From Afifella marina DSM 2698 (GTDB lineage: Bacteria; Pseudomonadota; Alphaproteobacteria; Rhizobiales; Afifellaceae), in assembly GCF_900102695.1 (NCBI RefSeq), contig NZ_FMVW01000006.1, positions 62,001-126,000 of the forward strand: DNA of 64,000 bases. Direction: 5' to 3'. Position numbers and translations under genes: made by a program. The notes below the pieces were generated by a model, which saw only the letters and a program-made list of their open reading frames with translations, searched no databases and was not told the DNA's origin. Below, piece by piece: positions 1 to 64,000 of this stretch; positions within the stretch are counted from its first letter, which is position 1, and every line of letters begins with the position of its first letter.

Positions 1-357
1 GATCCTGCTCTCGCCAGCGTCCTGGAGCGGCATATCAACGACCTCTTCGTCGAAACCGTGGCTCCCACCACCTATTCCGAACGTGTCCTGGCGCTGATCG
101 CCATCCATCTCGGCTTCACGAATATCACGCTCACCACCGTCTCCCGAGAGCTCGGCATCCCGCCGAGGACGCTTCAGCGCCGCCTCGCCGACGAAGGCAC
201 ATCCATCCGCAAATTGGTGCAGGACTACAGGAAGTCCCTTCTGCGCCGGCACAACGCAGCCGAGGGCGTAAACCGGTCACGCCTCGCTCAGGCGCTCGGC
301 TATGCTGACAGCACGGCTCTGTGGCGCGCCGAAAAGCGCTGGGAGGACGGCGACTAG
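1..357 (+). CDS. AraC-type transcriptional regulator, C-terminal part (5' end outside window)
   Basis: The frame is open from base 1 to the TAG at 355-357, so the gene starts upstream and only its last 118 codons are seen. The visible part looks like an AraC-family DNA-binding region with two helix-turn-helix units. The first lies around TTVSRELGIPPRTLQRRLADEG, where the recognition helix carries the typical PRTLQRRL pattern. The second ends in LAQALGYADSTALWRAEKRW, corresponding to the usual 'A..LGY...S.F.RAF.RW' signature. The protein would bind DNA and act as an activator or repressor; the ligand-binding half is missing, so the inducer is unknown. A GTG at 58 lies inside the open frame and is unlikely to be the true start. 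The downstream gene is convergent, so the regulator's target is not evident. Confidence 0.8.
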   Translation, partial: DPALASVLERHINDLFVETVAPTTYSERVLALIAIHLGFTNITLTTVSRELGIPPRTLQRRLADEGTSIRKLVQDYRKSLLRRHNAAEGVNRSRLAQALGYADSTALWRAEKRWEDGD

Positions 358-438
358 GCGCAGCCTCGGGCGTCCGCATACTCGCCTCCGGACCGGGGGA
401 CGGCCCCCAACCCGCCAAGCGACGAACGCCAGCCTTTG

Positions 439-1764
439 TCAGAATTCGGCGACCTTCCCGCCGGACCCGCGCGCGAACCGCGACAGCGCATATTGCTTGT
501 ACTCGACAATCGGTTCCTCTCCGGTGACGAGGTCGGCGATGAGATGCCCGGCCCCCGGACCGATCCCGAAACCATGGCCTGAAAAACCGGCGGCCAGCAG
601 AAACCCCTCCGGTCCCACATTCGGGTCGATGACCGGCACACCGTCGGGCGTGCTGTCAATATAGCCGCCCCAGCGGGCCTGCACCGACACCGCCTTTAGA
701 GGCGGCAGCAACTTTCGCGCCCGCGACAAGGTTTGCTCTGTCGCGCGCATGGACGGTGCGGGATCGAGAATACGCATCCTCTCCATGGGCGTTGGCCGGT
801 CGAGGGACCAGCGCCTGAGCGTTTCATGCCCGGCCCGCAATGCCGTGAGATCACCCGGCGACAGACTGCGCCAACGTTTGGCGAACATCGGCAGAAAGTG
901 CCGGGCGAAGCGCAGCTGCTGCAGCGTCGGATCCGTCTTCGCCATGCCCGAGACGGCAAGCGTGTAGCCGCCATCTCCGCGTCGCGTCACGGTCACCTCC
1001 GCCGTATGCAGTGCGTCGAGAAGCCCTTCAGCTCCCGGCTCCACGGAAAGAACGGAGGAGCGGATCGACGCCTGCGGAAAAACCACGCCGAGCTGCCGGC
1101 AAAACGAGGAGGCCCAGGCCCCACCCGACATCACCACCTGCCGCGTCCGGATAACGCCTTTTTCTGTCACAACCGCAGAGACGCGCCCGCCTTCCGTTTC
1201 GATGCCTCGGGCGGCACAGGATTGATGAACCGTGCCCCCGAACCGGATGATGCCTTCGGCGATCATCGGTGCCGCGCGGGCGGGGTCAGCAATCCCATCC
1301 GAGGGAGAAAAGACGCCGCCCTTCCAGGATTTTCCAGTGATGGCGCCCCGCGATGTGGCCTCCTCTCGGCTGAGAGGATGGCTCGTTACGCCCATCGTCG
1401 CGGCAAAGCGGCACCATTCCGCCCAGCCTTCGATCTCCTTCTCGTCGTTTGAGAGATATAGGAGGCCGGAGCGCCTGAACCCGAGACCCGGTCCGAGCTC
1501 CGCAGCGAGCTCGTCCCACAGTGCCAGGCTCTTGGTCGCCATCGGCAGTTCGCGTGCGTCACGGTTTTGCTGCCGGCACCAGCCCCAATTCCGGCTCGAC
1601 TGCTCGGCGCCGATCATCCCCTTCTCCAGGAGGGCGACCGCGACGCCCCGCTTGGCCAGAAAATATGCCGCCGTCGCCCCGATGATCCCGCCTCCGATCA
1701 CGACGACATCGGCGGCCGCCGGCAGTTTCGGGGATGAGGGAACGCTCAGCAATGGAACAGGCAT
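439..1764 (-). CDS. FAD-dependent amine/amino-acid oxidoreductase (DAO family)
   Basis: A 441-residue protein with an N-terminal Rossmann FAD motif (VVVIGGGIIGATAAYFLA, about residues 21-38) followed by an acidic end to the second strand (LLEKG). The C-terminal FAD segment GFSGHGFGIGPGAGHLIADL is typical of D-amino-acid oxidase/sarcosine oxidase relatives. The segment RNWGWCRQQNRD after the FAD site is common in bacterial members that oxidise secondary amines or D-amino acids. It should release an imino product, with FAD as cofactor, in the cytoplasm. The ATG at 1764 was chosen because GGAGAG lies just upstream; the frame stays open further upstream without other support. It is divergent from an Lrp-type regulator, a usual arrangement for amino-acid catabolic oxidases. 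The substrate cannot be read from sequence. Confidence 0.85.
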   Translation of the reverse strand: MPVPLLSVPSSPKLPAAADVVVIGGGIIGATAAYFLAKRGVAVALLEKGMIGAEQSSRNWGWCRQQNRDARELPMATKSLALWDELAAELGPGLGFRRSGLLYLSNDEKEIEGWAEWCRFAATMGVTSHPLSREEATSRGAITGKSWKGGVFSPSDGIADPARAAPMIAEGIIRFGGTVHQSCAARGIETEGGRVSAVVTEKGVIRTRQVVMSGGAWASSFCRQLGVVFPQASIRSSVLSVEPGAEGLLDALHTAEVTVTRRGDGGYTLAVSGMAKTDPTLQQLRFARHFLPMFAKRWRSLSPGDLTALRAGHETLRRWSLDRPTPMERMRILDPAPSMRATEQTLSRARKLLPPLKAVSVQARWGGYIDSTPDGVPVIDPNVGPEGFLLAAGFSGHGFGIGPGAGHLIADLVTGEEPIVEYKQYALSRFARGSGGKVAEF

Positions 1765-1985
1765 GAATCTCTCCAATCGCTCCGAATCTAGCATCGCGAT
1801 CGGTTCGGATAGGCGACAATCTCCCGCTTCAGCAGCAGAACATGCTGCGAAATATGCAAACGGCGGCAGCTTGTATTTCCGCCATGCACGCGCAGGCTGG
1901 TTGTCAGGAGGCTCAACTCGGCGCAATCTGCCGGCATCTTATGCCGTGCACGCCGGAGGAGGCCCCCCTGCCCACCAATTCGCGC

Positions 1986-2474
1986 ATGAAACTCGATATG
2001 ATCGATGTGAAAATCCTCTGCGAGCTGCAGAAGAACGGACGTATCACCAATGTCGAGCTGGCCGAGCTCGTCAATCTATCGCCAAGCCCCTGCCTGACCC
2101 GGATGAAGAAGCTGCAGGCTGCCGGCTATATCACCGGCTATTCGGCCCAGATCGATGTGAGCAAGATCGGGGAGACGCTGACCGTCTTCACCGAATTCAC
2201 CCTGAAAAATCACCGACATACCGACTTTTCGCGCTTTCAGGCGACGGTGGAGAAGATCGATTCCTGCGTGGAATGCCACCTCGTCTCGGGCGGTTACGAT
2301 TATCTCGTCAAATTCGTGACGGCCGGCATCGTGCATTACCAGACGATCATGGAAAAGCTCATCGACGACGACATCGGGATCGACAAGTATTTCAGCTTCG
2401 TGGTGATCAAATCGCCCTTCATCAAGGCGCATCTGCCGCTGACATCGCTGTTCCGCGACAAGCTTCACGCCTGA
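1986..2474 (+). CDS. Lrp/AsnC family transcriptional regulator
   Basis: A 162-residue protein of the usual Lrp/AsnC length. The N-terminal winged helix-turn-helix is MIDVKILCELQKNGRITN..ELAELVNLSPSPCLTRMKKL (residues 5-45). It is followed by the GYITGYSAQID linker and an alpha/beta ligand-binding (RAM) domain containing VSGGYDYLVKF. Such proteins form octamers, bind amino acids, and often control the divergent gene. Here that is the FAD oxidoreductase at 439-1764, which suggests an amino-acid-responsive switch. The ATG at 1986 gives the normal family N-terminus; ATG 1941 in the same frame is an alternative that would add 15 residues. The 222-bp gap to the oxidoreductase must hold both promoters. 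The gene converges on the ABC ATPase gene with 15 bp between stops. Confidence 0.88.
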   Translation: MKLDMIDVKILCELQKNGRITNVELAELVNLSPSPCLTRMKKLQAAGYITGYSAQIDVSKIGETLTVFTEFTLKNHRHTDFSRFQATVEKIDSCVECHLVSGGYDYLVKFVTAGIVHYQTIMEKLIDDDIGIDKYFSFVVIKSPFIKAHLPLTSLFRDKLHA

Positions 2475-2489
2475 GGAAAGCAGCGTCGT

Positions 2490-4154
2490 TCAGCGCCCAG
2501 CGACGGCCTGCATCAGCTCGTTGTCCTGCTCGAGGCGATCGAGCCAGTTGGTGTCGAGCTGTGGCACAGAGGATATCAAAAGACGGGAATAGGGATGCTC
2601 GGCACCGGACTTCATGCGGTTCGTCGGCATCTCCTCCACCTTCTCTCCCTGATACATCACCACGACCTCGTCGCAGATCGCCTCGACCGTCGACAGATCG
2701 TGGCTGATGAACATGTAGGAAAGGCCGAGCTCTCGCTGCAATTCATCGAGGAGCTTCAGGATGGCGGCCGCCACCACTGTATCTAGCGCCGACGTGATCT
2801 CATCGCAGAGGATCAGCTCAGGTTTCGCGGCCAGGGCGCGCGCCAGGTTGACGCGCTGCTTCTGGCCGCCCGATAATTCGCTCGGCAGACGGTGTTTCAA
2901 GGCGGCCGGCAGGCGCACCATATCGAGCAGCCGGTCGACCTCCGCCTCCCGCTGACGCCCTCTCACGCCGTGATAGAAGGTGAGCGGCCGACCCAGAATT
3001 GCCCGCACCGGCCGATTGGGGTTGAGAGCGGTGTCGGCGAGCTGAAAGACGATCTGCATCTTGCGCAGTTCTTCACGGCTGCGCCCGCTCACACTTTTCG
3101 CAAGTTCCCGCCCCTCGAACGTCACGCTGCCTGAGGATTGTGGCAGAAGCCCCGAAATGACGCGCGCCAGCGTCGACTTCCCGCTGCCAGATTCGCCGAT
3201 GATCCCGAGGCTCTCCCCCGCCGCAAGTCGGAAGGTGACGTCCTTGAGTGCGAGAAAGCTTGGCTGGCTGTCGGAGCCGGTCGGTCCGTAACCGGCGCTG
3301 AGATTCTTCACCTCCAGAATGGCGTTTCTCTGCGCCATGGCACGCGGATCCGCCGGCGCGCGCTCGACGGGATGAAAGGCTGCGATGAGCTCTTTCGTAT
3401 AGGCGTGCTGCGGAGTGTGGACGATCTTCTCCGTCTCGGCCACTTCCTGCACTTCGCCGCCCTTCAGAACGACGATGCGGTCGGCGATCTGCGCGACGAC
3501 GGCAAGATCGTGCGAGACATAGATCCCGGCCATATTCCGATCGGCGATGACCGACTTGAAGGCGCGCAGGACTTCGATCTGTGTGGTCACGTCGAGAGCC
3601 GTCGTCGGCTCGTCGAACACCATCACCTCGGGATCGCCGATCAGCGCCATCGCCGCCGCCAGCCTCTGCAATTGTCCGCCCGACACCTGATGCGGATAGC
3701 GCGCGCCGATCGTCTCCGGATTGGGCAGCGACAGCGCCCGGAAGAGGTCGACGGCCTTGCGGCGCGCATCCTCCGGCGGCATCAGTTGATGAATGCGGGA
3801 GACCTCCACCACCTGTTCCATGATGGTCTGGGAGGGATCGAAGGCCGCCGCGGCCGATTGCGGCACATAAGCGACCTGCTGGCCGCGCACGTGCTGGCGC
3901 TCTGCCTCGCTCATCGCCACCATGTCGCGGCCGGCAACCAACACCTTGCCGCGGGTGATCCTGCAGCCCGGGCGCGTGTACCCCAGAAGCGTCAATGCGA
4001 TCGTGGTTTTGCCGGAGCCGCTTTCGCCGATCAAAGCGACCACCTCGCCCTCGGCTACCTCGATGTCGACACCCTTGATGATATCCACGACACGTCCGGA
4101 ATCGGTCTTCGCGGCGACGGCGAGATCACGAATTTCGACGATATTGCCCATCAT
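2490..4154 (-). CDS. Dipeptide/opine-type ABC transporter, fused double ATPase (DppD-DppF)
   Basis: A 554-residue protein with two complete ABC nucleotide-binding domains in one chain. The first has Walker A GESGSGKTT at residues 43-51, signature VSGGQLQR and Walker [12 protein letters not shown]. The second begins near residue 280, with Walker [10 protein letters not shown], signature LSGGQKQR and Walker B ILCDEITSALD. It drives import through the two permeases encoded just upstream at the inner membrane. The fused form replaces the two separate ATPases of classic Dpp/Opp systems and of the other two importers in this window. The start overlaps the permease stop (ATGA), indicating translational coupling; the next codon is also ATG. 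It is the last gene of the operon. Confidence 0.93.
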   Translation of the reverse strand: MMGNIVEIRDLAVAAKTDSGRVVDIIKGVDIEVAEGEVVALIGESGSGKTTIALTLLGYTRPGCRITRGKVLVAGRDMVAMSEAERQHVRGQQVAYVPQSAAAAFDPSQTIMEQVVEVSRIHQLMPPEDARRKAVDLFRALSLPNPETIGARYPHQVSGGQLQRLAAAMALIGDPEVMVFDEPTTALDVTTQIEVLRAFKSVIADRNMAGIYVSHDLAVVAQIADRIVVLKGGEVQEVAETEKIVHTPQHAYTKELIAAFHPVERAPADPRAMAQRNAILEVKNLSAGYGPTGSDSQPSFLALKDVTFRLAAGESLGIIGESGSGKSTLARVISGLLPQSSGSVTFEGRELAKSVSGRSREELRKMQIVFQLADTALNPNRPVRAILGRPLTFYHGVRGRQREAEVDRLLDMVRLPAALKHRLPSELSGGQKQRVNLARALAAKPELILCDEITSALDTVVAAAILKLLDELQRELGLSYMFISHDLSTVEAICDEVVVMYQGEKVEEMPTNRMKSGAEHPYSRLLISSVPQLDTNWLDRLEQDNELMQAVAGR

Positions 4155-4996
4155 GCGCTCCGATCGCGGATGCGGGTCGGCAGATTGTCGATCAGCATGT
4201 TGACCGAGATGGTGAGGCTCGCAATCGCGATCGAAGGGAAGATGACGGCAGGCGCACCGTATGGCAGGCCGGCGAGGTTCTCACGCACCAGGCCGCCCCA
4301 ATCGGCATTCGGCGGTTGCACGCCGAGGCCCAGGAAAGACAGGCCGGAGAGAAGCAGCACGATGAAGACGAAGCGCAGGCCGAAATCGGCCAGCACCGGG
4401 CCGATGATGTTCGGCAAGATTTCCTCGCGAATGATGTAGACGGTGCCCTCCCCCCGCGCCCGCGCGACCGTCACGAAATCCATCGTGTTGGTGTTGGCGG
4501 CGAGCGAACGGGCGAAACGATAGCTGCCGGGCGCATAGATGAGCGCCAGCGTCATGATCAGCACGGGGATGGAGCTGCCGACGCCGGCAACGACCACAAG
4601 CCCGAACATGAGCGAGGGGATGGCGTTGAGCGCGTCGAGAAAGCGCGACAGGGCCGTGTCGAAGAAGCCGCCCACGACAGCGGCGATCATCCCGAGCGCC
4701 ACGCCGACGAAACAGGCGAGCGATACCGCAGCGAAGGCGATGCCCACCGTGTAGCGCGCGCCCATCAAGATGCGCGAGAGGATATCCCGGCCGAGATAGT
4801 CGGTCCCGAGCCAGAATTTCTGCGACATCGGTCCGAAGAAATCGAAATCGACGATCTTGCCGACCGGATAGGGCACGAGTAGCGGGGCGCAGATTGCAAT
4901 CACGATCCAGAACAGGACGATCGCGGCGCCGATCGTTCCTACGGTGTTGATATGAAATCCTGTGCGGCGTCTGGCGGAGGCGGCGAGAGCTTTCAC
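4151..4996 (-). CDS. ABC transporter permease, DppC type
   Basis: A 281-residue inner-membrane permease of the binding-protein-dependent peptide importer family. An N-terminal segment and membrane helix (IGAAIVLFWIVIAICAPLLV) are followed by the DppC-type loop with WLGTDYLGRDILSRILMGAR. Further helices follow, with the cytoplasmic EAA-like loop near ARGEGTVYIIREEILPN that couples to the ATPase. It pairs with the DppB-type subunit encoded immediately upstream; the two genes overlap by four bases. The substrate is not predictable, but the surrounding amine/amide enzymes suggest a small nitrogen-containing compound or peptide. Confidence 0.92.
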   Translation of the reverse strand: MKALAASARRRTGFHINTVGTIGAAIVLFWIVIAICAPLLVPYPVGKIVDFDFFGPMSQKFWLGTDYLGRDILSRILMGARYTVGIAFAAVSLACFVGVALGMIAAVVGGFFDTALSRFLDALNAIPSLMFGLVVVAGVGSSIPVLIMTLALIYAPGSYRFARSLAANTNTMDFVTVARARGEGTVYIIREEILPNIIGPVLADFGLRFVFIVLLLSGLSFLGLGVQPPNADWGGLVRENLAGLPYGAPAVIFPSIAIASLTISVNMLIDNLPTRIRDRSA

Positions 4997-5946
4997 TGGC
5001 GCAGCCTCGGGTTGGACGCGATCGCAACGACGTCGGCAATCAGGATCAGCAACAGATAGCTCAGGCAGAACAGCATCGCGCAGGTTTGGATGAGGGGAAG
5101 ATCGCGGGTCGCGACGGCATCCACCATCAGCTTGGCAACGCCCGGATAGTTGAAGATCGTCTCCACGATGATCACGCCTCCGAGGAGATAGGAGAGCGAC
5201 AGGGCCATAGCGTTCGCAATCGGACCGAGCGCGTTCGGCAACGCATGTCTCATGACCATTCGTCGCCGCGTTGCCCCCTTGAGGAGCGCCATCTCGACAT
5301 AGGGGGTGTTGATCGTATCGATCACGGCGGCGCGGGTCATGCGGATCATTTGAGCCGAGACGACGAAGCTCAATGTGATCACCGGCATGGCATAGACACG
5401 CAGGAGCTCACCCAGACCGTGCACTTCATTGGCGAAGGAGAGCGCCGGCAGCCAGCCGAGATAGACAGCGAAAATCAAGACGGCGAGGGTCGCGACCATG
5501 AATTCCGGAACGGAGATCACGGTCACCGTGAAGACCGATACGAGCCGATCGTAGAACGAGCCGCGGAACATGGCCGCCGTCACACCGAGAAAAAGCGACA
5601 GAGGCACGGAAAAGAGCGTGGTGACGGCTCCGAGCTTCAGGGAGTTCACGAGGCGCCCGGAAATCAGGTCTGCCACGTCGCGGTTGTTGGCATAGGACCG
5701 TCCGAAATCGCCCGTCACCAGACCACCGAGCCAGTGCCCGAAGCGCAGGATCGCTGGCTGGTCGAGATGCATCGCCTTGCGAAGCCCTGCCACCGCCTCC
5801 GGCGTCGCCGACTGTCCGAGAAGGATTTGTGCGACGTCGCCCGGTAAAAGCTCCGTGGCCGCGAAGACAGCAAACGCAACAATGACGAGGGAGACGAGCA
5901 TAATCCCAACGCGACGGATGATAAGACCGGCAATCATGGAATTCAT
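4993..5946 (-). CDS. ABC transporter permease, DppB type
   Basis: A 317-residue permease with the DppB-type N-terminal helix (IIRRVGIMLVSLVIVAFAVF) and the ELLPGDVAQILLG segment matching the usual 'PGDP' region. The periplasmic loop contains LGGLVTGDFGRSYANNRDV. The EAA loop is near LLKGATRRRMVMRHALPNALGP, and the C-terminal part carries NYPGVAKLMVDAVATRDLPLIQ. It forms a heterodimeric channel with the DppC-type product encoded next. The start at 5946 has AAGGAGAG about eight bases upstream; a second ATG nine bases later is possible. It lies 78 bp after the substrate-binding protein gene, within the same operon. Confidence 0.92.
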   Translation of the reverse strand: MNSMIAGLIIRRVGIMLVSLVIVAFAVFAATELLPGDVAQILLGQSATPEAVAGLRKAMHLDQPAILRFGHWLGGLVTGDFGRSYANNRDVADLISGRLVNSLKLGAVTTLFSVPLSLFLGVTAAMFRGSFYDRLVSVFTVTVISVPEFMVATLAVLIFAVYLGWLPALSFANEVHGLGELLRVYAMPVITLSFVVSAQMIRMTRAAVIDTINTPYVEMALLKGATRRRMVMRHALPNALGPIANAMALSLSYLLGGVIIVETIFNYPGVAKLMVDAVATRDLPLIQTCAMLFCLSYLLLILIADVVAIASNPRLRQ

Positions 5947-6024
5947 GCAGCTCTCTCTCCTTCGTTCTTCGGGCGCGATAGGCCGAGCATCCAGGCTTGC
6001 AGGATGGCTCGGCCTTCAGCTCTC

Positions 6025-7653
6025 TTAGTCGTCGAGCCAGACATATTCGGCGAAGGCGTAACCCATCATGCCGCCCAACGGATTGGGCTGCAGGCCCTTC
6101 AGCTTCGAAGACAAGGCATCGACATTGGCGATCCAGACCGGAATGATGGTGCCGGCATCTTCCGACACCATCACCTGCATCTCGTCGTAGATCTCCTTGC
6201 GCTTGGCCTCATCGAGGGTGCCGCGCGCCTCCACCAGCATCTTGTCGAATTTTTCAGACTGGTAGCGGCTCTCGTTCCACGGCGCGTCGGAGGTGTAGAG
6301 GAGAGAGAAAAGAATATCCGGCGTCGGCCGCGGATTGATGTTGCCGAAGTGTACGGGCGCCTTCAGCCAGTAGTTCGACCAGTAGCCATCGGAAGGGACG
6401 CGCTGCACTTCGAACGGCATGCCGATCTCTGCGCCCGCTTGCTGCACCACCATCGCCATGTCGATCGACGAGGTGGCGGCCGTCGAGGCGACGATCGGGA
6501 TCGACTGGCCCAGCACGCCGGCCTTCTCGAAGAGCTTCTTCGCCTTTTCCGGATCGTAATCCTTTGGCTTCAAATCTTCATTGTAATAGCGGTCATTCGG
6601 CGACACCGGCTGATCGTTTGCAATGACGGCCAGGTCACGCATGACGGAGCGGGCGATGACCTCGCGATTGACGAGGTATTTGAGACCGTCGACAAAATCC
6701 TTCTTGTCGCCCGGCGCCATATCGAGGCGGACGTTGAGATTGGTGTAATTGCCCGACGTGGTTTTTGACAGGGTGACCGTATCAATCGTCTCCAGCCGCC
6801 TGATCGAGCGCGGATTGACCATGGCCGCAAGTGCAATGTCACCCGACAGAAGCGCGTTTACCCGCGCTGTTTCATCCGGGATCGCGATGAACTCAATGGA
6901 ATCGAGATAGGGAAGATTCTCCTTCCAGTAACTCTCGTTGCGCACGCCGACCGATTTGACGCCGGGTTCGAAGGTCTCGCACTTGAAAGCGCCGGTCCCG
7001 TTCGCCGTGGTGAAGTCGGTCGTGCCGTCGGCGATGATCATGAAGTGGTGCAGAGACAGAATGATCGGCAGGTCGGCGTTGGGGGCGCTCAGCACGATCT
7101 CCAGAACCCGGTCATCGACCTTCTTGAAGGTTTCCATCTGCTGGGCCATGGCGTTCGCCTTGGAGCCGACAGATTCATCCTTATGGCGTTGGAGCGAGTA
7201 GATGACGTCGTCCGTCGTCAGCGTCTTGCCGTCGTGGAACGTGACGTCCGGGCGCAGGGTGATCTTCCACGTCTTGGCATCGTCGGACTCGACGCTTTCA
7301 GCGAGCTCCATTTGGACCGCGGCCTTCTCGTCGAGAAAGGTCAACCGGTTATAGAAGGAGCAGCACCGCACATAATCGGTTGAGAGAGAGGCCTTTGCGG
7401 GATCGAGTGTGTCAGCCGTCGAGGAAGACCAGCCGGCGGCCGTGATCGAGCCGCCCTTCTTCGGGGTCGCGGCGAAGGCCGCCGTCGCACGTGTCATGAT
7501 GGCGCTTCCGGCCGCCATCGCCACGCCGCTCGCCGCAAGAAGACGCAAGAGATCGCGGCGTGAAGCGCCTCGTCGGATGGCCTCCTCCACCATCGCATCG
7601 TCGCGCCTCGTCCAATTCGTGACGTCCCAGCTCGTCCGGTCATTCTGGCTCAT
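6025..7653 (-). CDS. Periplasmic substrate-binding protein (SBP family 5) with Tat signal
   Basis: A 542-residue extracytoplasmic solute-binding protein of the dipeptide/oligopeptide/opine class. The N-terminus carries a twin-arginine signal, SRRDLLRLLAASG (Arg32-Arg33), followed by an alanine-rich hydrophobic stretch, so it is probably exported folded by the Tat system. The mature part has typical family features such as WKITLRPDVTFHDGKTLTTDDVIYSLQRHKD, NGTGAFKCETFEPG and the YDPEKAKKLFEKAG segment. It would deliver substrate to the permeases encoded downstream. It sits between the HAD hydrolase gene (60 bp upstream) and dppB. The other two binding proteins in the window have Sec-type signals instead. 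Confidence 0.92.
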   Translation of the reverse strand: MSQNDRTSWDVTNWTRRDDAMVEEAIRRGASRRDLLRLLAASGVAMAAGSAIMTRATAAFAATPKKGGSITAAGWSSSTADTLDPAKASLSTDYVRCCSFYNRLTFLDEKAAVQMELAESVESDDAKTWKITLRPDVTFHDGKTLTTDDVIYSLQRHKDESVGSKANAMAQQMETFKKVDDRVLEIVLSAPNADLPIILSLHHFMIIADGTTDFTTANGTGAFKCETFEPGVKSVGVRNESYWKENLPYLDSIEFIAIPDETARVNALLSGDIALAAMVNPRSIRRLETIDTVTLSKTTSGNYTNLNVRLDMAPGDKKDFVDGLKYLVNREVIARSVMRDLAVIANDQPVSPNDRYYNEDLKPKDYDPEKAKKLFEKAGVLGQSIPIVASTAATSSIDMAMVVQQAGAEIGMPFEVQRVPSDGYWSNYWLKAPVHFGNINPRPTPDILFSLLYTSDAPWNESRYQSEKFDKMLVEARGTLDEAKRKEIYDEMQVMVSEDAGTIIPVWIANVDALSSKLKGLQPNPLGGMMGYAFAEYVWLDD

Positions 7654-7713
7654 GCGTCGGTCCTTTCCGGTGACAAAGAGGTGGCATCCCGTCTTAGCGC
7701 GGTTTGAAACAGG

Positions 7714-8421
7714 TCAGGGCTGGTCGACGGCCTCCGCCAATGCAGCCAGGGACGTGAAGTGATAGTCCGGCTCGGTGAACCGCTCAGGGGCGATCGTGCC
7801 GCCATAGCCTTTCCGGCCGTGACGGCGCTCGATCCAACAATTGGTGAGGCCGAGCTGCCGAGAGACGCCGATATCGTGATACTGGCTCTGGGCCACGTGC
7901 AGGATGTCGGCCTTCTCGATCCCCTCGCCCTTCAAATCGGCGAGCACCGCCTCGAAGAAGGCCGGGTCGGGCTTTTCAGTCCCTGTGTCATCGACCGTGA
8001 AGGACCTGTGAAATGGCTTACCGAGTTCGTCCGAGAAGCGCTCGAAGGCCCAGCGCTGCGCATTGGTCATGGCAACGAGCCGGAAGCGACGGCGCAATTT
8101 CGCAAGAGCCCCGCGGCTGTCGGAAAAGGCCGGTGCAGAGGCGACGGCTTCGACGACCCGGGCGCCATATTCCTCACCGCGCGGGAGGTGCATCTTCGCG
8201 GCAATCTCGTCGTAGCAGCGAGCGACGTCGTCAGGGAATCGACCGGCACCCGGACCCCGGCGGCTCTCACGGTAGATAGCGAGAGCCTCCTCGCCATCGA
8301 GCGTCGCACCTACCTCTGCCGCAAGGCTGGCGAGCCCGTTTTTGATGCCCGTTTCAAAGTCAATGAGCGTGCCCACGACATCGAAGGTCAGGACTTTGAA
8401 AGTCGCCAGTTTGCGGGTCAC
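7714..8421 (-). CDS. HAD-superfamily hydrolase, haloacid dehalogenase type II-like
   Basis: A 235-residue HAD hydrolase. The nucleophile motif is TFDVVGTLIDF with Asp14. The second position after it is Val, so the usual phosphatase DxDxT acid is missing, as in L-2-haloacid dehalogenases (DxYGT). Motif II is in MTNAQRW and motif III/IV in TEKPDPAFFEAVL and HVAQSQYHDIGVSRQLG. It may dehalogenate a 2-haloacid or act on another small organic acid; a phosphatase is less likely. The GTG at 8421 was chosen because GGAGGA precedes it and the protein then starts directly before the core motif. It is followed closely by the ABC importer genes. A second HAD protein of the same subclass is encoded at 13403. 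Confidence 0.82.
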   Translation of the reverse strand: MTRKLATFKVLTFDVVGTLIDFETGIKNGLASLAAEVGATLDGEEALAIYRESRRGPGAGRFPDDVARCYDEIAAKMHLPRGEEYGARVVEAVASAPAFSDSRGALAKLRRRFRLVAMTNAQRWAFERFSDELGKPFHRSFTVDDTGTEKPDPAFFEAVLADLKGEGIEKADILHVAQSQYHDIGVSRQLGLTNCWIERRHGRKGYGGTIAPERFTEPDYHFTSLAALAEAVDQP

Positions 8422-8684
8422 GCCTTCCTCCGCCTTGAACGCCCACGAGAGACTCCGCCATCTGGCAGCATAATCTTCCGCGATGTGGCACCGGTGCATT
8501 CAACGCCGCCGGGCGATTGCTTTGGTCAGAAATCAGCCCGGTTTTGTACTCCGTCGACTATGATGTGCTTTCTTTCCAGGAATGCAGTCTCGCAGGTGGA
8601 CCCTGTATGAGGTTCCGAATGCGGGCAACATCACAGCATAATCTGTCGATTTTCGCAGCAAGTCGGATTTTGCTGAAGCACTTC

Positions 8685-9614
8685 TCAATAGCCGCGCGCT
8701 TTGTCGACCAGGCCGGGGATCGGTCGACCTTCCTCGTGTGCGCGCAGGCACTCGACTGCGGCCAAGGCCCCCTCTTCGAAATCGGTCATCGTGGCGACAT
8801 GGGGCGTCAGAACGAGGCGCGGATGGCTCCAGAACGGGTGCTCGGCCGGCAAAGGCTCAGGCTCGGTCACATCGAGGAAAGCACCCTCGAGATGGCCGGT
8901 ATCAAGCGCATCTAGAAGCGCATCATGATCGAGCTGCCGACCTCTCCCGGCATGCACAAGCGTGGCGCCCTTCGGCAAAGCCGCAAAGAGATGCGCGTCA
9001 AGAATGTTCTCGGTTTCCTCCGTCAGCGGCAGAAGGCATATGAGAATATCGGTCCCAGCCAGGAACGCCGGAAGCTCGTTCCGCCCGACGAAAGTCTGCA
9101 CCCCGTCAAGCGCGCGGGGTGAGCGCCCCCAGCCAGAAAGTTTGAAGCCGAAGGGGCGAAGCGCCTCAAGCACAGCCGTTCCGAGCTGACCCAGCCCCAT
9201 CACGCCGACGGTCTTCCTCCGCGCAAGATCGACACGGCCGGCGCTCCAGGTTTTGTCCCTCTGTTGGGCAATGTAACGCGGCAATTGCCGGTGCATCGCC
9301 AGGACACCGAGAACGACATAGTCGCGCATCATTTCGGCGATGCTTGGCGTGACCATGCGGGCGACCTTCACATGCTCCGGCAGAGCGCGAAAGTCGAACT
9401 GGTCGACACCGGCACCGACCGAAAGGATCATCTCAAGGTTCGGATAGGTCTTCAAAGGGTCGGCCGGAGCGTTCCAGGTCGCGATGAAACGCACCTTCGA
9501 GGGGTCACGCACCGCCTCGAGGCCATCGTAGAATTCCAGTTCCGGCAATTCGCGCGCGAAGATCGGCTTCCAGACCTCGCCACGCTGTTTATGCGAAAGA
9601 TAAAGCAGTGCCAT
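8685..9614 (-). CDS. D-2-hydroxyacid dehydrogenase, glyoxylate/hydroxypyruvate reductase A-like
   Basis: A 309-residue NAD(P)-dependent 2-oxoacid reductase, close in length to E. coli GhrA. The nucleotide-binding motif is GVMGLGQLG (glycines 140, 142 and 145). The catalytic set is recognisable as Arg224 in HAGRGRQLD, a glutamate in DVTEPEPLP (251-253) and His272 in LTPHVA. It likely reduces a 2-oxo acid to a D-2-hydroxy acid, or works in the oxidative direction, in the cytoplasm. The gene lies three bases after the aminotransferase gene, so the two are cotranscribed; a 2-oxo acid formed by transamination is a plausible shared intermediate. The specific acid is unknown. Confidence 0.87.
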   Translation of the reverse strand: MALLYLSHKQRGEVWKPIFARELPELEFYDGLEAVRDPSKVRFIATWNAPADPLKTYPNLEMILSVGAGVDQFDFRALPEHVKVARMVTPSIAEMMRDYVVLGVLAMHRQLPRYIAQQRDKTWSAGRVDLARRKTVGVMGLGQLGTAVLEALRPFGFKLSGWGRSPRALDGVQTFVGRNELPAFLAGTDILICLLPLTEETENILDAHLFAALPKGATLVHAGRGRQLDHDALLDALDTGHLEGAFLDVTEPEPLPAEHPFWSHPRLVLTPHVATMTDFEEGALAAVECLRAHEEGRPIPGLVDKARGY

Positions 9615-9617
9615 CGC

Positions 9618-10997
9618 TCAGGCGTCCTTCATGACCGCGCGCACATCCGCATCGGCCAGTGTTTCGTCGAGAACGCGCCGCGTGCGCGCCACGATTTCGT
9701 CGATCTCCTCATCGCTGCAGCAAAGCGGCGGCGCAAAGCCGATGACGCCCTGTGCGAAGGCGCGGACGATCAGCCCGTTCTTGTAAGCACGATCAAAAAC
9801 ACGTTTGCCGGCTTCAGCCGCAGCGGGAAGCGGTGTCTTTGCACCCTTGTCGGTCACCAATTCGATGGCGGCCAACATGCCACGACCGCGCACATCGCCG
9901 ACAAGCGGATGTTCGCCGAGGCTTTCAAGGCCCGCCATCAACCGCTTCCCTGCCCGACGGCCATTGTCCAGTAGCCCACCTTCGTAAAGCTTCAGAACTT
10001 CCAGACCCACGGCCGTGCTCACCGGATGGCCGGAATAGGTGTAGCCATGGCCGATCGCGACATCGCCTGCCCCATCGGCGATGGTCTGATAGACATGATC
10101 GGCCATGAAGACCGCGCCGAGCGGCGCATAGCCGGCGGTGAGCCCTTTGGCGACCGTCATGAAGTCCGGCACCACCCCCTCTTCCTCGCAGGCGAAAAGC
10201 GGCCCCGTGCGACCGAAGCCGGTGATCACTTCGTCGGCCACGAAGAGAATGCCGAGTTCGCGGCAAGTCTGCGCCATCGCCTTCATCCATCCGGGCGGCG
10301 GCACCAGTACGCCGCCTGAGCCCTGGATCGGCTCGGCGTAGAAAGCCGCGACGCGGTCTTTGCCGATCTCGTCAACCTTGGCCGTCAGTGCCGCGACCGA
10401 GGCGGCAATCACCGTCTCGGGATCGCTGCCGACCGGATTGCGGTAGAGGTAATGAGACGGGATCTTGTGCTGCCACTCGTAAGGCACGCCGAAGCCCGTG
10501 TGGAAGCCCTTGAGCGCCGTGAGGCCCGCGCCTGCGGTCGAGGATCCGTGGAACCCCTGCTCCAGCGAGATGAACTGATCTCGCTCCGGCGTGCCGCGCG
10601 CGTGGTTGTAATAGCGGATGAAGCGGATCGTGCTGTCGACGGCGTCCGACCCCCCGAGCGTGAAGTAAACATGGTCGAGATCGCCCGGTGCCCTCTCGGC
10701 GAGCGCCTCGGCAAGCTTGATCGCCGGCTCGGAGCCCAGATCGAAATAGCCCGTCGCGTATGGCAGCCGGCGCATCTGCTCGGCGGCGGCCTCAACGATG
10801 CTCTCGTGCCCGTAGCCCGCATTCACGCACCACAGACCGGCAAAACCATCGAGAAGCCGATGTCCTTCTCGGTCCGTCAGCCACGCCCCCTTTGCCGAGG
10901 CCATGACACGCACGCCCTCCCGCTCATGCCCGCGAAACGAGCTCAAAGGATGCAGCAGGTGCTCGCGATCGGCCTCGATCAATGAATTTGAAAGCAT
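9618..10997 (-). CDS. Class III PLP-dependent aminotransferase (omega-amino acid/putrescine:pyruvate type)
   Basis: A 459-residue class III aminotransferase. The cofactor aspartate is Asp255 in LFVADEVITGFGRTG, and the Schiff-base lysine is Lys284 in MTVAKGLTAGYAPLG. The N-terminal part carries GFAGLWCVNAGYGHE and YFTLGGSDAVDSTIRF. Members of this size and layout (for example SpuC or beta-alanine:pyruvate transaminases) move a terminal amino group from a diamine or omega-amino acid to pyruvate. That would yield an aldehyde suited to the aldehyde dehydrogenases encoded a few kilobases away. It lies between the GNAT and GhrA-like genes with gaps of 17 and 3 bp, so it is within an operon. The amine donor is inferred only from family resemblance. 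Confidence 0.88.
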   Translation of the reverse strand: MLSNSLIEADREHLLHPLSSFRGHEREGVRVMASAKGAWLTDREGHRLLDGFAGLWCVNAGYGHESIVEAAAEQMRRLPYATGYFDLGSEPAIKLAEALAERAPGDLDHVYFTLGGSDAVDSTIRFIRYYNHARGTPERDQFISLEQGFHGSSTAGAGLTALKGFHTGFGVPYEWQHKIPSHYLYRNPVGSDPETVIAASVAALTAKVDEIGKDRVAAFYAEPIQGSGGVLVPPPGWMKAMAQTCRELGILFVADEVITGFGRTGPLFACEEEGVVPDFMTVAKGLTAGYAPLGAVFMADHVYQTIADGAGDVAIGHGYTYSGHPVSTAVGLEVLKLYEGGLLDNGRRAGKRLMAGLESLGEHPLVGDVRGRGMLAAIELVTDKGAKTPLPAAAEAGKRVFDRAYKNGLIVRAFAQGVIGFAPPLCCSDEEIDEIVARTRRVLDETLADADVRAVMKDA

Positions 10998-11014
10998 GTC
11001 GTTCTCCGGAAACG

Positions 11015-11863
11015 TCAGCCAAAGGCCTGAGAAACAAGGGTGAAAGTCGTAGGTTCTCCGTCGCGAGCCACGCGGGGCGGCTCACCACGCGCCATCGCCA
11101 CACCTGATCCAGCTTCAGGGAAACCGAGCTCTATGATCCAGGGTGAAAGGCCGGTGTCGCGGCGGGTGTCGATACGCAGAAATTCTCCGGGGTGCCGCTC
11201 AATGAGGGAGAGGATCAGGCGCTTGGCCGCCTCGGCGTTCGCGGCAACCACGGGCCCGATGACCCGGCCGCGTCCGAATGGGCGACAGATTCCGAAGCCC
11301 GTGACCCATCCTTTTTCGCGCAAGACGACGGCTTCGGCGCCGGCGGCAAAAAGCTGCCCGACAAGCGCGCGGCGATCGCCCCCGTAGGCTGCGCGATCGA
11401 GGTCGATGATCGCATCCAAATCCCCGTCACGCGCCACCTCGACATCGACGGGCAGGATTTCAGAACGCCGGAGCGAAGGGACCGCGCCCTGGTGCTGGAC
11501 AATCCCTCCGCGCTCCTCAAATCCGAGCTTCTTATAGAGGGGGAGACCGTCCTCCGTCGCCACAAGGCGCAGATTGCGCGAGCCGGACGTCTCGATCACG
11601 GCCTCCATAAGCCGGCGTCCCAGTCCCTGGCCGCGCACAGCTCTGTCGACGATGATCATGTCGATCGTTGCAAGATCCGGCCCGAAAGGCGTGGTGAATG
11701 CCGTGCCGACGACACGCCCGCCCTTCGTTGCAACGAAGCCTTGCGAGACAGCGGCGACCATCGCCCAATCTTCGGTTCGGTGCGGCCAATTCTCAGCCTG
11801 CGACAGGCGGAAGCCCGCCTCAAGATGGGCATCGGAAAACGGTTCAAGCAGAATATCGGTCAT
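11015..11863 (-). CDS. GNAT family N-acetyltransferase with two GNAT-like domains
   Basis: A 282-residue protein. The N-terminal half is a complete GNAT fold: MIIVDRAVRGQGLGRRLMEAVIE contains the R/Q-x-x-G-x-G/A acetyl-CoA loop, followed by LRLVATEDGLPLYKKLGFEERG. The C-terminal half (from about residue 145, VARDGDLDAIIDLDRAAYGGDR) resembles the second acetyltransferase-like domain seen in YitH-type proteins and lacks an obvious acetyl-CoA loop. It probably acetylates a small amine or amino acid. The start at 11863 gives a normal N-terminus; the frame runs much further upstream, but that part overlaps the ArgE-like gene and is not credible. Its position between an ArgE-like deacylase and an aminotransferase suggests a role in N-acyl amino compound metabolism. 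Confidence 0.83.
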   Translation of the reverse strand: MTDILLEPFSDAHLEAGFRLSQAENWPHRTEDWAMVAAVSQGFVATKGGRVVGTAFTTPFGPDLATIDMIIVDRAVRGQGLGRRLMEAVIETSGSRNLRLVATEDGLPLYKKLGFEERGGIVQHQGAVPSLRRSEILPVDVEVARDGDLDAIIDLDRAAYGGDRRALVGQLFAAGAEAVVLREKGWVTGFGICRPFGRGRVIGPVVAANAEAAKRLILSLIERHPGEFLRIDTRRDTGLSPWIIELGFPEAGSGVAMARGEPPRVARDGEPTTFTLVSQAFG

Positions 11864-12023
11864 CTCTCGCAACAGAATCCTTGGTTCTCCCAATGGGTAG
11901 CAGCCCAGGAGAGAACGATGTGCCCGACGCGCCCGCCACCGGCGACACATCCGGCCGTCCCGCTGATCCCCTGCCGCAGCTTCTACCGAGCGGGCCGCCT
12001 CCCCCTGGGCGTTCTGAGACGTT

Positions 12024-13172
12024 TCAGAAAGCCTGCGCCACGTCCTCGGATGTGGCCCCCGCCGCAAGCCTGCGTCCGAGCCGGAGCACCATTGCGCGGG
12101 CCTCGTTGAGCTCATCGACGGTGATATACTCTTCCGGCTTGTGCGCCCGGGAGATGTCGCCCGGCCCGCAGACGATCGAGGGAACTCCGGCAGCCTGGAA
12201 AAGACCAGCCTCTGTCCCGTAGCTGACGGCTTCGACGAGGGCATGCCCGGAGAGCTCCGAGGCAAGCGTAGCGAGTGGATGGTCCTCGTCCAACGACAGC
12301 GCCGGATAGCTCGCGATAATCTCAGCCGCGAGAGCCTCGCTCGCTTCAACCTCCTCAAGCGCGCCCTGCAGCAACCCCAGAGGATCGAGCCCCGGCACCG
12401 CCCGCGCCTCGATATCCGCCTCCGCATGGCTCGGGATGATGTTGAGCGCCTCGCCTCCCGACACCACGCCGATCTGCAAGGTGCTGTAGGGCGGCGCGAA
12501 ATGCGGATCTCTCGGGCCGCGCTCTTCCTGGATCGCCGCTTCGTCGGCGACGGCCTTCAGTGCCGGCAACAAGGCGTGGATGGCGTTCTGACCGAGATCC
12601 GGGCGGGAACTGTGGCCAGCGACCCCTTGCGCCCGGATGCGGATCGCGGCCTTGCCCTTGTGGCGCAGCACGGGCTTCAGGCCCGAAGGCTCGCCGACGA
12701 TGCAGCCGAGAGGCGGAGCGCACAAAGTCGGCAGCTTTGAGATGAGATGCGGCACACCGCGGCAGCCCGCCTCCTCATCGTATGAGAGTGCGATATGGAT
12801 CGGCTGCTTCAGCTCCAACGCCGCCAGGGCCGGGACAGCGGAGAGAACGGCCGCCACAAAACCTTTCATGTCGACGGCGCCCCGACCGACGAGCCTGTCC
12901 TCCACATTGCGCAAGCGAAACGGGTCGCATGCCCATCCCGTCTCATTCGCCGGCACGACATCGACATGGCCGGAGAGAATGTAGCCCGGAACATGTTTGG
13001 GGCCGATCGTCGCGAAGAGGTTGAAGCGGTCGCCTTCCGGCCCGGAGATCACGGCCGAGCCGATGTCGTAGCTGGCGAGATAGTCGCGAATATAGTCCAC
13101 GAGCGCCCCGTTGCGCGTTCCTACGACGGAGCGGAAAGCGACAAGGGCAGAGAGCATACGTTCGGCGGACAT
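12024..13172 (-). CDS. ArgE-like N-acyl amino acid deacylase (M20 metallopeptidase)
   Basis: A 382-residue M20-family zinc hydrolase of the acetylornithine deacetylase type and length. Metal and catalytic residues are visible: His69 and Asp71 in LSGHVDVVP, Asp101 in GRGAVDMKG, and the Glu133-Glu134 pair in SYDEEAGCRG, with VGEPSG following. It should cleave an N-acyl group from an amino acid in the cytoplasm. The ATG at 13172 is preceded by GGGGAAGG at good spacing; the upstream extension of the frame is not supported. It is the first gene of the minus-strand run that leads through the GNAT, aminotransferase and dehydrogenase genes into the ABC importer. That context points to a catabolic rather than arginine-biosynthetic role, so argE is not assigned. 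Confidence 0.87.
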   Translation of the reverse strand: MSAERMLSALVAFRSVVGTRNGALVDYIRDYLASYDIGSAVISGPEGDRFNLFATIGPKHVPGYILSGHVDVVPANETGWACDPFRLRNVEDRLVGRGAVDMKGFVAAVLSAVPALAALELKQPIHIALSYDEEAGCRGVPHLISKLPTLCAPPLGCIVGEPSGLKPVLRHKGKAAIRIRAQGVAGHSSRPDLGQNAIHALLPALKAVADEAAIQEERGPRDPHFAPPYSTLQIGVVSGGEALNIIPSHAEADIEARAVPGLDPLGLLQGALEEVEASEALAAEIIASYPALSLDEDHPLATLASELSGHALVEAVSYGTEAGLFQAAGVPSIVCGPGDISRAHKPEEYITVDELNEARAMVLRLGRRLAAGATSEDVAQAF

Positions 13173-13402
13173 CGGTGGGCCTTCCCCAGCAGGAGCGCAA
13201 TAGGACGCCATCCTTTGGAAACGATCGCGCGTCGTAATCAAGACTGGCAGAAAAGGACCGGCAGGCCTTGCCGTGTGGGGACCGGCATTCGGAAGAATCT
13301 GCTTTGCTTGCGGGGCGGACCACGAAAACGCGCGCGAAATCGCCGCTACGCTCACATCAGGATAGCCACAACGCGCCGTTTTCGCCGCAGTGAAGAAAGG
13401 CC

Positions 13403-14071
13403 ATGCCCGTGTTCCGCCCGAAATACATCACCTTCGACTGCTATGGTACGCTCACCCATTTCCAGATGGCCGAGAAAGCCAAGGAAATCCTCGGGAAAAG
13501 GCTGTCGCCGGAGAAGCTCGCCACTTTCATCCGCAATTTTTCGGCCTACCGGCTCGACGAGATCATGGGCGATTGGAAGCCCTATGAAGAGGTGCTCGTC
13601 AGCGCCTACGAGCGCACCTGCAAACGCAACGACGTCGCTTTCGATCTGGCGGAGGCCCGCTCATTTTACGAAGCCGTGCCGAGCTGGGGTCCGCATCCGG
13701 ACGTGCCGGCCGGCCTTGCGAAGGTAGCCAAGGAATATCCTCTGGTCGTTTTGTCGAACGCCATGAATTCTCAGATCATGTCGAATGTGGAGAAGCTCGG
13801 CGCGCCTTTCGCTCATGTCTTCACGGCCGAGCAGGCCAATGCTTACAAGCCGCGCTTCCGCGCCTTCGAATACATGTTCGATCAGCTCGGCTGCAGCCCC
13901 GATGAGATCCTGCATTGCTCATCGTCATTCCGTTACGACCTGATGTCGGCGCATGATCTCGGCATCGAACACAAAGTCTGGGTGAACCGCGGCCACGAAC
14001 CGGCGAATCCCTATTACGGCTACACCGAGATCGCCGACATTTCCGGTCTGCCGGCTGTGGTCGGTCTCTGA
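13403..14071 (+). CDS. HAD-superfamily hydrolase, haloacid dehalogenase type II
   Basis: A 222-residue HAD hydrolase. The nucleophile motif is TFDCYGTLTHF with Asp12. It matches the DxYGT form of L-2-haloacid dehalogenases, which lack the second aspartate of phosphatases. Later motifs include VLSNAMNSQI (motif II), the Lys in ANAYKPRFRAFEYM, and HCSSSFRYDLMSAHDLGI. An RBS (GAAAGG) lies eight bases before the ATG. The gene heads a two-gene plus-strand unit with the FAD oxidase and is divergent from the ArgE-like gene. It may remove a halogen or act on a hydroxy/oxo acid; the true substrate is unknown. It is a distant paralogue of the HAD protein at 7714-8421. Confidence 0.84.
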   Translation: MPVFRPKYITFDCYGTLTHFQMAEKAKEILGKRLSPEKLATFIRNFSAYRLDEIMGDWKPYEEVLVSAYERTCKRNDVAFDLAEARSFYEAVPSWGPHPDVPAGLAKVAKEYPLVVLSNAMNSQIMSNVEKLGAPFAHVFTAEQANAYKPRFRAFEYMFDQLGCSPDEILHCSSSFRYDLMSAHDLGIEHKVWVNRGHEPANPYYGYTEIADISGLPAVVGL

Positions 14072-14094
14072 GCCGCGTTCCAGGACCCGCGACG

Positions 14095-15372
14095 ATGCAG
14101 CTCAAATCCTATTGGCACGACACCGCGCCCCGCTTCTCCGGCGGCGCGCGAGGCCCCGTCGAAGGCCGTTACGACGTCGCCGTCATTGGCGGAGGCTTCA
14201 CCGGCCTGTCGGCCGCCCGCAGCCTCGCAAAGGCCGGGCTTTCCGTGGCCGTCCTCGAAGAGCGGCACGTCGGCTATGGCGGCTCAGGTCGCAACGGCGG
14301 CCATCTCAACAACGGCCTTGCCCATTCCTATCCGGCGGCAAAGGAAGCACTCGGCGCGGACCGGGCGAAAGCGCTCTACCGCGCTTTCGACGATGCGATC
14401 GATACGATCGAGCGGATCGTCGCGGAGGAAAAGATCGATTGCAGCTTCCGCCGTGCCGGCAAGCTGAAGCTCGCCTCCAAGCCGGAACATCTCTCAGGGA
14501 TCGCGAAGAACTTCGAGGCGGTGCACAGCGAAGTCGATCCGGAAACCGCCCTCCTGTCGAAAGAAGACCTTCGCGGTGAGATCGGCTCCGACGCCTTCCA
14601 TGGCGCTATGCTCTTCAAGAAGAGCGCCATGATGCATATGGGCCGCTTCGTCCACGGCCTCGCCGAGGCCGCAGACCGCCATGGCGCGATGATCTTCGAA
14701 GAGGCACCGGTCCTCGACCGCACGAAGACGGCCTCTGGTCACCTGCTGACGACACCGCGAGGCACTCTGGCCGCGGAGCGTGTTCTCCTTGCGACCGGTG
14801 CCTATACGAGCGGACCGTTCAGCTATTTCCGCCGCCGGGTCATCCCGGTCGGCAGCTTCATCATTGCGACCCGTCCGCTCAGCCCAGGAGAGGCAGAGGC
14901 GGTCATGCCCGGCAACAGGACTTGCGTCACCTCGCGCAACATCGGCCATTACTTCCGCCTGTCGCCGGACAATCGGCTGATCTTCGGCGGCCGCGCCCGT
15001 TTCTCCGCCGTCTCGGATGCTACGTCAGACGAAAAGTCCGGTCGCATCCTGCGTGAGAACCTGGCGGAGATTTTCCCTGCCTTTGCCGATATCGACATCG
15101 ATTATTGCTGGGGTGGCCTCGTCGGCATGACGAAGGACCGCTTCCCCCGCGCCGGCGAAGCCGATGGGGTCTATTATGCCATGGGTTATTCAGGCCACGG
15201 CGCTCAGCTTTCCACCCATCTCGGCACCATCATGGCCGACGTGATTCTAGGTCGTGACGACCGCAATCCGATGAAGGGCGTCGACTGGCAGGCCGTTCCC
15301 GGCCATTTCGGCAAGCCCTGGTTCTTGCCGCTTGTCGGCCTATACTACCGGGCTCTCGACCGGATCCAGTGA
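14095..15372 (+). CDS. FAD-dependent amine oxidoreductase, gamma-glutamylputrescine oxidase-like
   Basis: A 425-residue DAO-family flavoprotein. The FAD motif is VAVIGGGFTGLSAARSLAKAG (glycines 32, 34 and 37), followed by VLEE and the GYGGSGRNGGHLNNGL segment characteristic of PuuB/OrdL-type oxidases. The C-terminal FAD segment is YAMGYSGHGAQLSTHLG. These enzymes oxidise a primary or secondary amine to an aldehyde or imine with release of ammonia and reduction of oxygen or a carrier. It is 23 bp downstream of the HAD gene and ends at a strong hairpin (15373-15396). The aldehyde dehydrogenase genes beyond the terminator could handle its product, but this link rests on position only. Confidence 0.86.
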   Translation: MQLKSYWHDTAPRFSGGARGPVEGRYDVAVIGGGFTGLSAARSLAKAGLSVAVLEERHVGYGGSGRNGGHLNNGLAHSYPAAKEALGADRAKALYRAFDDAIDTIERIVAEEKIDCSFRRAGKLKLASKPEHLSGIAKNFEAVHSEVDPETALLSKEDLRGEIGSDAFHGAMLFKKSAMMHMGRFVHGLAEAADRHGAMIFEEAPVLDRTKTASGHLLTTPRGTLAAERVLLATGAYTSGPFSYFRRRVIPVGSFIIATRPLSPGEAEAVMPGNRTCVTSRNIGHYFRLSPDNRLIFGGRARFSAVSDATSDEKSGRILRENLAEIFPAFADIDIDYCWGGLVGMTKDRFPRAGEADGVYYAMGYSGHGAQLSTHLGTIMADVILGRDDRNPMKGVDWQAVPGHFGKPWFLPLVGLYYRALDRIQ

Positions 15373-15396
15373 CGGGAGCCTCGTGCGAGGCTCCCG
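15373..15396. terminator. Bidirectional hairpin terminator between convergent genes
   Basis: A perfect 10-bp inverted repeat, CGGGAGCCTC and GAGGCTCCCG with loop GTGC, begins directly after the stop codon of the FAD oxidase gene. It lies 15 bp from the end of the convergent aldehyde dehydrogenase gene. The stem is GC-rich, but no long T run follows on either strand, so efficiency is uncertain. Its placement between two convergent stops supports a shared transcription stop. Confidence 0.7.
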
Positions 15397-15411
15397 CTTC
15401 TCAGAGCCTTT

Positions 15412-16875
15412 TCAGCCGAGGCCGCCGATGTGAAAGGCCTTGGTTTCGAGATATTCCTCGATGCCGAGCTTCGCACCTTCACGCCCAAGGCCCGACTGCT
15501 TGACGCCGCCGAAAGGCGCGACCTCCGTCGAGATGAGGCCGGTGTTGAGCCCGACGATGCCGAAATCGAGCGCCTCGCCGACGCGGAAGGCGCGCGCGAG
15601 ATCGCGCGTGTAGAAATAGGACGCGAGCCCGAAGGGCGTGGCGTTTGCGGTCGCGACCGCTTCCTCCTCGCGCTCGAAGCGGAAGATCGGTGCAACCGGT
15701 CCGAACGTCTCCTCCGAGGCGAGCAGCATGTCCGTATTCGCCTCCGTCAGGACAAGAGGCGCAACGTATTGCGGGCCGTCCGGCAGTTCGACCGGATCGT
15801 GCGCACGCTTCGCACCCCGCGCGAGCGCGTCCTCCACGTGGCGTTCGATTTTCTCCAAGGCGGCGCGATTGATCATCGGACCGATATCGGTGCCCTCTTG
15901 AAGGCCCGGCCCCACACGCATTGCCGAAACGCGCCGCGACAGCTTCTCGACAAAAGCGTCGTGGACACCCGCCTGAACGAGGATGCGGTTCGAACAGACG
16001 CAGGTCTGACCGCCGTTCCGGAACTTGGAGGCAATAGCCCCCTCGACCGCGAGATCGAGATCAGCGTCGTCGAAGACGAGGAACGGCGCATTGCCTCCGA
16101 GTTCGAAGCTCAGCCGCTTCACTGTCGGGGCCGATTGCGCCATCAGGAGCGAGCCGATGCGCGTCGAACCGGTGAAGCTCAATTTGCGCACAATCTCGCT
16201 GCCGGTGAGCTCACCACCGATGTCCTTCGGCATACCGGTGACGATGTTGATGACGCCCGCCGGGATACCCGCCTCCTCGGCCAGGACGCCGAGCGCGAGC
16301 GCCGAGAATGGCGTGAACTCGGACGGCTTCACCACCACGGTACAGCCTGCCGCAAGTGCCGGCGCCACCTTGCGGGTGATCATGGCGTTCGGAAAATTCC
16401 ACGGTGTGATGATCGCGGCCACCCCGACCGGTTCCTTCAGCGCCAGGATGCGCCGGTCCGGTGTCGGTGAGGGGATCGTCTCGCCACCAATTCGGCGCGC
16501 TTCTTCGGCGAACCAGCGCACGAAGGAGGCGCCGTAACGGATCTCGCCACGCGCTTCGGCGAGCGGCTTGCCCTGTTCGCGTGTCAGTAGCGTCGCGAGT
16601 TCCGTCTCGTGCGCCAGCATCAGCGCGTACCAGGCAAGGAGCTTTTCGGCACGCTCCGCATGTGTCGTGCGCCGCCAGGACGCAAACGCCTTCTCCGCCG
16701 CCTCGATCGCCCGCCGCGTCTCGGCCGGGCCCATATCCGGAACCGTGCCGATAGCGGCGCCGGTCGCCGGATCGATCACCTCGATCGTGGCGCCCTGATC
16801 GGCTTCCACCCAAGCCCCGTCGATGAGCCCCGCCTGCCGCAAAAGGCTCTGAGAGATATTGCCGTCCATCATCAT
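15412..16875 (-). CDS. NAD(P)-dependent succinate-semialdehyde dehydrogenase-like aldehyde dehydrogenase
   Basis: A 487-residue aldehyde dehydrogenase closest in pattern to GabD. The cofactor-region motif is TPWNFPNAMITRKVAPALAAG. The catalytic residues are Glu258 in FELGGNAP and Cys292 in NGGQTCVCSNR, where the second nearby Cys (294) is typical of the GabD subgroup. The family oxidises succinate semialdehyde or similar short omega-acid aldehydes to the acid in the cytoplasm. The gene overlaps the upstream dehydrogenase stop (ATGA) and begins with three consecutive ATGs; GAGGA fits the third one best. It is the last gene of the 15-gene minus-strand run, so it may complete that pathway by feeding succinate or an analogue into the TCA cycle. 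Confidence 0.87.
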   Translation of the reverse strand: MMMDGNISQSLLRQAGLIDGAWVEADQGATIEVIDPATGAAIGTVPDMGPAETRRAIEAAEKAFASWRRTTHAERAEKLLAWYALMLAHETELATLLTREQGKPLAEARGEIRYGASFVRWFAEEARRIGGETIPSPTPDRRILALKEPVGVAAIITPWNFPNAMITRKVAPALAAGCTVVVKPSEFTPFSALALGVLAEEAGIPAGVINIVTGMPKDIGGELTGSEIVRKLSFTGSTRIGSLLMAQSAPTVKRLSFELGGNAPFLVFDDADLDLAVEGAIASKFRNGGQTCVCSNRILVQAGVHDAFVEKLSRRVSAMRVGPGLQEGTDIGPMINRAALEKIERHVEDALARGAKRAHDPVELPDGPQYVAPLVLTEANTDMLLASEETFGPVAPIFRFEREEEAVATANATPFGLASYFYTRDLARAFRVGEALDFGIVGLNTGLISTEVAPFGGVKQSGLGREGAKLGIEEYLETKAFHIGGLG

Positions 16876-17930
16876 TCCTCGTTGATTGCCGTCAGAACGG
16901 CGTCCGTGATCGCATCCGTCGTTTGGGCGCCCGGCCGAATGCCGAAGCCGCGCGTGGTGGCGGCCTCCATCGCCTTCAAAATGCGCGCCGATGCCTGCGC
17001 TTCGCCGAGGTGATCCAGCATCATCGCCGCCGACCAGATCGCCGCGAGAGGATTGGCAAGACCTTTCCCGGCGATATCCGGGGCCGAACCGTGGACGGGC
17101 TCGAACATGGACGGAGCGGAGCGCGTCGGATTGACGTTCGCGGAGGCGGCGAAGCCGAGACCACCCTGGATCGCCGCACCCAGATCCGTGAGAATGTCGC
17201 CGAAAAGATTGGAGGCGACGACGACGTCGAGCGTCTCAGGCGCCATCACCATGCGCGCCGCCATGGCATCGATGTGGTAGGAGGTGACCTCAACGTCCGG
17301 ATAATCGGCCGCCACGAGACGCGTGATCTCGTCCCAGAACACCATCGAGTGCTTCTGCGCGTTCGACTTCGTCACCGAGGCGACACGTCCGCGCCGCACC
17401 TTCGCCGCCTCGAACGCAAAGCGCAGGATCCGCTCCACGCCGGTGCGGGTGAAGATTGCCGTCTCCACAGCCACTTCCTGAAGCATGCCCTGATGCACGC
17501 GCCCGCCCGCGCCCGAATACTCGCCTTCGGTGTTTTCGCGGATGCACAGAATGTCGAAGCTCTCAGCCTTGAGAGGACCTTCCACGCCCGGCAAAAGCCG
17601 ATGCGGGCGGATATTGGCATACTGATCGAAGGCCTTCCGGATCGGCAGGAGCAGGCCATGCAGCGACACCGAATCGGGGACGGTCGCAGGCCAGCCGACA
17701 GCGCCAAGCAGGATGGCATCGTGGCCGCGCAGCTTTTCGATGCCGTCCTCCGGCATCATCCGCCCGGTCTCCAGGTAATAGTTGCAGGACCAGGGATAGG
17801 TCGTGCCGGCGAGAGCGAATCCGTCTCTCTCGGCTGCAGCCTCGGCAACCGCCCAGGCGGCTTTCGTCACGTCCGGTCCGATTCCATCTCCCGGCACGAG
17901 GGCGATGTCGTAGGTCTTACCTGCGTTCAT
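16872..17930 (-). CDS. Beta-decarboxylating dehydrogenase, tartrate/D-malate dehydrogenase-like (TtuC/DmlA type)
   Basis: A 352-residue member of the isocitrate/isopropylmalate dehydrogenase family. Visible signatures are LVPGDGIGPDV near the N-terminus, CIRENTEGEYSG (Arg131 region), Lys188 in VTKSNAQKHS, and the metal-binding aspartates 221, 245 and 249 (YHIDAM, NLFGDILTDL). VHGSAPDIAGKGLANPLA is in the nucleotide-binding part. The short length and the RENTEGEYSG form fit tartrate/D-malate dehydrogenases rather than LeuB. The enzyme would oxidise and decarboxylate a 2-hydroxy acid with NAD. The ATG at 17930 follows GGAAA; the longer open frame upstream overlaps the aldehyde dehydrogenase gene and was not used. 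It is tightly linked to both aldehyde dehydrogenase genes. Confidence 0.86.
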   Translation of the reverse strand: MNAGKTYDIALVPGDGIGPDVTKAAWAVAEAAAERDGFALAGTTYPWSCNYYLETGRMMPEDGIEKLRGHDAILLGAVGWPATVPDSVSLHGLLLPIRKAFDQYANIRPHRLLPGVEGPLKAESFDILCIRENTEGEYSGAGGRVHQGMLQEVAVETAIFTRTGVERILRFAFEAAKVRRGRVASVTKSNAQKHSMVFWDEITRLVAADYPDVEVTSYHIDAMAARMVMAPETLDVVVASNLFGDILTDLGAAIQGGLGFAASANVNPTRSAPSMFEPVHGSAPDIAGKGLANPLAAIWSAAMMLDHLGEAQASARILKAMEAATTRGFGIRPGAQTTDAITDAVLTAINEE

Positions 17931-17944
17931 GTCATTTCCGTTCT

Positions 17945-19408
17945 TCAAAGGTCGATCAACACCGACTTCGTCCGTCGATTGGCGAGATAGGCTTCGCGGC
18001 CGAGATCCTTGCCGAGGCCGGAGCCCTTGTAGCCGCCTGTCGGCAGGATGTGGTCCTGCGAGCGGCCATAACGGTTGATCCACACGGTTCCTGCCTGGAC
18101 CGAGCGGGACAGGCGAACCGCCCGCGACAGATCCTTCGTATAGATACCGGAACACAGGCCATAGGTCGGATGATCGGCCAGGGCCGCAGCCTCGTCCTCG
18201 TCGGTGAACGTCTGCACGGTCAGGACGGGTCCGAAAATCTCCTCCACCACGGCGGGTGAGGTCTGATCGACGCCTGCAAGGATGGTCGGATGATAGAAGC
18301 ACTCACCCGGACCGGTGCGCTTCGCCCCGACGACGACCTCAGCTCCGTCTTTGCGCGCTTCTTCGACGATCGTCTCGATCCGGCAGATCTGGCGATCCGA
18401 GATGATCGGAGAAAAGCTCGTCCCCTCGTCCCAGGTCGGACCCGGCCTGATCGCATCGAAGTGCTTGCGCACCTTCTCGACGAACGGCTCGGCCACACTC
18501 GCCTCAACCAAAAGCCGCGAGCCGGCGACGCAGACTTGGCCGGCATTGGAAAGAATGCCGCGTGCAACGCAATCTGCCGCAAGGTCGAGATCGGCGTCAG
18601 CGAAGACGATCTGGGGGCTTTTGCCGCCGAGTTCCAGCGTCATCGGCTTGATGCCGGTTGCAGCGATGTTCGCCATGATTGCAGCACCCGCCCTGGAGGA
18701 GCCGGTGAAAGACACTTTGGCGATATCGGGATGACCGGTGATCGCATTGCCCGTCGTCCCGCCATCGCCGAGAACGACGTTGATCAGACCTTCGGGGATC
18801 CCGGCACGCACGGCGAGTTCGGCCAGCATCAGCGCGCTGAAGGGTGTCATCTCCGATGGCTTAAGGACCACCGCGTTGCCGGCTGCGAGCGCCGGCCCGA
18901 GCTTCCAGCCCGCCATCGAGATCGGAAAGTTCCACGGCACAATGGCACCGACGACGCCATAAGGCTCGCTGTCCACCATGCCGAAGCGATCGGCGCTCGT
19001 CGGGGCGACGACACCCCCTTCCTTGTCGGCAAATTCAGCGAAAAAGCGGATCTGCTCGGCGGTCGTCGCGACATCGCCTGAAATCGACTGAGCGATCGGA
19101 CGCGTCGAGACGATGGATTCAAGCCGTCCGAGCGCCTCCCCTTCCTCGACGATGAGATCGGCCCAGGCGTGCAGCGCCTTCACACGCTCGCGCGGCCGCG
19201 CCTTCGCCCAACCGCTCTGTTTCAAAGCCTCCTTCGCCGCCGCGACAGCCACATCGACAAGGGAGGCGTCGGCAATCGGGCAACCCGCGACCGCGACACC
19301 GTCGGAGGCACGATTGACCGCCATCTGTCCGTCGGCCGGCATCAGGCGCCCACCGATATGGTGGCCGACAGGCAGGACGACACTTGCCGGATCAAAACTC
19401 AGGGACAT
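17945..19408 (-). CDS. NAD-dependent aldehyde dehydrogenase
   Basis: A 487-residue aldehyde dehydrogenase with all main motifs: VPWNFPISMAGWKLGPALAAGN, catalytic Glu259 in LELGGKSP, Cys293 in NAGQVCVAGS, and the C-terminal EEIFGPVLTVQ. The end, ILPTGGYKGSGLGKDLGREAY, is typical of the betaine/phenylacetaldehyde/gamma-aminobutyraldehyde dehydrogenase group, which have rather broad specificity. The ATG at 19408 has GAGG about eight bases upstream. It lies 14 bp upstream of the tartrate-dehydrogenase-like gene and 159 bp after the MFS gene. It is divergent enough from the GabD-like enzyme (15412-16875) that the two probably act on different aldehydes. Confidence 0.87.
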   Translation of the reverse strand: MSLSFDPASVVLPVGHHIGGRLMPADGQMAVNRASDGVAVAGCPIADASLVDVAVAAAKEALKQSGWAKARPRERVKALHAWADLIVEEGEALGRLESIVSTRPIAQSISGDVATTAEQIRFFAEFADKEGGVVAPTSADRFGMVDSEPYGVVGAIVPWNFPISMAGWKLGPALAAGNAVVLKPSEMTPFSALMLAELAVRAGIPEGLINVVLGDGGTTGNAITGHPDIAKVSFTGSSRAGAAIMANIAATGIKPMTLELGGKSPQIVFADADLDLAADCVARGILSNAGQVCVAGSRLLVEASVAEPFVEKVRKHFDAIRPGPTWDEGTSFSPIISDRQICRIETIVEEARKDGAEVVVGAKRTGPGECFYHPTILAGVDQTSPAVVEEIFGPVLTVQTFTDEDEAAALADHPTYGLCSGIYTKDLSRAVRLSRSVQAGTVWINRYGRSQDHILPTGGYKGSGLGKDLGREAYLANRRTKSVLIDL

Positions 19409-19567
19409 GGGAGGCCTCGCGGAGACGGTAGGGGGGCTGCGCGACGCTAGCCGAGCCATGCCGACAGGACATGACGAAGTGACGGCGTGCGTGGCAGAAT
19501 CCTCTGCAAGGGGGGCTGCGCGAAGCGGATTGTGACGCAGATGCCAACGAAAAGTGGAGAACCTGTC

Positions 19568-20809
19568 TCATTCGGCATGTGAGAGGTCGGAAGTGCCTCG
19601 TCCCGTCCACAGGGCGACCGCAAAGGCCACCTGCGACGCGAGGATCAGGACGAGAATGGAAACCGCGAGCCGCAGGACGCTCGGCGTGCCAAGCTGCAGG
19701 ACGAGGACCGTCGCGAGCCCGGCCACCCCCATCTGCAGGAGCCCGAGAAAACCCGCTGCCGCGCCTGCGCGCGGCGGATCGATGCTGAGGGCGCTCGCGA
19801 TACCGTTGGGCTGCGTGATCCCGTTTCCCAGAACATTGATCGACATGACCAGGAACCAGACAAGCGGACCGCCCGTCCCGCTCTCGGCGAAGGCTGTGAG
19901 GAGACTGGCGCCGACAAGGGAGACGATCCCGCCGCAGAGGATCATGCGGTCACTGCCGAAGCGTGCCGAAAACCGTCCGGACAGGAAATTGCCGATCGCA
20001 TAGGCGGAAAGCACGAGCATGACGAGAAGCCCGTAGGTCGATTGCGGCAGGCCCTCCACCTCCACGAGGATAAACGGCATGCCGGCGATAAAGGTGTACC
20101 AAGCAGCCATCGTGAAGGCCGTGTTGAGCGAATAGGCGAGGAAGGCCGGGCGGATGGCGAGACGGCCATAGGCGCGGAACCAACCGGAAAGATCGAGCTC
20201 TGAGGTGACTCGCCGTGTCTCCGGCAGGAGCCAGGCCGCCCCTATGGTCGCCACCACCCCGAAAAGGCTCAAGAACACGAAAGACCAGCGCCAGGAGAGC
20301 CAAAGGTCGAAATAGCTGCCGATGGTCGGAGAAACCGCCGGAGCGAGTGCCATCGCCATGGTGATATAGCCATAAAGGCTCGCCGAGCGGCTCCGTCCGA
20401 ACAGATCGCGCACGATCGCCCGCGACATGACCATGCCCGCACAGCCACCGACGGCCTGAAGCGTCCGGCAGACGAGAAGGGCTTCGATCGTAGGCGCGAG
20501 CGCGCAGGCAGCACTCGCTACGGTGTAAAGGCCGAGCCCCGCCAGCAGCACAGGCCGCCGACCGAAGCGCTCCGACAAGAGGCCATAGCCGAGCTGGGCG
20601 ACACCGATCCCGGCGAGAAAGACGGTGAGCGTGAGCTGCAGCCGTCCATAATCGCCGCCGAAAGAACGTTGCAGCCCCGGCACGGCGCCGACCAGGATAT
20701 GGAGCGCAAGCGGTCCCGTCGCCGTGACGAGAACGAGGAGCCAGACGGGAGGCGGCGCCTCACTTGCCTCGCCTCGCCTCTCCGCCTTCTGCAAATCTCC
20801 CCCGCTCAA
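19568..20809 (-). CDS. MFS transporter, Bcr/CflA (drug resistance) subfamily
   Basis: A 413-residue integral membrane protein with about 12 predicted helices. The MFS motif A, LLSERFGRRPVLLAG, lies between helices 2 and 3. The first helix contains TATGPLALHILVGAVPGLQ, close to the DxxxPalP pattern of Bcr/CflA exporters, and MSRAIVRDLFG follows helix 4. It would export or import a small molecule by proton exchange at the inner membrane. The start is probably TTG at 20809, overlapping the HyuB stop as TTGA, with GGGAGG upstream. Within a catabolic operon it could remove a toxic intermediate or by-product; this role is inferred from position. Confidence 0.82.
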   Translation of the reverse strand: MSGGDLQKAERRGEASEAPPPVWLLVLVTATGPLALHILVGAVPGLQRSFGGDYGRLQLTLTVFLAGIGVAQLGYGLLSERFGRRPVLLAGLGLYTVASAACALAPTIEALLVCRTLQAVGGCAGMVMSRAIVRDLFGRSRSASLYGYITMAMALAPAVSPTIGSYFDLWLSWRWSFVFLSLFGVVATIGAAWLLPETRRVTSELDLSGWFRAYGRLAIRPAFLAYSLNTAFTMAAWYTFIAGMPFILVEVEGLPQSTYGLLVMLVLSAYAIGNFLSGRFSARFGSDRMILCGGIVSLVGASLLTAFAESGTGGPLVWFLVMSINVLGNGITQPNGIASALSIDPPRAGAAAGFLGLLQMGVAGLATVLVLQLGTPSVLRLAVSILVLILASQVAFAVALWTGRGTSDLSHAE

Positions 20810-22800
20810 GCGGGCACCGCCTCCCGGATTTGAGGAAGCTCGTCGAGAAGCCCCTCATAGGCCCGACGCACCAGTTCGGCACTGCCGTGCTCGGTGTCTC
20901 CGGCCTCTTCGAGCGCTCGAAAGATGCGATGCTTGATGAAGAAGCGCCATTCGACCGGCAGGGAGAACATGATCTCCGTCAGCGCGTCGTAGGCTTCGCG
21001 GGTCCACACCTTCTCATATTCCTCGCGCTCAGGGCCGAAGTCGAAGAAGGCGGTGGTGTCCGTCTCCGCGCGCCTCTCCTCGCGGCGTGTCTCGGTGGCC
21101 GCTTCGTCGACGGCGCCGGCGACAATCACGACGCCGTACTCCTCAAGAGCGAGCTTCTCCGATAGGAAGCCGCGTTCGACATCTCGAAAGACGCGGGCGG
21201 GTTCCCGGTCGAGAGGCGAGCCGCGCCCTCCCCCGCCAGGCGAGAAGATACGAAACACATCGCCCGGTTCGGCGATGACGAAATCCTGATTGCCGAGGAT
21301 CGTCTCGCGGGGAGTGTCCGGATTGAGGATCGAATCCGAGGGTTTGCCGGCCTTGCCGCCGAGGATTCCCCAAGGGCGGAAGCGGCTGCGGTCGCGATTG
21401 CGGATGGTGATGCGGGTGTGGGGGGAGAAAACCTTGAACTCGAGCATCGTGCCGAGCCCGCCACGCCAGCGGCCGGCGCCGCCGGAATTGGGCGCAAGCC
21501 GGTAGCGGATGATCTCGATCGGCACCTCCGCCTCGTTGATCTCCACCGGCGTGTTCTTGAGATAGGCGCCGTCCGCACCGGAACCATCCGTTCCATCGCG
21601 TGTCGGCATGCCGCCCGAGCCGCCGACGATCGGATCGATCGCGGCGATGATGCGCCTCCCCGTCTTCGGCTCCGTCGTCATGACATTGACGATCGAACTC
21701 GATCCGGCCGGCGCCGCCGGCATCCGCTCCGGAATCGCTTGTGCGAACGCTCCAAAAATCAGGCTGCGCAGCCGTCCGCAAGTCAGGCTGCGCATGCCGA
21801 CCGCCGCAGGGAAGACCGGATTGACGACGCTGCCCTCCGGCAAGATGCAGGTGAAGGGACGCGTCAAACCGGCGTTCAACATCAGGTTCTGATTGAGGCT
21901 GTAGAGGATGTAATAGACACCGACGAGCATCAGCGTGTGGCGCGGATTGCCGCCCGTCGGCACATTCAACGACGAGGTGAGCTGGGTGTCCGTGCCGGTA
22001 AAATCGAGTTCCGCTTCACCATCTGAAATCGTCAGCTTCAGCGCCAGCCGGCAAGGATAGCCGTTGAGCGAATCCTCGTCGCAATAATCGGAGAATTCAT
22101 AGACCCCGTCCGGCATCGAACGCAGGATTTCGCGGGCCTGGCTTTCACCATAGTCGAGCATGTCGTGCATGCCCTGCGTCACCGCCTCCACGCCAAACTT
22201 GGCGACGATCTCGCGAACTTTCCGTTCGCCCGTGTTGAGCGCGCCTACGAAGGCCTTGAGGTCTCCCCAGTTCTGTTCGGGCTGACGAACATTCGTCATC
22301 ATGATGTCGAGGAGTTCCTGGTTCAGGACCCCCTTGTCGTAGAGCTTGCAGGGCGGGAAGCGGATGCCCTCCTGATGGATCTCGGTCAGCGTCCGCGACA
22401 GGCTGGCCGGGACGGCTCCACCCATATCGGTGTTGTGGATGTGGCCGACAGCGAAGCAGACGAGTTGCCCGTCCACGATGATCGGCTTCCACATGTGGAT
22501 ATCGGGCGTGTGGGTGGCGAGAAAGCCGCTGTAGGGATCGTTGGTGAGGCAGACGTCGCCCTCGTTATACTCGGAAATCCGTTCGATCCCCGGTCCGTAA
22601 TCGAGCCCCGGATACCAGGTCGCGCCGTAATCGAGCGGCACCGAGAAGGTCGTTCCTTCCGGCGTGACGAGCGCGATGGTGAAGTCCTCCGTCTCCTTCA
22701 CGAAGGCGGATTGGGCCGTGCGGTAGAGCGTATAGGCCATGCTTTCCGAGGCGGCCCGGAAGTGGTTGGCGAGGATCTGCAGAGTAGCCTTGTCGGTCAT
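20806..22800 (-). CDS. hyuB: Hydantoinase B/N-methylhydantoinase beta subunit family (HyuB)
   Basis: A 664-residue protein of the HyuB (hydantoinase/oxoprolinase beta) family, covering the expected full length. The N-terminus, LQILANHFRAASESMAYTLYRTAQSAFVKETEDFT, and the segments YNEGDVCLTNDPYSG, HTPDIHMWKPI and VGHIHNTDMGG are typical. Conserved glycine-rich RYRLAPNSGGAGRWRGGLG and FSPGGGGRGSPL follow near the C-terminus. With HyuA it forms an ATP-dependent enzyme that opens a cyclic amide such as a hydantoin or 5-oxoproline. The ATG at 22800 has GGGAG upstream; a TTG at 22818 is a weaker alternative. It directly follows hyuA, as in nearly all members. The lactam or imide cleaved is unknown. 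Confidence 0.9.
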   Translation of the reverse strand: MTDKATLQILANHFRAASESMAYTLYRTAQSAFVKETEDFTIALVTPEGTTFSVPLDYGATWYPGLDYGPGIERISEYNEGDVCLTNDPYSGFLATHTPDIHMWKPIIVDGQLVCFAVGHIHNTDMGGAVPASLSRTLTEIHQEGIRFPPCKLYDKGVLNQELLDIMMTNVRQPEQNWGDLKAFVGALNTGERKVREIVAKFGVEAVTQGMHDMLDYGESQAREILRSMPDGVYEFSDYCDEDSLNGYPCRLALKLTISDGEAELDFTGTDTQLTSSLNVPTGGNPRHTLMLVGVYYILYSLNQNLMLNAGLTRPFTCILPEGSVVNPVFPAAVGMRSLTCGRLRSLIFGAFAQAIPERMPAAPAGSSSIVNVMTTEPKTGRRIIAAIDPIVGGSGGMPTRDGTDGSGADGAYLKNTPVEINEAEVPIEIIRYRLAPNSGGAGRWRGGLGTMLEFKVFSPHTRITIRNRDRSRFRPWGILGGKAGKPSDSILNPDTPRETILGNQDFVIAEPGDVFRIFSPGGGGRGSPLDREPARVFRDVERGFLSEKLALEEYGVVIVAGAVDEAATETRREERRAETDTTAFFDFGPEREEYEKVWTREAYDALTEIMFSLPVEWRFFIKHRIFRALEEAGDTEHGSAELVRRAYEGLLDELPQIREAVPA

Positions 22801-22818
22801 GTTTTTCTCCCGGGCCAA

Positions 22819-24876
22819 TCAGATGAGGGTCTTTTCCGCAGTCGCCTGCAGCATGATGTTGCCGAAGCCGTCGACAGAGGCGGAAAAGCCTTCAGGAACG
22901 CAGGTCGTGGTGTCGGACTGGATGACGATCGCAGGGCCTTCGAAAGAATGTCCCGGAACAAGGTCGTGACGAAGGTAAAGCCCGGCCTGCACCTTCTTGT
23001 CGGCGAAGATCGCCGGGACGTGGCGGGCGGGCTCCGCAGGCGCCGGAGAGACGGGCACGCTCTTCAACTCGGGACGCGGGCCGGCAGCCGTCACGACGAG
23101 ACGCAGATTGACGATGTTCACCTCCGCATCGGCGTCATGGAAGTCGTAGAGCTGCACATGGCGGGCGTGGAAGGCGTCGATGATCGCCGTCACGTCCTCC
23201 CCCTCGAGCCAGTCTGCCTCAAGGTCGGTTTCGATCTCGAAGGATTGGCCGGCGTAATTCATGTCGGCGGAGAGAAGAAAAGTCGGCTCGCCTTTGAACT
23301 TTTGTTCCTCGCGCAGCCATAGGAGCGCCTCGCGCTTCAGCTCCTCAAATCCCGCGCGGATCGCCTCCATATTGTTTGACGCCACGGTCAGATAATGGCT
23401 TGCGATGAAGTCGTTGCGGATGTCGGAGACAAGGCCGCCGAGCGCGCTGACGACACCGGGCGTCGTCGGCACGAGCACCTGGCGGATGCCAAGTTCGAGT
23501 GCCAGCATGGGCGCCAGCATCGGGCCCGCACCGCCGAAAGCGACGAGAGTGAAGCTTCGAACGTCGATGCCGTGACGGGCGATCAGCTTGTTGATCTCCA
23601 GATACATGCCGGAGATCGCGACGTTGATGATCGCCTGCGCCGTCGCTTCCAGGCTCCAGCCGAGCCTGTCAGCGATCGTGCCGACAGCCGCGCGTGCCTT
23701 GTCCACGTCGATGGAGATGCTGCCATAGGCGAGGCTGTCATGGCCGATCAGGCCGCAAACGGCGAACGCGTCCGTGATCGTCGGCTTCGTGCCGCCGCGC
23801 CCGTAGCAGGCAGGGCCTGGATCGGAACCGGCACTTTCCGGTCCGACCTTGAGGACGCCGAAATCATCGACCCAGGCGACAGAGCCGCCGCCTTCTCCGA
23901 TCGAGGAAACCGCGACTGCGGGAACGTAGAGAGAATGCGGCCCCACCTTCTCGCCGGCGGCGAATTGCGGCTTGCCGTCGATGATCACCGCAACGTCGGC
24001 ACTGGTGCCGCCGATATCGATGGTGAGCGCATCGGAGCAACCGGCCCGACTTGCGACGAAGGCACCGCCCATGACGCCCGAAGCCGTGCCGGAGAGCAGC
24101 ATGCTGACGCAGTTCTCCTTGCCGAGCTCGGCATTCATGATGCCGCCGTTCGACTTGGTCACCAGCGGTTCCGGCTGTACCGCATGCTCGCGCAGGGCCG
24201 CTTGTAACGAGGAGATGTAATGGGCGACGCGCGGATGCACGTAGCCATTGATGACGGCCGTCGTGGTGCGCTCATATTCGCGGATCACCGGCCAGATGTC
24301 GGTGGAGGCGAAGACGAAGAGCTCCGGCGCCACCTCTCGCACGATGCGCACCACTTCGCGTTCGTGATCGGCGTTGCGATACGCGTTGATGAGGGCGACG
24401 ATGATGCCCTCCGCCCCTTTCTCCCTGGCGCGCGCGACCGCTTCCACAACGCTGTCGCGATCGAGCGCCCGCAACACCTTGCCGTCGCTGCGCATGCGCT
24501 CGCGGATGGAGAAGACGAGGTCTTTCGCCACGAGCGGGTCCGGGCGAGAGGATTGCAGATTGTAGGTCTCCGGCATGCGCAGGCGCGCCAGCTCGAGAAC
24601 GTCTTCGAAATTCTCGGTGGCGAAGAGCGCAAGGCGCGCGCCGACCCCCTGGATCAGAGTGTTCACGCCGACGGTCGTGCCGTGGACGAAGCTCGTGATC
24701 TCGGAGGGCTCGATGCCATGGCGGCTTTGCGCGATCTTAAGCCCTTCCATAACCTCCGAACCCGGCTTCGAAGGCGTGGTAAGGACTTTGAGGGTGAAAA
24801 TGTCGTCCGTCTGCTCGTTGAAAAAGCAGAAATCGATGAAGGTCCCGCCGATATCGACACCGACTCGATAGCTCAT
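22819..24876 (-). CDS. hyuA: Hydantoinase A/N-methylhydantoinase alpha subunit family (HyuA)
   Basis: A 685-residue HyuA-family protein. It opens with the ATP-binding phosphate motif VGVDIGGTFIDF (residues 5-16). A second actin-like motif lies near residue 270 (TIDIGGTSADVAVI), and SIGEGGGSVAWVD and AFGGAGPMLAPM follow. This family phosphorylates or activates the cyclic amide while HyuB completes hydrolysis. Acetone carboxylase subunits are more distant relatives, but the pairing with a 664-residue HyuB favours a hydantoinase/oxoprolinase-type enzyme. The gene is preceded by the MmgE/PrpD gene 103 bp upstream and lies in the LysR-linked run. N-methylhydantoin, 5-oxoproline or a related imide are possible substrates. 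Confidence 0.9.
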   Translation of the reverse strand: MSYRVGVDIGGTFIDFCFFNEQTDDIFTLKVLTTPSKPGSEVMEGLKIAQSRHGIEPSEITSFVHGTTVGVNTLIQGVGARLALFATENFEDVLELARLRMPETYNLQSSRPDPLVAKDLVFSIRERMRSDGKVLRALDRDSVVEAVARAREKGAEGIIVALINAYRNADHEREVVRIVREVAPELFVFASTDIWPVIREYERTTTAVINGYVHPRVAHYISSLQAALREHAVQPEPLVTKSNGGIMNAELGKENCVSMLLSGTASGVMGGAFVASRAGCSDALTIDIGGTSADVAVIIDGKPQFAAGEKVGPHSLYVPAVAVSSIGEGGGSVAWVDDFGVLKVGPESAGSDPGPACYGRGGTKPTITDAFAVCGLIGHDSLAYGSISIDVDKARAAVGTIADRLGWSLEATAQAIINVAISGMYLEINKLIARHGIDVRSFTLVAFGGAGPMLAPMLALELGIRQVLVPTTPGVVSALGGLVSDIRNDFIASHYLTVASNNMEAIRAGFEELKREALLWLREEQKFKGEPTFLLSADMNYAGQSFEIETDLEADWLEGEDVTAIIDAFHARHVQLYDFHDADAEVNIVNLRLVVTAAGPRPELKSVPVSPAPAEPARHVPAIFADKKVQAGLYLRHDLVPGHSFEGPAIVIQSDTTTCVPEGFSASVDGFGNIMLQATAEKTLI

Positions 24877-24979
24877 CGTTACGTCTCCTTGTCGTCAAAG
24901 CCGGTCCCTTCGCCGCCCGCCCTTCGGCAGACCGGCGCTCTGGTCGGCATCCATCTTGAGTTTCTCGTTTGGCGCGCTG

Positions 24980-26350
24980 TCAGTGATGCACTTGGATGTG
25001 CCTCATCATCTCCGCGACGCGCCCCACGCCCGGAGGACCGTGCACGGCGCGCCAGATCGCCTCGGCGTCCACCGCGAGCGCCGAGCGCGCCGCACAGGCA
25101 AGGAATTTCGTCTTGAGAGCGTCTTCGCTCAGAGGCTGCTGCGGGTGGCCCGTCGGAACCGAGACGATGCGCTCACACATGCCCCCGCCTCTCTTCGTCA
25201 CCCGCACGCGCGCCCGTTCGGGCGTTTCAGACACGGCACCCGTCCCCGAAAGCGCCGCGTCCCGCGTCACCGTCACCCGTTCAGCAAGGGCCAGGACGTC
25301 GTTTCGTCGGATCGCCTCGGCCGTAAATGTCCTCGTATCGACCCGGCCGTCGATCAGTGCCGCCGCCGCGCAGTAGGGCAGGCTGAAGCGCGCCTCGGCC
25401 ACATTCTGCGGCAGCCGGTAGCGGAGATTGGTGGCTGCTGCGAACGAGACGACCGCCTCAACCTCGACGACATCCTCGGCCGCCAGCCCCTCCTCCGCGC
25501 GCATAGCAAGAAGCGCATCGATCGGGCGGTGAGTACTCCCGCAGCACGGGTAGAGCTTGCGCCAGGCGCCATACTCCGAGATCGCAGGCTCGCCGCCGAG
25601 TTTTTCGTCAATCACCCTGGTGCCCGGCGCCGCCTCGCCCGCCGTCATGGCGACGATGCCCCACGGCCCGTCGATGGCTTCCTCCGCCGCCGTCACGCCG
25701 CTCTGCGCCAGCCGCGCAGCCATGAAACCGTTTTTCGCGGCAAGGCCTGCATGAATGGGCTTAGCCATTGTGCCGAACTGCTGTTTGGAGCCCCCGGCCA
25801 TGCTGGTTGCGAGACTGATCGCCGAGGCCGTCTGCGCCGCATTGAGACCGATCAGCCGGGCAACCGCAGCAGCCGTCGCGGGCGCTCCGAGCGAAAGCGT
25901 GCTGTGCCAGCCATTGTTGTAATGCGCGAGGTTCATCGCCTCGCCGAGCCGTGCCATCACCTCGAAGCCGACCAGGAACGCGTCAAGACATTCGTCCCAG
26001 GACCGATCTTCCTCCTCGGCAAGCGCGAGGAGCGCCGCCGTCAGCGGCGCGCTCGGATGCGCCATCGCCGGGTCGAGAACGTCATCGTAATCGAGCGCGT
26101 GCGCGGCCGTTCCGTTGGCAAAGGCGGCAAAGGGAGGCGGCAAGCGCCTCGTTTCTCCGAGGACGGTCGCTTCGCCCGTTCCCCAGGCGGCAACCGTCGT
26201 CACGACCTTCTCGCTCGCCGGCTCGACAGATCCGGCAAGCATGCAGCCGATCGTATCGATCAGGCAGAGCCGCGCCTCCTTCAGGCAGGCAGCCGGCCAG
26301 TCTCGCGAGGTCTCCGCAGCCCATTCGCCGAAGCGCGCCGTCGTCCTCAC
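24980..26350 (-). CDS. MmgE/PrpD family protein
   Basis: A 456-residue protein of the MmgE/PrpD family (2-methylcitrate dehydratase, cis-aconitate decarboxylase and iminodisuccinate epimerase relatives). Seen features are LIDTIGCMLAGS near the N-terminus and the ANGTAAHALDYDDVLDPAMAHPSAPLTAALLAL segment with the conserved His/Asp cluster. A central SMAGGSKQQFGTMAKPIHAGLAAKNG is typical of the family. The enzyme acts without metal or cofactor on a polycarboxylate by proton abstraction. GTG at 26350 is chosen as start because it overlaps the ATPase stop (GTGA) and GGAGG stands before it. Between an importer and HyuAB it probably isomerises, dehydrates or racemises a pathway intermediate; which one is not visible. 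Confidence 0.87.
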   Translation of the reverse strand: MRTTARFGEWAAETSRDWPAACLKEARLCLIDTIGCMLAGSVEPASEKVVTTVAAWGTGEATVLGETRRLPPPFAAFANGTAAHALDYDDVLDPAMAHPSAPLTAALLALAEEEDRSWDECLDAFLVGFEVMARLGEAMNLAHYNNGWHSTLSLGAPATAAAVARLIGLNAAQTASAISLATSMAGGSKQQFGTMAKPIHAGLAAKNGFMAARLAQSGVTAAEEAIDGPWGIVAMTAGEAAPGTRVIDEKLGGEPAISEYGAWRKLYPCCGSTHRPIDALLAMRAEEGLAAEDVVEVEAVVSFAAATNLRYRLPQNVAEARFSLPYCAAAALIDGRVDTRTFTAEAIRRNDVLALAERVTVTRDAALSGTGAVSETPERARVRVTKRGGGMCERIVSVPTGHPQQPLSEDALKTKFLACAARSALAVDAEAIWRAVHGPPGVGRVAEMMRHIQVHH

Positions 26351-27372
26351 TGCACCGCCTCCTCCGCCCGCGAGACCTTTTCGGTCTGCCGCCAGCCTTC
26401 CGGAAAATGGCACGCTGCCTCAACGCCCTCGATCGACCGCAATGCCGGCGGCTCGGAGGCGCATTTCGGCTGCGCGATCGGGCAACGCGTATGGAAACGA
26501 CAGCCCGCAGGCGGATTGGCCGGCGACGGCACGTCGCCTTCGAGCAGGAAACCCCGTCTGGACCGTGCCACATCCGGGTCGGCGATCGGGCTCGCCTGCA
26601 GAAGGGCGCGCGTGTAGGGATGCTGTGGTCGGGTGAAAACCCTCTCCGTCGGGCCGCGCTCGACCACCTGCCCGAGATACATCACGGCGACGGATTCGCA
26701 GAGCGAACGCACGACACTGAGATCGTGGGTGATGAAAATCGAGGCGAGATCGAGCTCTTGCGTCAGCTTGCGGAACAACGTCAGGATCTGCGCCCGGATG
26801 GACACGTCGAGCGCGGACACCGCCTCGTCGGCGATGATGATCTTCGGCCGCGAGGCGATGGCCCGGGCAATGCAGATGCGCTGCCTCTGGCCACCGCTAA
26901 ACTGATGCGGATAGCGCCCGAGATAGGCTTCGGCAGGCGACAGCCCGACGGCGTTGAGAAGGCGGATGACTTCGGCTTTGAGCTCGGCACGCGGCACGAT
27001 CTTATGGATACGCAGGGGCTGCGCGATCGTTGAGAACACCGTTTTGCGCGGGTTCAGGGAATCGAACGGGTCCTGGAAGACCATCTGCACAGAGCGGCGG
27101 AAATTCTGGCGTTCCTGGGGACTGAAATTGCCGACATTCTGCCCGGCATAGATGATGTCGCCAGCGGTCGGTTCGGTGAGGCCGACGAGCGTGCGCGCGA
27201 TCGTCGACTTGCCGCAGCCGGATTCTCCCACGAGGGCAAGAAGCTCGCCTCGTTTCAATTCGAGGCTCACGCCGTCGACGGCCCGCACGGGCAGACTGCC
27301 GGCACTGAAAAGCCCACCGCTCGTCTCGTAATGAACCTTGAGCTCGTGGATGGTGAGGAGAGCGTTGGTCAT
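26347..27372 (-). CDS. Peptide/opine ABC transporter ATPase, OppF/DppF type
   Basis: A 341-residue ATPase. It has Walker [10 protein letters not shown] (residues 49-57), Q-loop [10 protein letters not shown], signature FSGGQRQR, Walker [13 protein letters not shown] and the switch His in ITHDLSVV. The C-terminal oligopeptide-transporter extension carries the cysteine pattern [15 protein letters not shown], shared with Opp/Dpp ATPases. It powers the second importer of the window together with the DppD-type ATPase encoded next upstream. The ATG at 27372 has GGAGGAGG upstream and overlaps the preceding stop (ATGA). Confidence 0.93.
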
Positions 27373-28343
27373 TGATGCGCCTCCTCCAGGTGGCAACGGA
27401 CCATGGCGCGGCCCTCTCCTGCCCGATCCAGGCCGGGCATTGCGGATGGACAGGGATCGAACACGCGCGGGCAGCGCGGATGGAAGCGACAGCCGGGCGG
27501 CGGCGCCAGAAGCTGCGGTGGCTGACCGTCGATGACGGCGAAATCCTCGCTCACCCGGTCCGGTCGCAACGACGATTGCAGGAGGGCCTGCGTGTAGGGA
27601 TGGCGCGGGTGCTGGAAGATCTCTCGGACGCCGGCGTCCTCCACGACCTGGCCGGCATACATCACGTAGACCCGGCTGCAATATTGCGCCACGAGGCCGA
27701 GATCGTGGGTGATGAGCAGGACCGCCGTGCCGAGTTCATGGCGGAGATTGTCGATCAGCTCCATGATCTGCGCCTGGATGGTCACGTCGAGCGCCGTCGT
27801 CGGCTCATCGCAAATGAGAAGCGACGGCCGGCATGCGACCGCGATCGCGATCAGAACGCGCTGGCGCATACCGCCGGAGAGCTGGTGGGGGTAATTGTGC
27901 ACGACGTTCTCAGCATCGGCGATGCGCACGCGCCGCAAGGCTTCAAGCGCCTGGGCATCCGCTTCGACCCGCCCTGCCCCGGTATGGAGCCTGACCGCTT
28001 CCGCGATCTGCTCGCCCACCTGTCTCAACGGATTGAGGAAGGTCAGCGGGTCCTGAAAGATCATGCCGATGGTGCCGCCACGGATCTGGCGCATGGCGCG
28101 TTCGGGCGCGGTCACCAGGTCTTTGCCCGCCACTCGGATCGAGCCGGAACGGAAGCGTGCATAAGGCGGCAGAAGGCGCATGATGGAGAGCGCGGTCATC
28201 GACTTGCCGCAGCCCGATTCACCCACGAGAGCAACCGCCTCTCCCTCGTCCACGCGGAGCGAGAGGTTTTCCACGGCACGAACCGTCCCGAGTTCGGTCT
28301 CCAGATGCATAGTCAAATCATCGATGCGAAGGACGTCGGTCAC
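27369..28343 (-). CDS. Peptide/opine ABC transporter ATPase, OppD/DppD type
   Basis: A 324-residue ATPase with Walker [10 protein letters not shown] (residues 41-49), signature LSGGMRQR, Walker [13 protein letters not shown] and THDLGLVAQ. The C-terminal extension has the Cys pattern [18 protein letters not shown] at 28343 is the preferred start. It follows GAGGTGAAG at good spacing, sits just after the permease stop, and gives the standard N-terminus ([13 protein letters not shown]). An ATG 48 bases upstream lies inside the permease gene. The product forms a heterodimer with the OppF-type ATPase at the cytoplasmic face of the importer. Confidence 0.92.
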
Positions 28344-28347
28344 GGCT

Positions 28348-29214
28348 TCACCTCGCTCGCGCACGGGGATTGAAAAGGTCATTGAGGCCATCGCCGACGA
28401 GATTGGCGGCGAGGACGGCGAAGAAGATCAGGCTTCCCGGCAGCGCCGTGGCCCACCAGGCCGTGCGCATGATTTCCTGCGATTGGTGCAGCATCAGACC
28501 GAGGCTGATGCGGTTCGGATCGCCGAGGCCGAGATAGCTCAGCCCCGCTTCCAGAAGCATCGCCTGGCCGACCTGGAGGGTGGCATTGACGATGACTGGG
28601 CCGAGCGCATTCGGAAGGATCTCGCCGAATATGATGCTCGCAGTGCTCGCCCCCGCAATACGGGCGGAGGAGACGTATTGCCGGTTCTTCAAGCTCATCA
28701 CTTCGGCACGGATGACGCGCGCGCTCTCCGGCCAGCTCAAGAGGCCGATGGCGATGACGATGTTGACGATGCTCGCCCCGAAGAAGGCGACGAGGAGGAT
28801 CGCCAGGAAGAAGCGCGGGATGACCTGGAAGATCTCCGTCATCCGCATCAGGACGTCGTCGACGAAAGCGCCGAAATAGCCCGAGATACAGCCGATCAGG
28901 ATGGCGATCGTGCTCGACATGGCGGCCGCAACGAAACCGACGAAGAGGGACACGCCGACACCGAGGCTCGCACGGCTGAAGATATCGCGCCCGAGTTCGT
29001 CCGTTCCGAAGATATGTGTGAGTGACGGCGGCGCCATCGTCTCGCCGACGCCGATGCTCAAGGGATCGTAGGGCGACAGAACCGGGCCGAGCACAGCCAG
29101 GAGCACGAGAAGAATGAGGACGGCCGTGCCGACTGCCGAAGCGCGGTTGCGGAAGAAAATGCGCAGGCCGCTCGGCTGGGAGGCAACGGTGAAGCTGGAT
29201 GTCTCGATCGTCAT
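28348..29214 (-). CDS. ABC transporter permease, DppC type
   Basis: A 288-residue permease. An N-terminal helix, ILLVLLAVLGPVLSPYDPLS, is followed by the typical FGTDELGRDIFSRASLGVGVS loop, and the ATPase-coupling EAA region lies near SARIAGASTASIIFGEILPNALGP. The C-terminal part carries GLSYLGLGDPNRISLGLMLH, a DppC hallmark. The ATG at 29214 follows GAGAGG; the frame also opens at GTG 29220. It forms the channel with the DppB-type protein encoded upstream. Confidence 0.92.
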   Translation of the reverse strand: MTIETSSFTVASQPSGLRIFFRNRASAVGTAVLILLVLLAVLGPVLSPYDPLSIGVGETMAPPSLTHIFGTDELGRDIFSRASLGVGVSLFVGFVAAAMSSTIAILIGCISGYFGAFVDDVLMRMTEIFQVIPRFFLAILLVAFFGASIVNIVIAIGLLSWPESARVIRAEVMSLKNRQYVSSARIAGASTASIIFGEILPNALGPVIVNATLQVGQAMLLEAGLSYLGLGDPNRISLGLMLHQSQEIMRTAWWATALPGSLIFFAVLAANLVGDGLNDLFNPRARAR

Positions 29215-29223
29215 CGCCACCTC

Positions 29224-30288
29224 TCAGCGGTAGAGAATGCGCGGATCAATGAGCGCATAGATGATGTCGGTGAGGACGTTCGCGATGATCACGAAGAGCG
29301 AGATCACGACGAAGAGGCCGAGAAGGAGCGGATAATCGCGGGCGTTGATCGCCTCGTACATGAGGCGTCCGAGACCCGGCCAGCCAAAGACCGTTTCCAC
29401 GAGAACGGAGCCGGCGAGCATGAAGCCGAAATTGTAGCCGATGACGGTGATGACCGGCAGGATGGCATTGGGCAGGGCGTGCACGAAAAGCACCCGCCTC
29501 TCCCCCGCGCCCTTGGACCGCGCGGTGGTGATGAAGTCCTGCACGAGCACGTCCATCATCTTGATGCGCGTCATGCGAAAGATGAGCGTCAGATGGTAGA
29601 TGCCATAGACGGTCGCCGGCAGCACCAGATGGTGGAGCACGGAGGCGATATAGCCCCAGCCGTGGCTCGGCGCACGAAGCGACACCATGCCCTGAACGGG
29701 GAACCAGGGCAGCTTGAGCGCGAAAACGAGAAGCACGAGCTGGCCGAGCCAGAAGACCGGCATGGAAAAGCCGGCAAGCGCGAAAATCGTCGCCGCATTG
29801 TCGGTCCATCCAAAAGGACGGCGCCCCGCGATAACGCCGAGACCGATCCCAAGCAGGCTACTGATAACGAGGGCCGTGCCCATCAGGAGGAACGTCGCCG
29901 GCACCCGCTCGAAGATGAGACCGGAGACGTCCTGACGGAAACGGAAGGAATAGCCGAGATCGAAGGTGGCGATCTTGGCGATATAAGAGAGAAATTGCTG
30001 CGGTAGCGGCTCGTCGAGACCGAATTCCTCGCGCACCTGAGCGATATATTCGGGCGTCGTCTCCATTTGACCGATCAGGGCATAGACGGGGTCACCCGGC
30101 GCCGCCTGGATCAGCGTGAAGTTGATGAGCACGATGACAACGATGATCGGCACCGCCTGCAGAAGGCGCCGCGCGACATAGCGGGCATAGCGAAAGCGAA
30201 TGCCGCGCTTGGCTCTCGCCTTCCCTGCCGCCGCGACATCTGTCGCGACGGCGTCGCCGCCATTTGCTTTGGAGGTGGCCTCGACCAT
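29224..30288 (-). CDS. ABC transporter permease, DppB type
   Basis: A 354-residue permease, somewhat longer than the family norm because of a charged, roughly 40-residue cytoplasmic N-terminus. The first helix follows (AVPIIVVIVLINFTLIQ), with APGDPVYALIGQ. Other hallmarks are EFGLDEPLPQQFLSYI, TFDLGYSFRFRQDVSGLI, the EAA loop near SKGAGERRVLFVHALPNAILP and VFGWPGLGRLMYEAINARDYP. The ATG at 30288 is 14 bp after the binding-protein stop, but its Shine-Dalgarno is weak, so it may be translated by coupling. It pairs with the DppC-type protein encoded at 28348. Confidence 0.91.
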   Translation of the reverse strand: MVEATSKANGGDAVATDVAAAGKARAKRGIRFRYARYVARRLLQAVPIIVVIVLINFTLIQAAPGDPVYALIGQMETTPEYIAQVREEFGLDEPLPQQFLSYIAKIATFDLGYSFRFRQDVSGLIFERVPATFLLMGTALVISSLLGIGLGVIAGRRPFGWTDNAATIFALAGFSMPVFWLGQLVLLVFALKLPWFPVQGMVSLRAPSHGWGYIASVLHHLVLPATVYGIYHLTLIFRMTRIKMMDVLVQDFITTARSKGAGERRVLFVHALPNAILPVITVIGYNFGFMLAGSVLVETVFGWPGLGRLMYEAINARDYPLLLGLFVVISLFVIIANVLTDIIYALIDPRILYR

Positions 30289-30302
30289 GATCCGCCCGCG
30301 CC

Positions 30303-31895
30303 TCAATCCTTGAACCAGGCGTTATGCCGGCTCTGGAAGTAACCGTAGGGACCGGTCACCGCGTCCATCAGCCGGGCGTTGGCGAGATGCCCGTCGGGGA
30401 ATTCGAAGACGGGGATCGCGGGTAGGTCCTGCATCAGGATCTTCTGCGCCTCGTCCCAATTCTCCTTGCGCTTCTCCTCGTTCACCTCCGAGGCGTCCTC
30501 GTCGAAGATCTTGTCGAGCTCCGGGTTCGAGTAGCCCATGGCATTGGTGAAAGGGGAATGGTTGATCTGCTTGGTGTGATAGCGGGTCACCACGCTGATC
30601 GCGGGATCGGGGCCGGTGCTGTAAAGCTGCATCGCCGTATCGAAGTCCCACTGATCGAAGACCTTCTCGATGAAGGTCGGCCGGTCGTAGGTCTTCACAT
30701 CCGCAGTGACGCCCACGTCGCGCAGCTGATCCCGGATGATCTCCGCCGATTTGCCGTCATAGGGGCGTCCCGCAGCCCAGAGGATGTTGATGGTGAAACG
30801 GATGCCGTTGTCGCCGCGCGGATAACCCGCTTCGTCGAGGAGCTCGTTCGCCTTTTCGACATCGCGGTCGTAGACATCGTAGCTGCCGTTGAAGGCCCAT
30901 TTCAGATTGCTGTTGAGGAAGCTGTGGGCAGGCCGGCCGGCTCCGAAGAGCGCCTTGTCGGAGATCTCGTTGACATCGATCGCGTAGGAGAGCGCTTGCC
31001 GCACTTCGTTTTTGGCGAGAGGCCCTTTGCGGACGTTGAGAAGCCACATGCCCTGCACGGCGATGGCATCCGCGCCGGTCAGCAGCTTGAAGCGCGGATC
31101 CTTGGCAAGCCGCGCGACCTCGTTGTGGGGCACCGCCGTGTAGTCGATGAAGTCGACCTCGCCCCGCTCGAAAGCAAGAATGCGGGTGTTCGGATCCGGA
31201 ATGAACTGGAAGATGAGCCGATCGAGATACGGCTTTCCTTCCATGAAGTAATCATCGTTGCGCTCAAGAACGACATGGCTTCCCTTCGACCATTCCACGA
31301 ACTTGAAAGCGCCGCTGCCGATCGGGTGCTCGTTGGCCGGATTGGTCATCGGATCGGAGCCCTCGTAGATATGTTTCGGGAGGATTTCCGCGCCGCTCCG
31401 CAGCTGATAGGCAAGAAGGGTGAGAAGCGGCGGAAATGGCTTCTTCAGCTTCATGACGAAGGTGTGCTCGTCTTCCGCCGTCGCCGATTCCACGTTCGGC
31501 CACCAGGAGCCGCGGCTTGGATGGTACTTCGCGACGACGTCGTTGAAGGTGAAGGCCACATCCTCTGCCGTCACCGGCACGCCGTCGTGAAAACGGGCAT
31601 TCGGATCGAGATGGAAGGTGTAGGTGAGACCGTCTTTAGAGATCTCCCAGGAACGGGCGAGTTCGGGCACCGGCTCGAAATCTTCGTTGAGCCCAACGAG
31701 GCCGCTAAAGATGTTGGCGGCAATGCTGTGGCCACCGGTATCGGTATGCAGAAAGCCGACGAGCGCACTCGGCTCGCCGCTCAAGGCGATCACCATGGTG
31801 CCGCCGCGCTGTTGTGCAGCCACCGGCGGCGTTGCCACCATCAGAGCTGCGCAGAATGCACCGGCAGCGAAGGCCAGCATCCTCATCCATTGCAT
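30303..31895 (-). CDS. Periplasmic substrate-binding protein (SBP family 5), Sec signal
   Basis: A 530-residue solute-binding protein. It has a Sec signal peptide: MQWMRM, a hydrophobic alanine-rich core, and probable cleavage after PPVAA. The mature protein starts with the family pattern GGTMVIALSGEPSAL and contains WEISKDGLTYTFHLDPNARFHDG, PIGSGAFKFVEWSKG, RDVEKANELLDEAGYPRG and the C-terminal ILMQDLPAIPVFE. AAAGGGGAA precedes the ATG at 31895. It would capture an opine-, peptide- or nickel-like ligand and feed the importer encoded downstream. Its place directly after the three dehydrogenase genes suggests that the imported compound is that enzyme's substrate. Confidence 0.92.
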   Translation of the reverse strand: MQWMRMLAFAAGAFCAALMVATPPVAAQQRGGTMVIALSGEPSALVGFLHTDTGGHSIAANIFSGLVGLNEDFEPVPELARSWEISKDGLTYTFHLDPNARFHDGVPVTAEDVAFTFNDVVAKYHPSRGSWWPNVESATAEDEHTFVMKLKKPFPPLLTLLAYQLRSGAEILPKHIYEGSDPMTNPANEHPIGSGAFKFVEWSKGSHVVLERNDDYFMEGKPYLDRLIFQFIPDPNTRILAFERGEVDFIDYTAVPHNEVARLAKDPRFKLLTGADAIAVQGMWLLNVRKGPLAKNEVRQALSYAIDVNEISDKALFGAGRPAHSFLNSNLKWAFNGSYDVYDRDVEKANELLDEAGYPRGDNGIRFTINILWAAGRPYDGKSAEIIRDQLRDVGVTADVKTYDRPTFIEKVFDQWDFDTAMQLYSTGPDPAISVVTRYHTKQINHSPFTNAMGYSNPELDKIFDEDASEVNEEKRKENWDEAQKILMQDLPAIPVFEFPDGHLANARLMDAVTGPYGYFQSRHNAWFKD

Positions 31896-31930
31896 CGATC
31901 GTTCCCCTTTTTCTTGCTCGTGAGGAGATC

Positions 31931-33103
31931 TCACCGGGCGCTCCCCGAAGAAGGCGCTACAGGTGAGGTTTTCGCGGGTTCGTTGTCCGCGAACCTTTCG
32001 ATCGAGAAAGGCTCGATCGGGACGCTCGTGTCGCCGGTCGCGGCGAGATCTGCGAGGACGGATCCGACGCCTGGACCGAGCTGAAAACCATGACCGCTGA
32101 AGCCGAAAGCGTGCAGAAGACCCGGGGTCTTAGCGCTCCAGCCGAGCGCGGGCAGCTTGTCCGGCAGATAGCCTTCGACGCCGCTCCAGGTGCGCACCAC
32201 CTGCACGCCAGCCATAGAAGGAAGAAACCTGACGAGCGAACGGAGCTGTGTGAGGAGATGTGCGGGACGCGGCCGTGGCCTCGGATCGGCGAGATCGACC
32301 GCAACATGCACGCCGCCTCCGAAGACGACGCTGCCGCGCTTCACCTGGCGCATGTAGAAACTGGAATCGCCCGTCCCGAGCACGGGCTGGACGAAGTAGG
32401 GAAGCGATTCCGTCACGCCCATCTGCGGGCCGCGGGCTTCCATCGGGACGGATTCGCCAAAGGAGGCCGCGAAGCGATTGCTCCATGCCCCGGCGCTGTT
32501 GATGAGGATCGGGGCGCGCAGAATGCGGCCGTCCGCCGTCTCGATGATGAAACCATCACTTTGGCGCGTGGCGCCGATCACTTCGCATTGCTCGAGGACA
32601 TGCGCGCCCGCCCGCCGTGCCGCCCGCCCGAATGCGGGTGCAGCGAGCCGTGGATTGGCGTGTCCGTCCTCTGGCGAGAACGAGGCGCCGACGGCACCGG
32701 GCCCGAGAAACGGATAGTCCGCACGCAGCCGGTTCACACCGACGAGCGTCAGCGACAGGCCCCAGTGCCGGGCTTCGGCGTTATAGGCCTCAAGGGCTGC
32801 AAGCGAATCCTCGTCGAAGGCGATTTTCAGATGCCCAGTCGGCAGGAATTCGCAATCCTCGCCGATCAGTGCCGGCAGCCTGCCCCAGATGTCGCGGGCA
32901 TGGTGGGCGAGCGGCAATTGGATGAAGGGTCGCCCCTGGCGCCGCACATTGCCGAAATTGACGCCACTCGCCTGCGCACCGATGCGCCCGCGTTCGACGA
33001 GCGCGACGGAGAATTTGTAACGCGTCGCCAGAAAGAAGGCTGCGGAGGCGCCCATCAGCCCGCCGCCGACGATGACGACATCGTATTTCGTCGCATCCGT
33101 CAT
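31931..33103 (-). CDS. FAD-dependent oxidoreductase, catalytic (beta-like) subunit of a three-component amine/opine dehydrogenase
   Basis: A 390-residue DAO-family flavoprotein like sarcosine oxidase beta, HcnC, or opine oxidase subunit B. The FAD motif is VVIVGGGLMGASAAFFLA (glycines 13, 15 and 18), and the C-terminal FAD segment is AFGFSGHGFQLGPGVGSVLADL. It probably carries the substrate site and oxidises a secondary amine such as an N-substituted amino acid. Its start overlaps the upstream subunit gene by four bases (ATGA), and that gene in turn overlaps the small ferredoxin-like subunit gene. The three products are therefore made together and likely form one complex. The gene order (2Fe-2S, FAD/BFD, FAD) matches Hcn/opine/hydroxyproline-type dehydrogenases. 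Confidence 0.86.
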   Translation of the reverse strand: MTDATKYDVVIVGGGLMGASAAFFLATRYKFSVALVERGRIGAQASGVNFGNVRRQGRPFIQLPLAHHARDIWGRLPALIGEDCEFLPTGHLKIAFDEDSLAALEAYNAEARHWGLSLTLVGVNRLRADYPFLGPGAVGASFSPEDGHANPRLAAPAFGRAARRAGAHVLEQCEVIGATRQSDGFIIETADGRILRAPILINSAGAWSNRFAASFGESVPMEARGPQMGVTESLPYFVQPVLGTGDSSFYMRQVKRGSVVFGGGVHVAVDLADPRPRPRPAHLLTQLRSLVRFLPSMAGVQVVRTWSGVEGYLPDKLPALGWSAKTPGLLHAFGFSGHGFQLGPGVGSVLADLAATGDTSVPIEPFSIERFADNEPAKTSPVAPSSGSAR

Positions 33104-34476
33104 TCGCCCGCCTCCGTCTGGAGGGCGGTGGGCAGCGGCTTCACCGGCGCCTGACCCCGCAAGCGCCCGACCGCAGCGAGTTCGACACCGAGCGTTTGCG
33201 CCGCAATACGCGCGGCCGAAGCACCGCACATGCGCCCCTGACAACGGCCCATGCCAACACGGCAGAACGCCTTCGCACGATTGACCTCACCAGCGCCCTT
33301 GTCCCGCAAGGTAGCGCGGAACGTGCCGACCGAGACTTCCTCGCAGCGGCACAGCAGCGTCGTGTCGGCAATGTTCTCGTAGAGATGCTCGGGAAACGGA
33401 AAGGCGTCACGCAGCGCCGCCGCGAAAGCCGAACCTCGCCGCATGGCCTGGAGAGCCTGATTGCGCACGGCCGCATCGAATGGCATGCCCTGATCCTGGA
33501 GGCATGCCAGCGCGGCAAGCGCACCGGTCGCTTCCGCCGTATCGGCTCCGCGCACCGAGGCGCCGTCTCCGGCGAGATAGACACCATCCACCGAAGAGCG
33601 ACCCATCTCGTCTTGGCGCGGCAACCATTGCCCGGCGCGGGCATCGAAAGCGAAATCGCAGCCGAGAAGATCGGCAAGCTGCGTCTCCGACTGCACATGA
33701 TAGCCGGTCGCGATCGCGTCACAGGCGAAAGTCCGCTCCCGCCCCGCGCGATCGCGCAAAACGAGGCGGGCGACACGACCCTCGCCTTCTGCGCGCAGGG
33801 GAGAAACGTCATGCAGCATGGGAACGCCATGCGCCGCCAGCCAGGCGAAATAGTAGAGCCCCTTCGCGGTGTTGGCGGGGTTTGCGGCCATTCTCGGCAG
33901 ACCGGCAAGCTCGCGCGAGAGCGGCGTCGTATCAAAGATACCGGCAAGGTTCCCGCCGGCGCGGCGATACTGGTAGGCGACGAGATAGAGGAGCGGCCCG
34001 GAACCGACGAGGGCGACGTTCCTCCCGATCAGGCACGCCTGGTATTTGAGAGCGATCTGGGCGCCGCCTAAGGTATAGACGCCGGGCATTGTCCAACCCT
34101 CGAAGGGGACAATGCGGTCGACGGCGCCGGTGGCGAGGATGAGGGCGTCGAAGCCGATGACATCTTGGCGGCCGTCGCGGTCAGCGAGGTGGAGATTATG
34201 CCCCTCGGTGCCCCAAACCATCGTCCCTGGCCGATAGTCGACCTTGTCTTGAAGGCGGTCGAAGGCGTCATGAAGACGGGCCGCTTTGCCGGCCTCGAAT
34301 CCGTAGAGCTTTTTCAGGGAGCGGCCGAAACCCGGCGGCTGGCGGCGATAGATCTGGCCGCCGCTCCTCGGCGCTTCGTCGACGACCACCGGCTTCAAGC
34401 CGGCGGCGACCAGCGTTTCCGCAGCCCGCGTTCCGGCCGGCCCCGCACCAATGATGACGACCCGAGACGAGCTCAT
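33100..34476 (-). CDS. NAD(P)/FAD-dependent oxidoreductase with BFD-like [2Fe-2S] domain (alpha-like subunit)
   Basis: A 458-residue protein with a glutathione-reductase-like FAD domain (VVIIGAGPAGTRAAETLVAAG, then DEAPRSGGQIYRRQP). A second nucleotide-binding segment is LIGRNVALVGSGPLLYLVAYQY, and GVYLAGDGASV closes the FAD site. The C-terminal BFD-like domain has Cys376-x-Cys378 (LLCRCEEVSVG) and Cys412-x4-Cys417 (GRCQGRMCG), the expected four [2Fe-2S] ligands. It matches HcnB, opine oxidase subunit A and the alpha-like part of heteromeric D-hydroxyproline dehydrogenases. It probably passes electrons from the DAO-type subunit through its flavin and iron-sulfur cluster. It overlaps both neighbouring subunit genes by ATGA. 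Confidence 0.87.
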   Translation of the reverse strand: MSSSRVVIIGAGPAGTRAAETLVAAGLKPVVVDEAPRSGGQIYRRQPPGFGRSLKKLYGFEAGKAARLHDAFDRLQDKVDYRPGTMVWGTEGHNLHLADRDGRQDVIGFDALILATGAVDRIVPFEGWTMPGVYTLGGAQIALKYQACLIGRNVALVGSGPLLYLVAYQYRRAGGNLAGIFDTTPLSRELAGLPRMAANPANTAKGLYYFAWLAAHGVPMLHDVSPLRAEGEGRVARLVLRDRAGRERTFACDAIATGYHVQSETQLADLLGCDFAFDARAGQWLPRQDEMGRSSVDGVYLAGDGASVRGADTAEATGALAALACLQDQGMPFDAAVRNQALQAMRRGSAFAAALRDAFPFPEHLYENIADTTLLCRCEEVSVGTFRATLRDKGAGEVNRAKAFCRVGMGRCQGRMCGASAARIAAQTLGVELAAVGRLRGQAPVKPLPTALQTEAGE

Positions 34477-34784
34477 TCTGGACGCGCTCCGTTGAATGGC
34501 GAACGCGTCCGCAACCGCATATCCGGTTCGATCATCGTGGAGCAGGCACGGACTCTTTTGCCGTCTTCAGTCCAAATCCAGCAATCCTGACAGGCCCCCA
34601 TCAGGCAGAAACCCGCTCGCGGTTGCTCCAGGATCTCGCTCAGACGCACTTCATGGTCATGGGTCAGGAGAGCCGTCAGCACCGTGTCCCCAGACAGCGC
34701 CGTCGCTGGACGCCCATTCACAAAGAAAGGCACGATCTCGCGATCTTGTTCGGCGACACGAAGAAAGAGCGACTGTTCGTCCAT
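34473..34784 (-). CDS. [2Fe-2S] ferredoxin-like small subunit of the dehydrogenase
   Basis: A 103-residue protein with the plant-type ferredoxin ligand pattern Cys60-x4-Cys65-x2-Cys68 (GFCLMGACQDC) and a fourth Cys at 81 (RVRACST). The segment FFVNGRPATALSGDTVLTALLTHD is typical of HcnA and the small subunits of opine or hydroxyproline dehydrogenases. It would shuttle electrons within the three-component complex. ATG 34784 is preferred; an in-frame TTG nine bases upstream is possible. No strong Shine-Dalgarno is seen for either. It is the first gene of the long minus-strand run and faces the LysR gene across a 129-bp intergenic region. Confidence 0.85.
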   Translation of the reverse strand: MDEQSLFLRVAEQDREIVPFFVNGRPATALSGDTVLTALLTHDHEVRLSEILEQPRAGFCLMGACQDCWIWTEDGKRVRACSTMIEPDMRLRTRSPFNGARPE

Positions 34785-34866
34785 GACATGCAAAACCGCT
34801 GCGTCTCGTTGTCGCGATTGAAGAGCGAGATACAGAGGAGATCAAATTCCGATGTGTCGACAAACA

Positions 34867-34881
34867 ATAGCCCGAGGCTAT
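34867..34881. promoter_or_regulatory. Candidate LysR-type operator (T-N11-A dyad)
   Basis: In the 129-bp gap between the ferredoxin-like gene and the divergent LysR gene stands the perfect dyad ATAGCC-CGA-GGCTAT. It contains the LysR-family core T-N11-A and has the same layout as ATA-N9-TAT sites bound by this family. It lies 33 bp upstream of the lysR ATG, where an autoregulatory and divergent-activation site would be expected. That the neighbouring regulator binds it is inferred. Confidence 0.6.
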
Positions 34882-34913
34882 AGGCTGACTGAATAAAGCC
34901 CTCCTGGAGACCC

Positions 34914-35804
34914 ATGAACGCGCGCCAACTGGAGATTTTTCGCACGATCATGCAGACGGGAAGCGTCACCGACGCGGCCAAGCTTCTCAACGTTTCGCAG
35001 CCGACGGTGAGCAAGATCCTCCATCACATGGAGGATCAACTTGGTCTCCGACTCTTCCGGCGAATCCGCGGCCGTCTTCACCCCACACCGCAGGCGGAGA
35101 TGCTCTTCCCCGATGCCGACCGCGTGTTCCGAGATCTTGGAGCGCTTCGACTTCTTGCAGAGGAATTGCGCGCCGGCTCCGGCGGCGTTCTGCGTATCGC
35201 CGCCTCCTCCTCACTCGCCGCCGCGATCGTGCCGCGTGCGGTCGCGTCGTTCCGCGCAGCAAATCCGCGGGTCAAGATCGTTTCGCATCTCCTGCCGGGC
35301 GCCGAGACAGCGGAGATGGTGCGCTCACATCAGGCCGATCTCGGCCTCTGCCTGTCACCGCAGGATCTTCACACGCTTACGATGCGAAGCCTCGGCCAGG
35401 TCGAGATGATCTGCATCTTCCCGCGCGGGCATCGTCTTTCGGCCCTCAGCCACGTCACGCCGCCGGACCTTGCCAACGAGACGTTCATTTCCTTCAACTC
35501 ACTGAACCATTTCGGCGGGCTCCTCGATGAGGCCTTCCTGCAGTACGACGAGACCCGACGTGTCGACATCCAGGCGACGATGTCGATCGTTGCGGCCGTT
35601 CAGGTCGCCCAGGGCTCGGGGGTCGCCATCGTCGACCGCTTCGCCATGCTGATGGCACCGGAAAACGTCGACTGGCGACCGTTCCGGCCCGTCCTGTCCC
35701 TGCCCATCAATCTGCTTCTGTCGGAAACGCTTCCGTGGTCGCGCTTCCGCAACAGCATGATCGAGCATCTGCAGAAGGCAGTCGAAGAATATCTTGAAAG
35801 CTGA
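34914..35804 (+). CDS. LysR family transcriptional regulator
   Basis: A 296-residue LysR-type regulator of standard length. The N-terminal winged helix-turn-helix is LEIFRTIMQTGSVTDAAKLLNVSQPTVSKILHHMEDQLGLRLFRRIRGRLHPTPQ, with the SQPTVSK recognition helix. The rest is a periplasmic-binding-protein-like effector domain with the start of its first subdomain at GGVLRIAASSSLAAAIVPRAV. GGAG lies about six bases before the ATG. It is divergent from the 15-gene catabolic run and probably activates it in response to the substrate or an intermediate. This pairing resembles opine-catabolism regulators (OccR/NocR type), but the effector is unknown. Confidence 0.9.
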   Translation: MNARQLEIFRTIMQTGSVTDAAKLLNVSQPTVSKILHHMEDQLGLRLFRRIRGRLHPTPQAEMLFPDADRVFRDLGALRLLAEELRAGSGGVLRIAASSSLAAAIVPRAVASFRAANPRVKIVSHLLPGAETAEMVRSHQADLGLCLSPQDLHTLTMRSLGQVEMICIFPRGHRLSALSHVTPPDLANETFISFNSLNHFGGLLDEAFLQYDETRRVDIQATMSIVAAVQVAQGSGVAIVDRFAMLMAPENVDWRPFRPVLSLPINLLLSETLPWSRFRNSMIEHLQKAVEEYLES

Positions 35805-35958
35805 CGGCCAGCCCCCGCCCATCTAACCCGGGCGCAGCCATCTCCAGGGACTGACGCAGACGAGCCTTAAACGGGTCTGGGTCGCCAGCGGCTGGCGCGC
35901 CGCTCAAGCGGCTGCACCACGGCGAGTCTACTGGCTCAACCAATGAGCCGGCAGCGGT

Positions 35959-37293
35959 CTAAAGCGCGGCCATATAGGTGTTGAGGTCCTTCAGCCGCGG
36001 CACGACGATCATGCGGGTGATATGGCCCTTCTTGAAGGCTTTCAGGAAGCGTTCGTAATTGGCGAAGACCACGCAACCGTTGGACTGGGAACGCGAGCCG
36101 CCGCCGGCATACATGTAGGGGTGCGCCAGAAGCCCGTCGCGATTATATTTCTTGCGGCCATCGGAGGGCAGCAGGCGAATGGCCTCCGCGCCATGAAAAC
36201 GGCTTTCGCGCATAACGAGATCGTAGACGTTCGGCGGCGTCGGGCCGCGGTTCTTTTCCCGCACATAGCGGGGATCGTCCTGCATCTTGGCAAGGCCAGA
36301 ATGCGCCTCGAGACGTTCGCCATTGGGCAGATAGACCGTCGCCGATTGAATCTCGTAGACGGCAATGCCGCTGTCCCGTCCCGGAAGCGCGGCCCTGCCG
36401 GCAGGCGCAAAGAGCTTATTGAAAAAGCCGTCAGATGAATCGGTTGCGACGGGATCTTCGACCGCCGCATAAGCAAGGCTTGCTGCAGGCCGGCCACCTC
36501 TCGCAATCGCACCCGGCGCCGGGCGGGAGGCCGGCACAGCCACCTTCTTCAAAACGGCCTGCGCATCCAGAGCTTCGTCAAGACCCGTCGGGGGCGCCGG
36601 CCTCGCATCGGGCTCCAGGCTGGCGATCTCCATTTCGCCGAGATCAGGCCTCGGCGCGGGGACGAGGTCGAGACCTGCCACCGCTTCAGCAACCATTTCG
36701 TCAGACGACGTCGTTCGATCGCCCCCGATGAGGGCCGCGAGATACGGACCGGCCGTGGGCTCAAAGGCCTCAGACACCCAACGGCTCGCAAACACCTCGG
36801 CACTTGTCTGGGTGACCATCGCGAAGGCCGTCGCCGAATGTGCTGCCGCGCTTTCGTTCGTCGGAACCAGAAGCCCCGGATAGCCCGCAACGATTTCCGG
36901 CAGGGGAATCATCCTCGGCTGCCAGACGAAACGCTGTGTATCGAAAAGACCGTTGGCCGGGCGTTTCACGTCGGCGTCTTCAAAAAGGCGGCTCCCGAAC
37001 CTGGGGCTGCCCTGCCCGAGACGGCGCGACGGACCCTGCTTCAGAGCGACCGAGGACAGGCGGTCTCCCCGCGGGGCGGGCTTGAGCCGCGCGCCTTCGC
37101 CAATCATCGGCGCCGAAAAAACCTCTCCTGCCGCGATGAGATGAGCGGAGGCTTGTACGACCCTCTCGGCGACGAGCGGCGTCGTCCCCACCAACGCGGC
37201 AATGCCGGCAACGGCGCTCAAAAAGAGCAGAGGCTTGGAGCCCTTCAGGCGTCTCCGCGCCGTCAACAGACGCGCATCAAAGCTCGGCTTCAT
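35959..37293 (-). CDS. Membrane-anchored DUF2778 (L,D-transpeptidase-like/Tlde1-like) protein
   Basis: A 444-residue protein with three parts. The N-terminus is short and basic, followed by one membrane helix (PLLFLSAVAGIAALVGTTPLV, about residues 20-40). A long low-complexity periplasmic linker rich in Ala and Pro comes next. The C-terminal domain, from about residue 310, has His391 in LLAHPYMYAGGG and Cys407 in SRSQSNGCVVF. The His-x15-Cys pair with SxGC resembles the L,D-transpeptidase catalytic site found in DUF2778 proteins, to which the Tlde1 effectors belong. It probably modifies peptidoglycan in the periplasm; use as a secreted toxin is less likely with a membrane anchor. ATG 37293 has GGGGAG at a somewhat long spacing. 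No T6SS or immunity gene is nearby. Confidence 0.75.
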   Translation of the reverse strand: MKPSFDARLLTARRRLKGSKPLLFLSAVAGIAALVGTTPLVAERVVQASAHLIAAGEVFSAPMIGEGARLKPAPRGDRLSSVALKQGPSRRLGQGSPRFGSRLFEDADVKRPANGLFDTQRFVWQPRMIPLPEIVAGYPGLLVPTNESAAAHSATAFAMVTQTSAEVFASRWVSEAFEPTAGPYLAALIGGDRTTSSDEMVAEAVAGLDLVPAPRPDLGEMEIASLEPDARPAPPTGLDEALDAQAVLKKVAVPASRPAPGAIARGGRPAASLAYAAVEDPVATDSSDGFFNKLFAPAGRAALPGRDSGIAVYEIQSATVYLPNGERLEAHSGLAKMQDDPRYVREKNRGPTPPNVYDLVMRESRFHGAEAIRLLPSDGRKKYNRDGLLAHPYMYAGGGSRSQSNGCVVFANYERFLKAFKKGHITRMIVVPRLKDLNTYMAAL

Positions 37294-37658
37294 CAACAAG
37301 CTTCTCCCCTGCCCTTGCGAGCGAACCGCAACTCCCACTCAGGCCGGACGTCGGCACATGCGCGCTCCGGACTGCGGTTCCCTCCTATATACGCCGAGGC
37401 TCGTTATGCTTTCGTTTACGATAACCGACGCCTCCGCTCTCGGCGGGCTGCCCCTGCCGCAACCGCCAAAGGACACGTAAAAATCGCGCGGAGAATGCCT
37501 GCTCGCTCGCGTCAGGGCAACCTCCCCACCGACGGCGGGTTCGATCCTCCTCGCCTGGGGACCTTTGCAAGCCGGTTTCCATGAATAGATCATCCTTGAT
37601 TTTAACGTTATAACGTTTCAATCTCGTGTCCTGACCACCAGAGCTATCCCTCAGAGAC
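37294..37658. other. 365-bp divergent intergenic region upstream of folE
   Basis: This gap separates the start of the DUF2778 gene (minus strand) from folE (plus strand), so it must hold two divergent promoters. Besides the palindrome at 37604-37617, it contains a loose GTTAT...ATAAC pair at 37403-37407 and 37421-37425. That spacing is too wide to count as an operator. A TATATA stretch occurs near 37386. No further gene or RNA is recognisable; short open frames in the region have no ribosome-binding site or codon pattern to support them. Confidence 0.5.
37604..37617. promoter_or_regulatory. Palindrome upstream of folE, Zur-like candidate operator
   Basis: AACGTTATAACGTT is a perfect 14-bp palindrome centred about 48 bp before the folE ATG. 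It shares the GTTAT and ATAAC half-sites with the dyad before the COG0523 gene, but here the halves overlap with no spacer. Alphaproteobacterial Zur boxes have GTTAT and ATAAC arms around a short spacer. Assignment to Zur is therefore tentative. Confidence 0.45.
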
Positions 37659-38291
37659 ATGACACGCTTCCCCGCGACCCTGCCGCAAGAAAAGACACTC
37701 GGGCGGCCGCGTCCCGATCGCGCCGCCGTCGAAGCCGCAGTCCGGCTCATCATCGAATGGGCCGGCGACGATCCCGATCGCGAAGGCCTGATCGACACGC
37801 CGGCGCGCGTCGTGCGCGCTTACGAGGAGTTCTTCGAAGGCTACAACACCGATCCGGCCGAGCTTCTCGCGCGAACTTTTGAGGAGACCGACGATTACGA
37901 CGACATGATCGTGCTTCGGAACATGCGACTGGAATCGCATTGCGAGCACCACATCGTGCCGATCATCGGCAAGGCGCATATCGCCTATCTGCCGAACCGG
38001 CGTGTCGTCGGTATCAGCAAACTGGCGCGGCTCGTGGAAGTTTACGCGAAACGGCTGCAAATCCAGGAAACTCTGACCTCGCAGATTGCCAACACGATCG
38101 CGGAGGTTCTGCGCCCACGCGGGGTCGCCGTCGTCGTCGAGGCCGCCCATATGTGCATGACCACACGCGGCATCAGGAAACCCGGCGTCACAATGGTGAC
38201 CCGCCGCTTTATCGGCGAGTTCAAGGACGATGCCGATTTGCGGCGGGACTTTCTCGCTCAGATCGCGGCCCCGAGCGAGCGTTTCGGCTGA
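37659..38291 (+). CDS. folE: GTP cyclohydrolase I (zinc type IA)
   Basis: A 210-residue FolE. It converts GTP to 7,8-dihydroneopterin triphosphate, the first step of tetrahydrofolate synthesis, as a cytoplasmic homodecamer. The zinc ligands are present: Cys95 and His98 in SHCEHHIVP and Cys166 in [10 protein letters not shown]. The conserved [20 protein letters not shown] and the C-terminal FIGEFKDD are typical. It therefore needs Zn(II), unlike the zinc-independent FolE2 type. A palindrome at 37604-37617 precedes it, and it converges on a COG0523 metal-chaperone gene across a shared terminator. That setting suggests that zinc supply to this enzyme is managed locally. Length and motifs are fully normal. 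Confidence 0.97.
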
Positions 38292-38341
38292 GCACGACAA
38301 CGGGTACTTCACCGCCCGAGAAACGGCGGGCCTTCGAAATC

Positions 38342-38373
38342 AAACGACACCGCTTCGAAAAGCGGTGTCGTTT
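38342..38373. terminator. Strong bidirectional intrinsic terminator (folE / COG0523 gene)
   Basis: A 14-bp perfect stem, AAACGACACCGCTT and AAGCGGTGTCGTTT, closes on the loop CGAA between the convergent folE and COG0523 genes. A short T run follows on the plus strand (TTTT at 38371-38374), and the A-rich left arm gives a T run for the minus strand. It can therefore stop transcription from both sides. Confidence 0.88.
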
Positions 38374-38386
38374 TAATGCGCCAGCG

Positions 38387-39622
38387 TCAGGCGGCCTGCG
38401 ACGATCCCCACGCCTCGAAGGGGTCCGGGAGATTCCGATAGTCATTCGGATCGAAACGACCATCCTCGGTCGGTTCTGCAAGACAACGCTCGAGCATCGC
38501 CGTAATTCGCTCGCGGCTCATCTCGCCCAGCATGCCGATGAAGACGATCTCCTGGCGCCGGTCCCCATAAACGGGATCGAAAAAGCTCAAGATCCGCTGG
38601 CGGAATTCCGGATCATCCGGCCAGCGCGACTGCGGCACAGAAGTCCACCAGAAGCCGAGCGGTCTCACCGTCGCCGCCGCGCCGGCGAGGCTGAACTCGC
38701 CCACGATCTGAGAGCGGGTGGCGAGCCAGAAATGCCCCTTGGCGCGGATGACGCCGGGCAGCGGCGTCTGCAGGAATTCGTTGAAGCGCTCGGGAATGAG
38801 CGGGCGACGTTCGCGCCAGACAAAGCTCGTCACGCCGTATTCGGCGTCTTCGGGCACATGGTCGGCAAAGCCATAGAGCTCTTTGAACCACATCGGATGC
38901 TGGTGGGCGCGGTCAAAATCGAACAATCCGGTATCGAAGAGTTCAGCTTCAGCGATCCGGCCATAATCCGTCTCGATCAATTTTGCGTCCGGGTTGAGGC
39001 CATGCACGATCGAACGGGCGGCCTCGAGATGATCAGGCTTTGCGTCCGACACCTTGTTCAAAATGATGATGTCGGCAAATTCGATCTGATCGACCAGCAG
39101 GTTGACCAGCGTGCGCTCATCCCCCTCTCCTGCCGTCTCACCGCGATCGGCGAGAAAATCGGAGGATCCGTAATTCTGCAGGAGATGCATGGCGTCGACG
39201 ACCGTGACCATCGCATCAAGGCGCGCGATGTCGGAGAGGCTTCGTCCGTTCTCGTCGCGATACTCAAACGTCGCCGCGACGGGCAAAGGCTCGGACACGC
39301 CGGTGCTTTCGATCAACAGGCAATCGAAGCGCCTCTCTTCCGCCAGGCGACGCACCTCTTTGAGAAGATCGTCGCGCAGCGTGCAGCAGATGCAGCCGTT
39401 GGTCATCTCGACCAGCTTCTCTTCGGAGCGGTTCAGCGCCGTTTCTTCGCGCACGAGGTCGGCATCGATGTTCACCTCGCTCATGTCATTGACGATGACA
39501 GCGACGCGCCGGCCCTCCCGATTGTTGAGCACATGGTTGAGGAGCGTCGTCTTGCCGGCGCCCAGAAAACCCGACAGCACGGTGACAGGCAGGCGCCCGT
39601 CATTGGACCTGGATTGTAGCAT
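38387..39622 (-). CDS. COG0523 (CobW/ZigA-type) GTP-dependent metal chaperone
   Basis: A 411-residue G3E-family GTPase. It has Walker [10 protein letters not shown] (residues 18-26), the metal-binding CxCC motif Cys77-Ile-Cys79-Cys80 in [14 protein letters not shown], the IESTGVSEP switch region and ILNKVSDA as the NKxD-type guanine motif. The C-terminal CobW domain contains [14 protein letters not shown]. Such proteins bind zinc or a similar metal and deliver it to client enzymes in the cytoplasm, often under zinc shortage. A GTTAT-TTT-ATAAC dyad lies just upstream of the start. Facing folE, it may supply zinc to FolE. A cobalamin-related CobW role is less likely because no cobalamin genes are nearby. 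Confidence 0.9.
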
Positions 39623-39633
39623 CTCGCCTCACG

Positions 39634-39654
39634 ATACGTTATTTTATAACATAT
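39634..39654. promoter_or_regulatory. Zur-like dyad upstream of the COG0523 gene
   Basis: ATACGTTAT and ATAACATAT flank a TTT centre, giving a 21-bp dyad with one mismatch between the arms. It starts 11 bases upstream of the COG0523 start codon. The arms match the GTTATA/TATAAC type of Zur boxes known from proteobacteria. Binding here would cover the start region of the transcript and repress when zinc is sufficient. Confidence 0.6.
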
Positions 39655-39748
39655 CACTTCGATAGCGAGATCGTCTTTCGCCTGTCAAGCCGCGTTCGTC
39701 CGCCCCATGCGATCAAGAGGAGGCGCAACGTCGACGCGAAGAGGGTTT

Positions 39749-39784
39749 CCGACCGGGTCTGGCATCACCTAGCCCCCCGGTCGG
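39749..39784. terminator. Inverted repeat downstream of copA, possible terminator
   Basis: CCGACCGGG (39749-39757) and CCCGGTCGG (39776-39784) form a perfect 9-bp stem with an 18-nt loop, 30 bp beyond the stop of the copper ATPase gene. No T run follows on the minus strand, so it may need Rho or act only as an RNA end structure. Confidence 0.4.
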
Positions 39785-39813
39785 AAGACGCCAATTGGGG
39801 GAAAAAGCTCCGC

Positions 39814-40020
39814 TCAGGCGGCGGCGAGCTTCTCGTTCGGATAACCCGCCTCGCGGATCGCGGCCTCGATCGCCGCCTCGTCGGCCGAGCTCTCAATCGC
39901 GGCCGTGCCGGCATCGAGGTCGACATCGACCTTGGCTTCGGGATCGACGCCCTTCACGGCCTTCTCGACGTTTGCCACGCAATGCTTGCACGACATCTCT
40001 TCAACCTTGAGCTTCAGCAT
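39814..40020 (-). CDS. Candidate internal in-frame gene: free CopZ-like copper chaperone
   Basis: The last 68 codons of the copper ATPase gene begin with an ATG (40018-40020). It is preceded by AAAAGGAG and a 6-base spacer (ATTTCG), an almost ideal ribosome-binding site. The product would be [20 protein letters not shown] and onward to the stop, a complete single HMA fold of normal CopZ length with metal ligands in SCKHC. It reads in the same frame as copA, so it could be made as a separate protein by internal initiation or serve only as the pump's tail. E. coli makes a free chaperone from copA by frameshifting, which shows that the general idea exists. Whether this start is used is not known. 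Confidence 0.5.
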
Positions 40021-42642
40021 CGAAATCTCCTTTTCAGACATGACATTGGCCGGGATGGCCTGGGTTTGGGACACAGATTGCGCCGGCGCCGACGGTGTTT
40101 CCGGCTCGGCACGCGTCGGGGCCTTGGCGACGGGCGCCTTGCGTTTTCCGCTCACCTCGAGCGGCGGCGAAAATCGGCGCAAACGCAGCGCATTGGTGAC
40201 GACGAAAACGCTTGAGAGCGCCATCGCTCCGGCCGCAAAAACCGGCGACAGAAGAACGCCGGTCGCAGGATAAAGTGCGCCGGCGGCGACCGGGATCAGC
40301 ACGACATTGTAGGCAAAGGCCCAGAACAGGTTCTGGCGGATATTGGCGAGCGTCGCCTTGGAGAGTGCAATCGCGTTGGCAACGCCGCCGAGATCGCCCG
40401 ACATCAAGACAACATCGGCACTTTCGATCGCCACATCCGTGCCGGTGCCGATCGCCAGACCGACATCGGCTTCCGCCAGCGCCGGCGCGTCGTTGATGCC
40501 GTCGCCGACGAAAGCAACCTTGCGGCCACCGGACCGCAAGGCTTTGATTGCGTCGATCTTGCCCTGTGGCAGCACTTCGGCGACCACTTCGTCGATGCCA
40601 AGACGCTTGGCAACCGCATCCGCCGTGCGGCGATTGTCGCCGGTGATCATCGCCACCTTCAGCCCGAGATTGTGCAAGGCCTTGATGGCGTCCGGCGTCG
40701 ACGCCTTAACGGGATCGGCAACCGCAAGCATCGCGGCAAGTTCGCCGTCGATTGCGGCATAGAGCGGCGACTTGCCTTCCGCGCCGAGCCTCGCGGCGTC
40801 CTCGGCAACGCGCTCAAGCGCGATCTTGCGCTCGATCATCAAACGGTCGGCCCCGACCATCACCTCATGGCCCGCAACCCGCGCCGTGATGCCGAAGCCC
40901 GGGATCGCCTCGAAAGCGTCGTGTTTTGCAAGCGTCAGCCCCCGGCGCTCGGCGGCCGCCACGATCGCCGCTGCGATCGGGTGCTCGGAGCCCGCCTCGA
41001 CGGCCGCCACCAGGGCCAGAACCTCGGCCTCGTCGAACCCTTCAGAGACGCTGAGATCGGTGAGCTCGGGCTGGCCTTCCGTCAAAGTGCCGGTCTTGTC
41101 GAGCGCGATCACGCCTGCCTCGCGCAGCGTCTGCAGCGCTTCACCACGCCGAAACAGCACGCCGAACTCGGCCGCCCGGCCCGTGCCGACCATGATCGAG
41201 GTCGGCGTTGCGAGCCCCATGGCGCAGGGGCAGGCGATGATGAGGACGGCGACCGCATTGACGAGCGCGAAGCCCAGCGCCGGCTCCGGACCGAAGACGA
41301 GCCAGATGAGGAGAGTCAGGAGGGCCGCACTCATCACGGCCGGGACGAACCATTGCGTGACCTTGTCGACCATCGCCTGGATTGGCAGCTTGCCGCCCTG
41401 CGCCGCCTCGACCATGCGGATGATGTTGGCGAGCATCGTATCGCTGCCGACCTTCTCGGCGCGATAGGTGAAGCTGCCGGTCTTGTTGATGGTGCCGCCG
41501 ACGACTTCGGCGCCTTCGGCCTTTTCCACCGGGATCGGCTCGCCGGTGATCATCGATTCGTCGACATAGGACATGCCGCTCAGCACAGCTCCGTCGACGG
41601 CGATCTTGTCACCGGGCCGCACCTGCAGGACATCGCCGACGGCGACATCTTCAAGCGGCACTTCGAGGAAACGCCCGTCTCGCTCGACCCGGGCGGTTTT
41701 CGGCTGCAGCCCGATCAGCCGCTTGATCGCCTCACCCGTGCGGCCCTTGGCGCGCGCTTCGAGCAGGCGGCCAACGAGGATCAGCGTCACGATCCCGGCC
41801 GCCGCCTCGAAATAGACATTCGCGGTTCCGGCCGGCAGCACCTGCGGCAGGAAAGTGGCAACGGTCGAATAACCCCAGGCGGCGCTGGCGCCTACGACGA
41901 CCAAAGAATTCATGTCAGGTGCGGCATGAAGGAGCGCCGGCAAGCCCTTGCGGAAGAATCGCAATCCAGGACCGAAGAGCACGAGCGTCGTCAGGACGAA
42001 CTGCACGAGATGATTGGTGCCCGAACCGATCGTCTGCTGCACGAAATCATGGATCGCCGGCGAGACATGCGAGCCCATCTCGACCAGGAAGACCGGCAGC
42101 GTCAGGACCGCAGCGACGGTGAGATCGCGCTTCAGGGCAGCATATTCGCGCGCCTTGGCCTCGGCCCGGCGGTCGGCCCCGGCAGCGTCATTCTCGATCA
42201 GGCGCGGTGTATAACCGGCCTCGCGGATCGCCGCCGCAACCGTCCCGCGATCGAGGCCGCCCCGGCTTGAAATCGAAGCGCGTTCGGTAGCCAGATTGAC
42301 GGACACCGCGTCGACGCCCGGCACAACCGCTATTGCGCGTTCGACCCGCCCCACGCAGGAGGCGCAGGTCATACCCTCGATGGCGATCTCGAAATCCTCG
42401 CGCGGCACGTCGTAGCCGGCGCTCTCGATCGCGGCGACCACGGCGCCATCCTCGGGCGCGCCGGAGAAAACGACCTCGGCCGTCTCCGTCGCCAGATTGA
42501 CATTGGCTTTGTCGACGGAGGGCAGCGCCGCGATCGCCTGCTCGACCCGGCGCACGCACGAGGCGCAGGTCATGCCCTCGACACGGTATCGGCGTGAAGA
42601 CGAGCCTTCGCTGAAGCTCGCTGCAGGTGCAATCTCGTTCAT
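39814..42642 (-). CDS. copA: Copper-translocating P-type ATPase with two N-terminal HMA domains and a C-terminal CopZ-like HMA domain
   Basis: A 942-residue P1B-type ATPase that exports Cu(I) across the inner membrane. Two N-terminal heavy-metal domains carry EGMTCASC (Cys26/Cys29 and Cys93/Cys96). The membrane metal site is [11 protein letters not shown], the phosphorylation site DKTGTLTEG, the HP motif SEHPIAAAI, and the hinge [10 protein letters not shown]. After the last helices an Ala/Pro-rich linker leads to a third HMA domain (about residues 875-942, EEMSCKHC, Cys885/Cys888) that resembles free CopZ chaperones. ATG 42642 follows GAGGA; a longer frame upstream runs into the promoter. 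A CueR-type promoter precedes it. A strong RBS and ATG inside the gene before the last domain are listed separately. Confidence 0.95.
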
Positions 42643-42670
42643 GAGACCAATCCTCGTGGCTGATCGCACC

Positions 42671-42702
42671 CTAAATGGGGCTTCCAGCCACTGGAAGGTC
42701 AA
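42671..42702 (-). promoter_or_regulatory. CueR-type (MerR family) copper promoter of copA
   Basis: Read on the minus strand, TTGACC is followed by TTCCAG-TGG-CTGGAAG and a CATTTA -10-like element at 19-bp spacing. The elongated spacer with a dyad between -35 and -10 is the hallmark of MerR-family activation. The arms agree with the known copA operator (ACCTTCC...GGAAGG) of CueR/HmrR. The transcript would start some 20-25 bases before the copA ATG. No cueR gene is in the window. Confidence 0.8.
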
Positions 42703-42714
42703 GTCAGTCGATCG

Positions 42715-43755
42715 TTACGCCCCGGCGGCGGCCTCGTCGTTCAGATGACAGGCAGAAAGATGGTCGCCGGCAACCGGCTTGAGCTTCGGCACCTCGACCC
42801 GGCAGCGCGCATGGGCGAACGGGCATCGAGGATGAAAGTGACACCCCTTTGGCGGAAATAACGGGCTCGGAATCTCGCCCTTAATCGCCTCGAAGCGGCG
42901 CTTGCGCGGCTCGATGCGCGGAATTTCGGCGAGCAGCGCCTGCGTATAAGGGTGGTTCGGGCGGGCAAAGATCTCCTCCACCGGCGCCTCTTCCACGATC
43001 CGACCGAGATACATGATGACGACGCGGTCAGAGATATGCTCGACCACGCCGAGATCGTGGCTGATGAACATATAGGTGAGATCGAGCTCTTCTCGCAGTT
43101 TTACGAAGAGATTGATGATCTGGGCTTGAATGGAGACGTCGAGTGCGGCGACGCTTTCATCGCAAACCAGAAATTCCGGTTTTACGGCGAGCGCCCGCGC
43201 GATGTTCACGCGCTGACGCTGGCCGCCGGAGAATTCGTGCGGCAGGCGTTTCTTCATCGCCGGATCAAAGCCGGCCATGCGCAGATGCTCATCGACGTAA
43301 TCGGAGACGCTTCCCTCGATGAGGCCGTGCGCACGAGGGGCCTCGGCGACGATGCTCTCGACACGCATACGCGGATTGAGAGCCGCCATCGGATTCTGGA
43401 AAATCATCTGCGCGGCAAGATCGGCCGCCTTGCGCGCGCGGCCCTTCAGCTTGTGATGCGGCTCGCCCTTCCAGCGGATTTCGCCATCGGTCGGGGGAAG
43501 AATGCCCGCCACGATGCGGCCGAGCGTCGACTTCCCGCAGCCGCTCTCGCCGACCACCCCAAGAACCTCGCCACGCGCGACCGAAAGATTGATGCCGTCG
43601 AGCGCATAGACGACGGCCGGCGGTTCCGCCGCGCCTGCGCTGATGGCAATGCGGGCGGCAAGATCGGGCGTCGCACCGAAGCGGCGAGTCACATCGCGTG
43701 CCTGGACCAGCGGCATCTTTGGGGCCTTCTCCATGACCTCGTTCGTCTCGCTCAC
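42715..43755 (-). CDS. Peptide ABC transporter ATPase, OppF/DppF type
   Basis: A 346-residue ATPase with Walker [10 protein letters not shown] near residue 64, signature FSGGQRQR, Walker [13 protein letters not shown] and SHDLGVVEH. The C-terminal Opp-type extension has [15 protein letters not shown]. There is a small insertion before the Walker A region (about residues 20-40, [16 protein letters not shown]). GTG 43755 is the chosen start because GGGGAGG stands seven bases upstream and the codon overlaps the preceding stop (GTGA). It is the last gene of the third importer operon; copA follows on the same strand but has its own promoter. Confidence 0.92.
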
Positions 43756-44753
43756 GATACGGCCTCCCCGGTGATCGCGTCCAAGGCACGCGCGCCCAAG
43801 GGATGTACGCAACGATAGCTCCTCTCCCCTTCCCAGATCTCGGGCGGTAGCTTCGTGCAAAGCCCGTCGGCGCCTCCGCAACGGGTGTGGAAGCTGCATC
43901 CGGAAGGAAGATTGGCCGGGCTCGGCGTCATGCCGGGGATCTGCTTCAAAAGCGCGCCGCGGGTGTTCTGGCTCGGCACGGAATCCATAAGCCCGCGCGT
44001 ATAATGATGGCGCGGATCGGTCAGGACCTGTGCGACCGGGCCGGTCTCCACGAGACGGCCCGCATACATGACGGCAATGTCGTCGGCGAGCCGCGAGACG
44101 ATGGCAAGATCGTGGGTGATCCAGATCACGGCCGTATCCCTTTCCTCGGCCAGGCGCTGGAACTCGGAAATGATCTGGGCCTGGATGGTCACGTCGAGCG
44201 CTGTCGTGGGTTCGTCCGCGATGATCAGCTCGGGGCTGTGCAGAAGCGCAATCGCGATGGCGACGCGCTGGCGCATGCCGCCGGAAAACTCATGCGGGTA
44301 GGCGGAGAGCCGCTCTTCCGGGCTTGGAATGCCGACCATGCCGAGCGCATCGCGTGCTCGCGCCCGCGCTTCGGCGCGATCCATCTTCTCATGCGCAAGG
44401 AGCGTTTCGGTCATCTGCGTCTCGATGCGCAGGACCGGATTGAGCGTCATCATCGGATCCTGGAAGACCATCGCGATGTGGCGCCCGCGCAAACGCCGCA
44501 TCTCCTCCGCATTGAGATCGGCGAGGTTCTCACCGTTGAAGAAGATGTCACCTGCAGCGACACGGCCGGGTGCATCGACAAGGCCCATGATCGAAAAGCC
44601 GGTGACGGATTTTCCCGACCCGCTCTCGCCGACAAGTCCGAGCACCCTTCCCTTCTCGAGGGAAAAGGAGACGTCGTTGACGGCCTTCACGGGCGCTGCG
44701 CCGTGGCGCGGGAATTCGGTGACGAGGTTCTTCACTTCAAGCAGAGCGGCCAT
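43752..44753 (-). CDS. Peptide ABC transporter ATPase, OppD/DppD type
   Basis: A 333-residue ATPase. It has Walker [11 protein letters not shown]-loop [10 protein letters not shown], signature FSGGMRQR, Walker [13 protein letters not shown] and [14 protein letters not shown]. The C-terminal extension holds [15 protein letters not shown], the cysteine-bearing Opp/Dpp tail. The ATG at 44753 follows GAGGAA at eight bases; the gene begins one base after the permease stop. It works with the OppF-type protein encoded downstream. Confidence 0.92.
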
Positions 44754-44754
44754 C

Positions 44755-45681
44755 TCACACGTTCCTCGGATTGAGGACATCGCGCAGCCTGTCGCCGACG
44801 AGGTTGATGGCGACGATCGTCACGAGAAGGGCAATGCCCGGGTAGAAGCTGATCCAGTAGAGGCCGGAGAGCAGGTACTGATAGCCGTTGGAGATGAGCA
44901 TGCCGAGCGAGGGCTCCGTCACGGATGCGCCGAGACCGAGAAAGGACAAGGTCGCCTCCAGACTGATGGCGCGGGCGACCTGCATCGTGGAGATGACGAT
45001 CACGGGCGCGAGGCAGTTCGGCAGAAGATGGCGGAAGAGGATGCGCCATCCTGGTAGCCGCAGGCAGCGTGCGGCCTCGATATATTCTTTTTCTCGCTCA
45101 ACGAGCGCCGTCGCACGCACGGTGCGTGCATAGACCGCCCATTCGGCGATGATCAGGGCCAGGATGACGTTCACCAGGCCTTTGCCGAGCACGGCAAGCA
45201 TCATCAATGCCATCAGGATCGTGGGAAACGACAGCTGCAGATCGACGATCCGCATCATGAAGCTCTCGACCCGTCCCCCGATATAGGCGGCAGAAAGGCC
45301 CGCCGAGGTGCCGATGATCGCGGCGGCGAAGGCCGAGAGCACGCCCACCATCAGCGAGGCCCGCAGGCCGTAGAGAATGCCTGAGAGGATATCGCGGCCC
45401 TGCGCATCGGTGCCGAGAACGTAGGGCACCCCGGAGAAGGATTCCGAGCCGGGCGACAACCTGCTGTCGAGGATGTCGAGCTGCGAGAGATCGTAAGGGT
45501 TCTGCGGGGCGATATACGGCGCCAGGATCGCCACGATGATGATCACGCAAAGCGTGAGCAGCCCCAGCACGGCGCCGGGAGAGCGAAAAAACTCCCGGAG
45601 CTGATTGCGACCGCGTTCCGAGGTCAGCGTCTGAGTCTCCGACACCGCATTTTCAATGTGATCTACAAGCTGAGGGTCCAT
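44755..45681 (-). CDS. ABC transporter permease, DppC type
   Basis: A 308-residue permease with a roughly 40-residue hydrophilic N-terminus. A helix follows (AVLGLLTLCVIIIVAILAPYI), then VLGTDAQGRDILSGILYGLRASL. The EAA region is near AARCLRLPGWRILFRHLLPNCLAP, and ATLSFLGLGASVTEPSLGMLI is the DppC-type end. ATG 45681 lies just after the upstream stop; ATG 45699, which would overlap it, is an alternative. It forms the importer channel with the DppB-type subunit. Confidence 0.91.
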   Translation of the reverse strand: MDPQLVDHIENAVSETQTLTSERGRNQLREFFRSPGAVLGLLTLCVIIIVAILAPYIAPQNPYDLSQLDILDSRLSPGSESFSGVPYVLGTDAQGRDILSGILYGLRASLMVGVLSAFAAAIIGTSAGLSAAYIGGRVESFMMRIVDLQLSFPTILMALMMLAVLGKGLVNVILALIIAEWAVYARTVRATALVEREKEYIEAARCLRLPGWRILFRHLLPNCLAPVIVISTMQVARAISLEATLSFLGLGASVTEPSLGMLISNGYQYLLSGLYWISFYPGIALLVTIVAINLVGDRLRDVLNPRNV

Positions 45682-45685
45682 GGCG

Positions 45686-46660
45686 TCACCGTTTGGCATC
45701 GAGCCGGACGCGGGGATCCAGCAGCGTGTAACAAAGATCGACGATGAAATTCAGACCGACGAAAATCAGGACCATCATCATCAGGTAAGCGACGATCACG
45801 GGCCGATCGAGAAGGTTGATGCTGTCGATGATGAGCTTGCCCATGCCCGGCCAGGCGAAGATACTCTCCGTCACCACGGAGAAGGCAATGAGCGAGCCGA
45901 ATTCGAGCCCGACGATCGTCACGACCGGAATCATCAGGTTTTTGAGCACGTGCACGGAAATGATCCGGCGCTCGCTCAGCCCCTTGGCTCGGGCAAACTT
46001 GATGTAATCCTGCGGCAGCACCTCCTGCACGCCGGCACGGGTCAGGCGCAGAACGAGCGAAGTCTTGAAAAGCGCGAGGTTGAGGGCCGGCAGGAAGAGA
46101 TGCCGCAACCCGTCCTCCGTCAGGAACGACCAGCGCATGCCGAGGATTTCCACGGTCTCGCCGCGCCCGTTCGACGGCAGCCATCCGAGTTGCACGGAAA
46201 ACAGCAGGATGAACATGAGGCCGACCCAGAATGTCGGCAACGAGAAGCCGAGGATCGAGCCCGACATGATGATCCGCGAGGCGACGCTGCGCGGCCGCAG
46301 CCCGGCGTAAAGGCCGAGCGGCAGACCGACGACGAGCGCGATCACCAGCGCCGACAGAGCGAGTTCGAGCGTCGCTGGAAAACGCTCCAAGATCACCTGA
46401 AGAGCGGAGCGACCATAGACGAAGCTGTTGCCGAAATCGCCGCGCAACAGCCCCGCCAGGAAGTCGATGTACTGGCGCCAGAGAGGCTGATCGAGGCCAT
46501 ATTCCGCGATCACGCGCGCGCGCTCGGCCTGGTTCGCATCCGGGTTGATCAGGATGTCGACCGGATTGCCGATGACGTTGACGGCGAGAAAGACGATCAC
46601 CGTCATCGCCACGATGACGAACAATGCCTGGATGAACCGCCGAATAATGGAAGTGACCAT
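45686..46660 (-). CDS. ABC transporter permease, DppB type
   Basis: A 324-residue permease. The N-terminal helix is FIQALFVIVAMTVIVFLAVNVIG, followed by the NPVDILINPDANQAERARVI and YGLDQPLWRQYIDFLAGLLRGDFGNS segments of DppB proteins. The EAA loop is near AKGLSERRIISVHVLKNLMIP, and FAWPGMGKLIIDSINLLDRP precedes the last helix. It follows the gamma-glutamyltransferase gene by 17 bp, so import and hydrolysis genes are cotranscribed. Confidence 0.92.
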   Translation of the reverse strand: MVTSIIRRFIQALFVIVAMTVIVFLAVNVIGNPVDILINPDANQAERARVIAEYGLDQPLWRQYIDFLAGLLRGDFGNSFVYGRSALQVILERFPATLELALSALVIALVVGLPLGLYAGLRPRSVASRIIMSGSILGFSLPTFWVGLMFILLFSVQLGWLPSNGRGETVEILGMRWSFLTEDGLRHLFLPALNLALFKTSLVLRLTRAGVQEVLPQDYIKFARAKGLSERRIISVHVLKNLMIPVVTIVGLEFGSLIAFSVVTESIFAWPGMGKLIIDSINLLDRPVIVAYLMMMVLIFVGLNFIVDLCYTLLDPRVRLDAKR

Positions 46661-46677
46661 TCAGCCTCTCCGCCTGC

Positions 46678-48288
46678 CTAGGTGATCGAGATGGCCATAC
46701 CATCCCGCTGCGGGTCTGCGGCCCCCTTCGACACGCCGTCGTCGATCCGGATACCGTGCAGAGCCGCAAAGGCATAAGTCTGCGGCGAACGCTCGACCTC
46801 GTAGCCGTCCGCACGCAGATCCGACTCCACCGAACGACGAATGCGGTTGCAGATGTCGATCGTGTTCGACACGCCGACGATGCGCGGTGCCGTCACCGCC
46901 TCCTGAATCGACATGTCGAAATCGATCATGTTCATGATGCCCTGGGCAATCGTCGGGGCGATATAGCTGCCACCGGGCGCGCCGATGACGATAAACGGCT
47001 TGCCGTCGCGAAACACGATCGTCGGCGCAGCCGAACTCGCCCGACGCTTGCGTGGCGCGATCGAGCCCGGACGTCCCGGGCGCGGATCGAAGCGGCTCAT
47101 CGTGCCGTTGTACATGAAGCCGAGGCCGTCGGTGATGGCACCGGACGGGCTGCCGAGCGTGTGGGTCATGGCGACCGCATTTCCCTCACGATCGATCACC
47201 GAAATATGGGTCGTGTCGCGCTGCGAGAGGTCGAGGCGTTCAACGTTTGCACGCTCGCCCCGGCGGATGCTCTCGGCATGGGCCCGGATATTCTCGTCGG
47301 AGAGAAGTCGCTCGACCGGCACCTCGACATAGGCCGGATCACCCATATGGGCGTCCTTGTCGATCGTCATGCGCTTCATCGCCTCGAAGAGAAGGCGCAC
47401 ATGTTCAGTACTCGCATGCTGCAGGGTCCCGACGTCGAAATGCTCCATGATGTGCAGGATTTCCAGCATCGGGAACCCGGATGCCGGAGGCGCACTCGTG
47501 GAAATCTTGTGGCCGCGGTAATGCCCCCAGACCGGCTCAGATCTGGTCACCTCGTATTTCGCGAGGTCTTCCAGACCAATGAGGCCGCCGCCCACCTTGA
47601 AGTCGGCGGCAATCTCTTCGGCGATTTCGCCGTGATAGTAGATATCGGAGCCGCCGCTTTGTGCGATCCGCTCCAGAGTGTTCGCAAGGTCGGGATTGCG
47701 CAGGATCTCGCCCACGGCACGCAGGCTTCCGTCCTCGTGGAAATAGACGCTCCGGCCGGTCTTGGAGAAACGCAGCTTGTCGATCGTGTTCGCTTGCCCG
47801 TCTCCCGACTGATCCTTCGACCAGTACCAGTGCATGTGCGGGCGGATCATGAAACCGGTGCGCGCGACTTCGGCGGCAGGCGTGATCAGATCGGCCCAAT
47901 CGAACGTGCCGTAATCGCGAAGAGCCGTCTCATAGCCTTTGAGAGAGCCCGGCGTGCAGCAGGCGAGATAGCCGATCTCGGAGATGTTGCCTTCGAGAAT
48001 GAAGCCGAAACCGTCGCGGCTTTGGCCGAGCAGCTTGTCGAGCCACATGTCCGGCGTGGCCGCGGCCGGCGCGAGCGCGTAAAATTCCAGCGTCTCGTGC
48101 ACGCCTCGCCCCGGCATATAAATCTGCATCGAGCCGAAACCGCCGACACCTGCCATCTGCGGATCGACGACACCCTGCATGAACGCGCAGGCGAGCGCCG
48201 CATCGACGGCGTTGCCGCCGCGCTCCAGCACATTCGCGCCCGCCTCCACAGCCTCCGGCTGCGGGGCGACGATTGTTGCGTTGTTCAT
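46678..48288 (-). CDS. Gamma-glutamyltransferase/acylase family (Ntn hydrolase), no signal peptide
   Basis: A 536-residue GGT-family protein. The autocatalytic cleavage site is RDTTHISVIDREGNAVAMT, with Thr359 expected to become the N-terminal nucleophile of the small subunit. GSPSGAITDGLGFMYNG and the C-terminal APTIVFRDGKPFIVIGAPGGSYI and GIMNMIDFDMSIQEAV are typical. Unlike many GGTs it has no signal peptide: it starts directly with NATIVAPQPEAVEAG. It should therefore work in the cytoplasm, on compounds brought in by the importer encoded downstream. Likely reactions are hydrolysis of gamma-glutamyl amides or of another acyl-amino bond, since GGT relatives include cephalosporin acylases. 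The alpha/beta hydrolase gene upstream overlaps its start by four bases. Confidence 0.88.
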   Translation of the reverse strand: MNNATIVAPQPEAVEAGANVLERGGNAVDAALACAFMQGVVDPQMAGVGGFGSMQIYMPGRGVHETLEFYALAPAAATPDMWLDKLLGQSRDGFGFILEGNISEIGYLACCTPGSLKGYETALRDYGTFDWADLITPAAEVARTGFMIRPHMHWYWSKDQSGDGQANTIDKLRFSKTGRSVYFHEDGSLRAVGEILRNPDLANTLERIAQSGGSDIYYHGEIAEEIAADFKVGGGLIGLEDLAKYEVTRSEPVWGHYRGHKISTSAPPASGFPMLEILHIMEHFDVGTLQHASTEHVRLLFEAMKRMTIDKDAHMGDPAYVEVPVERLLSDENIRAHAESIRRGERANVERLDLSQRDTTHISVIDREGNAVAMTHTLGSPSGAITDGLGFMYNGTMSRFDPRPGRPGSIAPRKRRASSAAPTIVFRDGKPFIVIGAPGGSYIAPTIAQGIMNMIDFDMSIQEAVTAPRIVGVSNTIDICNRIRRSVESDLRADGYEVERSPQTYAFAALHGIRIDDGVSKGAADPQRDGMAISIT

Positions 48289-49139
48289 CGGCTACGCCTC
48301 TCTGCCAGCGTGCGTGTCAGGAAGGCTTTGACATGGCCAAGCACCTTCATGCGGTCGTGTGAAATGCCGGGGACTTCGTCGAAGGTGACGTTCACGCCGA
48401 CAGCCTCGAATGAGCGCGCGAGCGACCGCAGGCGTTCCGGACGCGTCTCGCCGGCATCGTTCGCCCCTTCCATCCAGTAGGCCGAGCCGGGCTTGTGGGT
48501 GATTTCCCAGGTTTCGAGATCGAGCTTGCCGACGACCATCTGCACCGGCAGCTTCGCGAGCTCTTCGAGATTGAAAGGCTTGCCGAACTTTTCCGCGAGA
48601 TCGCGAGTGCCGACCCACCAGTCACGCTCCGGATCGATCAGCGTGACCGAACCCGGCGCGCCGACGCATGCGGCCCACAGGCGCTCGGGATGAACGAGCG
48701 CGAAGCGGTGGGTGAAATGTCCACCGCCAGAATAACCGAACATCGCGAAACGCGACCAGTCCTGGGCGTATTTCGCCGCCATCTCCTCGACCATGGAGAT
48801 GAGCAGGAGATCGTAGCGAATATCGCCCTCGATCAGATATTTGTAGCCTGAGCGCGCACCGTCTCCGCGCACGTTCATCGGGAAGATCGGGCACAGGACG
48901 GCGCAGTCGTTGTAGAGACCGAACTCGGCGAAGCCGTCGCGAAATTCCATTGCGGAGGTGCGGCCGGTTCCATGCACGGCGACCAGGAGGTCGACCGGGC
49001 GGCCGTCGGCCGCCGCCGGCGGCACGTATAAGAGCATGTGAAAACGGGGGTCGGCCGTGGAGGCAAAGATTGCCGTGTGGCCGTAGTCGTAGATGGCGCG
49101 CGCGCGGGCAGCGGCAGCGCTGGTGCCGAGTTCCTGCAT
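48285..49139 (-). CDS. Alpha/beta hydrolase
   Basis: A 284-residue alpha/beta hydrolase. The nucleophile elbow is FGYSGGGHFTHRFAL, with Ser in the GxSxG pattern, and the oxyanion region is VAVHGTGRTS. The acid is probably in MVVGKLDLETWE, and the histidine in DEVPGISHDRMKV near the end. The fold resembles the PHB-depolymerase/esterase-like (LpqC-type) group. There is no signal peptide, so it acts in the cytoplasm, probably on an ester or amide of the imported compound. It overlaps the GGT gene (ATGA) and follows the binding-protein gene after about 80 bp. The substrate is unknown. Confidence 0.8.
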   Translation of the reverse strand: MQELGTSAAAARARAIYDYGHTAIFASTADPRFHMLLYVPPAAADGRPVDLLVAVHGTGRTSAMEFRDGFAEFGLYNDCAVLCPIFPMNVRGDGARSGYKYLIEGDIRYDLLLISMVEEMAAKYAQDWSRFAMFGYSGGGHFTHRFALVHPERLWAACVGAPGSVTLIDPERDWWVGTRDLAEKFGKPFNLEELAKLPVQMVVGKLDLETWEITHKPGSAYWMEGANDAGETRPERLRSLARSFEAVGVNVTFDEVPGISHDRMKVLGHVKAFLTRTLAERRSR

Positions 49140-49219
49140 TCCTATGTCCTGAAAGGGGAGAATTGGCGGGCGTGGCGCAGAGGCGCCCCGCCCGGTGATT
49201 TAAAGCCGAGCCTTGGGGC

Positions 49220-50788
49220 TCACTTGGCCGACTTCACCTCGTAGGCGAGCAGATATTTGTCGCCGCGCGGCTTGTAGTCGACGTCCTTGCTGGCGCCGAG
49301 CACGACGTTTTCGTAGTGCAGCGGCAGCAGATAATGGTGGTTGAAGGTGAGCTCGGAGACCTTCTGGAGGATCGGCTCACGCTTGTCCTCGTCGAGCGTC
49401 GAGGTCGCCTCATCCAGGAGCTTGTTGATCTCCGGATCATTGATGCCACCGCCGTTGTAGCGGCCGGTGCCCTTCGCCTCGTCGCGACCCGCCACGATGG
49501 CGATCGCCGGGTTCGACACTTCACCGGTGTTGACGCCCCAGGAGCCGAGGAAGACGGAATATTCGCCGTTGGAGTATTTGTCGGCGTACATCGACCACGG
49601 CATCACCTCGACCTTCGTGTCGATGCCGATGCGTGCGAACATCTGGCCGACAGCCTGAAGCACGTCGCTGTCGTTGACGTACCGCCCCTGCGGACCGTGC
49701 AGGGTCAGGCGGAACCCGTCGGGATAACCCGCCTCCTCCAGAAGCTTCTTGGCGCCTTCTGGATCGTAGGAGACTTCGTCGACATCGTCTGAATGGCCGA
49801 AATAACCCTCGGCGACGAATTGGTGTGCGACGGTGCCGTTGTCCTGCATGACGCGCTGGACGATCGCCGGCCGGTTGATCGACATCAGAAGCGCCTTGCG
49901 GACACGCTCGTCCTTGAGCGGGTTCTTGTCGAGCTTGGAGCCGTCCTTTGCCGTGATGAAAGGCGTCTGATCGCGGGCGACATCCACGCCGAGATAGACG
50001 ATGCGGGTCGACTGGCCACGGATGACCTTGAGATTGTCGGAGCTCTTCACCCGCGCGACGCCTTCCGCGGGAAGCGTCTCGATGAGGTCGGCATCACCGG
50101 AGAGCAGGCTTGCGAGCCGGGCGCCGTTGTCCGGCAGCATGCGCAAAGTCACCTTGCTCCATTCGGAGGCACCGCCAAAATAATCGTCGTTCCGCTCCAT
50201 GACGATCCGGTCACCCGGCGTGTAGGAAACGAATTTGAACGGGCCGGTGCCGACGGCCGCGGTGCCGTTGTCGAACGCGGCGACATCGTCGTCGGCATGT
50301 TCGGAGCTGATGATGCGAATACGGCTCAGCGAATTGAGGATCATCGGATCCGGGACGCTCGTCTCCACCACCACCGTGTGGGGATCTTCGGCCGTCACAT
50401 CCGTGATGTTGCGCGTATAGGAGGCGAAAGCCTGGCTCGGCTTGTCACGCGCCCGCAACACCGAGGCGATCACATCCTCGGCGTCGAAATCGGTGCCGTC
50501 GTGAAATTTCACCCCTTCACGCAGATGGAACCGCCAATGGGTGTTGTCGATGATCTCCCAGGACGTCGCCAGCTGCGGTTCGTTCTCGGCAGCGCCGCCG
50601 CGATAGATCAGGCTGTCGAAGATATGCCTGCTCATCGCGTTGTGCGGCGAGTTCGATTCCTCATGCGGATCGACGGTCGCAAACGTCGACGCCATGCCGA
50701 CCGTCAGCTCCTTGTCCTGGGCCGATGCCGTTCCGGCAGCGACCGCGTATATGGCCAAGGCAGCAGCACCCCGGCCGATCCATCCCAT
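49220..50788 (-). CDS. Periplasmic substrate-binding protein (SBP family 5), Sec signal
   Basis: A 522-residue solute-binding protein. A Sec signal (MGWIGRGAAALAIYAVAAG, cleavage near TASAQ) precedes the mature start DKELTVGMASTFATVDPHEE. Family features include WEIIDNTHWRFHLREGVKFHDGTDFDAEDV, VGTGPFKFVSYTPGD, YDPEGAKKLLEEAGYPDG and HHYLLPLHYENVV. It begins the third importer operon. ATG 50788 is used here; TTG 50803 in the same frame has a better Shine-Dalgarno (GAGGGG) and could be the real start, adding five residues. A palindrome in the gap to the divergent iclR gene probably controls it. Confidence 0.91.
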   Translation of the reverse strand: MGWIGRGAAALAIYAVAAGTASAQDKELTVGMASTFATVDPHEESNSPHNAMSRHIFDSLIYRGGAAENEPQLATSWEIIDNTHWRFHLREGVKFHDGTDFDAEDVIASVLRARDKPSQAFASYTRNITDVTAEDPHTVVVETSVPDPMILNSLSRIRIISSEHADDDVAAFDNGTAAVGTGPFKFVSYTPGDRIVMERNDDYFGGASEWSKVTLRMLPDNGARLASLLSGDADLIETLPAEGVARVKSSDNLKVIRGQSTRIVYLGVDVARDQTPFITAKDGSKLDKNPLKDERVRKALLMSINRPAIVQRVMQDNGTVAHQFVAEGYFGHSDDVDEVSYDPEGAKKLLEEAGYPDGFRLTLHGPQGRYVNDSDVLQAVGQMFARIGIDTKVEVMPWSMYADKYSNGEYSVFLGSWGVNTGEVSNPAIAIVAGRDEAKGTGRYNGGGINDPEINKLLDEATSTLDEDKREPILQKVSELTFNHHYLLPLHYENVVLGASKDVDYKPRGDKYLLAYEVKSAK

Positions 50789-50919
50789 TGTCGAGATACC
50801 CAAGAATAAATCCCCTCTTGTTCGACAAGGCCGGACCCACACCAGGCGGCGATGCCCATGCCTTGACCACGCTTGAACGCTGACCAGGAACGCATGCGCA
50901 AAGGAGAGCTGTCAATAAG

Positions 50920-50938
50920 AATGAAACTGTGTTTCATT
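50920..50938. promoter_or_regulatory. Candidate IclR-type operator palindrome
   Basis: AATGAAAC-TGT-GTTTCATT is a perfect inverted repeat with 8-bp arms and a 3-bp spacer. It lies 78 bp before the iclR gene and 132 bp before the divergent binding-protein gene. TGAAAC-N3-GTTTCA matches the general form of operators for IclR-family members such as KdgR. It is the only such repeat noticed in the window, and control by the adjacent IclR protein is inferred. Confidence 0.65.
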
Positions 50939-51015
50939 GTGTGAGACACGCGAGTGCCGCAACCGGAATTTGAGGCATGTTGTCGCAAGCTTCTTGAGCG
51001 GAGGGGGATCAAGCC

Positions 51016-51810
51016 ATGGCGGAAAATGAAAAAAACTATGTTGTTCAGTCAGTTGACGATGCGATCAACATTCTCATGACCGTCGCGGAGCATCCCGAAG
51101 CCGGGGTGTCTGAGATCGCCCGCGCAGCCGGAGTGACGAAGGCCAAAACCTTCCGATTGTTGCGAACACTGGAACGGCGAGAACTGGTCTCGCAGGAGCC
51201 GGACGGGCGGTGGCGGCTCGGAAACGCCATTTTGGTCCTCGGCACCTCCGCCTCCTCGCAGATCGATCTCGTCAAACTCGCCAATCCGATTCTGGAAGAT
51301 CTGGGGCTCAAGACGAACGAGACGGTGCAGCTACGCCTGCGCGACAAAAGCGAGGCTCTGTGCATCGCCAAATACGAGCCTTCGCGCGATCTTCGCGTGC
51401 ATGCGGTCGTGGGCCGCCGCCGCCCGCTCTATGCTGGATCGAGCAAGGCGATCATGGCCTATCTCCCAGAAGACGAACGCGAATCGGTTCTGCCGCAGGA
51501 ACTCAAAGCCTTCACCGGCAACACGATCACTGACCGTTCTCGCCTGTTTGCGGAGCTCGACCGGATCCGTCAGATGCGAATCTGCATCAGCCGCGGCGAA
51601 GTGAGCGACCAGCTCGTGGCCGTGTCGGCTCCCGTGTTTTCCGCCGATGGATCCGTCTTTGCCTCAATCAATATCGCAGCACCGGCCTTCCGAACCGACG
51701 ACACGGATATCGAACGCTTCATCCGGCTGGTCTCCGAGGCGGCAGGGCGGATTTCCGAAGGGCTCGGCTGGAAGGGCAACGCCTCGCTCAGCGGACGAAT
51801 AGCGTTGTGA
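51016..51810 (+). CDS. IclR family transcriptional regulator
   Basis: A 264-residue IclR-type regulator. The N-terminal winged helix-turn-helix is YVVQSVDDAINILMTVAEHPEAGVSEIARAAGVTKAKTFRLLRTLERRELVSQEPDGRWRLG (residues 8-69). The C-terminal effector domain includes GRRRPLYAGSSKAIMAYLPEDE, the usual 'lp.t.aGKAllA' segment, and QLVAVSAPVFSADGSVFASINIA. GGAGGGGG lies upstream of the ATG. It is divergent from the SBP-hydrolase-GGT-importer operon and is the likely regulator of it; the ligand is probably the imported compound. It is followed by a methyltransferase gene on the same strand. Confidence 0.9.
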   Translation: MAENEKNYVVQSVDDAINILMTVAEHPEAGVSEIARAAGVTKAKTFRLLRTLERRELVSQEPDGRWRLGNAILVLGTSASSQIDLVKLANPILEDLGLKTNETVQLRLRDKSEALCIAKYEPSRDLRVHAVVGRRRPLYAGSSKAIMAYLPEDERESVLPQELKAFTGNTITDRSRLFAELDRIRQMRICISRGEVSDQLVAVSAPVFSADGSVFASINIAAPAFRTDDTDIERFIRLVSEAAGRISEGLGWKGNASLSGRIAL

Positions 51811-51887
51811 CGTCGGACACCTCGCAGCCCCGCTACGCTGCAATAGATAGAAACGAGCGCCAATGTGAGCGAGGGAGCGCTGGAGTG

Positions 51888-52484
51888 ATGTGGGACGAAA
51901 GATATGGTCAGCCCGGCTATCTCTTCGGCACTGAGCCGAACGCCTTTCTTGCCGCCCATGCGGATCTGCTAAGCCCGGGGATGCGGGTTCTTTCGGTCGC
52001 CGATGGCGAAGGGCGCAACGGCGTCTGGTTGGCTGAGCAGGGACTTGAAGTCACGGCGATCGACGCGTCAGCGGTGGCGATCGAAAAATCGAAACGCCTC
52101 GCAGCCGAACGCGGTGTCTCGCTCACCCACGTGCATGCGGATATCGCCGCATGGGAATGGCCCTCTTCCGCCTATGACGGCGTGGTGGCGATCTTCATCC
52201 AGTTTGCCAATCCGACGCTGCGTGCGCAACTGTTCAAGGCGATGAAGCGAGCTCTCCTGCCCGGCGGCATTCTGCTCTTGCAGGGTTACCGGCCCGAGCA
52301 GATCGACTACGGCACGGGCGGACCGCCCAACCCCGAACACCTCTATACGCGCTCGCTGATCGAGGCCGCTTTCGCCGATTTCGAGATCATCCGCCTTGCA
52401 GAGCACGACAGCGAAATCCACGAGGGCAAGGGACATTCAGGCCTCTCGGCCCTGATCGACCTCGTGGTCCGCAAACCCGCCTGA
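51888..52484 (+). CDS. Class I SAM-dependent methyltransferase
   Basis: A 198-residue protein with Rossmann-type methyltransferase motifs. Motif I is VLSVADGEGRNGVWLAEQG, followed by the acidic VTAIDASAVAIEKSKRLA, YDGVVAIFIQFANP as motif II/III, and LLPGGILLLQGYRPEQ. The EGRN.VWLA form is shared with TehB-like and thiol/small-molecule methyltransferases. ATG 51888 was chosen because the preceding open stretch lacks family similarity and an RBS-like GGGAG/GGAG lies before it. It lies 77 bp after iclR and converges on the LacI-type gene with only 19 bp between stops. The methyl acceptor is unknown. Confidence 0.82.
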   Translation: MWDERYGQPGYLFGTEPNAFLAAHADLLSPGMRVLSVADGEGRNGVWLAEQGLEVTAIDASAVAIEKSKRLAAERGVSLTHVHADIAAWEWPSSAYDGVVAIFIQFANPTLRAQLFKAMKRALLPGGILLLQGYRPEQIDYGTGGPPNPEHLYTRSLIEAAFADFEIIRLAEHDSEIHEGKGHSGLSALIDLVVRKPA

Positions 52485-52503
52485 GTTCGCGCTCAAACGA
52501 AGC

Positions 52504-53550
52504 TCAAGGGTTCATCGCAGCCGCGCCCGTCAACGGCGCGGACCTGTTTTCTGCGAGAGCCGCCGGTTTTGACGCCAAGGTCGAACCACGCACGATACAG
52601 CGACCGGACAGGACCACCTTGCGAGGCGCCAGCCCCGGATTTTGCAAACGGTCGAAGAGAAGCGACATGGCATTGCGACCGATGTCGTGCACCGGCTGCT
52701 CGATCACCGTCAGCCCCGGCCCGACCACTTCCGTCCAGTCCTCGTTGTCGAAGCCGGCAACGGCGAGATCGCTCGGGATGGCACGCCCCAGCCGCTGCGC
52801 TGCCTTGACCACACCCATGAGCAGCAGGCCATTGCTGGCGATGATCGCCTCCGGCGCATCCGGCCCCGCCAGCCATTCGCTCATCGCCTTCTCGCCCGCG
52901 TCGACGGTCGGCGGGAGGAGGCGCGGATCCGGGGTGAGGCCCCTCGCCTTCATGCTGGCGCAATAGCCGTCGCGGCGCTCCAAGCCCGTCGCGCTCGTCT
53001 GGCCGAAAACACCGCCGATGCGCCGATAGCCCTCTTCGAAAAGATGCTCCACGAGCGTGTTCGCAGCCTCGCGGTTGTCGAGAACGACGGAATCGTAAAG
53101 GCCACCCGCGCCAGCCCGGTCGATGAGGACGGCGGGAAACTGCAACGGGTTCTTTTGCAACTGATCGAGCATGGCGAGCGTCGGCGCGAGAATGAGGCCC
53201 GTCACACGCTCCTCCTGCATCAGACGCAGATACATGCGCTCGCGCTCGACGTTCTCATCGGTATTGCACAAAAGCACGCGCATGCCGGCCCGGTAGGCGG
53301 CATCCTCGACGCCGCGCCCCACGGCCGTGAAGAACGGGTTGCGGATATCGGAGACGATGAGACCGATGGTCTGCGCGTGCTGCGTGCGCAGACGCCTGGC
53401 CGAAAGATTGGGGCGGTAGCCGAGCGCCTTGATCGCAGCGTGAACGCGCTCTTTGGTGTCCGCGCGCACGGGCCCCTCGCTGAGGACCCGCGACACCGTG
53501 GCGACCGACACCCCCGCCTTCTCGGCGACGTCCTTGATGCTGATGGACAT
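52504..53550 (-). CDS. LacI family regulator of the fructose PTS operon (FruR-like)
   Basis: A 348-residue LacI/GalR-type repressor. The N-terminal helix-turn-helix is IKDVAEKAGVSVATVSRVLSEGPVRADTKERV (residues 5-36) with hinge YRPNLSARRLRTQ. A periplasmic-binding-like sugar domain follows (IGLIVSDIRNPFF, GLILAPTL, AVLIDRAG, DLAVAGFDNEDWTEVVGPGLTVIEQPV). It is divergent from fruB-fruK-fruA and probably represses these genes until fructose-1-phosphate or a related sugar phosphate binds. Two copies of AATCGTTTTCAG in the intergenic region are likely operators. The name FruR is used descriptively; it is not the E. coli Cra protein. Confidence 0.87.
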   Translation of the reverse strand: MSISIKDVAEKAGVSVATVSRVLSEGPVRADTKERVHAAIKALGYRPNLSARRLRTQHAQTIGLIVSDIRNPFFTAVGRGVEDAAYRAGMRVLLCNTDENVERERMYLRLMQEERVTGLILAPTLAMLDQLQKNPLQFPAVLIDRAGAGGLYDSVVLDNREAANTLVEHLFEEGYRRIGGVFGQTSATGLERRDGYCASMKARGLTPDPRLLPPTVDAGEKAMSEWLAGPDAPEAIIASNGLLLMGVVKAAQRLGRAIPSDLAVAGFDNEDWTEVVGPGLTVIEQPVHDIGRNAMSLLFDRLQNPGLAPRKVVLSGRCIVRGSTLASKPAALAENRSAPLTGAAAMNP

Positions 53551-53555
53551 TTTCA

Positions 53556-53567
53556 GAAATCGTTTTC
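53556..53567. promoter_or_regulatory. Candidate LacI-type operator 1 (next to regulator gene)
   Basis: GAAATC-GTTTTC is a near-perfect dyad with a central CG, as usual for LacI-family sites. It overlaps the first copy of AATCGTTTTCAG (53558-53569). It lies five bases beyond the regulator's start codon on the upstream side, so binding would block its own transcription or translation leader. Confidence 0.55.
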
Positions 53568-53669
53568 AGACATTACACCTAAACGATGCCACGTTGCGCA
53601 TGAACAGGCAACCATTGTGCGCTGCAAAACATGGATTTCCGGCATGGTTACGATTGACATCCGGAATGT

Positions 53670-53681
53670 AATCGTTTTCAG
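53670..53681. promoter_or_regulatory. Candidate LacI-type operator 2 (next to fruB)
   Basis: AATCGTTTTCAG is an exact 12-bp repeat of the element at 53558-53569. It lies 30 bp before the fruB start codon, where a repressor would block the fru operon. The dyad is weaker here (GTAATC against GTTTTC). A looped complex between the two sites, 112 bp apart, is conceivable. Confidence 0.55.
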
Positions 53682-53711
53682 TAAATCAACTGGTACGGAG
53701 GAAATGGACCA

Positions 53712-56228
53712 ATGACAATCGCCCAGCCCGACATCCTGCCACCGTCCAATCTGGTTCGCCTCGGCGCCGCGCCCGCCGACAAAGAGGCCGCCATCCGGGA
53801 AGCCGCGCAGCTGTTGATCGCCGCCGGATGCATCGATCCCCAATATGCCGACAGCATGATGCGGCGCGAGGACGTGGCCGAAACCTATCTCGGACACGGC
53901 GTCGCCATCCCCCACGGCAAGGTCGAAGATCGGGGCATGGTCCGCCGCAACGGCCTCTCCATCCTGCAAGTGCCTGAGGGCGTCGAATGGAATGCGGGCC
54001 AGACGGTGCATCTCGTCGTCGCCATCGCCGCAGAATCGGACGCGCATATCGATACGCTGAGGCGTCTCACGAACCTTCTGCAGGACGAAGAGCACCTCAA
54101 GAAGCTGTTCACGACGAACGACACCTCCGACATCATCAACGCTTTGAGTGAGGCCAACGCCGAGCCCGAGGCAGATGGAGCGCCCGCGGAAGATCTCGAC
54201 GAACGCTTCGAGTGGACCGTCGATTACCCTTCGGGCCTTCACGCCCGCCCGGCCTCGGCATGGGTTGCAGCCGCGCGCAAGGCGAGCGGCTCCGTCCAGG
54301 TGCGCAAGGGCACCGCCGTGGCCGATGCCAAGTCGCTCGTGTCGCTCCTGCGGCTCGGCCTGCGCCAGGGCGACACGATCGTCATTTCCGCCGACGGCCC
54401 CGATGCGAGCTCCGCAATCGACCGGATGCAGGCAACCGTCACCTCGCTCAGCGCTCAGGAAAAAGCGGATGCCCAGGCGGCAAAAGGACCGGAGCCGACC
54501 GCCAAGGGCTGGACGCCGCCGGAGGAGATGCCGGTCATCGCAGGCATCGGCGCAAGCCCCGGCCTTTCCATCGGGCCGATCCACATCTACGCGCCCGCCG
54601 AAATCGCCATTGCGGATACGCCGACGCCCCTCAACGAAGGCGGCAACAAGCTGCACGAGGCTTTGACGGTGACGCAGACGCAGCTGCGCGTCCTCGCCGA
54701 CGACACGCTGCGCCGTCTCGGGGAAGCGGAAGCAAACATCTTCCGCGCTCAGGCCGAACTCCTCCACGACACCGATCTCATCACCCTCGCCTGTCAGCTG
54801 ATGGTCGAAGGACACGGTCTCGCCTGGTCCTGGAACGAGGCGATCGAACGCACGGCCCGCGATCTTGAATCCAACGACAACGAGGTGCTGGCCGCACGTG
54901 CCGCCGATCTGCGCGACGTCGGACGCCGCGTCCTGGCGCGGATCGACCCCTCGCTCGAGAACAGAGATGGCGATCCCCTGCCGGCTGAGCCTTGCATCCT
55001 CGTCGCCGGCGACCTCTCGCCCTCCGATACGGCAGGCCTCGATGTGGAGCGGGTGCTCGGGCTCGCCACCGTTCAGGGCGGACCGACGTCGCACACCGCC
55101 ATTCTGGCGCGCACGCTCGGCCTGCCGGCGATGGTCGGCGGCAGCGAGGCCCTGCTCGACCTCGAAAACGGCACGGAAGTCATTCTCGATGGCCAGGCCG
55201 GCCGCCTCTATCCGAAGCCGTCCGCCTCGGCCATCGCTTCGGCGCGCGACTGGCTCGCCGCGCAGGAAGAGCAGCACAAGCGCGAGATCGCCGAGCGCAG
55301 CCTGCCGGCGCGCACCACCGACGGACATCAGGTGGAGATCGCCGCAAACATCAACCGACCCGACCAGATCGAGCTCGCACTCTCGCAAGGCGGCGAAGGC
55401 GTCGGCCTGATGCGCACGGAGTTCCTGTTCCTGGAGCGCAGCTCCGCACCGACGGAAGATGAGCAGTACGAGACCTACCGCGCCATGCTCGATGGCCTCG
55501 AAGACCGTCCGCTCATCGTGCGGGCGCTCGATATCGGCGGCGACAAGCAGGTGCCGCACCTCAACCTGCCGCGCGAGGCCAATCCTTTCCTCGGCGTGCG
55601 CGGTTCGCGGCTTCTCCTGCGCCGCCTCGACCTTCTCGCCACGCAGCTGCGTGCGCTTTATCGCGCCGCCCGCGACGGCGAGAGCAGCGGTCTTTCGATC
55701 ATGTTCCCGATGATTACCTCCGTTGGCGAAATGCAGCGGCTCAGGGCCGTTGCCGACAGCATCCGCGACGAGCTCGATGCGCCAAAGGTGCCGCTCGGCG
55801 CCATGGTGGAGGTGCCGGCCGCGGCGATCGGAGCGGACATCCTCGCCCGCTATGTCGACTTCTTCTCCATCGGCACCAACGACCTCACGCAATACGGCCT
55901 CGCCATCGACCGGCAGCATCCGGAACTCGCCGCGGAGGCGGATGCCCTGCATCCTTGCGTCCTGCGCCTGATCCGCATGACCGTCGAGGGGGCCGCAAAG
56001 CACGGCCGCTGGGTGGGCGTGTGCGGCGGCATCGCCGGCGAGCCTTTCGCGGCCTCCCTTTTGACCGGCCTCGGGGTGAACGAATTGTCGATGACGCCCC
56101 GCGACATCCCCGCCGTCAAAGCAGCCCTGCGCGAGACGTCGCTGAGCGCGCTCAAAGCCCTCGCCGACAAAGCTCTTGCCTGCGAGACGGCAGCCGAGGT
56201 GCATGCCTTGGATCGGGAGGAATTGTGA
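53712..56228 (+). CDS. fruB: Fructose PTS multiphosphoryl transfer protein (EIIA-HPr-EI fusion)
   Basis: An 838-residue fusion of three phosphotransfer modules. Domain EIIA-Fru has its phosphohistidine His68 in GHGVAIPHGK. An HPr domain (about residues 165-255) carries His177 in YPSGLHARPAS. Enzyme I follows, with His461 in VQGGPTSHTAIL, the GVGLMRTEFLF segment, the DIGGDK motif and the C-terminal SIGTNDLTQYG and GVCGGIAGEP. It takes phosphate from phosphoenolpyruvate and passes it to FruA for fructose uptake. Such a fused FruB makes the system independent of general PTS proteins. The stop overlaps the fruK GTG start (GTGA), and the gene leads the fruBKA operon. Confidence 0.95.
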   Translation: MTIAQPDILPPSNLVRLGAAPADKEAAIREAAQLLIAAGCIDPQYADSMMRREDVAETYLGHGVAIPHGKVEDRGMVRRNGLSILQVPEGVEWNAGQTVHLVVAIAAESDAHIDTLRRLTNLLQDEEHLKKLFTTNDTSDIINALSEANAEPEADGAPAEDLDERFEWTVDYPSGLHARPASAWVAAARKASGSVQVRKGTAVADAKSLVSLLRLGLRQGDTIVISADGPDASSAIDRMQATVTSLSAQEKADAQAAKGPEPTAKGWTPPEEMPVIAGIGASPGLSIGPIHIYAPAEIAIADTPTPLNEGGNKLHEALTVTQTQLRVLADDTLRRLGEAEANIFRAQAELLHDTDLITLACQLMVEGHGLAWSWNEAIERTARDLESNDNEVLAARAADLRDVGRRVLARIDPSLENRDGDPLPAEPCILVAGDLSPSDTAGLDVERVLGLATVQGGPTSHTAILARTLGLPAMVGGSEALLDLENGTEVILDGQAGRLYPKPSASAIASARDWLAAQEEQHKREIAERSLPARTTDGHQVEIAANINRPDQIELALSQGGEGVGLMRTEFLFLERSSAPTEDEQYETYRAMLDGLEDRPLIVRALDIGGDKQVPHLNLPREANPFLGVRGSRLLLRRLDLLATQLRALYRAARDGESSGLSIMFPMITSVGEMQRLRAVADSIRDELDAPKVPLGAMVEVPAAAIGADILARYVDFFSIGTNDLTQYGLAIDRQHPELAAEADALHPCVLRLIRMTVEGAAKHGRWVGVCGGIAGEPFAASLLTGLGVNELSMTPRDIPAVKAALRETSLSALKALADKALACETAAEVHALDREEL

Positions 56229-57214
56229 AACCCTCACCCCTCCCCGTCGTCACCGTCACCCTGAACCCGGCGATCGACCAGACGGTCGTCGTGGACGGGA
56301 TGACACTCGGCGAAGTCCACCGCGCCTCGTCCGTGCAGAGCAATGCCGGCGGCAAGGGCGTCAATGTCGCGAGCTGCCTCGCCGACTGGTCGGTGCCCGT
56401 GATCGCGACGGGCATCCTGGGCGGCGGCAATCCCGGTCCCTTCGAGGCGCTTTTCAGCGCCAAGACCATTCGCGATCTCTTCGTGCGCGTTCCTGGAGAA
56501 ACGCGCACGAACATCAAGATCGCAGATCCCACGCGCAACGAGACAACCGACATCAACCTCCCCGGGCCGGTAGCCGACGACGCAGCTCTCGAACGGGTGA
56601 AAGCCGTTCTCAACGAGACGGTGTCGCCGGACAGTCTCGTCGTGCTTGCCGGCAGTCTGCCGGCCGGGCTTCCCGACGAGACGCTCGCCCGCCTCTCGGC
56701 GGCGCTGCGAGGAAGAGGTGCGCGGGTCGTTCTCGATACCAGCGGCGCGCCCCTCAAGGCCGCACTCTCGGCACCAGCCGAAAATCTCCCTTTCTGCGTC
56801 AAACCCAATCAGCACGAACTTGAGGAATGGGCGGGTAAGCCCTTGCCGCGCCGCGAGGATCTTCTCGCAGCCGCCGCTGCTCTTCAGGCGAGCGGTATCG
56901 CCGTGGTGGTGGTTTCACTCGGCGCCGAGGGGGCCCTGTTCGTTACCAAAGACCAGGTTCTCAAAGGCCGCAGCGAACCCGTCGAGACCTTGAGCACCGT
57001 CGGGGCCGGAGACGCCATGGTGGCGGGCCTCGTCGCCGCTTTTCGAGATGATGCGCCGCTTGAAGACGTGGCGCGTCTTTCCATCGCCTTTGCCGCCGCG
57101 AAGCTGGGCCGCATCGGGCCGCATCTGCCCGATGCAGAGGAAGTCCAGCGTCTTGCCCGGGCGGTCGTCGTGACGGAGCTCCCGGCTGGCCGGGACCTCA
57201 AGCAACAAGCATAG
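56225..57214 (+). CDS. fruK: 1-phosphofructokinase
   Basis: A 329-residue PfkB-family kinase. It phosphorylates fructose-1-phosphate, the product of FruA, to fructose-1,6-bisphosphate. It has [16 protein letters not shown] at the start, [16 protein letters not shown] (substrate loop), [23 protein letters not shown] and the catalytic anion hole [13 protein letters not shown] with the base Asp. The start is GTG at 56225, overlapping the fruB stop, with GGGAGGA directly upstream. Gene order fruB-fruK-fruA is standard in proteobacteria. Confidence 0.94.
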
Positions 57215-57222
57215 GAGGACCC

Positions 57223-58977
57223 ATGACACACGTTCTTGCCGTCATATCGGCAGGCGACCTCACGACCCAGGCCGCGTTGGCGGCCGAGGCCCTGCGCAAG
57301 GCGGCCGACAATCTGGGCCATCGCATCGACATCGAGGTGCGCTCCGACCTCGGCATCCGCAATTCGATTTCGAGCAAGGCTGCGAGTGACGCCGCCGCCC
57401 TTCTCCTGGTCGGCCCCGGCGAGCACGAGGAAAGCCGTTTCGGGACGCTGAAGCAAAGCACGGCGACCATCGAGGCGGTGCTGGAGGATGCTGACGGCGT
57501 CCTCGCCCAGGCCGTTCAGGCGGCCGGTTCCACCACCGATTCCCCACAAGCCGCCTCGTCCGGCGGACAAAAGCACATCGTCGCCATCACCTCCTGCCCG
57601 ACCGGCATCGCCCATACCTTTATGGCGGCCGAGGGCGTGCAGAAAGGCGCCGAGGCTCTGGGTTATTCGGCACGCGTGGAAACGCAAGGCTCTGTCGGAT
57701 CCCAGAACAAGCTGACCGACGAGGAAATCGCAAAGGCCGATCTCGTCATCATCGCCGCCGACACGCAGGTGGATTTGAGCCGCTTCGCCGGCAAGCCCGT
57801 CTTTCTGTCCGGCACCAAACCCGCCATCAACAACGGCAAGGCGTTGGTTGAGCGGGCTTTCAAGGAAGCAGAGATCCAGGGCGGCAGCCAGGGCCTCGCC
57901 GACCGTGTTGCCGCCGGCAAGGCGGAACGCGCCGCTTCCCGTACGGGCCCTTACAAGCACCTGATGACCGGCGTGTCGTACATGCTGCCCTTCGTCGTTG
58001 CGGGCGGCCTGCTGATCGCGGTCGCCTTCGCAATCGGCGGTATCTACGCTTACGAAAACGAAGGCACGCTTGCCTACAATCTCTTCCAGATCGGCGCCAA
58101 GGGCGGCTTCGCGCTGATGGTCCCGGCCCTTGCCGGCTATATCGCCTACTCGATCGCCGACCGGCCCGGCATCACGCCCGGCATGATCGGCGGCCTTCTT
58201 GCCGCCAATGTCGGCGCCGGCTTCCTGGGCGGCATCGTGGCCGGCTTCATCGCCGGCTACGGCACCGATTTCATGAATCGGCACATCAAGCTGCACAAGA
58301 ATCTTGAAGGCCTGAAGCCGGTTCTCATTCTGCCGCTCCTCGGCACGCTCCTGACCGGCCTGTTGATGATGTATGTGATCGGCACGCCCGTCGCCGAAAT
58401 CATGACCTTCCTGACGAACTGGCTGAAGTCGATGCAGGGTTCGAGTGCCATCATGCTCGGCCTCATCATCGGAGCGATGATGGGCTTCGATCTCGGCGGC
58501 CCCGTCAACAAGGCGGCCTACACCTTCTCCACCGGGCTGCTCGCCAGCCAGGTCTATACGCCTATGGCGGCCGCGATGGCCGCGGGCATGGTGCCGCCGC
58601 TCGCCGTGGCGCTTGCGACGAAGCTCTTCGCCGACCGCTTCACCGCGGACGAGCGGGAAGCCGGCAATGCCGCGGCCGTGCTGGGCATCGCCTTCATTAC
58701 GGAAGGCGCCATCCCGTTCGCGGCGCGCGACCCGCTGCGGGTGATCCCCGCCATGATGGTGGGCGCGGCCACGACAGGCGCCATCTCGATGGCGATCGGT
58801 GCCGAGCTCAAGGTCCCGCATGGCGGCATCTTCGTCCTGCCGATCCCGAACGCTGTCACCCATCTCGGCGGTTATATCGTGGCGCTCCTGGTCGGCACGG
58901 TGGTGAGCGCGTTGCTCCTGCGGCTTCTCAAGAAGCCGATAGCGGCTGCCGCGCCGGCTCTCGCGCCCGCTGAATAA
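57223..58977 (+). CDS. fruA: Fructose PTS permease EIIBC
   Basis: A 584-residue fructose-specific PTS permease. An N-terminal degenerate EIIB' domain (about residues 1-105) lacks the active cysteine. The functional EIIB domain has Cys125 in [17 protein letters not shown]. The EIIC membrane domain, with about eight to ten helices, starts near residue 245 ([24 protein letters not shown]) and contains [16 protein letters not shown] and [14 protein letters not shown]. It takes up fructose and phosphorylates it at C1. It lies eight bases after fruK, with AGGAGG as ribosome-binding site, and ends the operon before the hairpin at 59018-59044. Confidence 0.95.
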
Positions 58978-59017
58978 GCCTGCGGAGCTTGCCCTCCCCC
59001 CCGCAAGAACCCAGGCA

Positions 59018-59044
59018 GAGGCCGGCGCCAAAAACGCCGGCCTC
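59018..59044 (+). terminator. Hairpin terminator of the fru operon
   Basis: GAGGCCGGCG and CGCCGGCCTC form a perfect 10-bp GC-rich stem with a 7-base A-rich loop, 40 bp after the fruA stop. A long T run is absent afterwards, so termination may be partial or Rho-assisted. Confidence 0.65.
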
Positions 59045-59176
59045 ATCGTATTGAAGGACGCATCATGGCGGGCCCGAACGTGGGTTTCGCGCGGCACCGG
59101 AACAACCGCATTGCCTGCGCAAAACGCCGTCATGAAAAACCCGATTTCGCTTGCTAAAGTCGCTTGTAGTGGGTAG

Positions 59177-59191
59177 TGTAGTTTTACTACA
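59177..59191. promoter_or_regulatory. HexR-type operator upstream of adhE
   Basis: TGTAGT-TTT-ACTACA is a perfect palindrome with 6-bp arms, 133 bp before the adhE ATG. It fits the HexR consensus TGTARTWWWAYTACA as known from Gammaproteobacteria. The identical element (read on the other strand) occurs at 63433-63447 beside the HexR-like regulator gene. A partial half-site lies at 59165-59170. Confidence 0.8.
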
Positions 59192-59324
59192 TAAGCCGAC
59201 CGCTCGGCCGGAAAACACAGACCATCCCGGCATCAATCAGCGAGTGGCGCGGCCATCCCTGCCCTAGGGTTCCGCCCTAGAGGGCAGCGCGCAGAAACCC
59301 AATATTCCTGGAAGGGCCAGAGCC

Positions 59325-61982
59325 ATGCCATCCGATACGCTCCCCAGCCTCGACGCTCTCATCGCTCCCGTGAAGGAGGCCCAACGCGTCTACGCTGGGT
59401 ACTCCCAGGAGAAGGTCGATCGGATCTTCCGCGCCGCCGCGCTCGCGGCAAATAACGCCCGCATCAAGCTCGCCAAACTCGCCGTCGAAGAAACCGGCAT
59501 GGGCGTGATGGAAGACAAGGTGGTCAAGAACCACTTCGCGTCGGAGTACATCTACAACAAGTACAAGGACGAGAAGACCTGCGGCATCCTCTCCGAGGAG
59601 CCGGAGTATGGCACGCTGACGATCGCCGAGCCGATCGGCCTCATCTGCGGCATCGTCCCGACGACCAACCCGACATCGACAGCCATTTTCAAGGCACTCA
59701 TCAGCCTGAAGACGAGAAACGGCATCATCTTCTCGCCGCATCCACGCGCGCGCCGCGCGACCTGCGAAGCGGCCCGCATCGTGCTCGAGGCAGCGGTCGC
59801 AGCCGGCGCGCCCGAGAACATCATCGGCTGGCTCGAAGAGCCGACGGTCGAGCTCTCGAACGCGCTGATGCGCCACAAAGACATCAACCTCATTCTCGCG
59901 ACCGGCGGGCCGGGCATGGTCAAGGCGGCCTATTCCTCTGGCAAGCCCGCAATCGGCGTCGGCGCCGGCAATACGCCGGCCGTCATCGACGAATTCGCCG
60001 ACATCAAGCGCGCCGTCGCCTCCATTCTCATGTCGAAGACGTTCGACAACGGCGTCATCTGCGCCTCGGAGCAATCGGCGATCGTCGTCGATGAGGTCTA
60101 TGACGCGGTGCGTGCGCGCTTTGCCAAGCATGGCGGCTACATTCTCTCGCCCGACGAGACCGATGCGGTCCGCCATGTCATCATGCCGAACGGTACGCTG
60201 AATGCGCGTATCGTCGGCCAGTCGGCGGCCGCCATCGCCGAAATGGCCGGTTTCTCGGTGCCACCCTTCACCAAAGTTCTGATCGGCGAAGTGAGGGACG
60301 TGAGCGAGGCGGAAGTCTTCGCCCATGAGAAGCTGTCACCGACGCTGGCGCTCTACCGCGCCAAGGATTTTGGCCATGCCTGCGATATCGCGGCTGAGCT
60401 GGTCGCGCTCGGCGGCATCGGTCACACCTCGGTTCTCTATACAGAGCAGGACCAGCAGGAAGAGCGCATCCACCAATTCGGCGACCGCATGAAGACGGCG
60501 CGCATCCTGATCAACTCACCGTCTTCGCAGGGCGGGATAGGCGATCTCTACAATTTCCGGCTGGCACCGTCGCTGACACTCGGCTGCGGCTCTTGGGGCG
60601 GCAATTCCATCTCGGAGAATGTCGGTCCCCAGCATCTCATGAACAAGAAAACCGTGGCGAAGCGAGCGGAAAACATGCTCTGGCACAAGCTCCCGAAATC
60701 CATCTACTTCCGCCGCGGCAGCCTGCCTTTCGCGCTCGAAGAGTTGCGGGGGCACAAGCGCTGCCTGATCGTCACCGACAAGTTCCTGTTCGAAAGCGGT
60801 GCCGTCAGCGAAACCATCGGCCTCCTCAAGAATCTGGGCCTCGAGGTCGAGGTGTTTTACGAGGTCAACGCCGATCCGACGCTCGAGACGGTGCGCAAGG
60901 CGACCGCGCTCGCCAATGCCTTCAAGCCGGACGTGATCCTTGCGCAGGGCGGTGGTTCGCCGATGGATGCGGCGAAGATCATGTGGGTGATGTACGAGCA
61001 CCCCGACGTCGCCTTCGAAGAACTCGCGCTGCGCTTCATGGATATCCGCAAGCGCATCTACAAATTCCCGAAAATGGGTATCAAAGCGCAGTTCGTCGCG
61101 GTGCCGACGACCTCGGGCACCGGCTCTGAAGTCACCCCCTTCGCCGTCGTCACCGACGAGAAAACGGGCATCAAATACCCGATCGCCGATTATGAACTCA
61201 CGCCCAACATGGCGATCGTCGACCCCAATCTCGTCATGACCATGCCGAAATCGCTGACGGCGGCCGGCGGCATCGATGCGGTGACGCACGCACTCGAATC
61301 CTACGTTTCCGTGCTGGCGAACGAATATAGCGACGGCCAGGGGCTCCAGGCCCTCAAGCTCCTCAAAGACTATCTGCCGTCGGCCTATCGCAATGGACAC
61401 GAAGATCCGAAGGCGCGCGAACAGGTGCACAATGCCGCGACGATCGCCGGCATCGCGTTTGCCAACGCCTTCCTCGGCGTATGCCATTCCATGGCGCACA
61501 AGATCGGTGCGGAATTCCATATTCCGCATGGTATCGCCAACGCGCTCCTGATCTCGAATGTCATCCGCTACAACTCGGCCGACATTCCGACCAAGCAGAC
61601 GGCCTTCAGTCAGTACGATCGCCCGAAAGGCGTCGCACGCTATGCGCAGATCGCCCGCCATCTCGGCCTTTCCGGCGAGCGCGACCACGAGCGGGTGCAG
61701 AGCCTCATCGTCTGGGTGGACGAGCTGAAGGAGGCGCTGGAGATCCCGGGCAGCATTCAGGCCTTTGGCGTCAAGGAGGCGGACTTCCTCGACAAGGTGG
61801 ACAGCCTCGCCGAGGCGGCCTTCGACGACCAATGCACCACCGCCAACCCGCGCTTTCCGCTTGTCAGCGAGCTGAAGCAGCTCCTCCTCGACAGCTATTA
61901 CGGCCGGGCTTGGGTCGAGCCATCGCTCGAAGCTGAAGACCAGACGCAGGCTTCCTCCCCGGCCTCTCTTGCCGCCGAATGA
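59325..61982 (+). CDS. adhE: Bifunctional acetaldehyde-CoA/alcohol dehydrogenase
   Basis: An 885-residue AdhE of full length. The N-terminal half is a CoA-acylating aldehyde dehydrogenase with the catalytic Cys246 in NGVICASEQSA and VPTTNPTSTAIFKAL. The C-terminal half (from about residue 450) is an iron-dependent alcohol dehydrogenase. It has GGGSPMDAAK and VPTTSGTGSEVTPFAV, and AEFHIPHGIANALLISNVIRYN bears iron-ligand histidines. The enzyme reduces acetyl-CoA to ethanol with two NADH during fermentation and typically forms spirosomes. A HexR-type site lies upstream. It is unusual among Hyphomicrobiales-like gene sets, and with pflB nearby it marks a capacity for anaerobic sugar use. Confidence 0.96.
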   Translation: MPSDTLPSLDALIAPVKEAQRVYAGYSQEKVDRIFRAAALAANNARIKLAKLAVEETGMGVMEDKVVKNHFASEYIYNKYKDEKTCGILSEEPEYGTLTIAEPIGLICGIVPTTNPTSTAIFKALISLKTRNGIIFSPHPRARRATCEAARIVLEAAVAAGAPENIIGWLEEPTVELSNALMRHKDINLILATGGPGMVKAAYSSGKPAIGVGAGNTPAVIDEFADIKRAVASILMSKTFDNGVICASEQSAIVVDEVYDAVRARFAKHGGYILSPDETDAVRHVIMPNGTLNARIVGQSAAAIAEMAGFSVPPFTKVLIGEVRDVSEAEVFAHEKLSPTLALYRAKDFGHACDIAAELVALGGIGHTSVLYTEQDQQEERIHQFGDRMKTARILINSPSSQGGIGDLYNFRLAPSLTLGCGSWGGNSISENVGPQHLMNKKTVAKRAENMLWHKLPKSIYFRRGSLPFALEELRGHKRCLIVTDKFLFESGAVSETIGLLKNLGLEVEVFYEVNADPTLETVRKATALANAFKPDVILAQGGGSPMDAAKIMWVMYEHPDVAFEELALRFMDIRKRIYKFPKMGIKAQFVAVPTTSGTGSEVTPFAVVTDEKTGIKYPIADYELTPNMAIVDPNLVMTMPKSLTAAGGIDAVTHALESYVSVLANEYSDGQGLQALKLLKDYLPSAYRNGHEDPKAREQVHNAATIAGIAFANAFLGVCHSMAHKIGAEFHIPHGIANALLISNVIRYNSADIPTKQTAFSQYDRPKGVARYAQIARHLGLSGERDHERVQSLIVWVDELKEALEIPGSIQAFGVKEADFLDKVDSLAEAAFDDQCTTANPRFPLVSELKQLLLDSYYGRAWVEPSLEAEDQTQASSPASLAAE

Positions 61983-61989
61983 CGGCGCA

Positions 61990-62038
61990 TTGGCGGGTCC
62001 GCACTCACCCCTCCTCCCGAAGAGAGCGGACCCGCCAA
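61990..62038 (+). terminator. Inverted repeat after adhE, possible terminator
   Basis: TTGGCGGGTCCGC (61990-62002) and GCGGACCCGCCAA (62026-62038) are perfect 13-bp arms separated by 23 bases, starting eight bases after the adhE stop. The stem is stable, but the loop is large and no T run follows. It may end or protect the adhE transcript and separate it from the small gene. Confidence 0.5.
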
Positions 62039-62099
62039 ATCAATTCCGACGCCAGGTCAGTCCGGACGGCTGTCGCCGCAGGACAGAAGGAACGAGACG

Positions 62100-62345
62100 A
62101 TGAGCAAGAGCTTGATGTGGACCGCCAAGGACGCGCGGGGCCTCACGGTTCAGTGCCTCTTCAATGAAGATGCTCGCAGCTACGAGATGACCGTCTCGGC
62201 CCAATCCGCCCGGGCATGTCGCAGCGAGGCCTTTCTGGCGAGCACCGAGCCCGTCTTCGGCATGGATCCGAACGACAGGGCGCTGTCGGTGCAGGTCGCA
62301 GACCGGCTCATGCACGACGCCGCGCGCTCGCTCGGCGATTTCTGA
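62100..62345 (+). CDS. Small hypothetical protein (81 aa) next to adhE
   Basis: An 81-residue open reading frame with an RBS-like AAGGAAC seven bases before its ATG. The sequence (MSKSLMWTAKDARGLTVQCL at the start, ending AARSLGDF) has two cysteines, no membrane helix, and no motif I recognise. The composition and codon usage match neighbouring genes, which supports it as real. It lies 117 bp after adhE and converges on the HexR-like gene 31 bp away. No function is proposed; a link to AdhE or to fermentation is suggested only by position. Confidence 0.6.
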   Translation: MSKSLMWTAKDARGLTVQCLFNEDARSYEMTVSAQSARACRSEAFLASTEPVFGMDPNDRALSVQVADRLMHDAARSLGDF

Positions 62346-62376
62346 CGACACGCTGACGACTTTGCGGACCGTGTCG

Positions 62377-63216
62377 TCAGTCCCGCAACCCGCCGTTTTC
62401 CTTCAAGAGGGCTTTGCTGCGTTCCACGCGCTCATGCAGGGTTTTCCCCTTGCGCAGAGCCACGCAGATGGAGAGCGCATCTCCCAAAACGAGATGGCTG
62501 ATACGGGAGGTGAGCGGCGAGTAGACGTCGTATTCCTCCGCGACGTCAGTCAGAAGGCTCACGGTCGCGAGGCGGGCCAGCGGAGAATCGGAGCGGGTCA
62601 GCGCCACGACATCGGCGCCGACCGTCAGCGCGTTCTGCACGCTGTCCAGAATATCGCGTGTGCGCCCGGAATTGGACACGGCCACGACCGCGTCACCCGG
62701 TGCGAGCGACAGCGACGAAATGAAATACACATGCGGATCGCAATAGGCGACAGTCGGCATTCCGAGCCGGAAGAAGCGGCGCTGAACATCCTCCGCGATG
62801 GTGCCGGAATTGCCCGAGCCGTAGAACTCGATGCGCCGCGCCGACGCCAGAATGTCCGCGGCCTTGTCGAGCATCGAAGCGGAGAGATTGTTGCGCACGC
62901 CGATCAGCGTGTTGATGGTGCGATCGAAGACTTTTCCGGCGATGCCGCTCGCACCGTCATCGGGAAGCACATCCTGATCGAGAAACGGCATTCCGCCGGC
63001 GATATCCTGCGCCAGCTTGATCTTGAACTCGCGAAATCCCTTGCAGCCGAGCGCGGAACAGAAGCGCGCCACCGTCGGCTCGCTCACCTCCGAACGGCGC
63101 GCCACTTCGGCCATCGACAGATTGATGACCTCGCCAGGATGCGAGAGCACGAAGTCCGCCAGCTTGCGCTCCGACGGCCGGATCTGATCCTTGACCGAGG
63201 TGATTCTTCCCAACAT
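62377..63216 (-). CDS. RpiR family transcriptional regulator, HexR-like
   Basis: A 279-residue RpiR-type regulator. The N-terminal helix-turn-helix region is IRPSERKLADFVLSHPGEVINLSMAEVARRSEVSEPTVARFCSALGCKGFREFKIKLAQ (residues 13-71). A SIS sugar-phosphate-binding domain follows (RIEFYGSGNSGTIAEDVQRRFFRLG, VVAVSNSGRTRDI, LLTDVAEEYDVYSPLTSRI). The pattern follows E. coli/Pseudomonas HexR along most of its length, including the start MLGRITS against MLEKIQS. ATG 63216 (AGAGGG upstream) is preferred; ATG 63300 in the same frame has no RBS. HexR responds to 2-keto-3-deoxy-6-phosphogluconate in known cases. It lies between adhE and pflB, each with a matching palindrome. Confidence 0.88.
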   Translation of the reverse strand: MLGRITSVKDQIRPSERKLADFVLSHPGEVINLSMAEVARRSEVSEPTVARFCSALGCKGFREFKIKLAQDIAGGMPFLDQDVLPDDGASGIAGKVFDRTINTLIGVRNNLSASMLDKAADILASARRIEFYGSGNSGTIAEDVQRRFFRLGMPTVAYCDPHVYFISSLSLAPGDAVVAVSNSGRTRDILDSVQNALTVGADVVALTRSDSPLARLATVSLLTDVAEEYDVYSPLTSRISHLVLGDALSICVALRKGKTLHERVERSKALLKENGGLRD

Positions 63217-63545
63217 CTCCGCCCTCTTTTGTTGCGTCAGGCGGCGAAAGCGGTCATCCGTGACGGGGGCCAGCACAGACAAGCCCTGCGTGGTACGCAT
63301 GACAGCATGCTACACACCGCAAATCCGATCTGGATTAAGACTAACGTTCTGACAGTTTTATGTTTTTACCCTTGGGGAAAATTCGAGCGAGCTACGATTC
63401 TCGCTCTTTCGCCCTTCAACCATGCCCATTTGTGTAGTAAAACTACAGAAAGTCAACGGTTCGTGAAACGGATCCAATCCAACCGGCGGAACCATCAGAA
63501 ATATGATAGGTTCATGCCACAGCGCCCTTTTCCCAAGGAGTGACA
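63217..63545. other. Divergent regulatory region between the HexR-like gene and pflB
   Basis: This region of about 330 bp holds the second HexR-type palindrome (63433-63447). It also has a 7-bp inverted repeat, GAGCGAG (63385-63391) and CTCGCTC (63400-63406), and a TATGAT -10-like element at 63502-63507. If TATGAT serves pflB, the palindrome would sit near position -70 to -80. An in-frame ATG at 63300 could extend the regulator into the region. No other gene is visible. Confidence 0.5.
63433..63447. promoter_or_regulatory. HexR-type operator between the HexR-like gene and pflB
   Basis: TGTAGT-AAA-ACTACA is a perfect palindrome and the exact reverse complement of the site at 59177-59191. It lies 99 bp before the pflB ATG and about 217 bp before the regulator's start. 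It could therefore serve both pflB control and autoregulation. Confidence 0.8.
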
Positions 63546-64000
63546 ATGAACGCCATAGTGATGTCCTCTCGCGTCGATCTCAACGACTTCCCGACGACGA
63601 ACGACCCGTGGCGTGGCTTCAAGCCCGGCGCGTGGCAGCACGAAGTCAACCTCCGCGACTTCATCCTCGACAATATCACGCCTTACGAGGGCGATGCCTC
63701 CTTCCTTAGCGGCTCGACCAAACGGACGAAAGCGCTCTGGGACAAGGTCGCCGAGCTCCTGAAAGAGGAGCGCGCCTCCAAGGGCGGCGTTCTCGACGCC
63801 GACACCGAGGTGGTTTCCTCCATCACCGCGCATGGCGCGGGCTACATCGACCGCGATCTGGAAGTCGTCTTCGGACTGCAGACAGACAAGCCGCTGAAGC
63901 GCGGGATCATGCCGTTCGGCGGCTGGCGCATGGTCGTCAAGGGCCTGGAAGCCTATGGCTTTACGCCCTCGCCCAAGCTCAAAGAGGTGTTTCCGAGCCT
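63546..64000 (+). CDS. pflB: Formate acetyltransferase (pyruvate formate-lyase), N-terminal part
   Basis: The first 151 codons of a pyruvate formate-lyase gene, cut by the window end. The ATG follows AAGGAG with a five-base spacer. The translation has the PFL N-terminal pattern NDPWRGFKPGAWQHEVNLRDFI, the ITPYEGDASFL segment, and DLEVVFGLQTDKPLKRGIMPFGGWRMV. The full enzyme, a glycyl-radical protein, converts pyruvate and CoA to acetyl-CoA and formate without oxygen. The radical glycine and the activase gene pflA are expected beyond the window. Acetyl-CoA from this reaction is the substrate of AdhE encoded upstream, and both genes share the HexR-type site. Confidence 0.95.
   Translation, partial: MNAIVMSSRVDLNDFPTTNDPWRGFKPGAWQHEVNLRDFILDNITPYEGDASFLSGSTKRTKALWDKVAELLKEERASKGGVLDADTEVVSSITAHGAGYIDRDLEVVFGLQTDKPLKRGIMPFGGWRMVVKGLEAYGFTPSPKLKEVFPS

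Follow-up and report, generated by a model that had tools for sequence, protein, structure and literature searches.

The fermentation genes adhE and pflB of Afifella marina DSM 2698 lie on either side of a gene encoding an RpiR-type regulator, raising the question of whether these genes form one regulon and which metabolite its regulator would sense. The window, meaning the whole 64,000-nucleotide stretch of DNA analysed, reads through a LacI-type regulator gene, the fructose PTS genes, an inverted repeat, operator 1, adhE, a small gene, the RpiR gene on the negative strand, operator 2 and pflB, with pflA beyond its end (Table 1). The original prediction was of a local fermentation regulon of adhE and pflB whose regulator is encoded inside the set it would control. 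The position of the RpiR gene between the adhE-small gene pair and pflB agrees with this, and the regulon itself is well supported by comparative genomics, as the operators and gene pairs recur in Azospirillum. The locus is very probably a small autoregulated fermentation regulon, belonging to a fermentation-dedicated branch and derived from an Azospirillum-like source. Fermentation control is little described in Alphaproteobacteria, and a literature search at the level of titles returned no recognisable account of an alphaproteobacterial RpiR regulator of pflB or adhE, and none of the Azospirillum regulator divergent from pflB; here, the whole regulon can be read from several species.

Table 1. 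Genes and predicted regulatory sites of the fermentation locus, numbered from the first letter of the window.
Feature	Position	Strand	Remarks
Fructose-PTS genes: LacI-type regulator, EIIA-HPr-EI fusion, PfkB-type kinase, EIIBC	52504..58977		
Extra TGTAGT half-site	59165..59170	+	12 bp upstream of operator 1; putative role
Operator 1, TGTAGTTTTACTACA	59177-59191	no strand	133 bp before adhE start codon
adhE, bifunctional acetaldehyde-CoA/alcohol dehydrogenase	59325..61982	+	885 aa
Small gene, function unassigned	62100..62345	+	81 aa
HexR/RccR-like RpiR regulator, HTH_6 + SIS	62377..63300	-	307 aa as opened
Candidate decayed second operator, TGACAGCATGCTACA	63300..63314		133 bp from operator 2; tentative
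Operator 2, TGTAGTAAAACTACA (reverse complement of TGTAGTTTTACTACA)	63433-63447		between divergent regulator gene and pflB
pflB, pyruvate formate-lyase	63546..64000, runs past window	+	761 aa in all; then pflA

The AdhE product scores 1432 bits against the NCBIfam model PRK13805 (cut-off 951) and is 81-82% identical to three Azospirillum AdhE proteins and 74% identical to E. coli AdhE, while PflB shares 79-82% identity with Azospirillum PflB; the closest homologues of both proteins are those of Azospirillum. The regulator is the only match to PF01418 (HTH_6) in the whole Afifella marina genome. Its start is probably Met29 (63216), giving 279 aa, because the annotated starts of its orthologues fall at the corresponding residue, and with this start the intergenic region between the regulator gene and pflB would probably measure 329 bp. 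The small-gene product matched no family in Pfam or NCBIfam, and codon changes in its gene among three congeners are mostly silent. Upstream of adhE, an inverted repeat with a 10-bp stem follows fruA at 59018-59044; it was recognised by eye, is conserved among congeners and was not reported by the terminator scan. The fructose-PTS stretch (52504..58977) holds no operator of the adhE/pflB kind. Within this PTS (53712-58977), EIIA, HPr and EI are fused in a single 838-aa protein.

The two palindromes had been described as exact reverse complements of each other, upstream of adhE and between the regulator gene and pflB, with no third copy, and these positions were confirmed, as were the gene calls of the locus; TGTAGTTTTACTACA and TGTAGTAAAACTACA are the only exact copies even genome-wide. 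Both operators are 15-bp palindromes and are the sole matches to TGTARTWWWAYTACA at up to two mismatches in the 64-kb window, and 100 shuffles gave 0 matches at this threshold. Across the genome (3,963,421 bases, 3.96 Mb), nine places match TGTARTWWWAYTACA, the two operators exactly and the remaining seven with two mismatches each; these seven are at chance level, because the reversed control pattern yields 18 places. Exact TGTARTWWWAYTACA is present in 7 of 199 genomes of the order and the reversed control in 10 of 199, the latter counted manually from a printed table. A single exact match per genome is thus unremarkable, and what is remarkable is the presence of two copies at these genes, separated by 4.3 kb. 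Neither operator showed a sigma-70 consensus in the promoter scan.

Both operators are exact in the congener G028, and in G107 the adhE copy carries one substitution. In an alignment of the three congeners, 14 of the 15 positions of operator 1 are invariant, and operator 2 falls within a 61-bp invariant block (63427-63487), of whose 100 preceding positions 66 are invariant. The candidate decayed operator TGACAGCATGCTACA has four mismatches to TGTAGYNNNRCTACA with its right half intact, and is overlapped by a stretch (63301-63326) that is invariant in all three congeners. The regulator (96-98% identity), full-length AdhE (98%) and fruA occur together only in G000, G028 and G107 among 11 genomes of the family; the other eight have AdhE matches of only 31-38%, and three of them hold regulator homologues at 32-38%. 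Since the same three of 11 genomes hold all three genes, regulator, adhE and fruA were gained or lost as a set. AdhE is rare in the class, being found in 20 of 385 genomes including Afifella marina; the other 19 proteins are 56-63% identical, and their adhE loci show no site at up to one mismatch.

The regulator matches both domains of the RpiR family, PF01418 at 78.8 bits (cut-off 28.3) and PF01380 at 61.7 bits (cut-off 25). Against the NCBIfam HexR model (PRK11302) it scores 247.1 bits, below the cut-off of 296, a value that fails to separate HexR from RccR, with Pseudomonas-type RccR scoring 307 and Niveispirillum 308. Two trees, of 49 and 62 sequences, exclude the regulator from a six-member HexR clade (E. 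coli, Vibrio-type and Pseudomonas-type, the names other than E. coli being putative) with support of 96.3/99 in both, and from a six-member RccR group with 98.1/100 and 81.1/93. In the 62-sequence tree, the regulator forms a group with five Azospirillum regulators (98.3/100), joined next by A. thermophilum (86.8/99) and after that by Rhodovastum (100/100); a sister position to a Niveispirillum group had support of 91.7/89 in the first tree and only 9.6/54 in the larger. Its nearest solved relative, by sequence and fold, is RccR (8ju9, 8k3b), and its identity to E. coli HexR is 37-38%. Among RpiR proteins, the regulator is a member of the HexR/RccR group that falls into neither the HexR nor the RccR clade. 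The proposed phylogeny against HexR therefore puts the protein near HexR/RccR but outside the HexR clade itself. The earlier description of a HexR relative with an unchanged recognition sequence holds for the likeness and the palindrome, but not for strict HexR identity, given the score of 247 bits and the tree position. A distant regulator, with the motif common at unrelated genes, had been named as evidence against the idea; the regulator is close to HexR/RccR though outside it, and the motif is frequent across the wider RpiR group yet not within the Afifella marina genome.

The operator consensus given for gammaproteobacterial HexR in the original prediction is TGTARTWWWAYTACA, of which the locus holds two exact copies. 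The regulator resembles gammaproteobacterial HexR (E. coli YebK/HexR, Shewanella, Vibrio) in its RpiR fold and this 15-bp palindrome, but differs in that the Afifella Entner-Doudoroff genes carry no operator and the ligand pocket is changed. HexR regulons that include fermentation genes are described for Shewanellaceae and Vibrionales in two reports (PMC5343134, PMC3223726). From Pseudomonas RccR, which is KDPG-responsive and acts on aceEF, aceA, glcB and pckA, the regulator differs in its targets and in the lack of a 28-bp site in the window. Operator 2 is nonetheless a 15-bp TGTAGT/ACTACA site of the RccR kind, TGTAGTAAAACTACA being identical to one of the two RccR sites at aceE of P. fluorescens, as given in PMC5489143. 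A third comparison is offered by the Niveispirillum-type, Entner-Doudoroff-linked HexR-like regulators of Azospirillaceae, which are 47-50% identical to the regulator; their genes lie near zwf-pgl-edd-eda in nine of ten named loci, with a site at up to one mismatch near the regulator gene in all ten. These proteins control Entner-Doudoroff genes and keep R277 (five sequences aligned), whereas the Afifella regulator has lost R277 and the Entner-Doudoroff cluster of its genome has no site. For central carbon metabolism in Alphaproteobacteria, PMC5507952 names the regulators CceR and GluR.

Orthologues of the regulator were found on 13 plasmid records at 62-73% identity (12 Azospirillum and one Rhodovastum), all of which were examined. 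In 11 of these (67-73% identity) the regulator gene is divergent from pflB with an exact TGTAGYNNNRCTACA site in between in every case, and in four of the 11 intergenic regions the letters of the site are TGTAGTTTTACTACA itself. The A. thermophilum regulator gene lies between gntP-gluconokinase and a fermentation cluster of adhE, gap, pflBA, focA, pta, ackA, the small gene and eda, and that of Rhodovastum is divergent from edd-gntP-gluconokinase. In its plasmid record, the adhE reading frame of A. thermophilum appears to be split into two overlapping frames (L258, 3183-6067), reflecting either a sequencing error or a broken gene. Further operators lie upstream of the adhE-small gene pair in B510 pAB510a, A. 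oryzae and A. lipoferum p1, and at the focA operon of A. lipoferum and A. ramasamyi.

Exact TGTAGYNNNRCTACA is present in 12 of 12 tabulated promoters of adhE, hexR/pflB and focA, a count that is no independent test of promoter choice, since the promoters were picked with the sites already in view. Across 11 loci with 267,953 bases in total (omitting the near-duplicate L262, the overlapping L251-L253, L255 and the later short loci L267-L272), exact TGTAGYNNNRCTACA occurs 18 times, and each of the 18 sites falls within these 12 promoter stretches, which total 4,451 bases. As a control, the half-site was permuted and permutations still accepting the real half-site were set aside; none of the 177 others gave an exact match in any of the 12 promoters, and at most one promoter matched with one mismatch. 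This control tests the motif only, not the promoter choice. No site was seen in the B510 pta-ackA-gap-small gene stretch (L255), beyond which its upstream promoter falls, and the pfl and adhE stretches of E. coli gave only one match, at two mismatches.

Most Azospirillum promoters carry a second site, at up to two mismatches and 97-181 bp away (L254, L256-L266), which is also found on the hexR side of the hexR-pflB region. RccR is a tetramer according to PMC10810197, and by analogy such spacing would be compatible with a tetramer bridging two sites, as if by DNA looping. The Afifella marina locus has one clear site per promoter, the only candidate for a second being the weak one at 63300. In B510 and A. 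lipoferum the target genes are spread over different replicons, which suggests that a trans-acting factor serves them.

The original prediction had also included a small gene in the set, and this gene too recurs. Its relatives occur on seven plasmid records, all from Azospirillum, at 46-49% identity; in three (B510 pAB510a, A. oryzae and A. lipoferum p1) the gene comes directly after adhE, and in the other four directly after gap, within operons that also carry pta and ackA and, where the stretch covers them, focA, eno or pgk. The family thus recorded comprises 62100-62345, L254 and L256-L260. The products of both partner genes, adhE and gap, are NAD-dependent dehydrogenases acting on aldehydes. 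The regulon is wider than adhE and pflB alone. With its orthologous regulator, its divergent hexR-pflB pair with an operator between and its operator-adhE-small gene unit, the Afifella locus belongs to the Azospirillum fermentation branch, sharing orthologous group, operators and gene pairs. The Azospirillum system differs in occupying several plasmids, in its operator pairs and in including pta, ackA, focA and gap, whereas Afifella has single sites in one cluster. The regulon, composed of regulator, operators and small gene, has a tractable carrier in Azospirillum brasilense Sp7, in which the divergent regulator-pflB pair is present.

From the computed operators and their genome-wide rarity, the orthology, the conserved gene and operator arrangement and the pocket changes, we infer the following circuit. 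An RpiR-type SIS-domain protein, presumably a tetramer, would bind TGTAGY-N3-RCTACA palindromes in two promoter regions, the one upstream of adhE(-small gene) and the divergent one of hexR-pflB(A). Ligand-free, it would most likely act as a repressor of its own gene and of adhE. The predicted ligand class is a phosphorylated sugar or sugar acid, which may occupy the SIS pocket and change how the protein binds DNA; the enzymes that form ethanol and formate would then be made during sugar breakdown. The cassette probably reached the genus from an Azospirillum-like source.

The nature of the ligand can be approached through the pocket. Nine RccR residues contact KDPG, and replacement of R152, K270 or R277 by alanine abolishes KDPG sensing, as stated in PMC10810197. 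Six of these nine positions are identical in the regulator (S139, R152, H164, S183, S185 and K270) and S188T is conservative, while H148R and R277G are changes, leaving the RccR contact set incomplete. Position 277 is Arg in 40 of 46 other aligned sequences; it lies in a C-terminal tail that is poorly aligned and modelled with low confidence, and the regulator has an Arg three residues further on. Within the fermentation branch, Arg148 is present in 14 of 14 members and Arg277 in 0 of 14, and K270D is found in four. In the early-branching regulators of A. thermophilum and Rhodovastum, His148, Lys270 and Arg277 are all retained. Given the uncertain tail and the nearby Arg, the pocket changes are a strong hint, short of proof, suggesting altered KDPG sensing.

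One reading is an effector switch, in which the fermentation branch senses another phosphorylated metabolite, such as a glycolytic or fructose-derived phosphate. The phosphate contacts S139, S183, S185/T185 and T188 are kept, while changes at the carboxylate/keto contacts 148, 270 and 277 accompany the loss of Entner-Doudoroff linkage; in addition, a fructose PTS adjoins and gap, eno and pgk genes are among the Azospirillum targets. However, R152 and mostly K270 are retained, 277 falls in the uncertain tail, and position 148 varies in KDPG-type HexR too, being Asn in E. coli. We regard this switch as evenly poised between true and false. The fuller reading, that a HexR/RccR branch of Alphaproteobacteria was re-dedicated from Entner-Doudoroff metabolism to mixed-acid fermentation, with the effector changed, the ancestral operator sequence unchanged and a small protein family (adhE/gap) in the regulon, is put forward tentatively, at slightly below even likelihood; on this account the arginine that reads the KDPG head group (together with the lysine in some species) was lost and the phosphate-binding serines were kept. 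It would be a clear example of a regulator acquiring new targets, and perhaps a new ligand, while its operator stays.

The original prediction took the regulator to couple Entner-Doudoroff flux to fermentation, that is, to be a true KDPG-sensing HexR from which KDPG would free adhE and pflB. Seven of the nine RccR contact positions, identical or conservative, speak for this, as do the substitute Arg that the residue three positions past the lost R277 could provide, the presence of zwf-pgl-edd-eda in the genome, and the early-branching orthologues, which adjoin gntP, gluconokinase and edd in Rhodovastum and gntP, gluconokinase and, further on, eda in A. thermophilum. Fructose taken up by a PTS does not pass through KDPG, so that fructose entering via the neighbouring PTS would bypass the proposed signal. 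Against KDPG sensing also stand H148R with the loss of R277 throughout the branch and K270D in four members, given that R277A and K270A abolish the KDPG response of RccR (PMC10810197). The expected edd, eda and zwf genes downstream of further sites did not emerge from the genome scan either: a complete zwf-pgl-edd-eda cluster lies on contig C10, which has no site at up to two mismatches to TGTARTWWWAYTACA, and a looser pattern searched over an 18-kb stretch gave a best match 1.3 kb before zwf with two mismatches. In the absence of a site at this cluster, the regulator, even if KDPG-sensing, would not control the pathway making KDPG here. With the motif also present at unrelated RpiR loci and two contact residues changed, the claimed coupling is not upheld as it stood, and KDPG sensing is possible but doubtful. 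An unchanged HexR-type palindrome alone does not imply KDPG sensing.

An RccR-like mode, in which KDPG or another ligand would weaken binding to 15-bp sites and strengthen binding to long-spaced ones, with opposite effects at the two promoters, is unlikely. RccR uses these 15-bp sites along with 28-bp sites built of the same half-sites, and the 28-bp site of the rccR promoter contains a 15-bp one, as set out in PMC5489143. Operator 1 shows the same nesting, since with the half-site at 59165, unchanged in G028 and G107 and thus in all three congeners, it forms TGTAGT-N6-TGTAGT-N3-ACTACA; its outer span is however 27 bp rather than 28-29 bp. A search of the window for TGTAGT-N2..22-ACTACA found no 28-bp site, and no long-spaced site at operator 2. 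The regulator also falls outside the RccR clade, and the Azospirillum promoters use paired 15-bp sites in place of long-spaced ones. That the palindromes arose by chance beside unrelated genes, an idea that draws on exact matches occurring in about 4-5% of the order's genomes for pattern and reversed control alike, is extremely improbable, with two sites at the regulator's own locus that recur in congeners and Azospirillum.

The same palindrome serves RpiR regulators of other pathways in the order, as at L081, L089 and L090, which encode FGGY sugar kinases, a cupin-type glucose-6-phosphate isomerase and a transporter, and at L080 it is flanked by a TRAP transporter and an RpiR gene. An initial assignment of zwf and eda beside the sites of L081, L089 and L090, made from ORF lengths, was discarded when Pfam identified the FGGY kinase, cupin-type isomerase and transporter. 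The RpiR regulators of L081 and L089 have Leu, not Arg, at KDPG-contact position 152. In a general survey of 45 non-redundant loci (of 74) whose regulators score at least 160 bits, omitting the own genus, E. coli and L034, sites at up to one mismatch occurred anywhere in 22 loci (shuffled half-sites: mean 3.07, largest 13) and near the regulator start in six (mean 0.34, largest 3); exact sites occurred anywhere in seven (mean 0.18, largest 5) and near the regulator start in one (mean 0.06, largest 2), the shuffles including permutations that still accept the real half-site. In the Afifella marina genome, the best near-operator elsewhere, TGTAGTTTGACTATA on contig C6, was rejected; it lies beside genes with matches to molybdate-type solute-binding and ABC proteins, with flanks that we take to resemble a ModE box. 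Another near-operator, inside a tyrosyl-tRNA synthetase gene, was likewise rejected. On the 3′ side of pflA, past the window, lies a propanediol/glycerol-dehydratase (pdu-type) cluster (L073, 4215-13997) containing genes for the large and medium dehydratase subunits, a reactivase-like protein and an aldehyde dehydrogenase.
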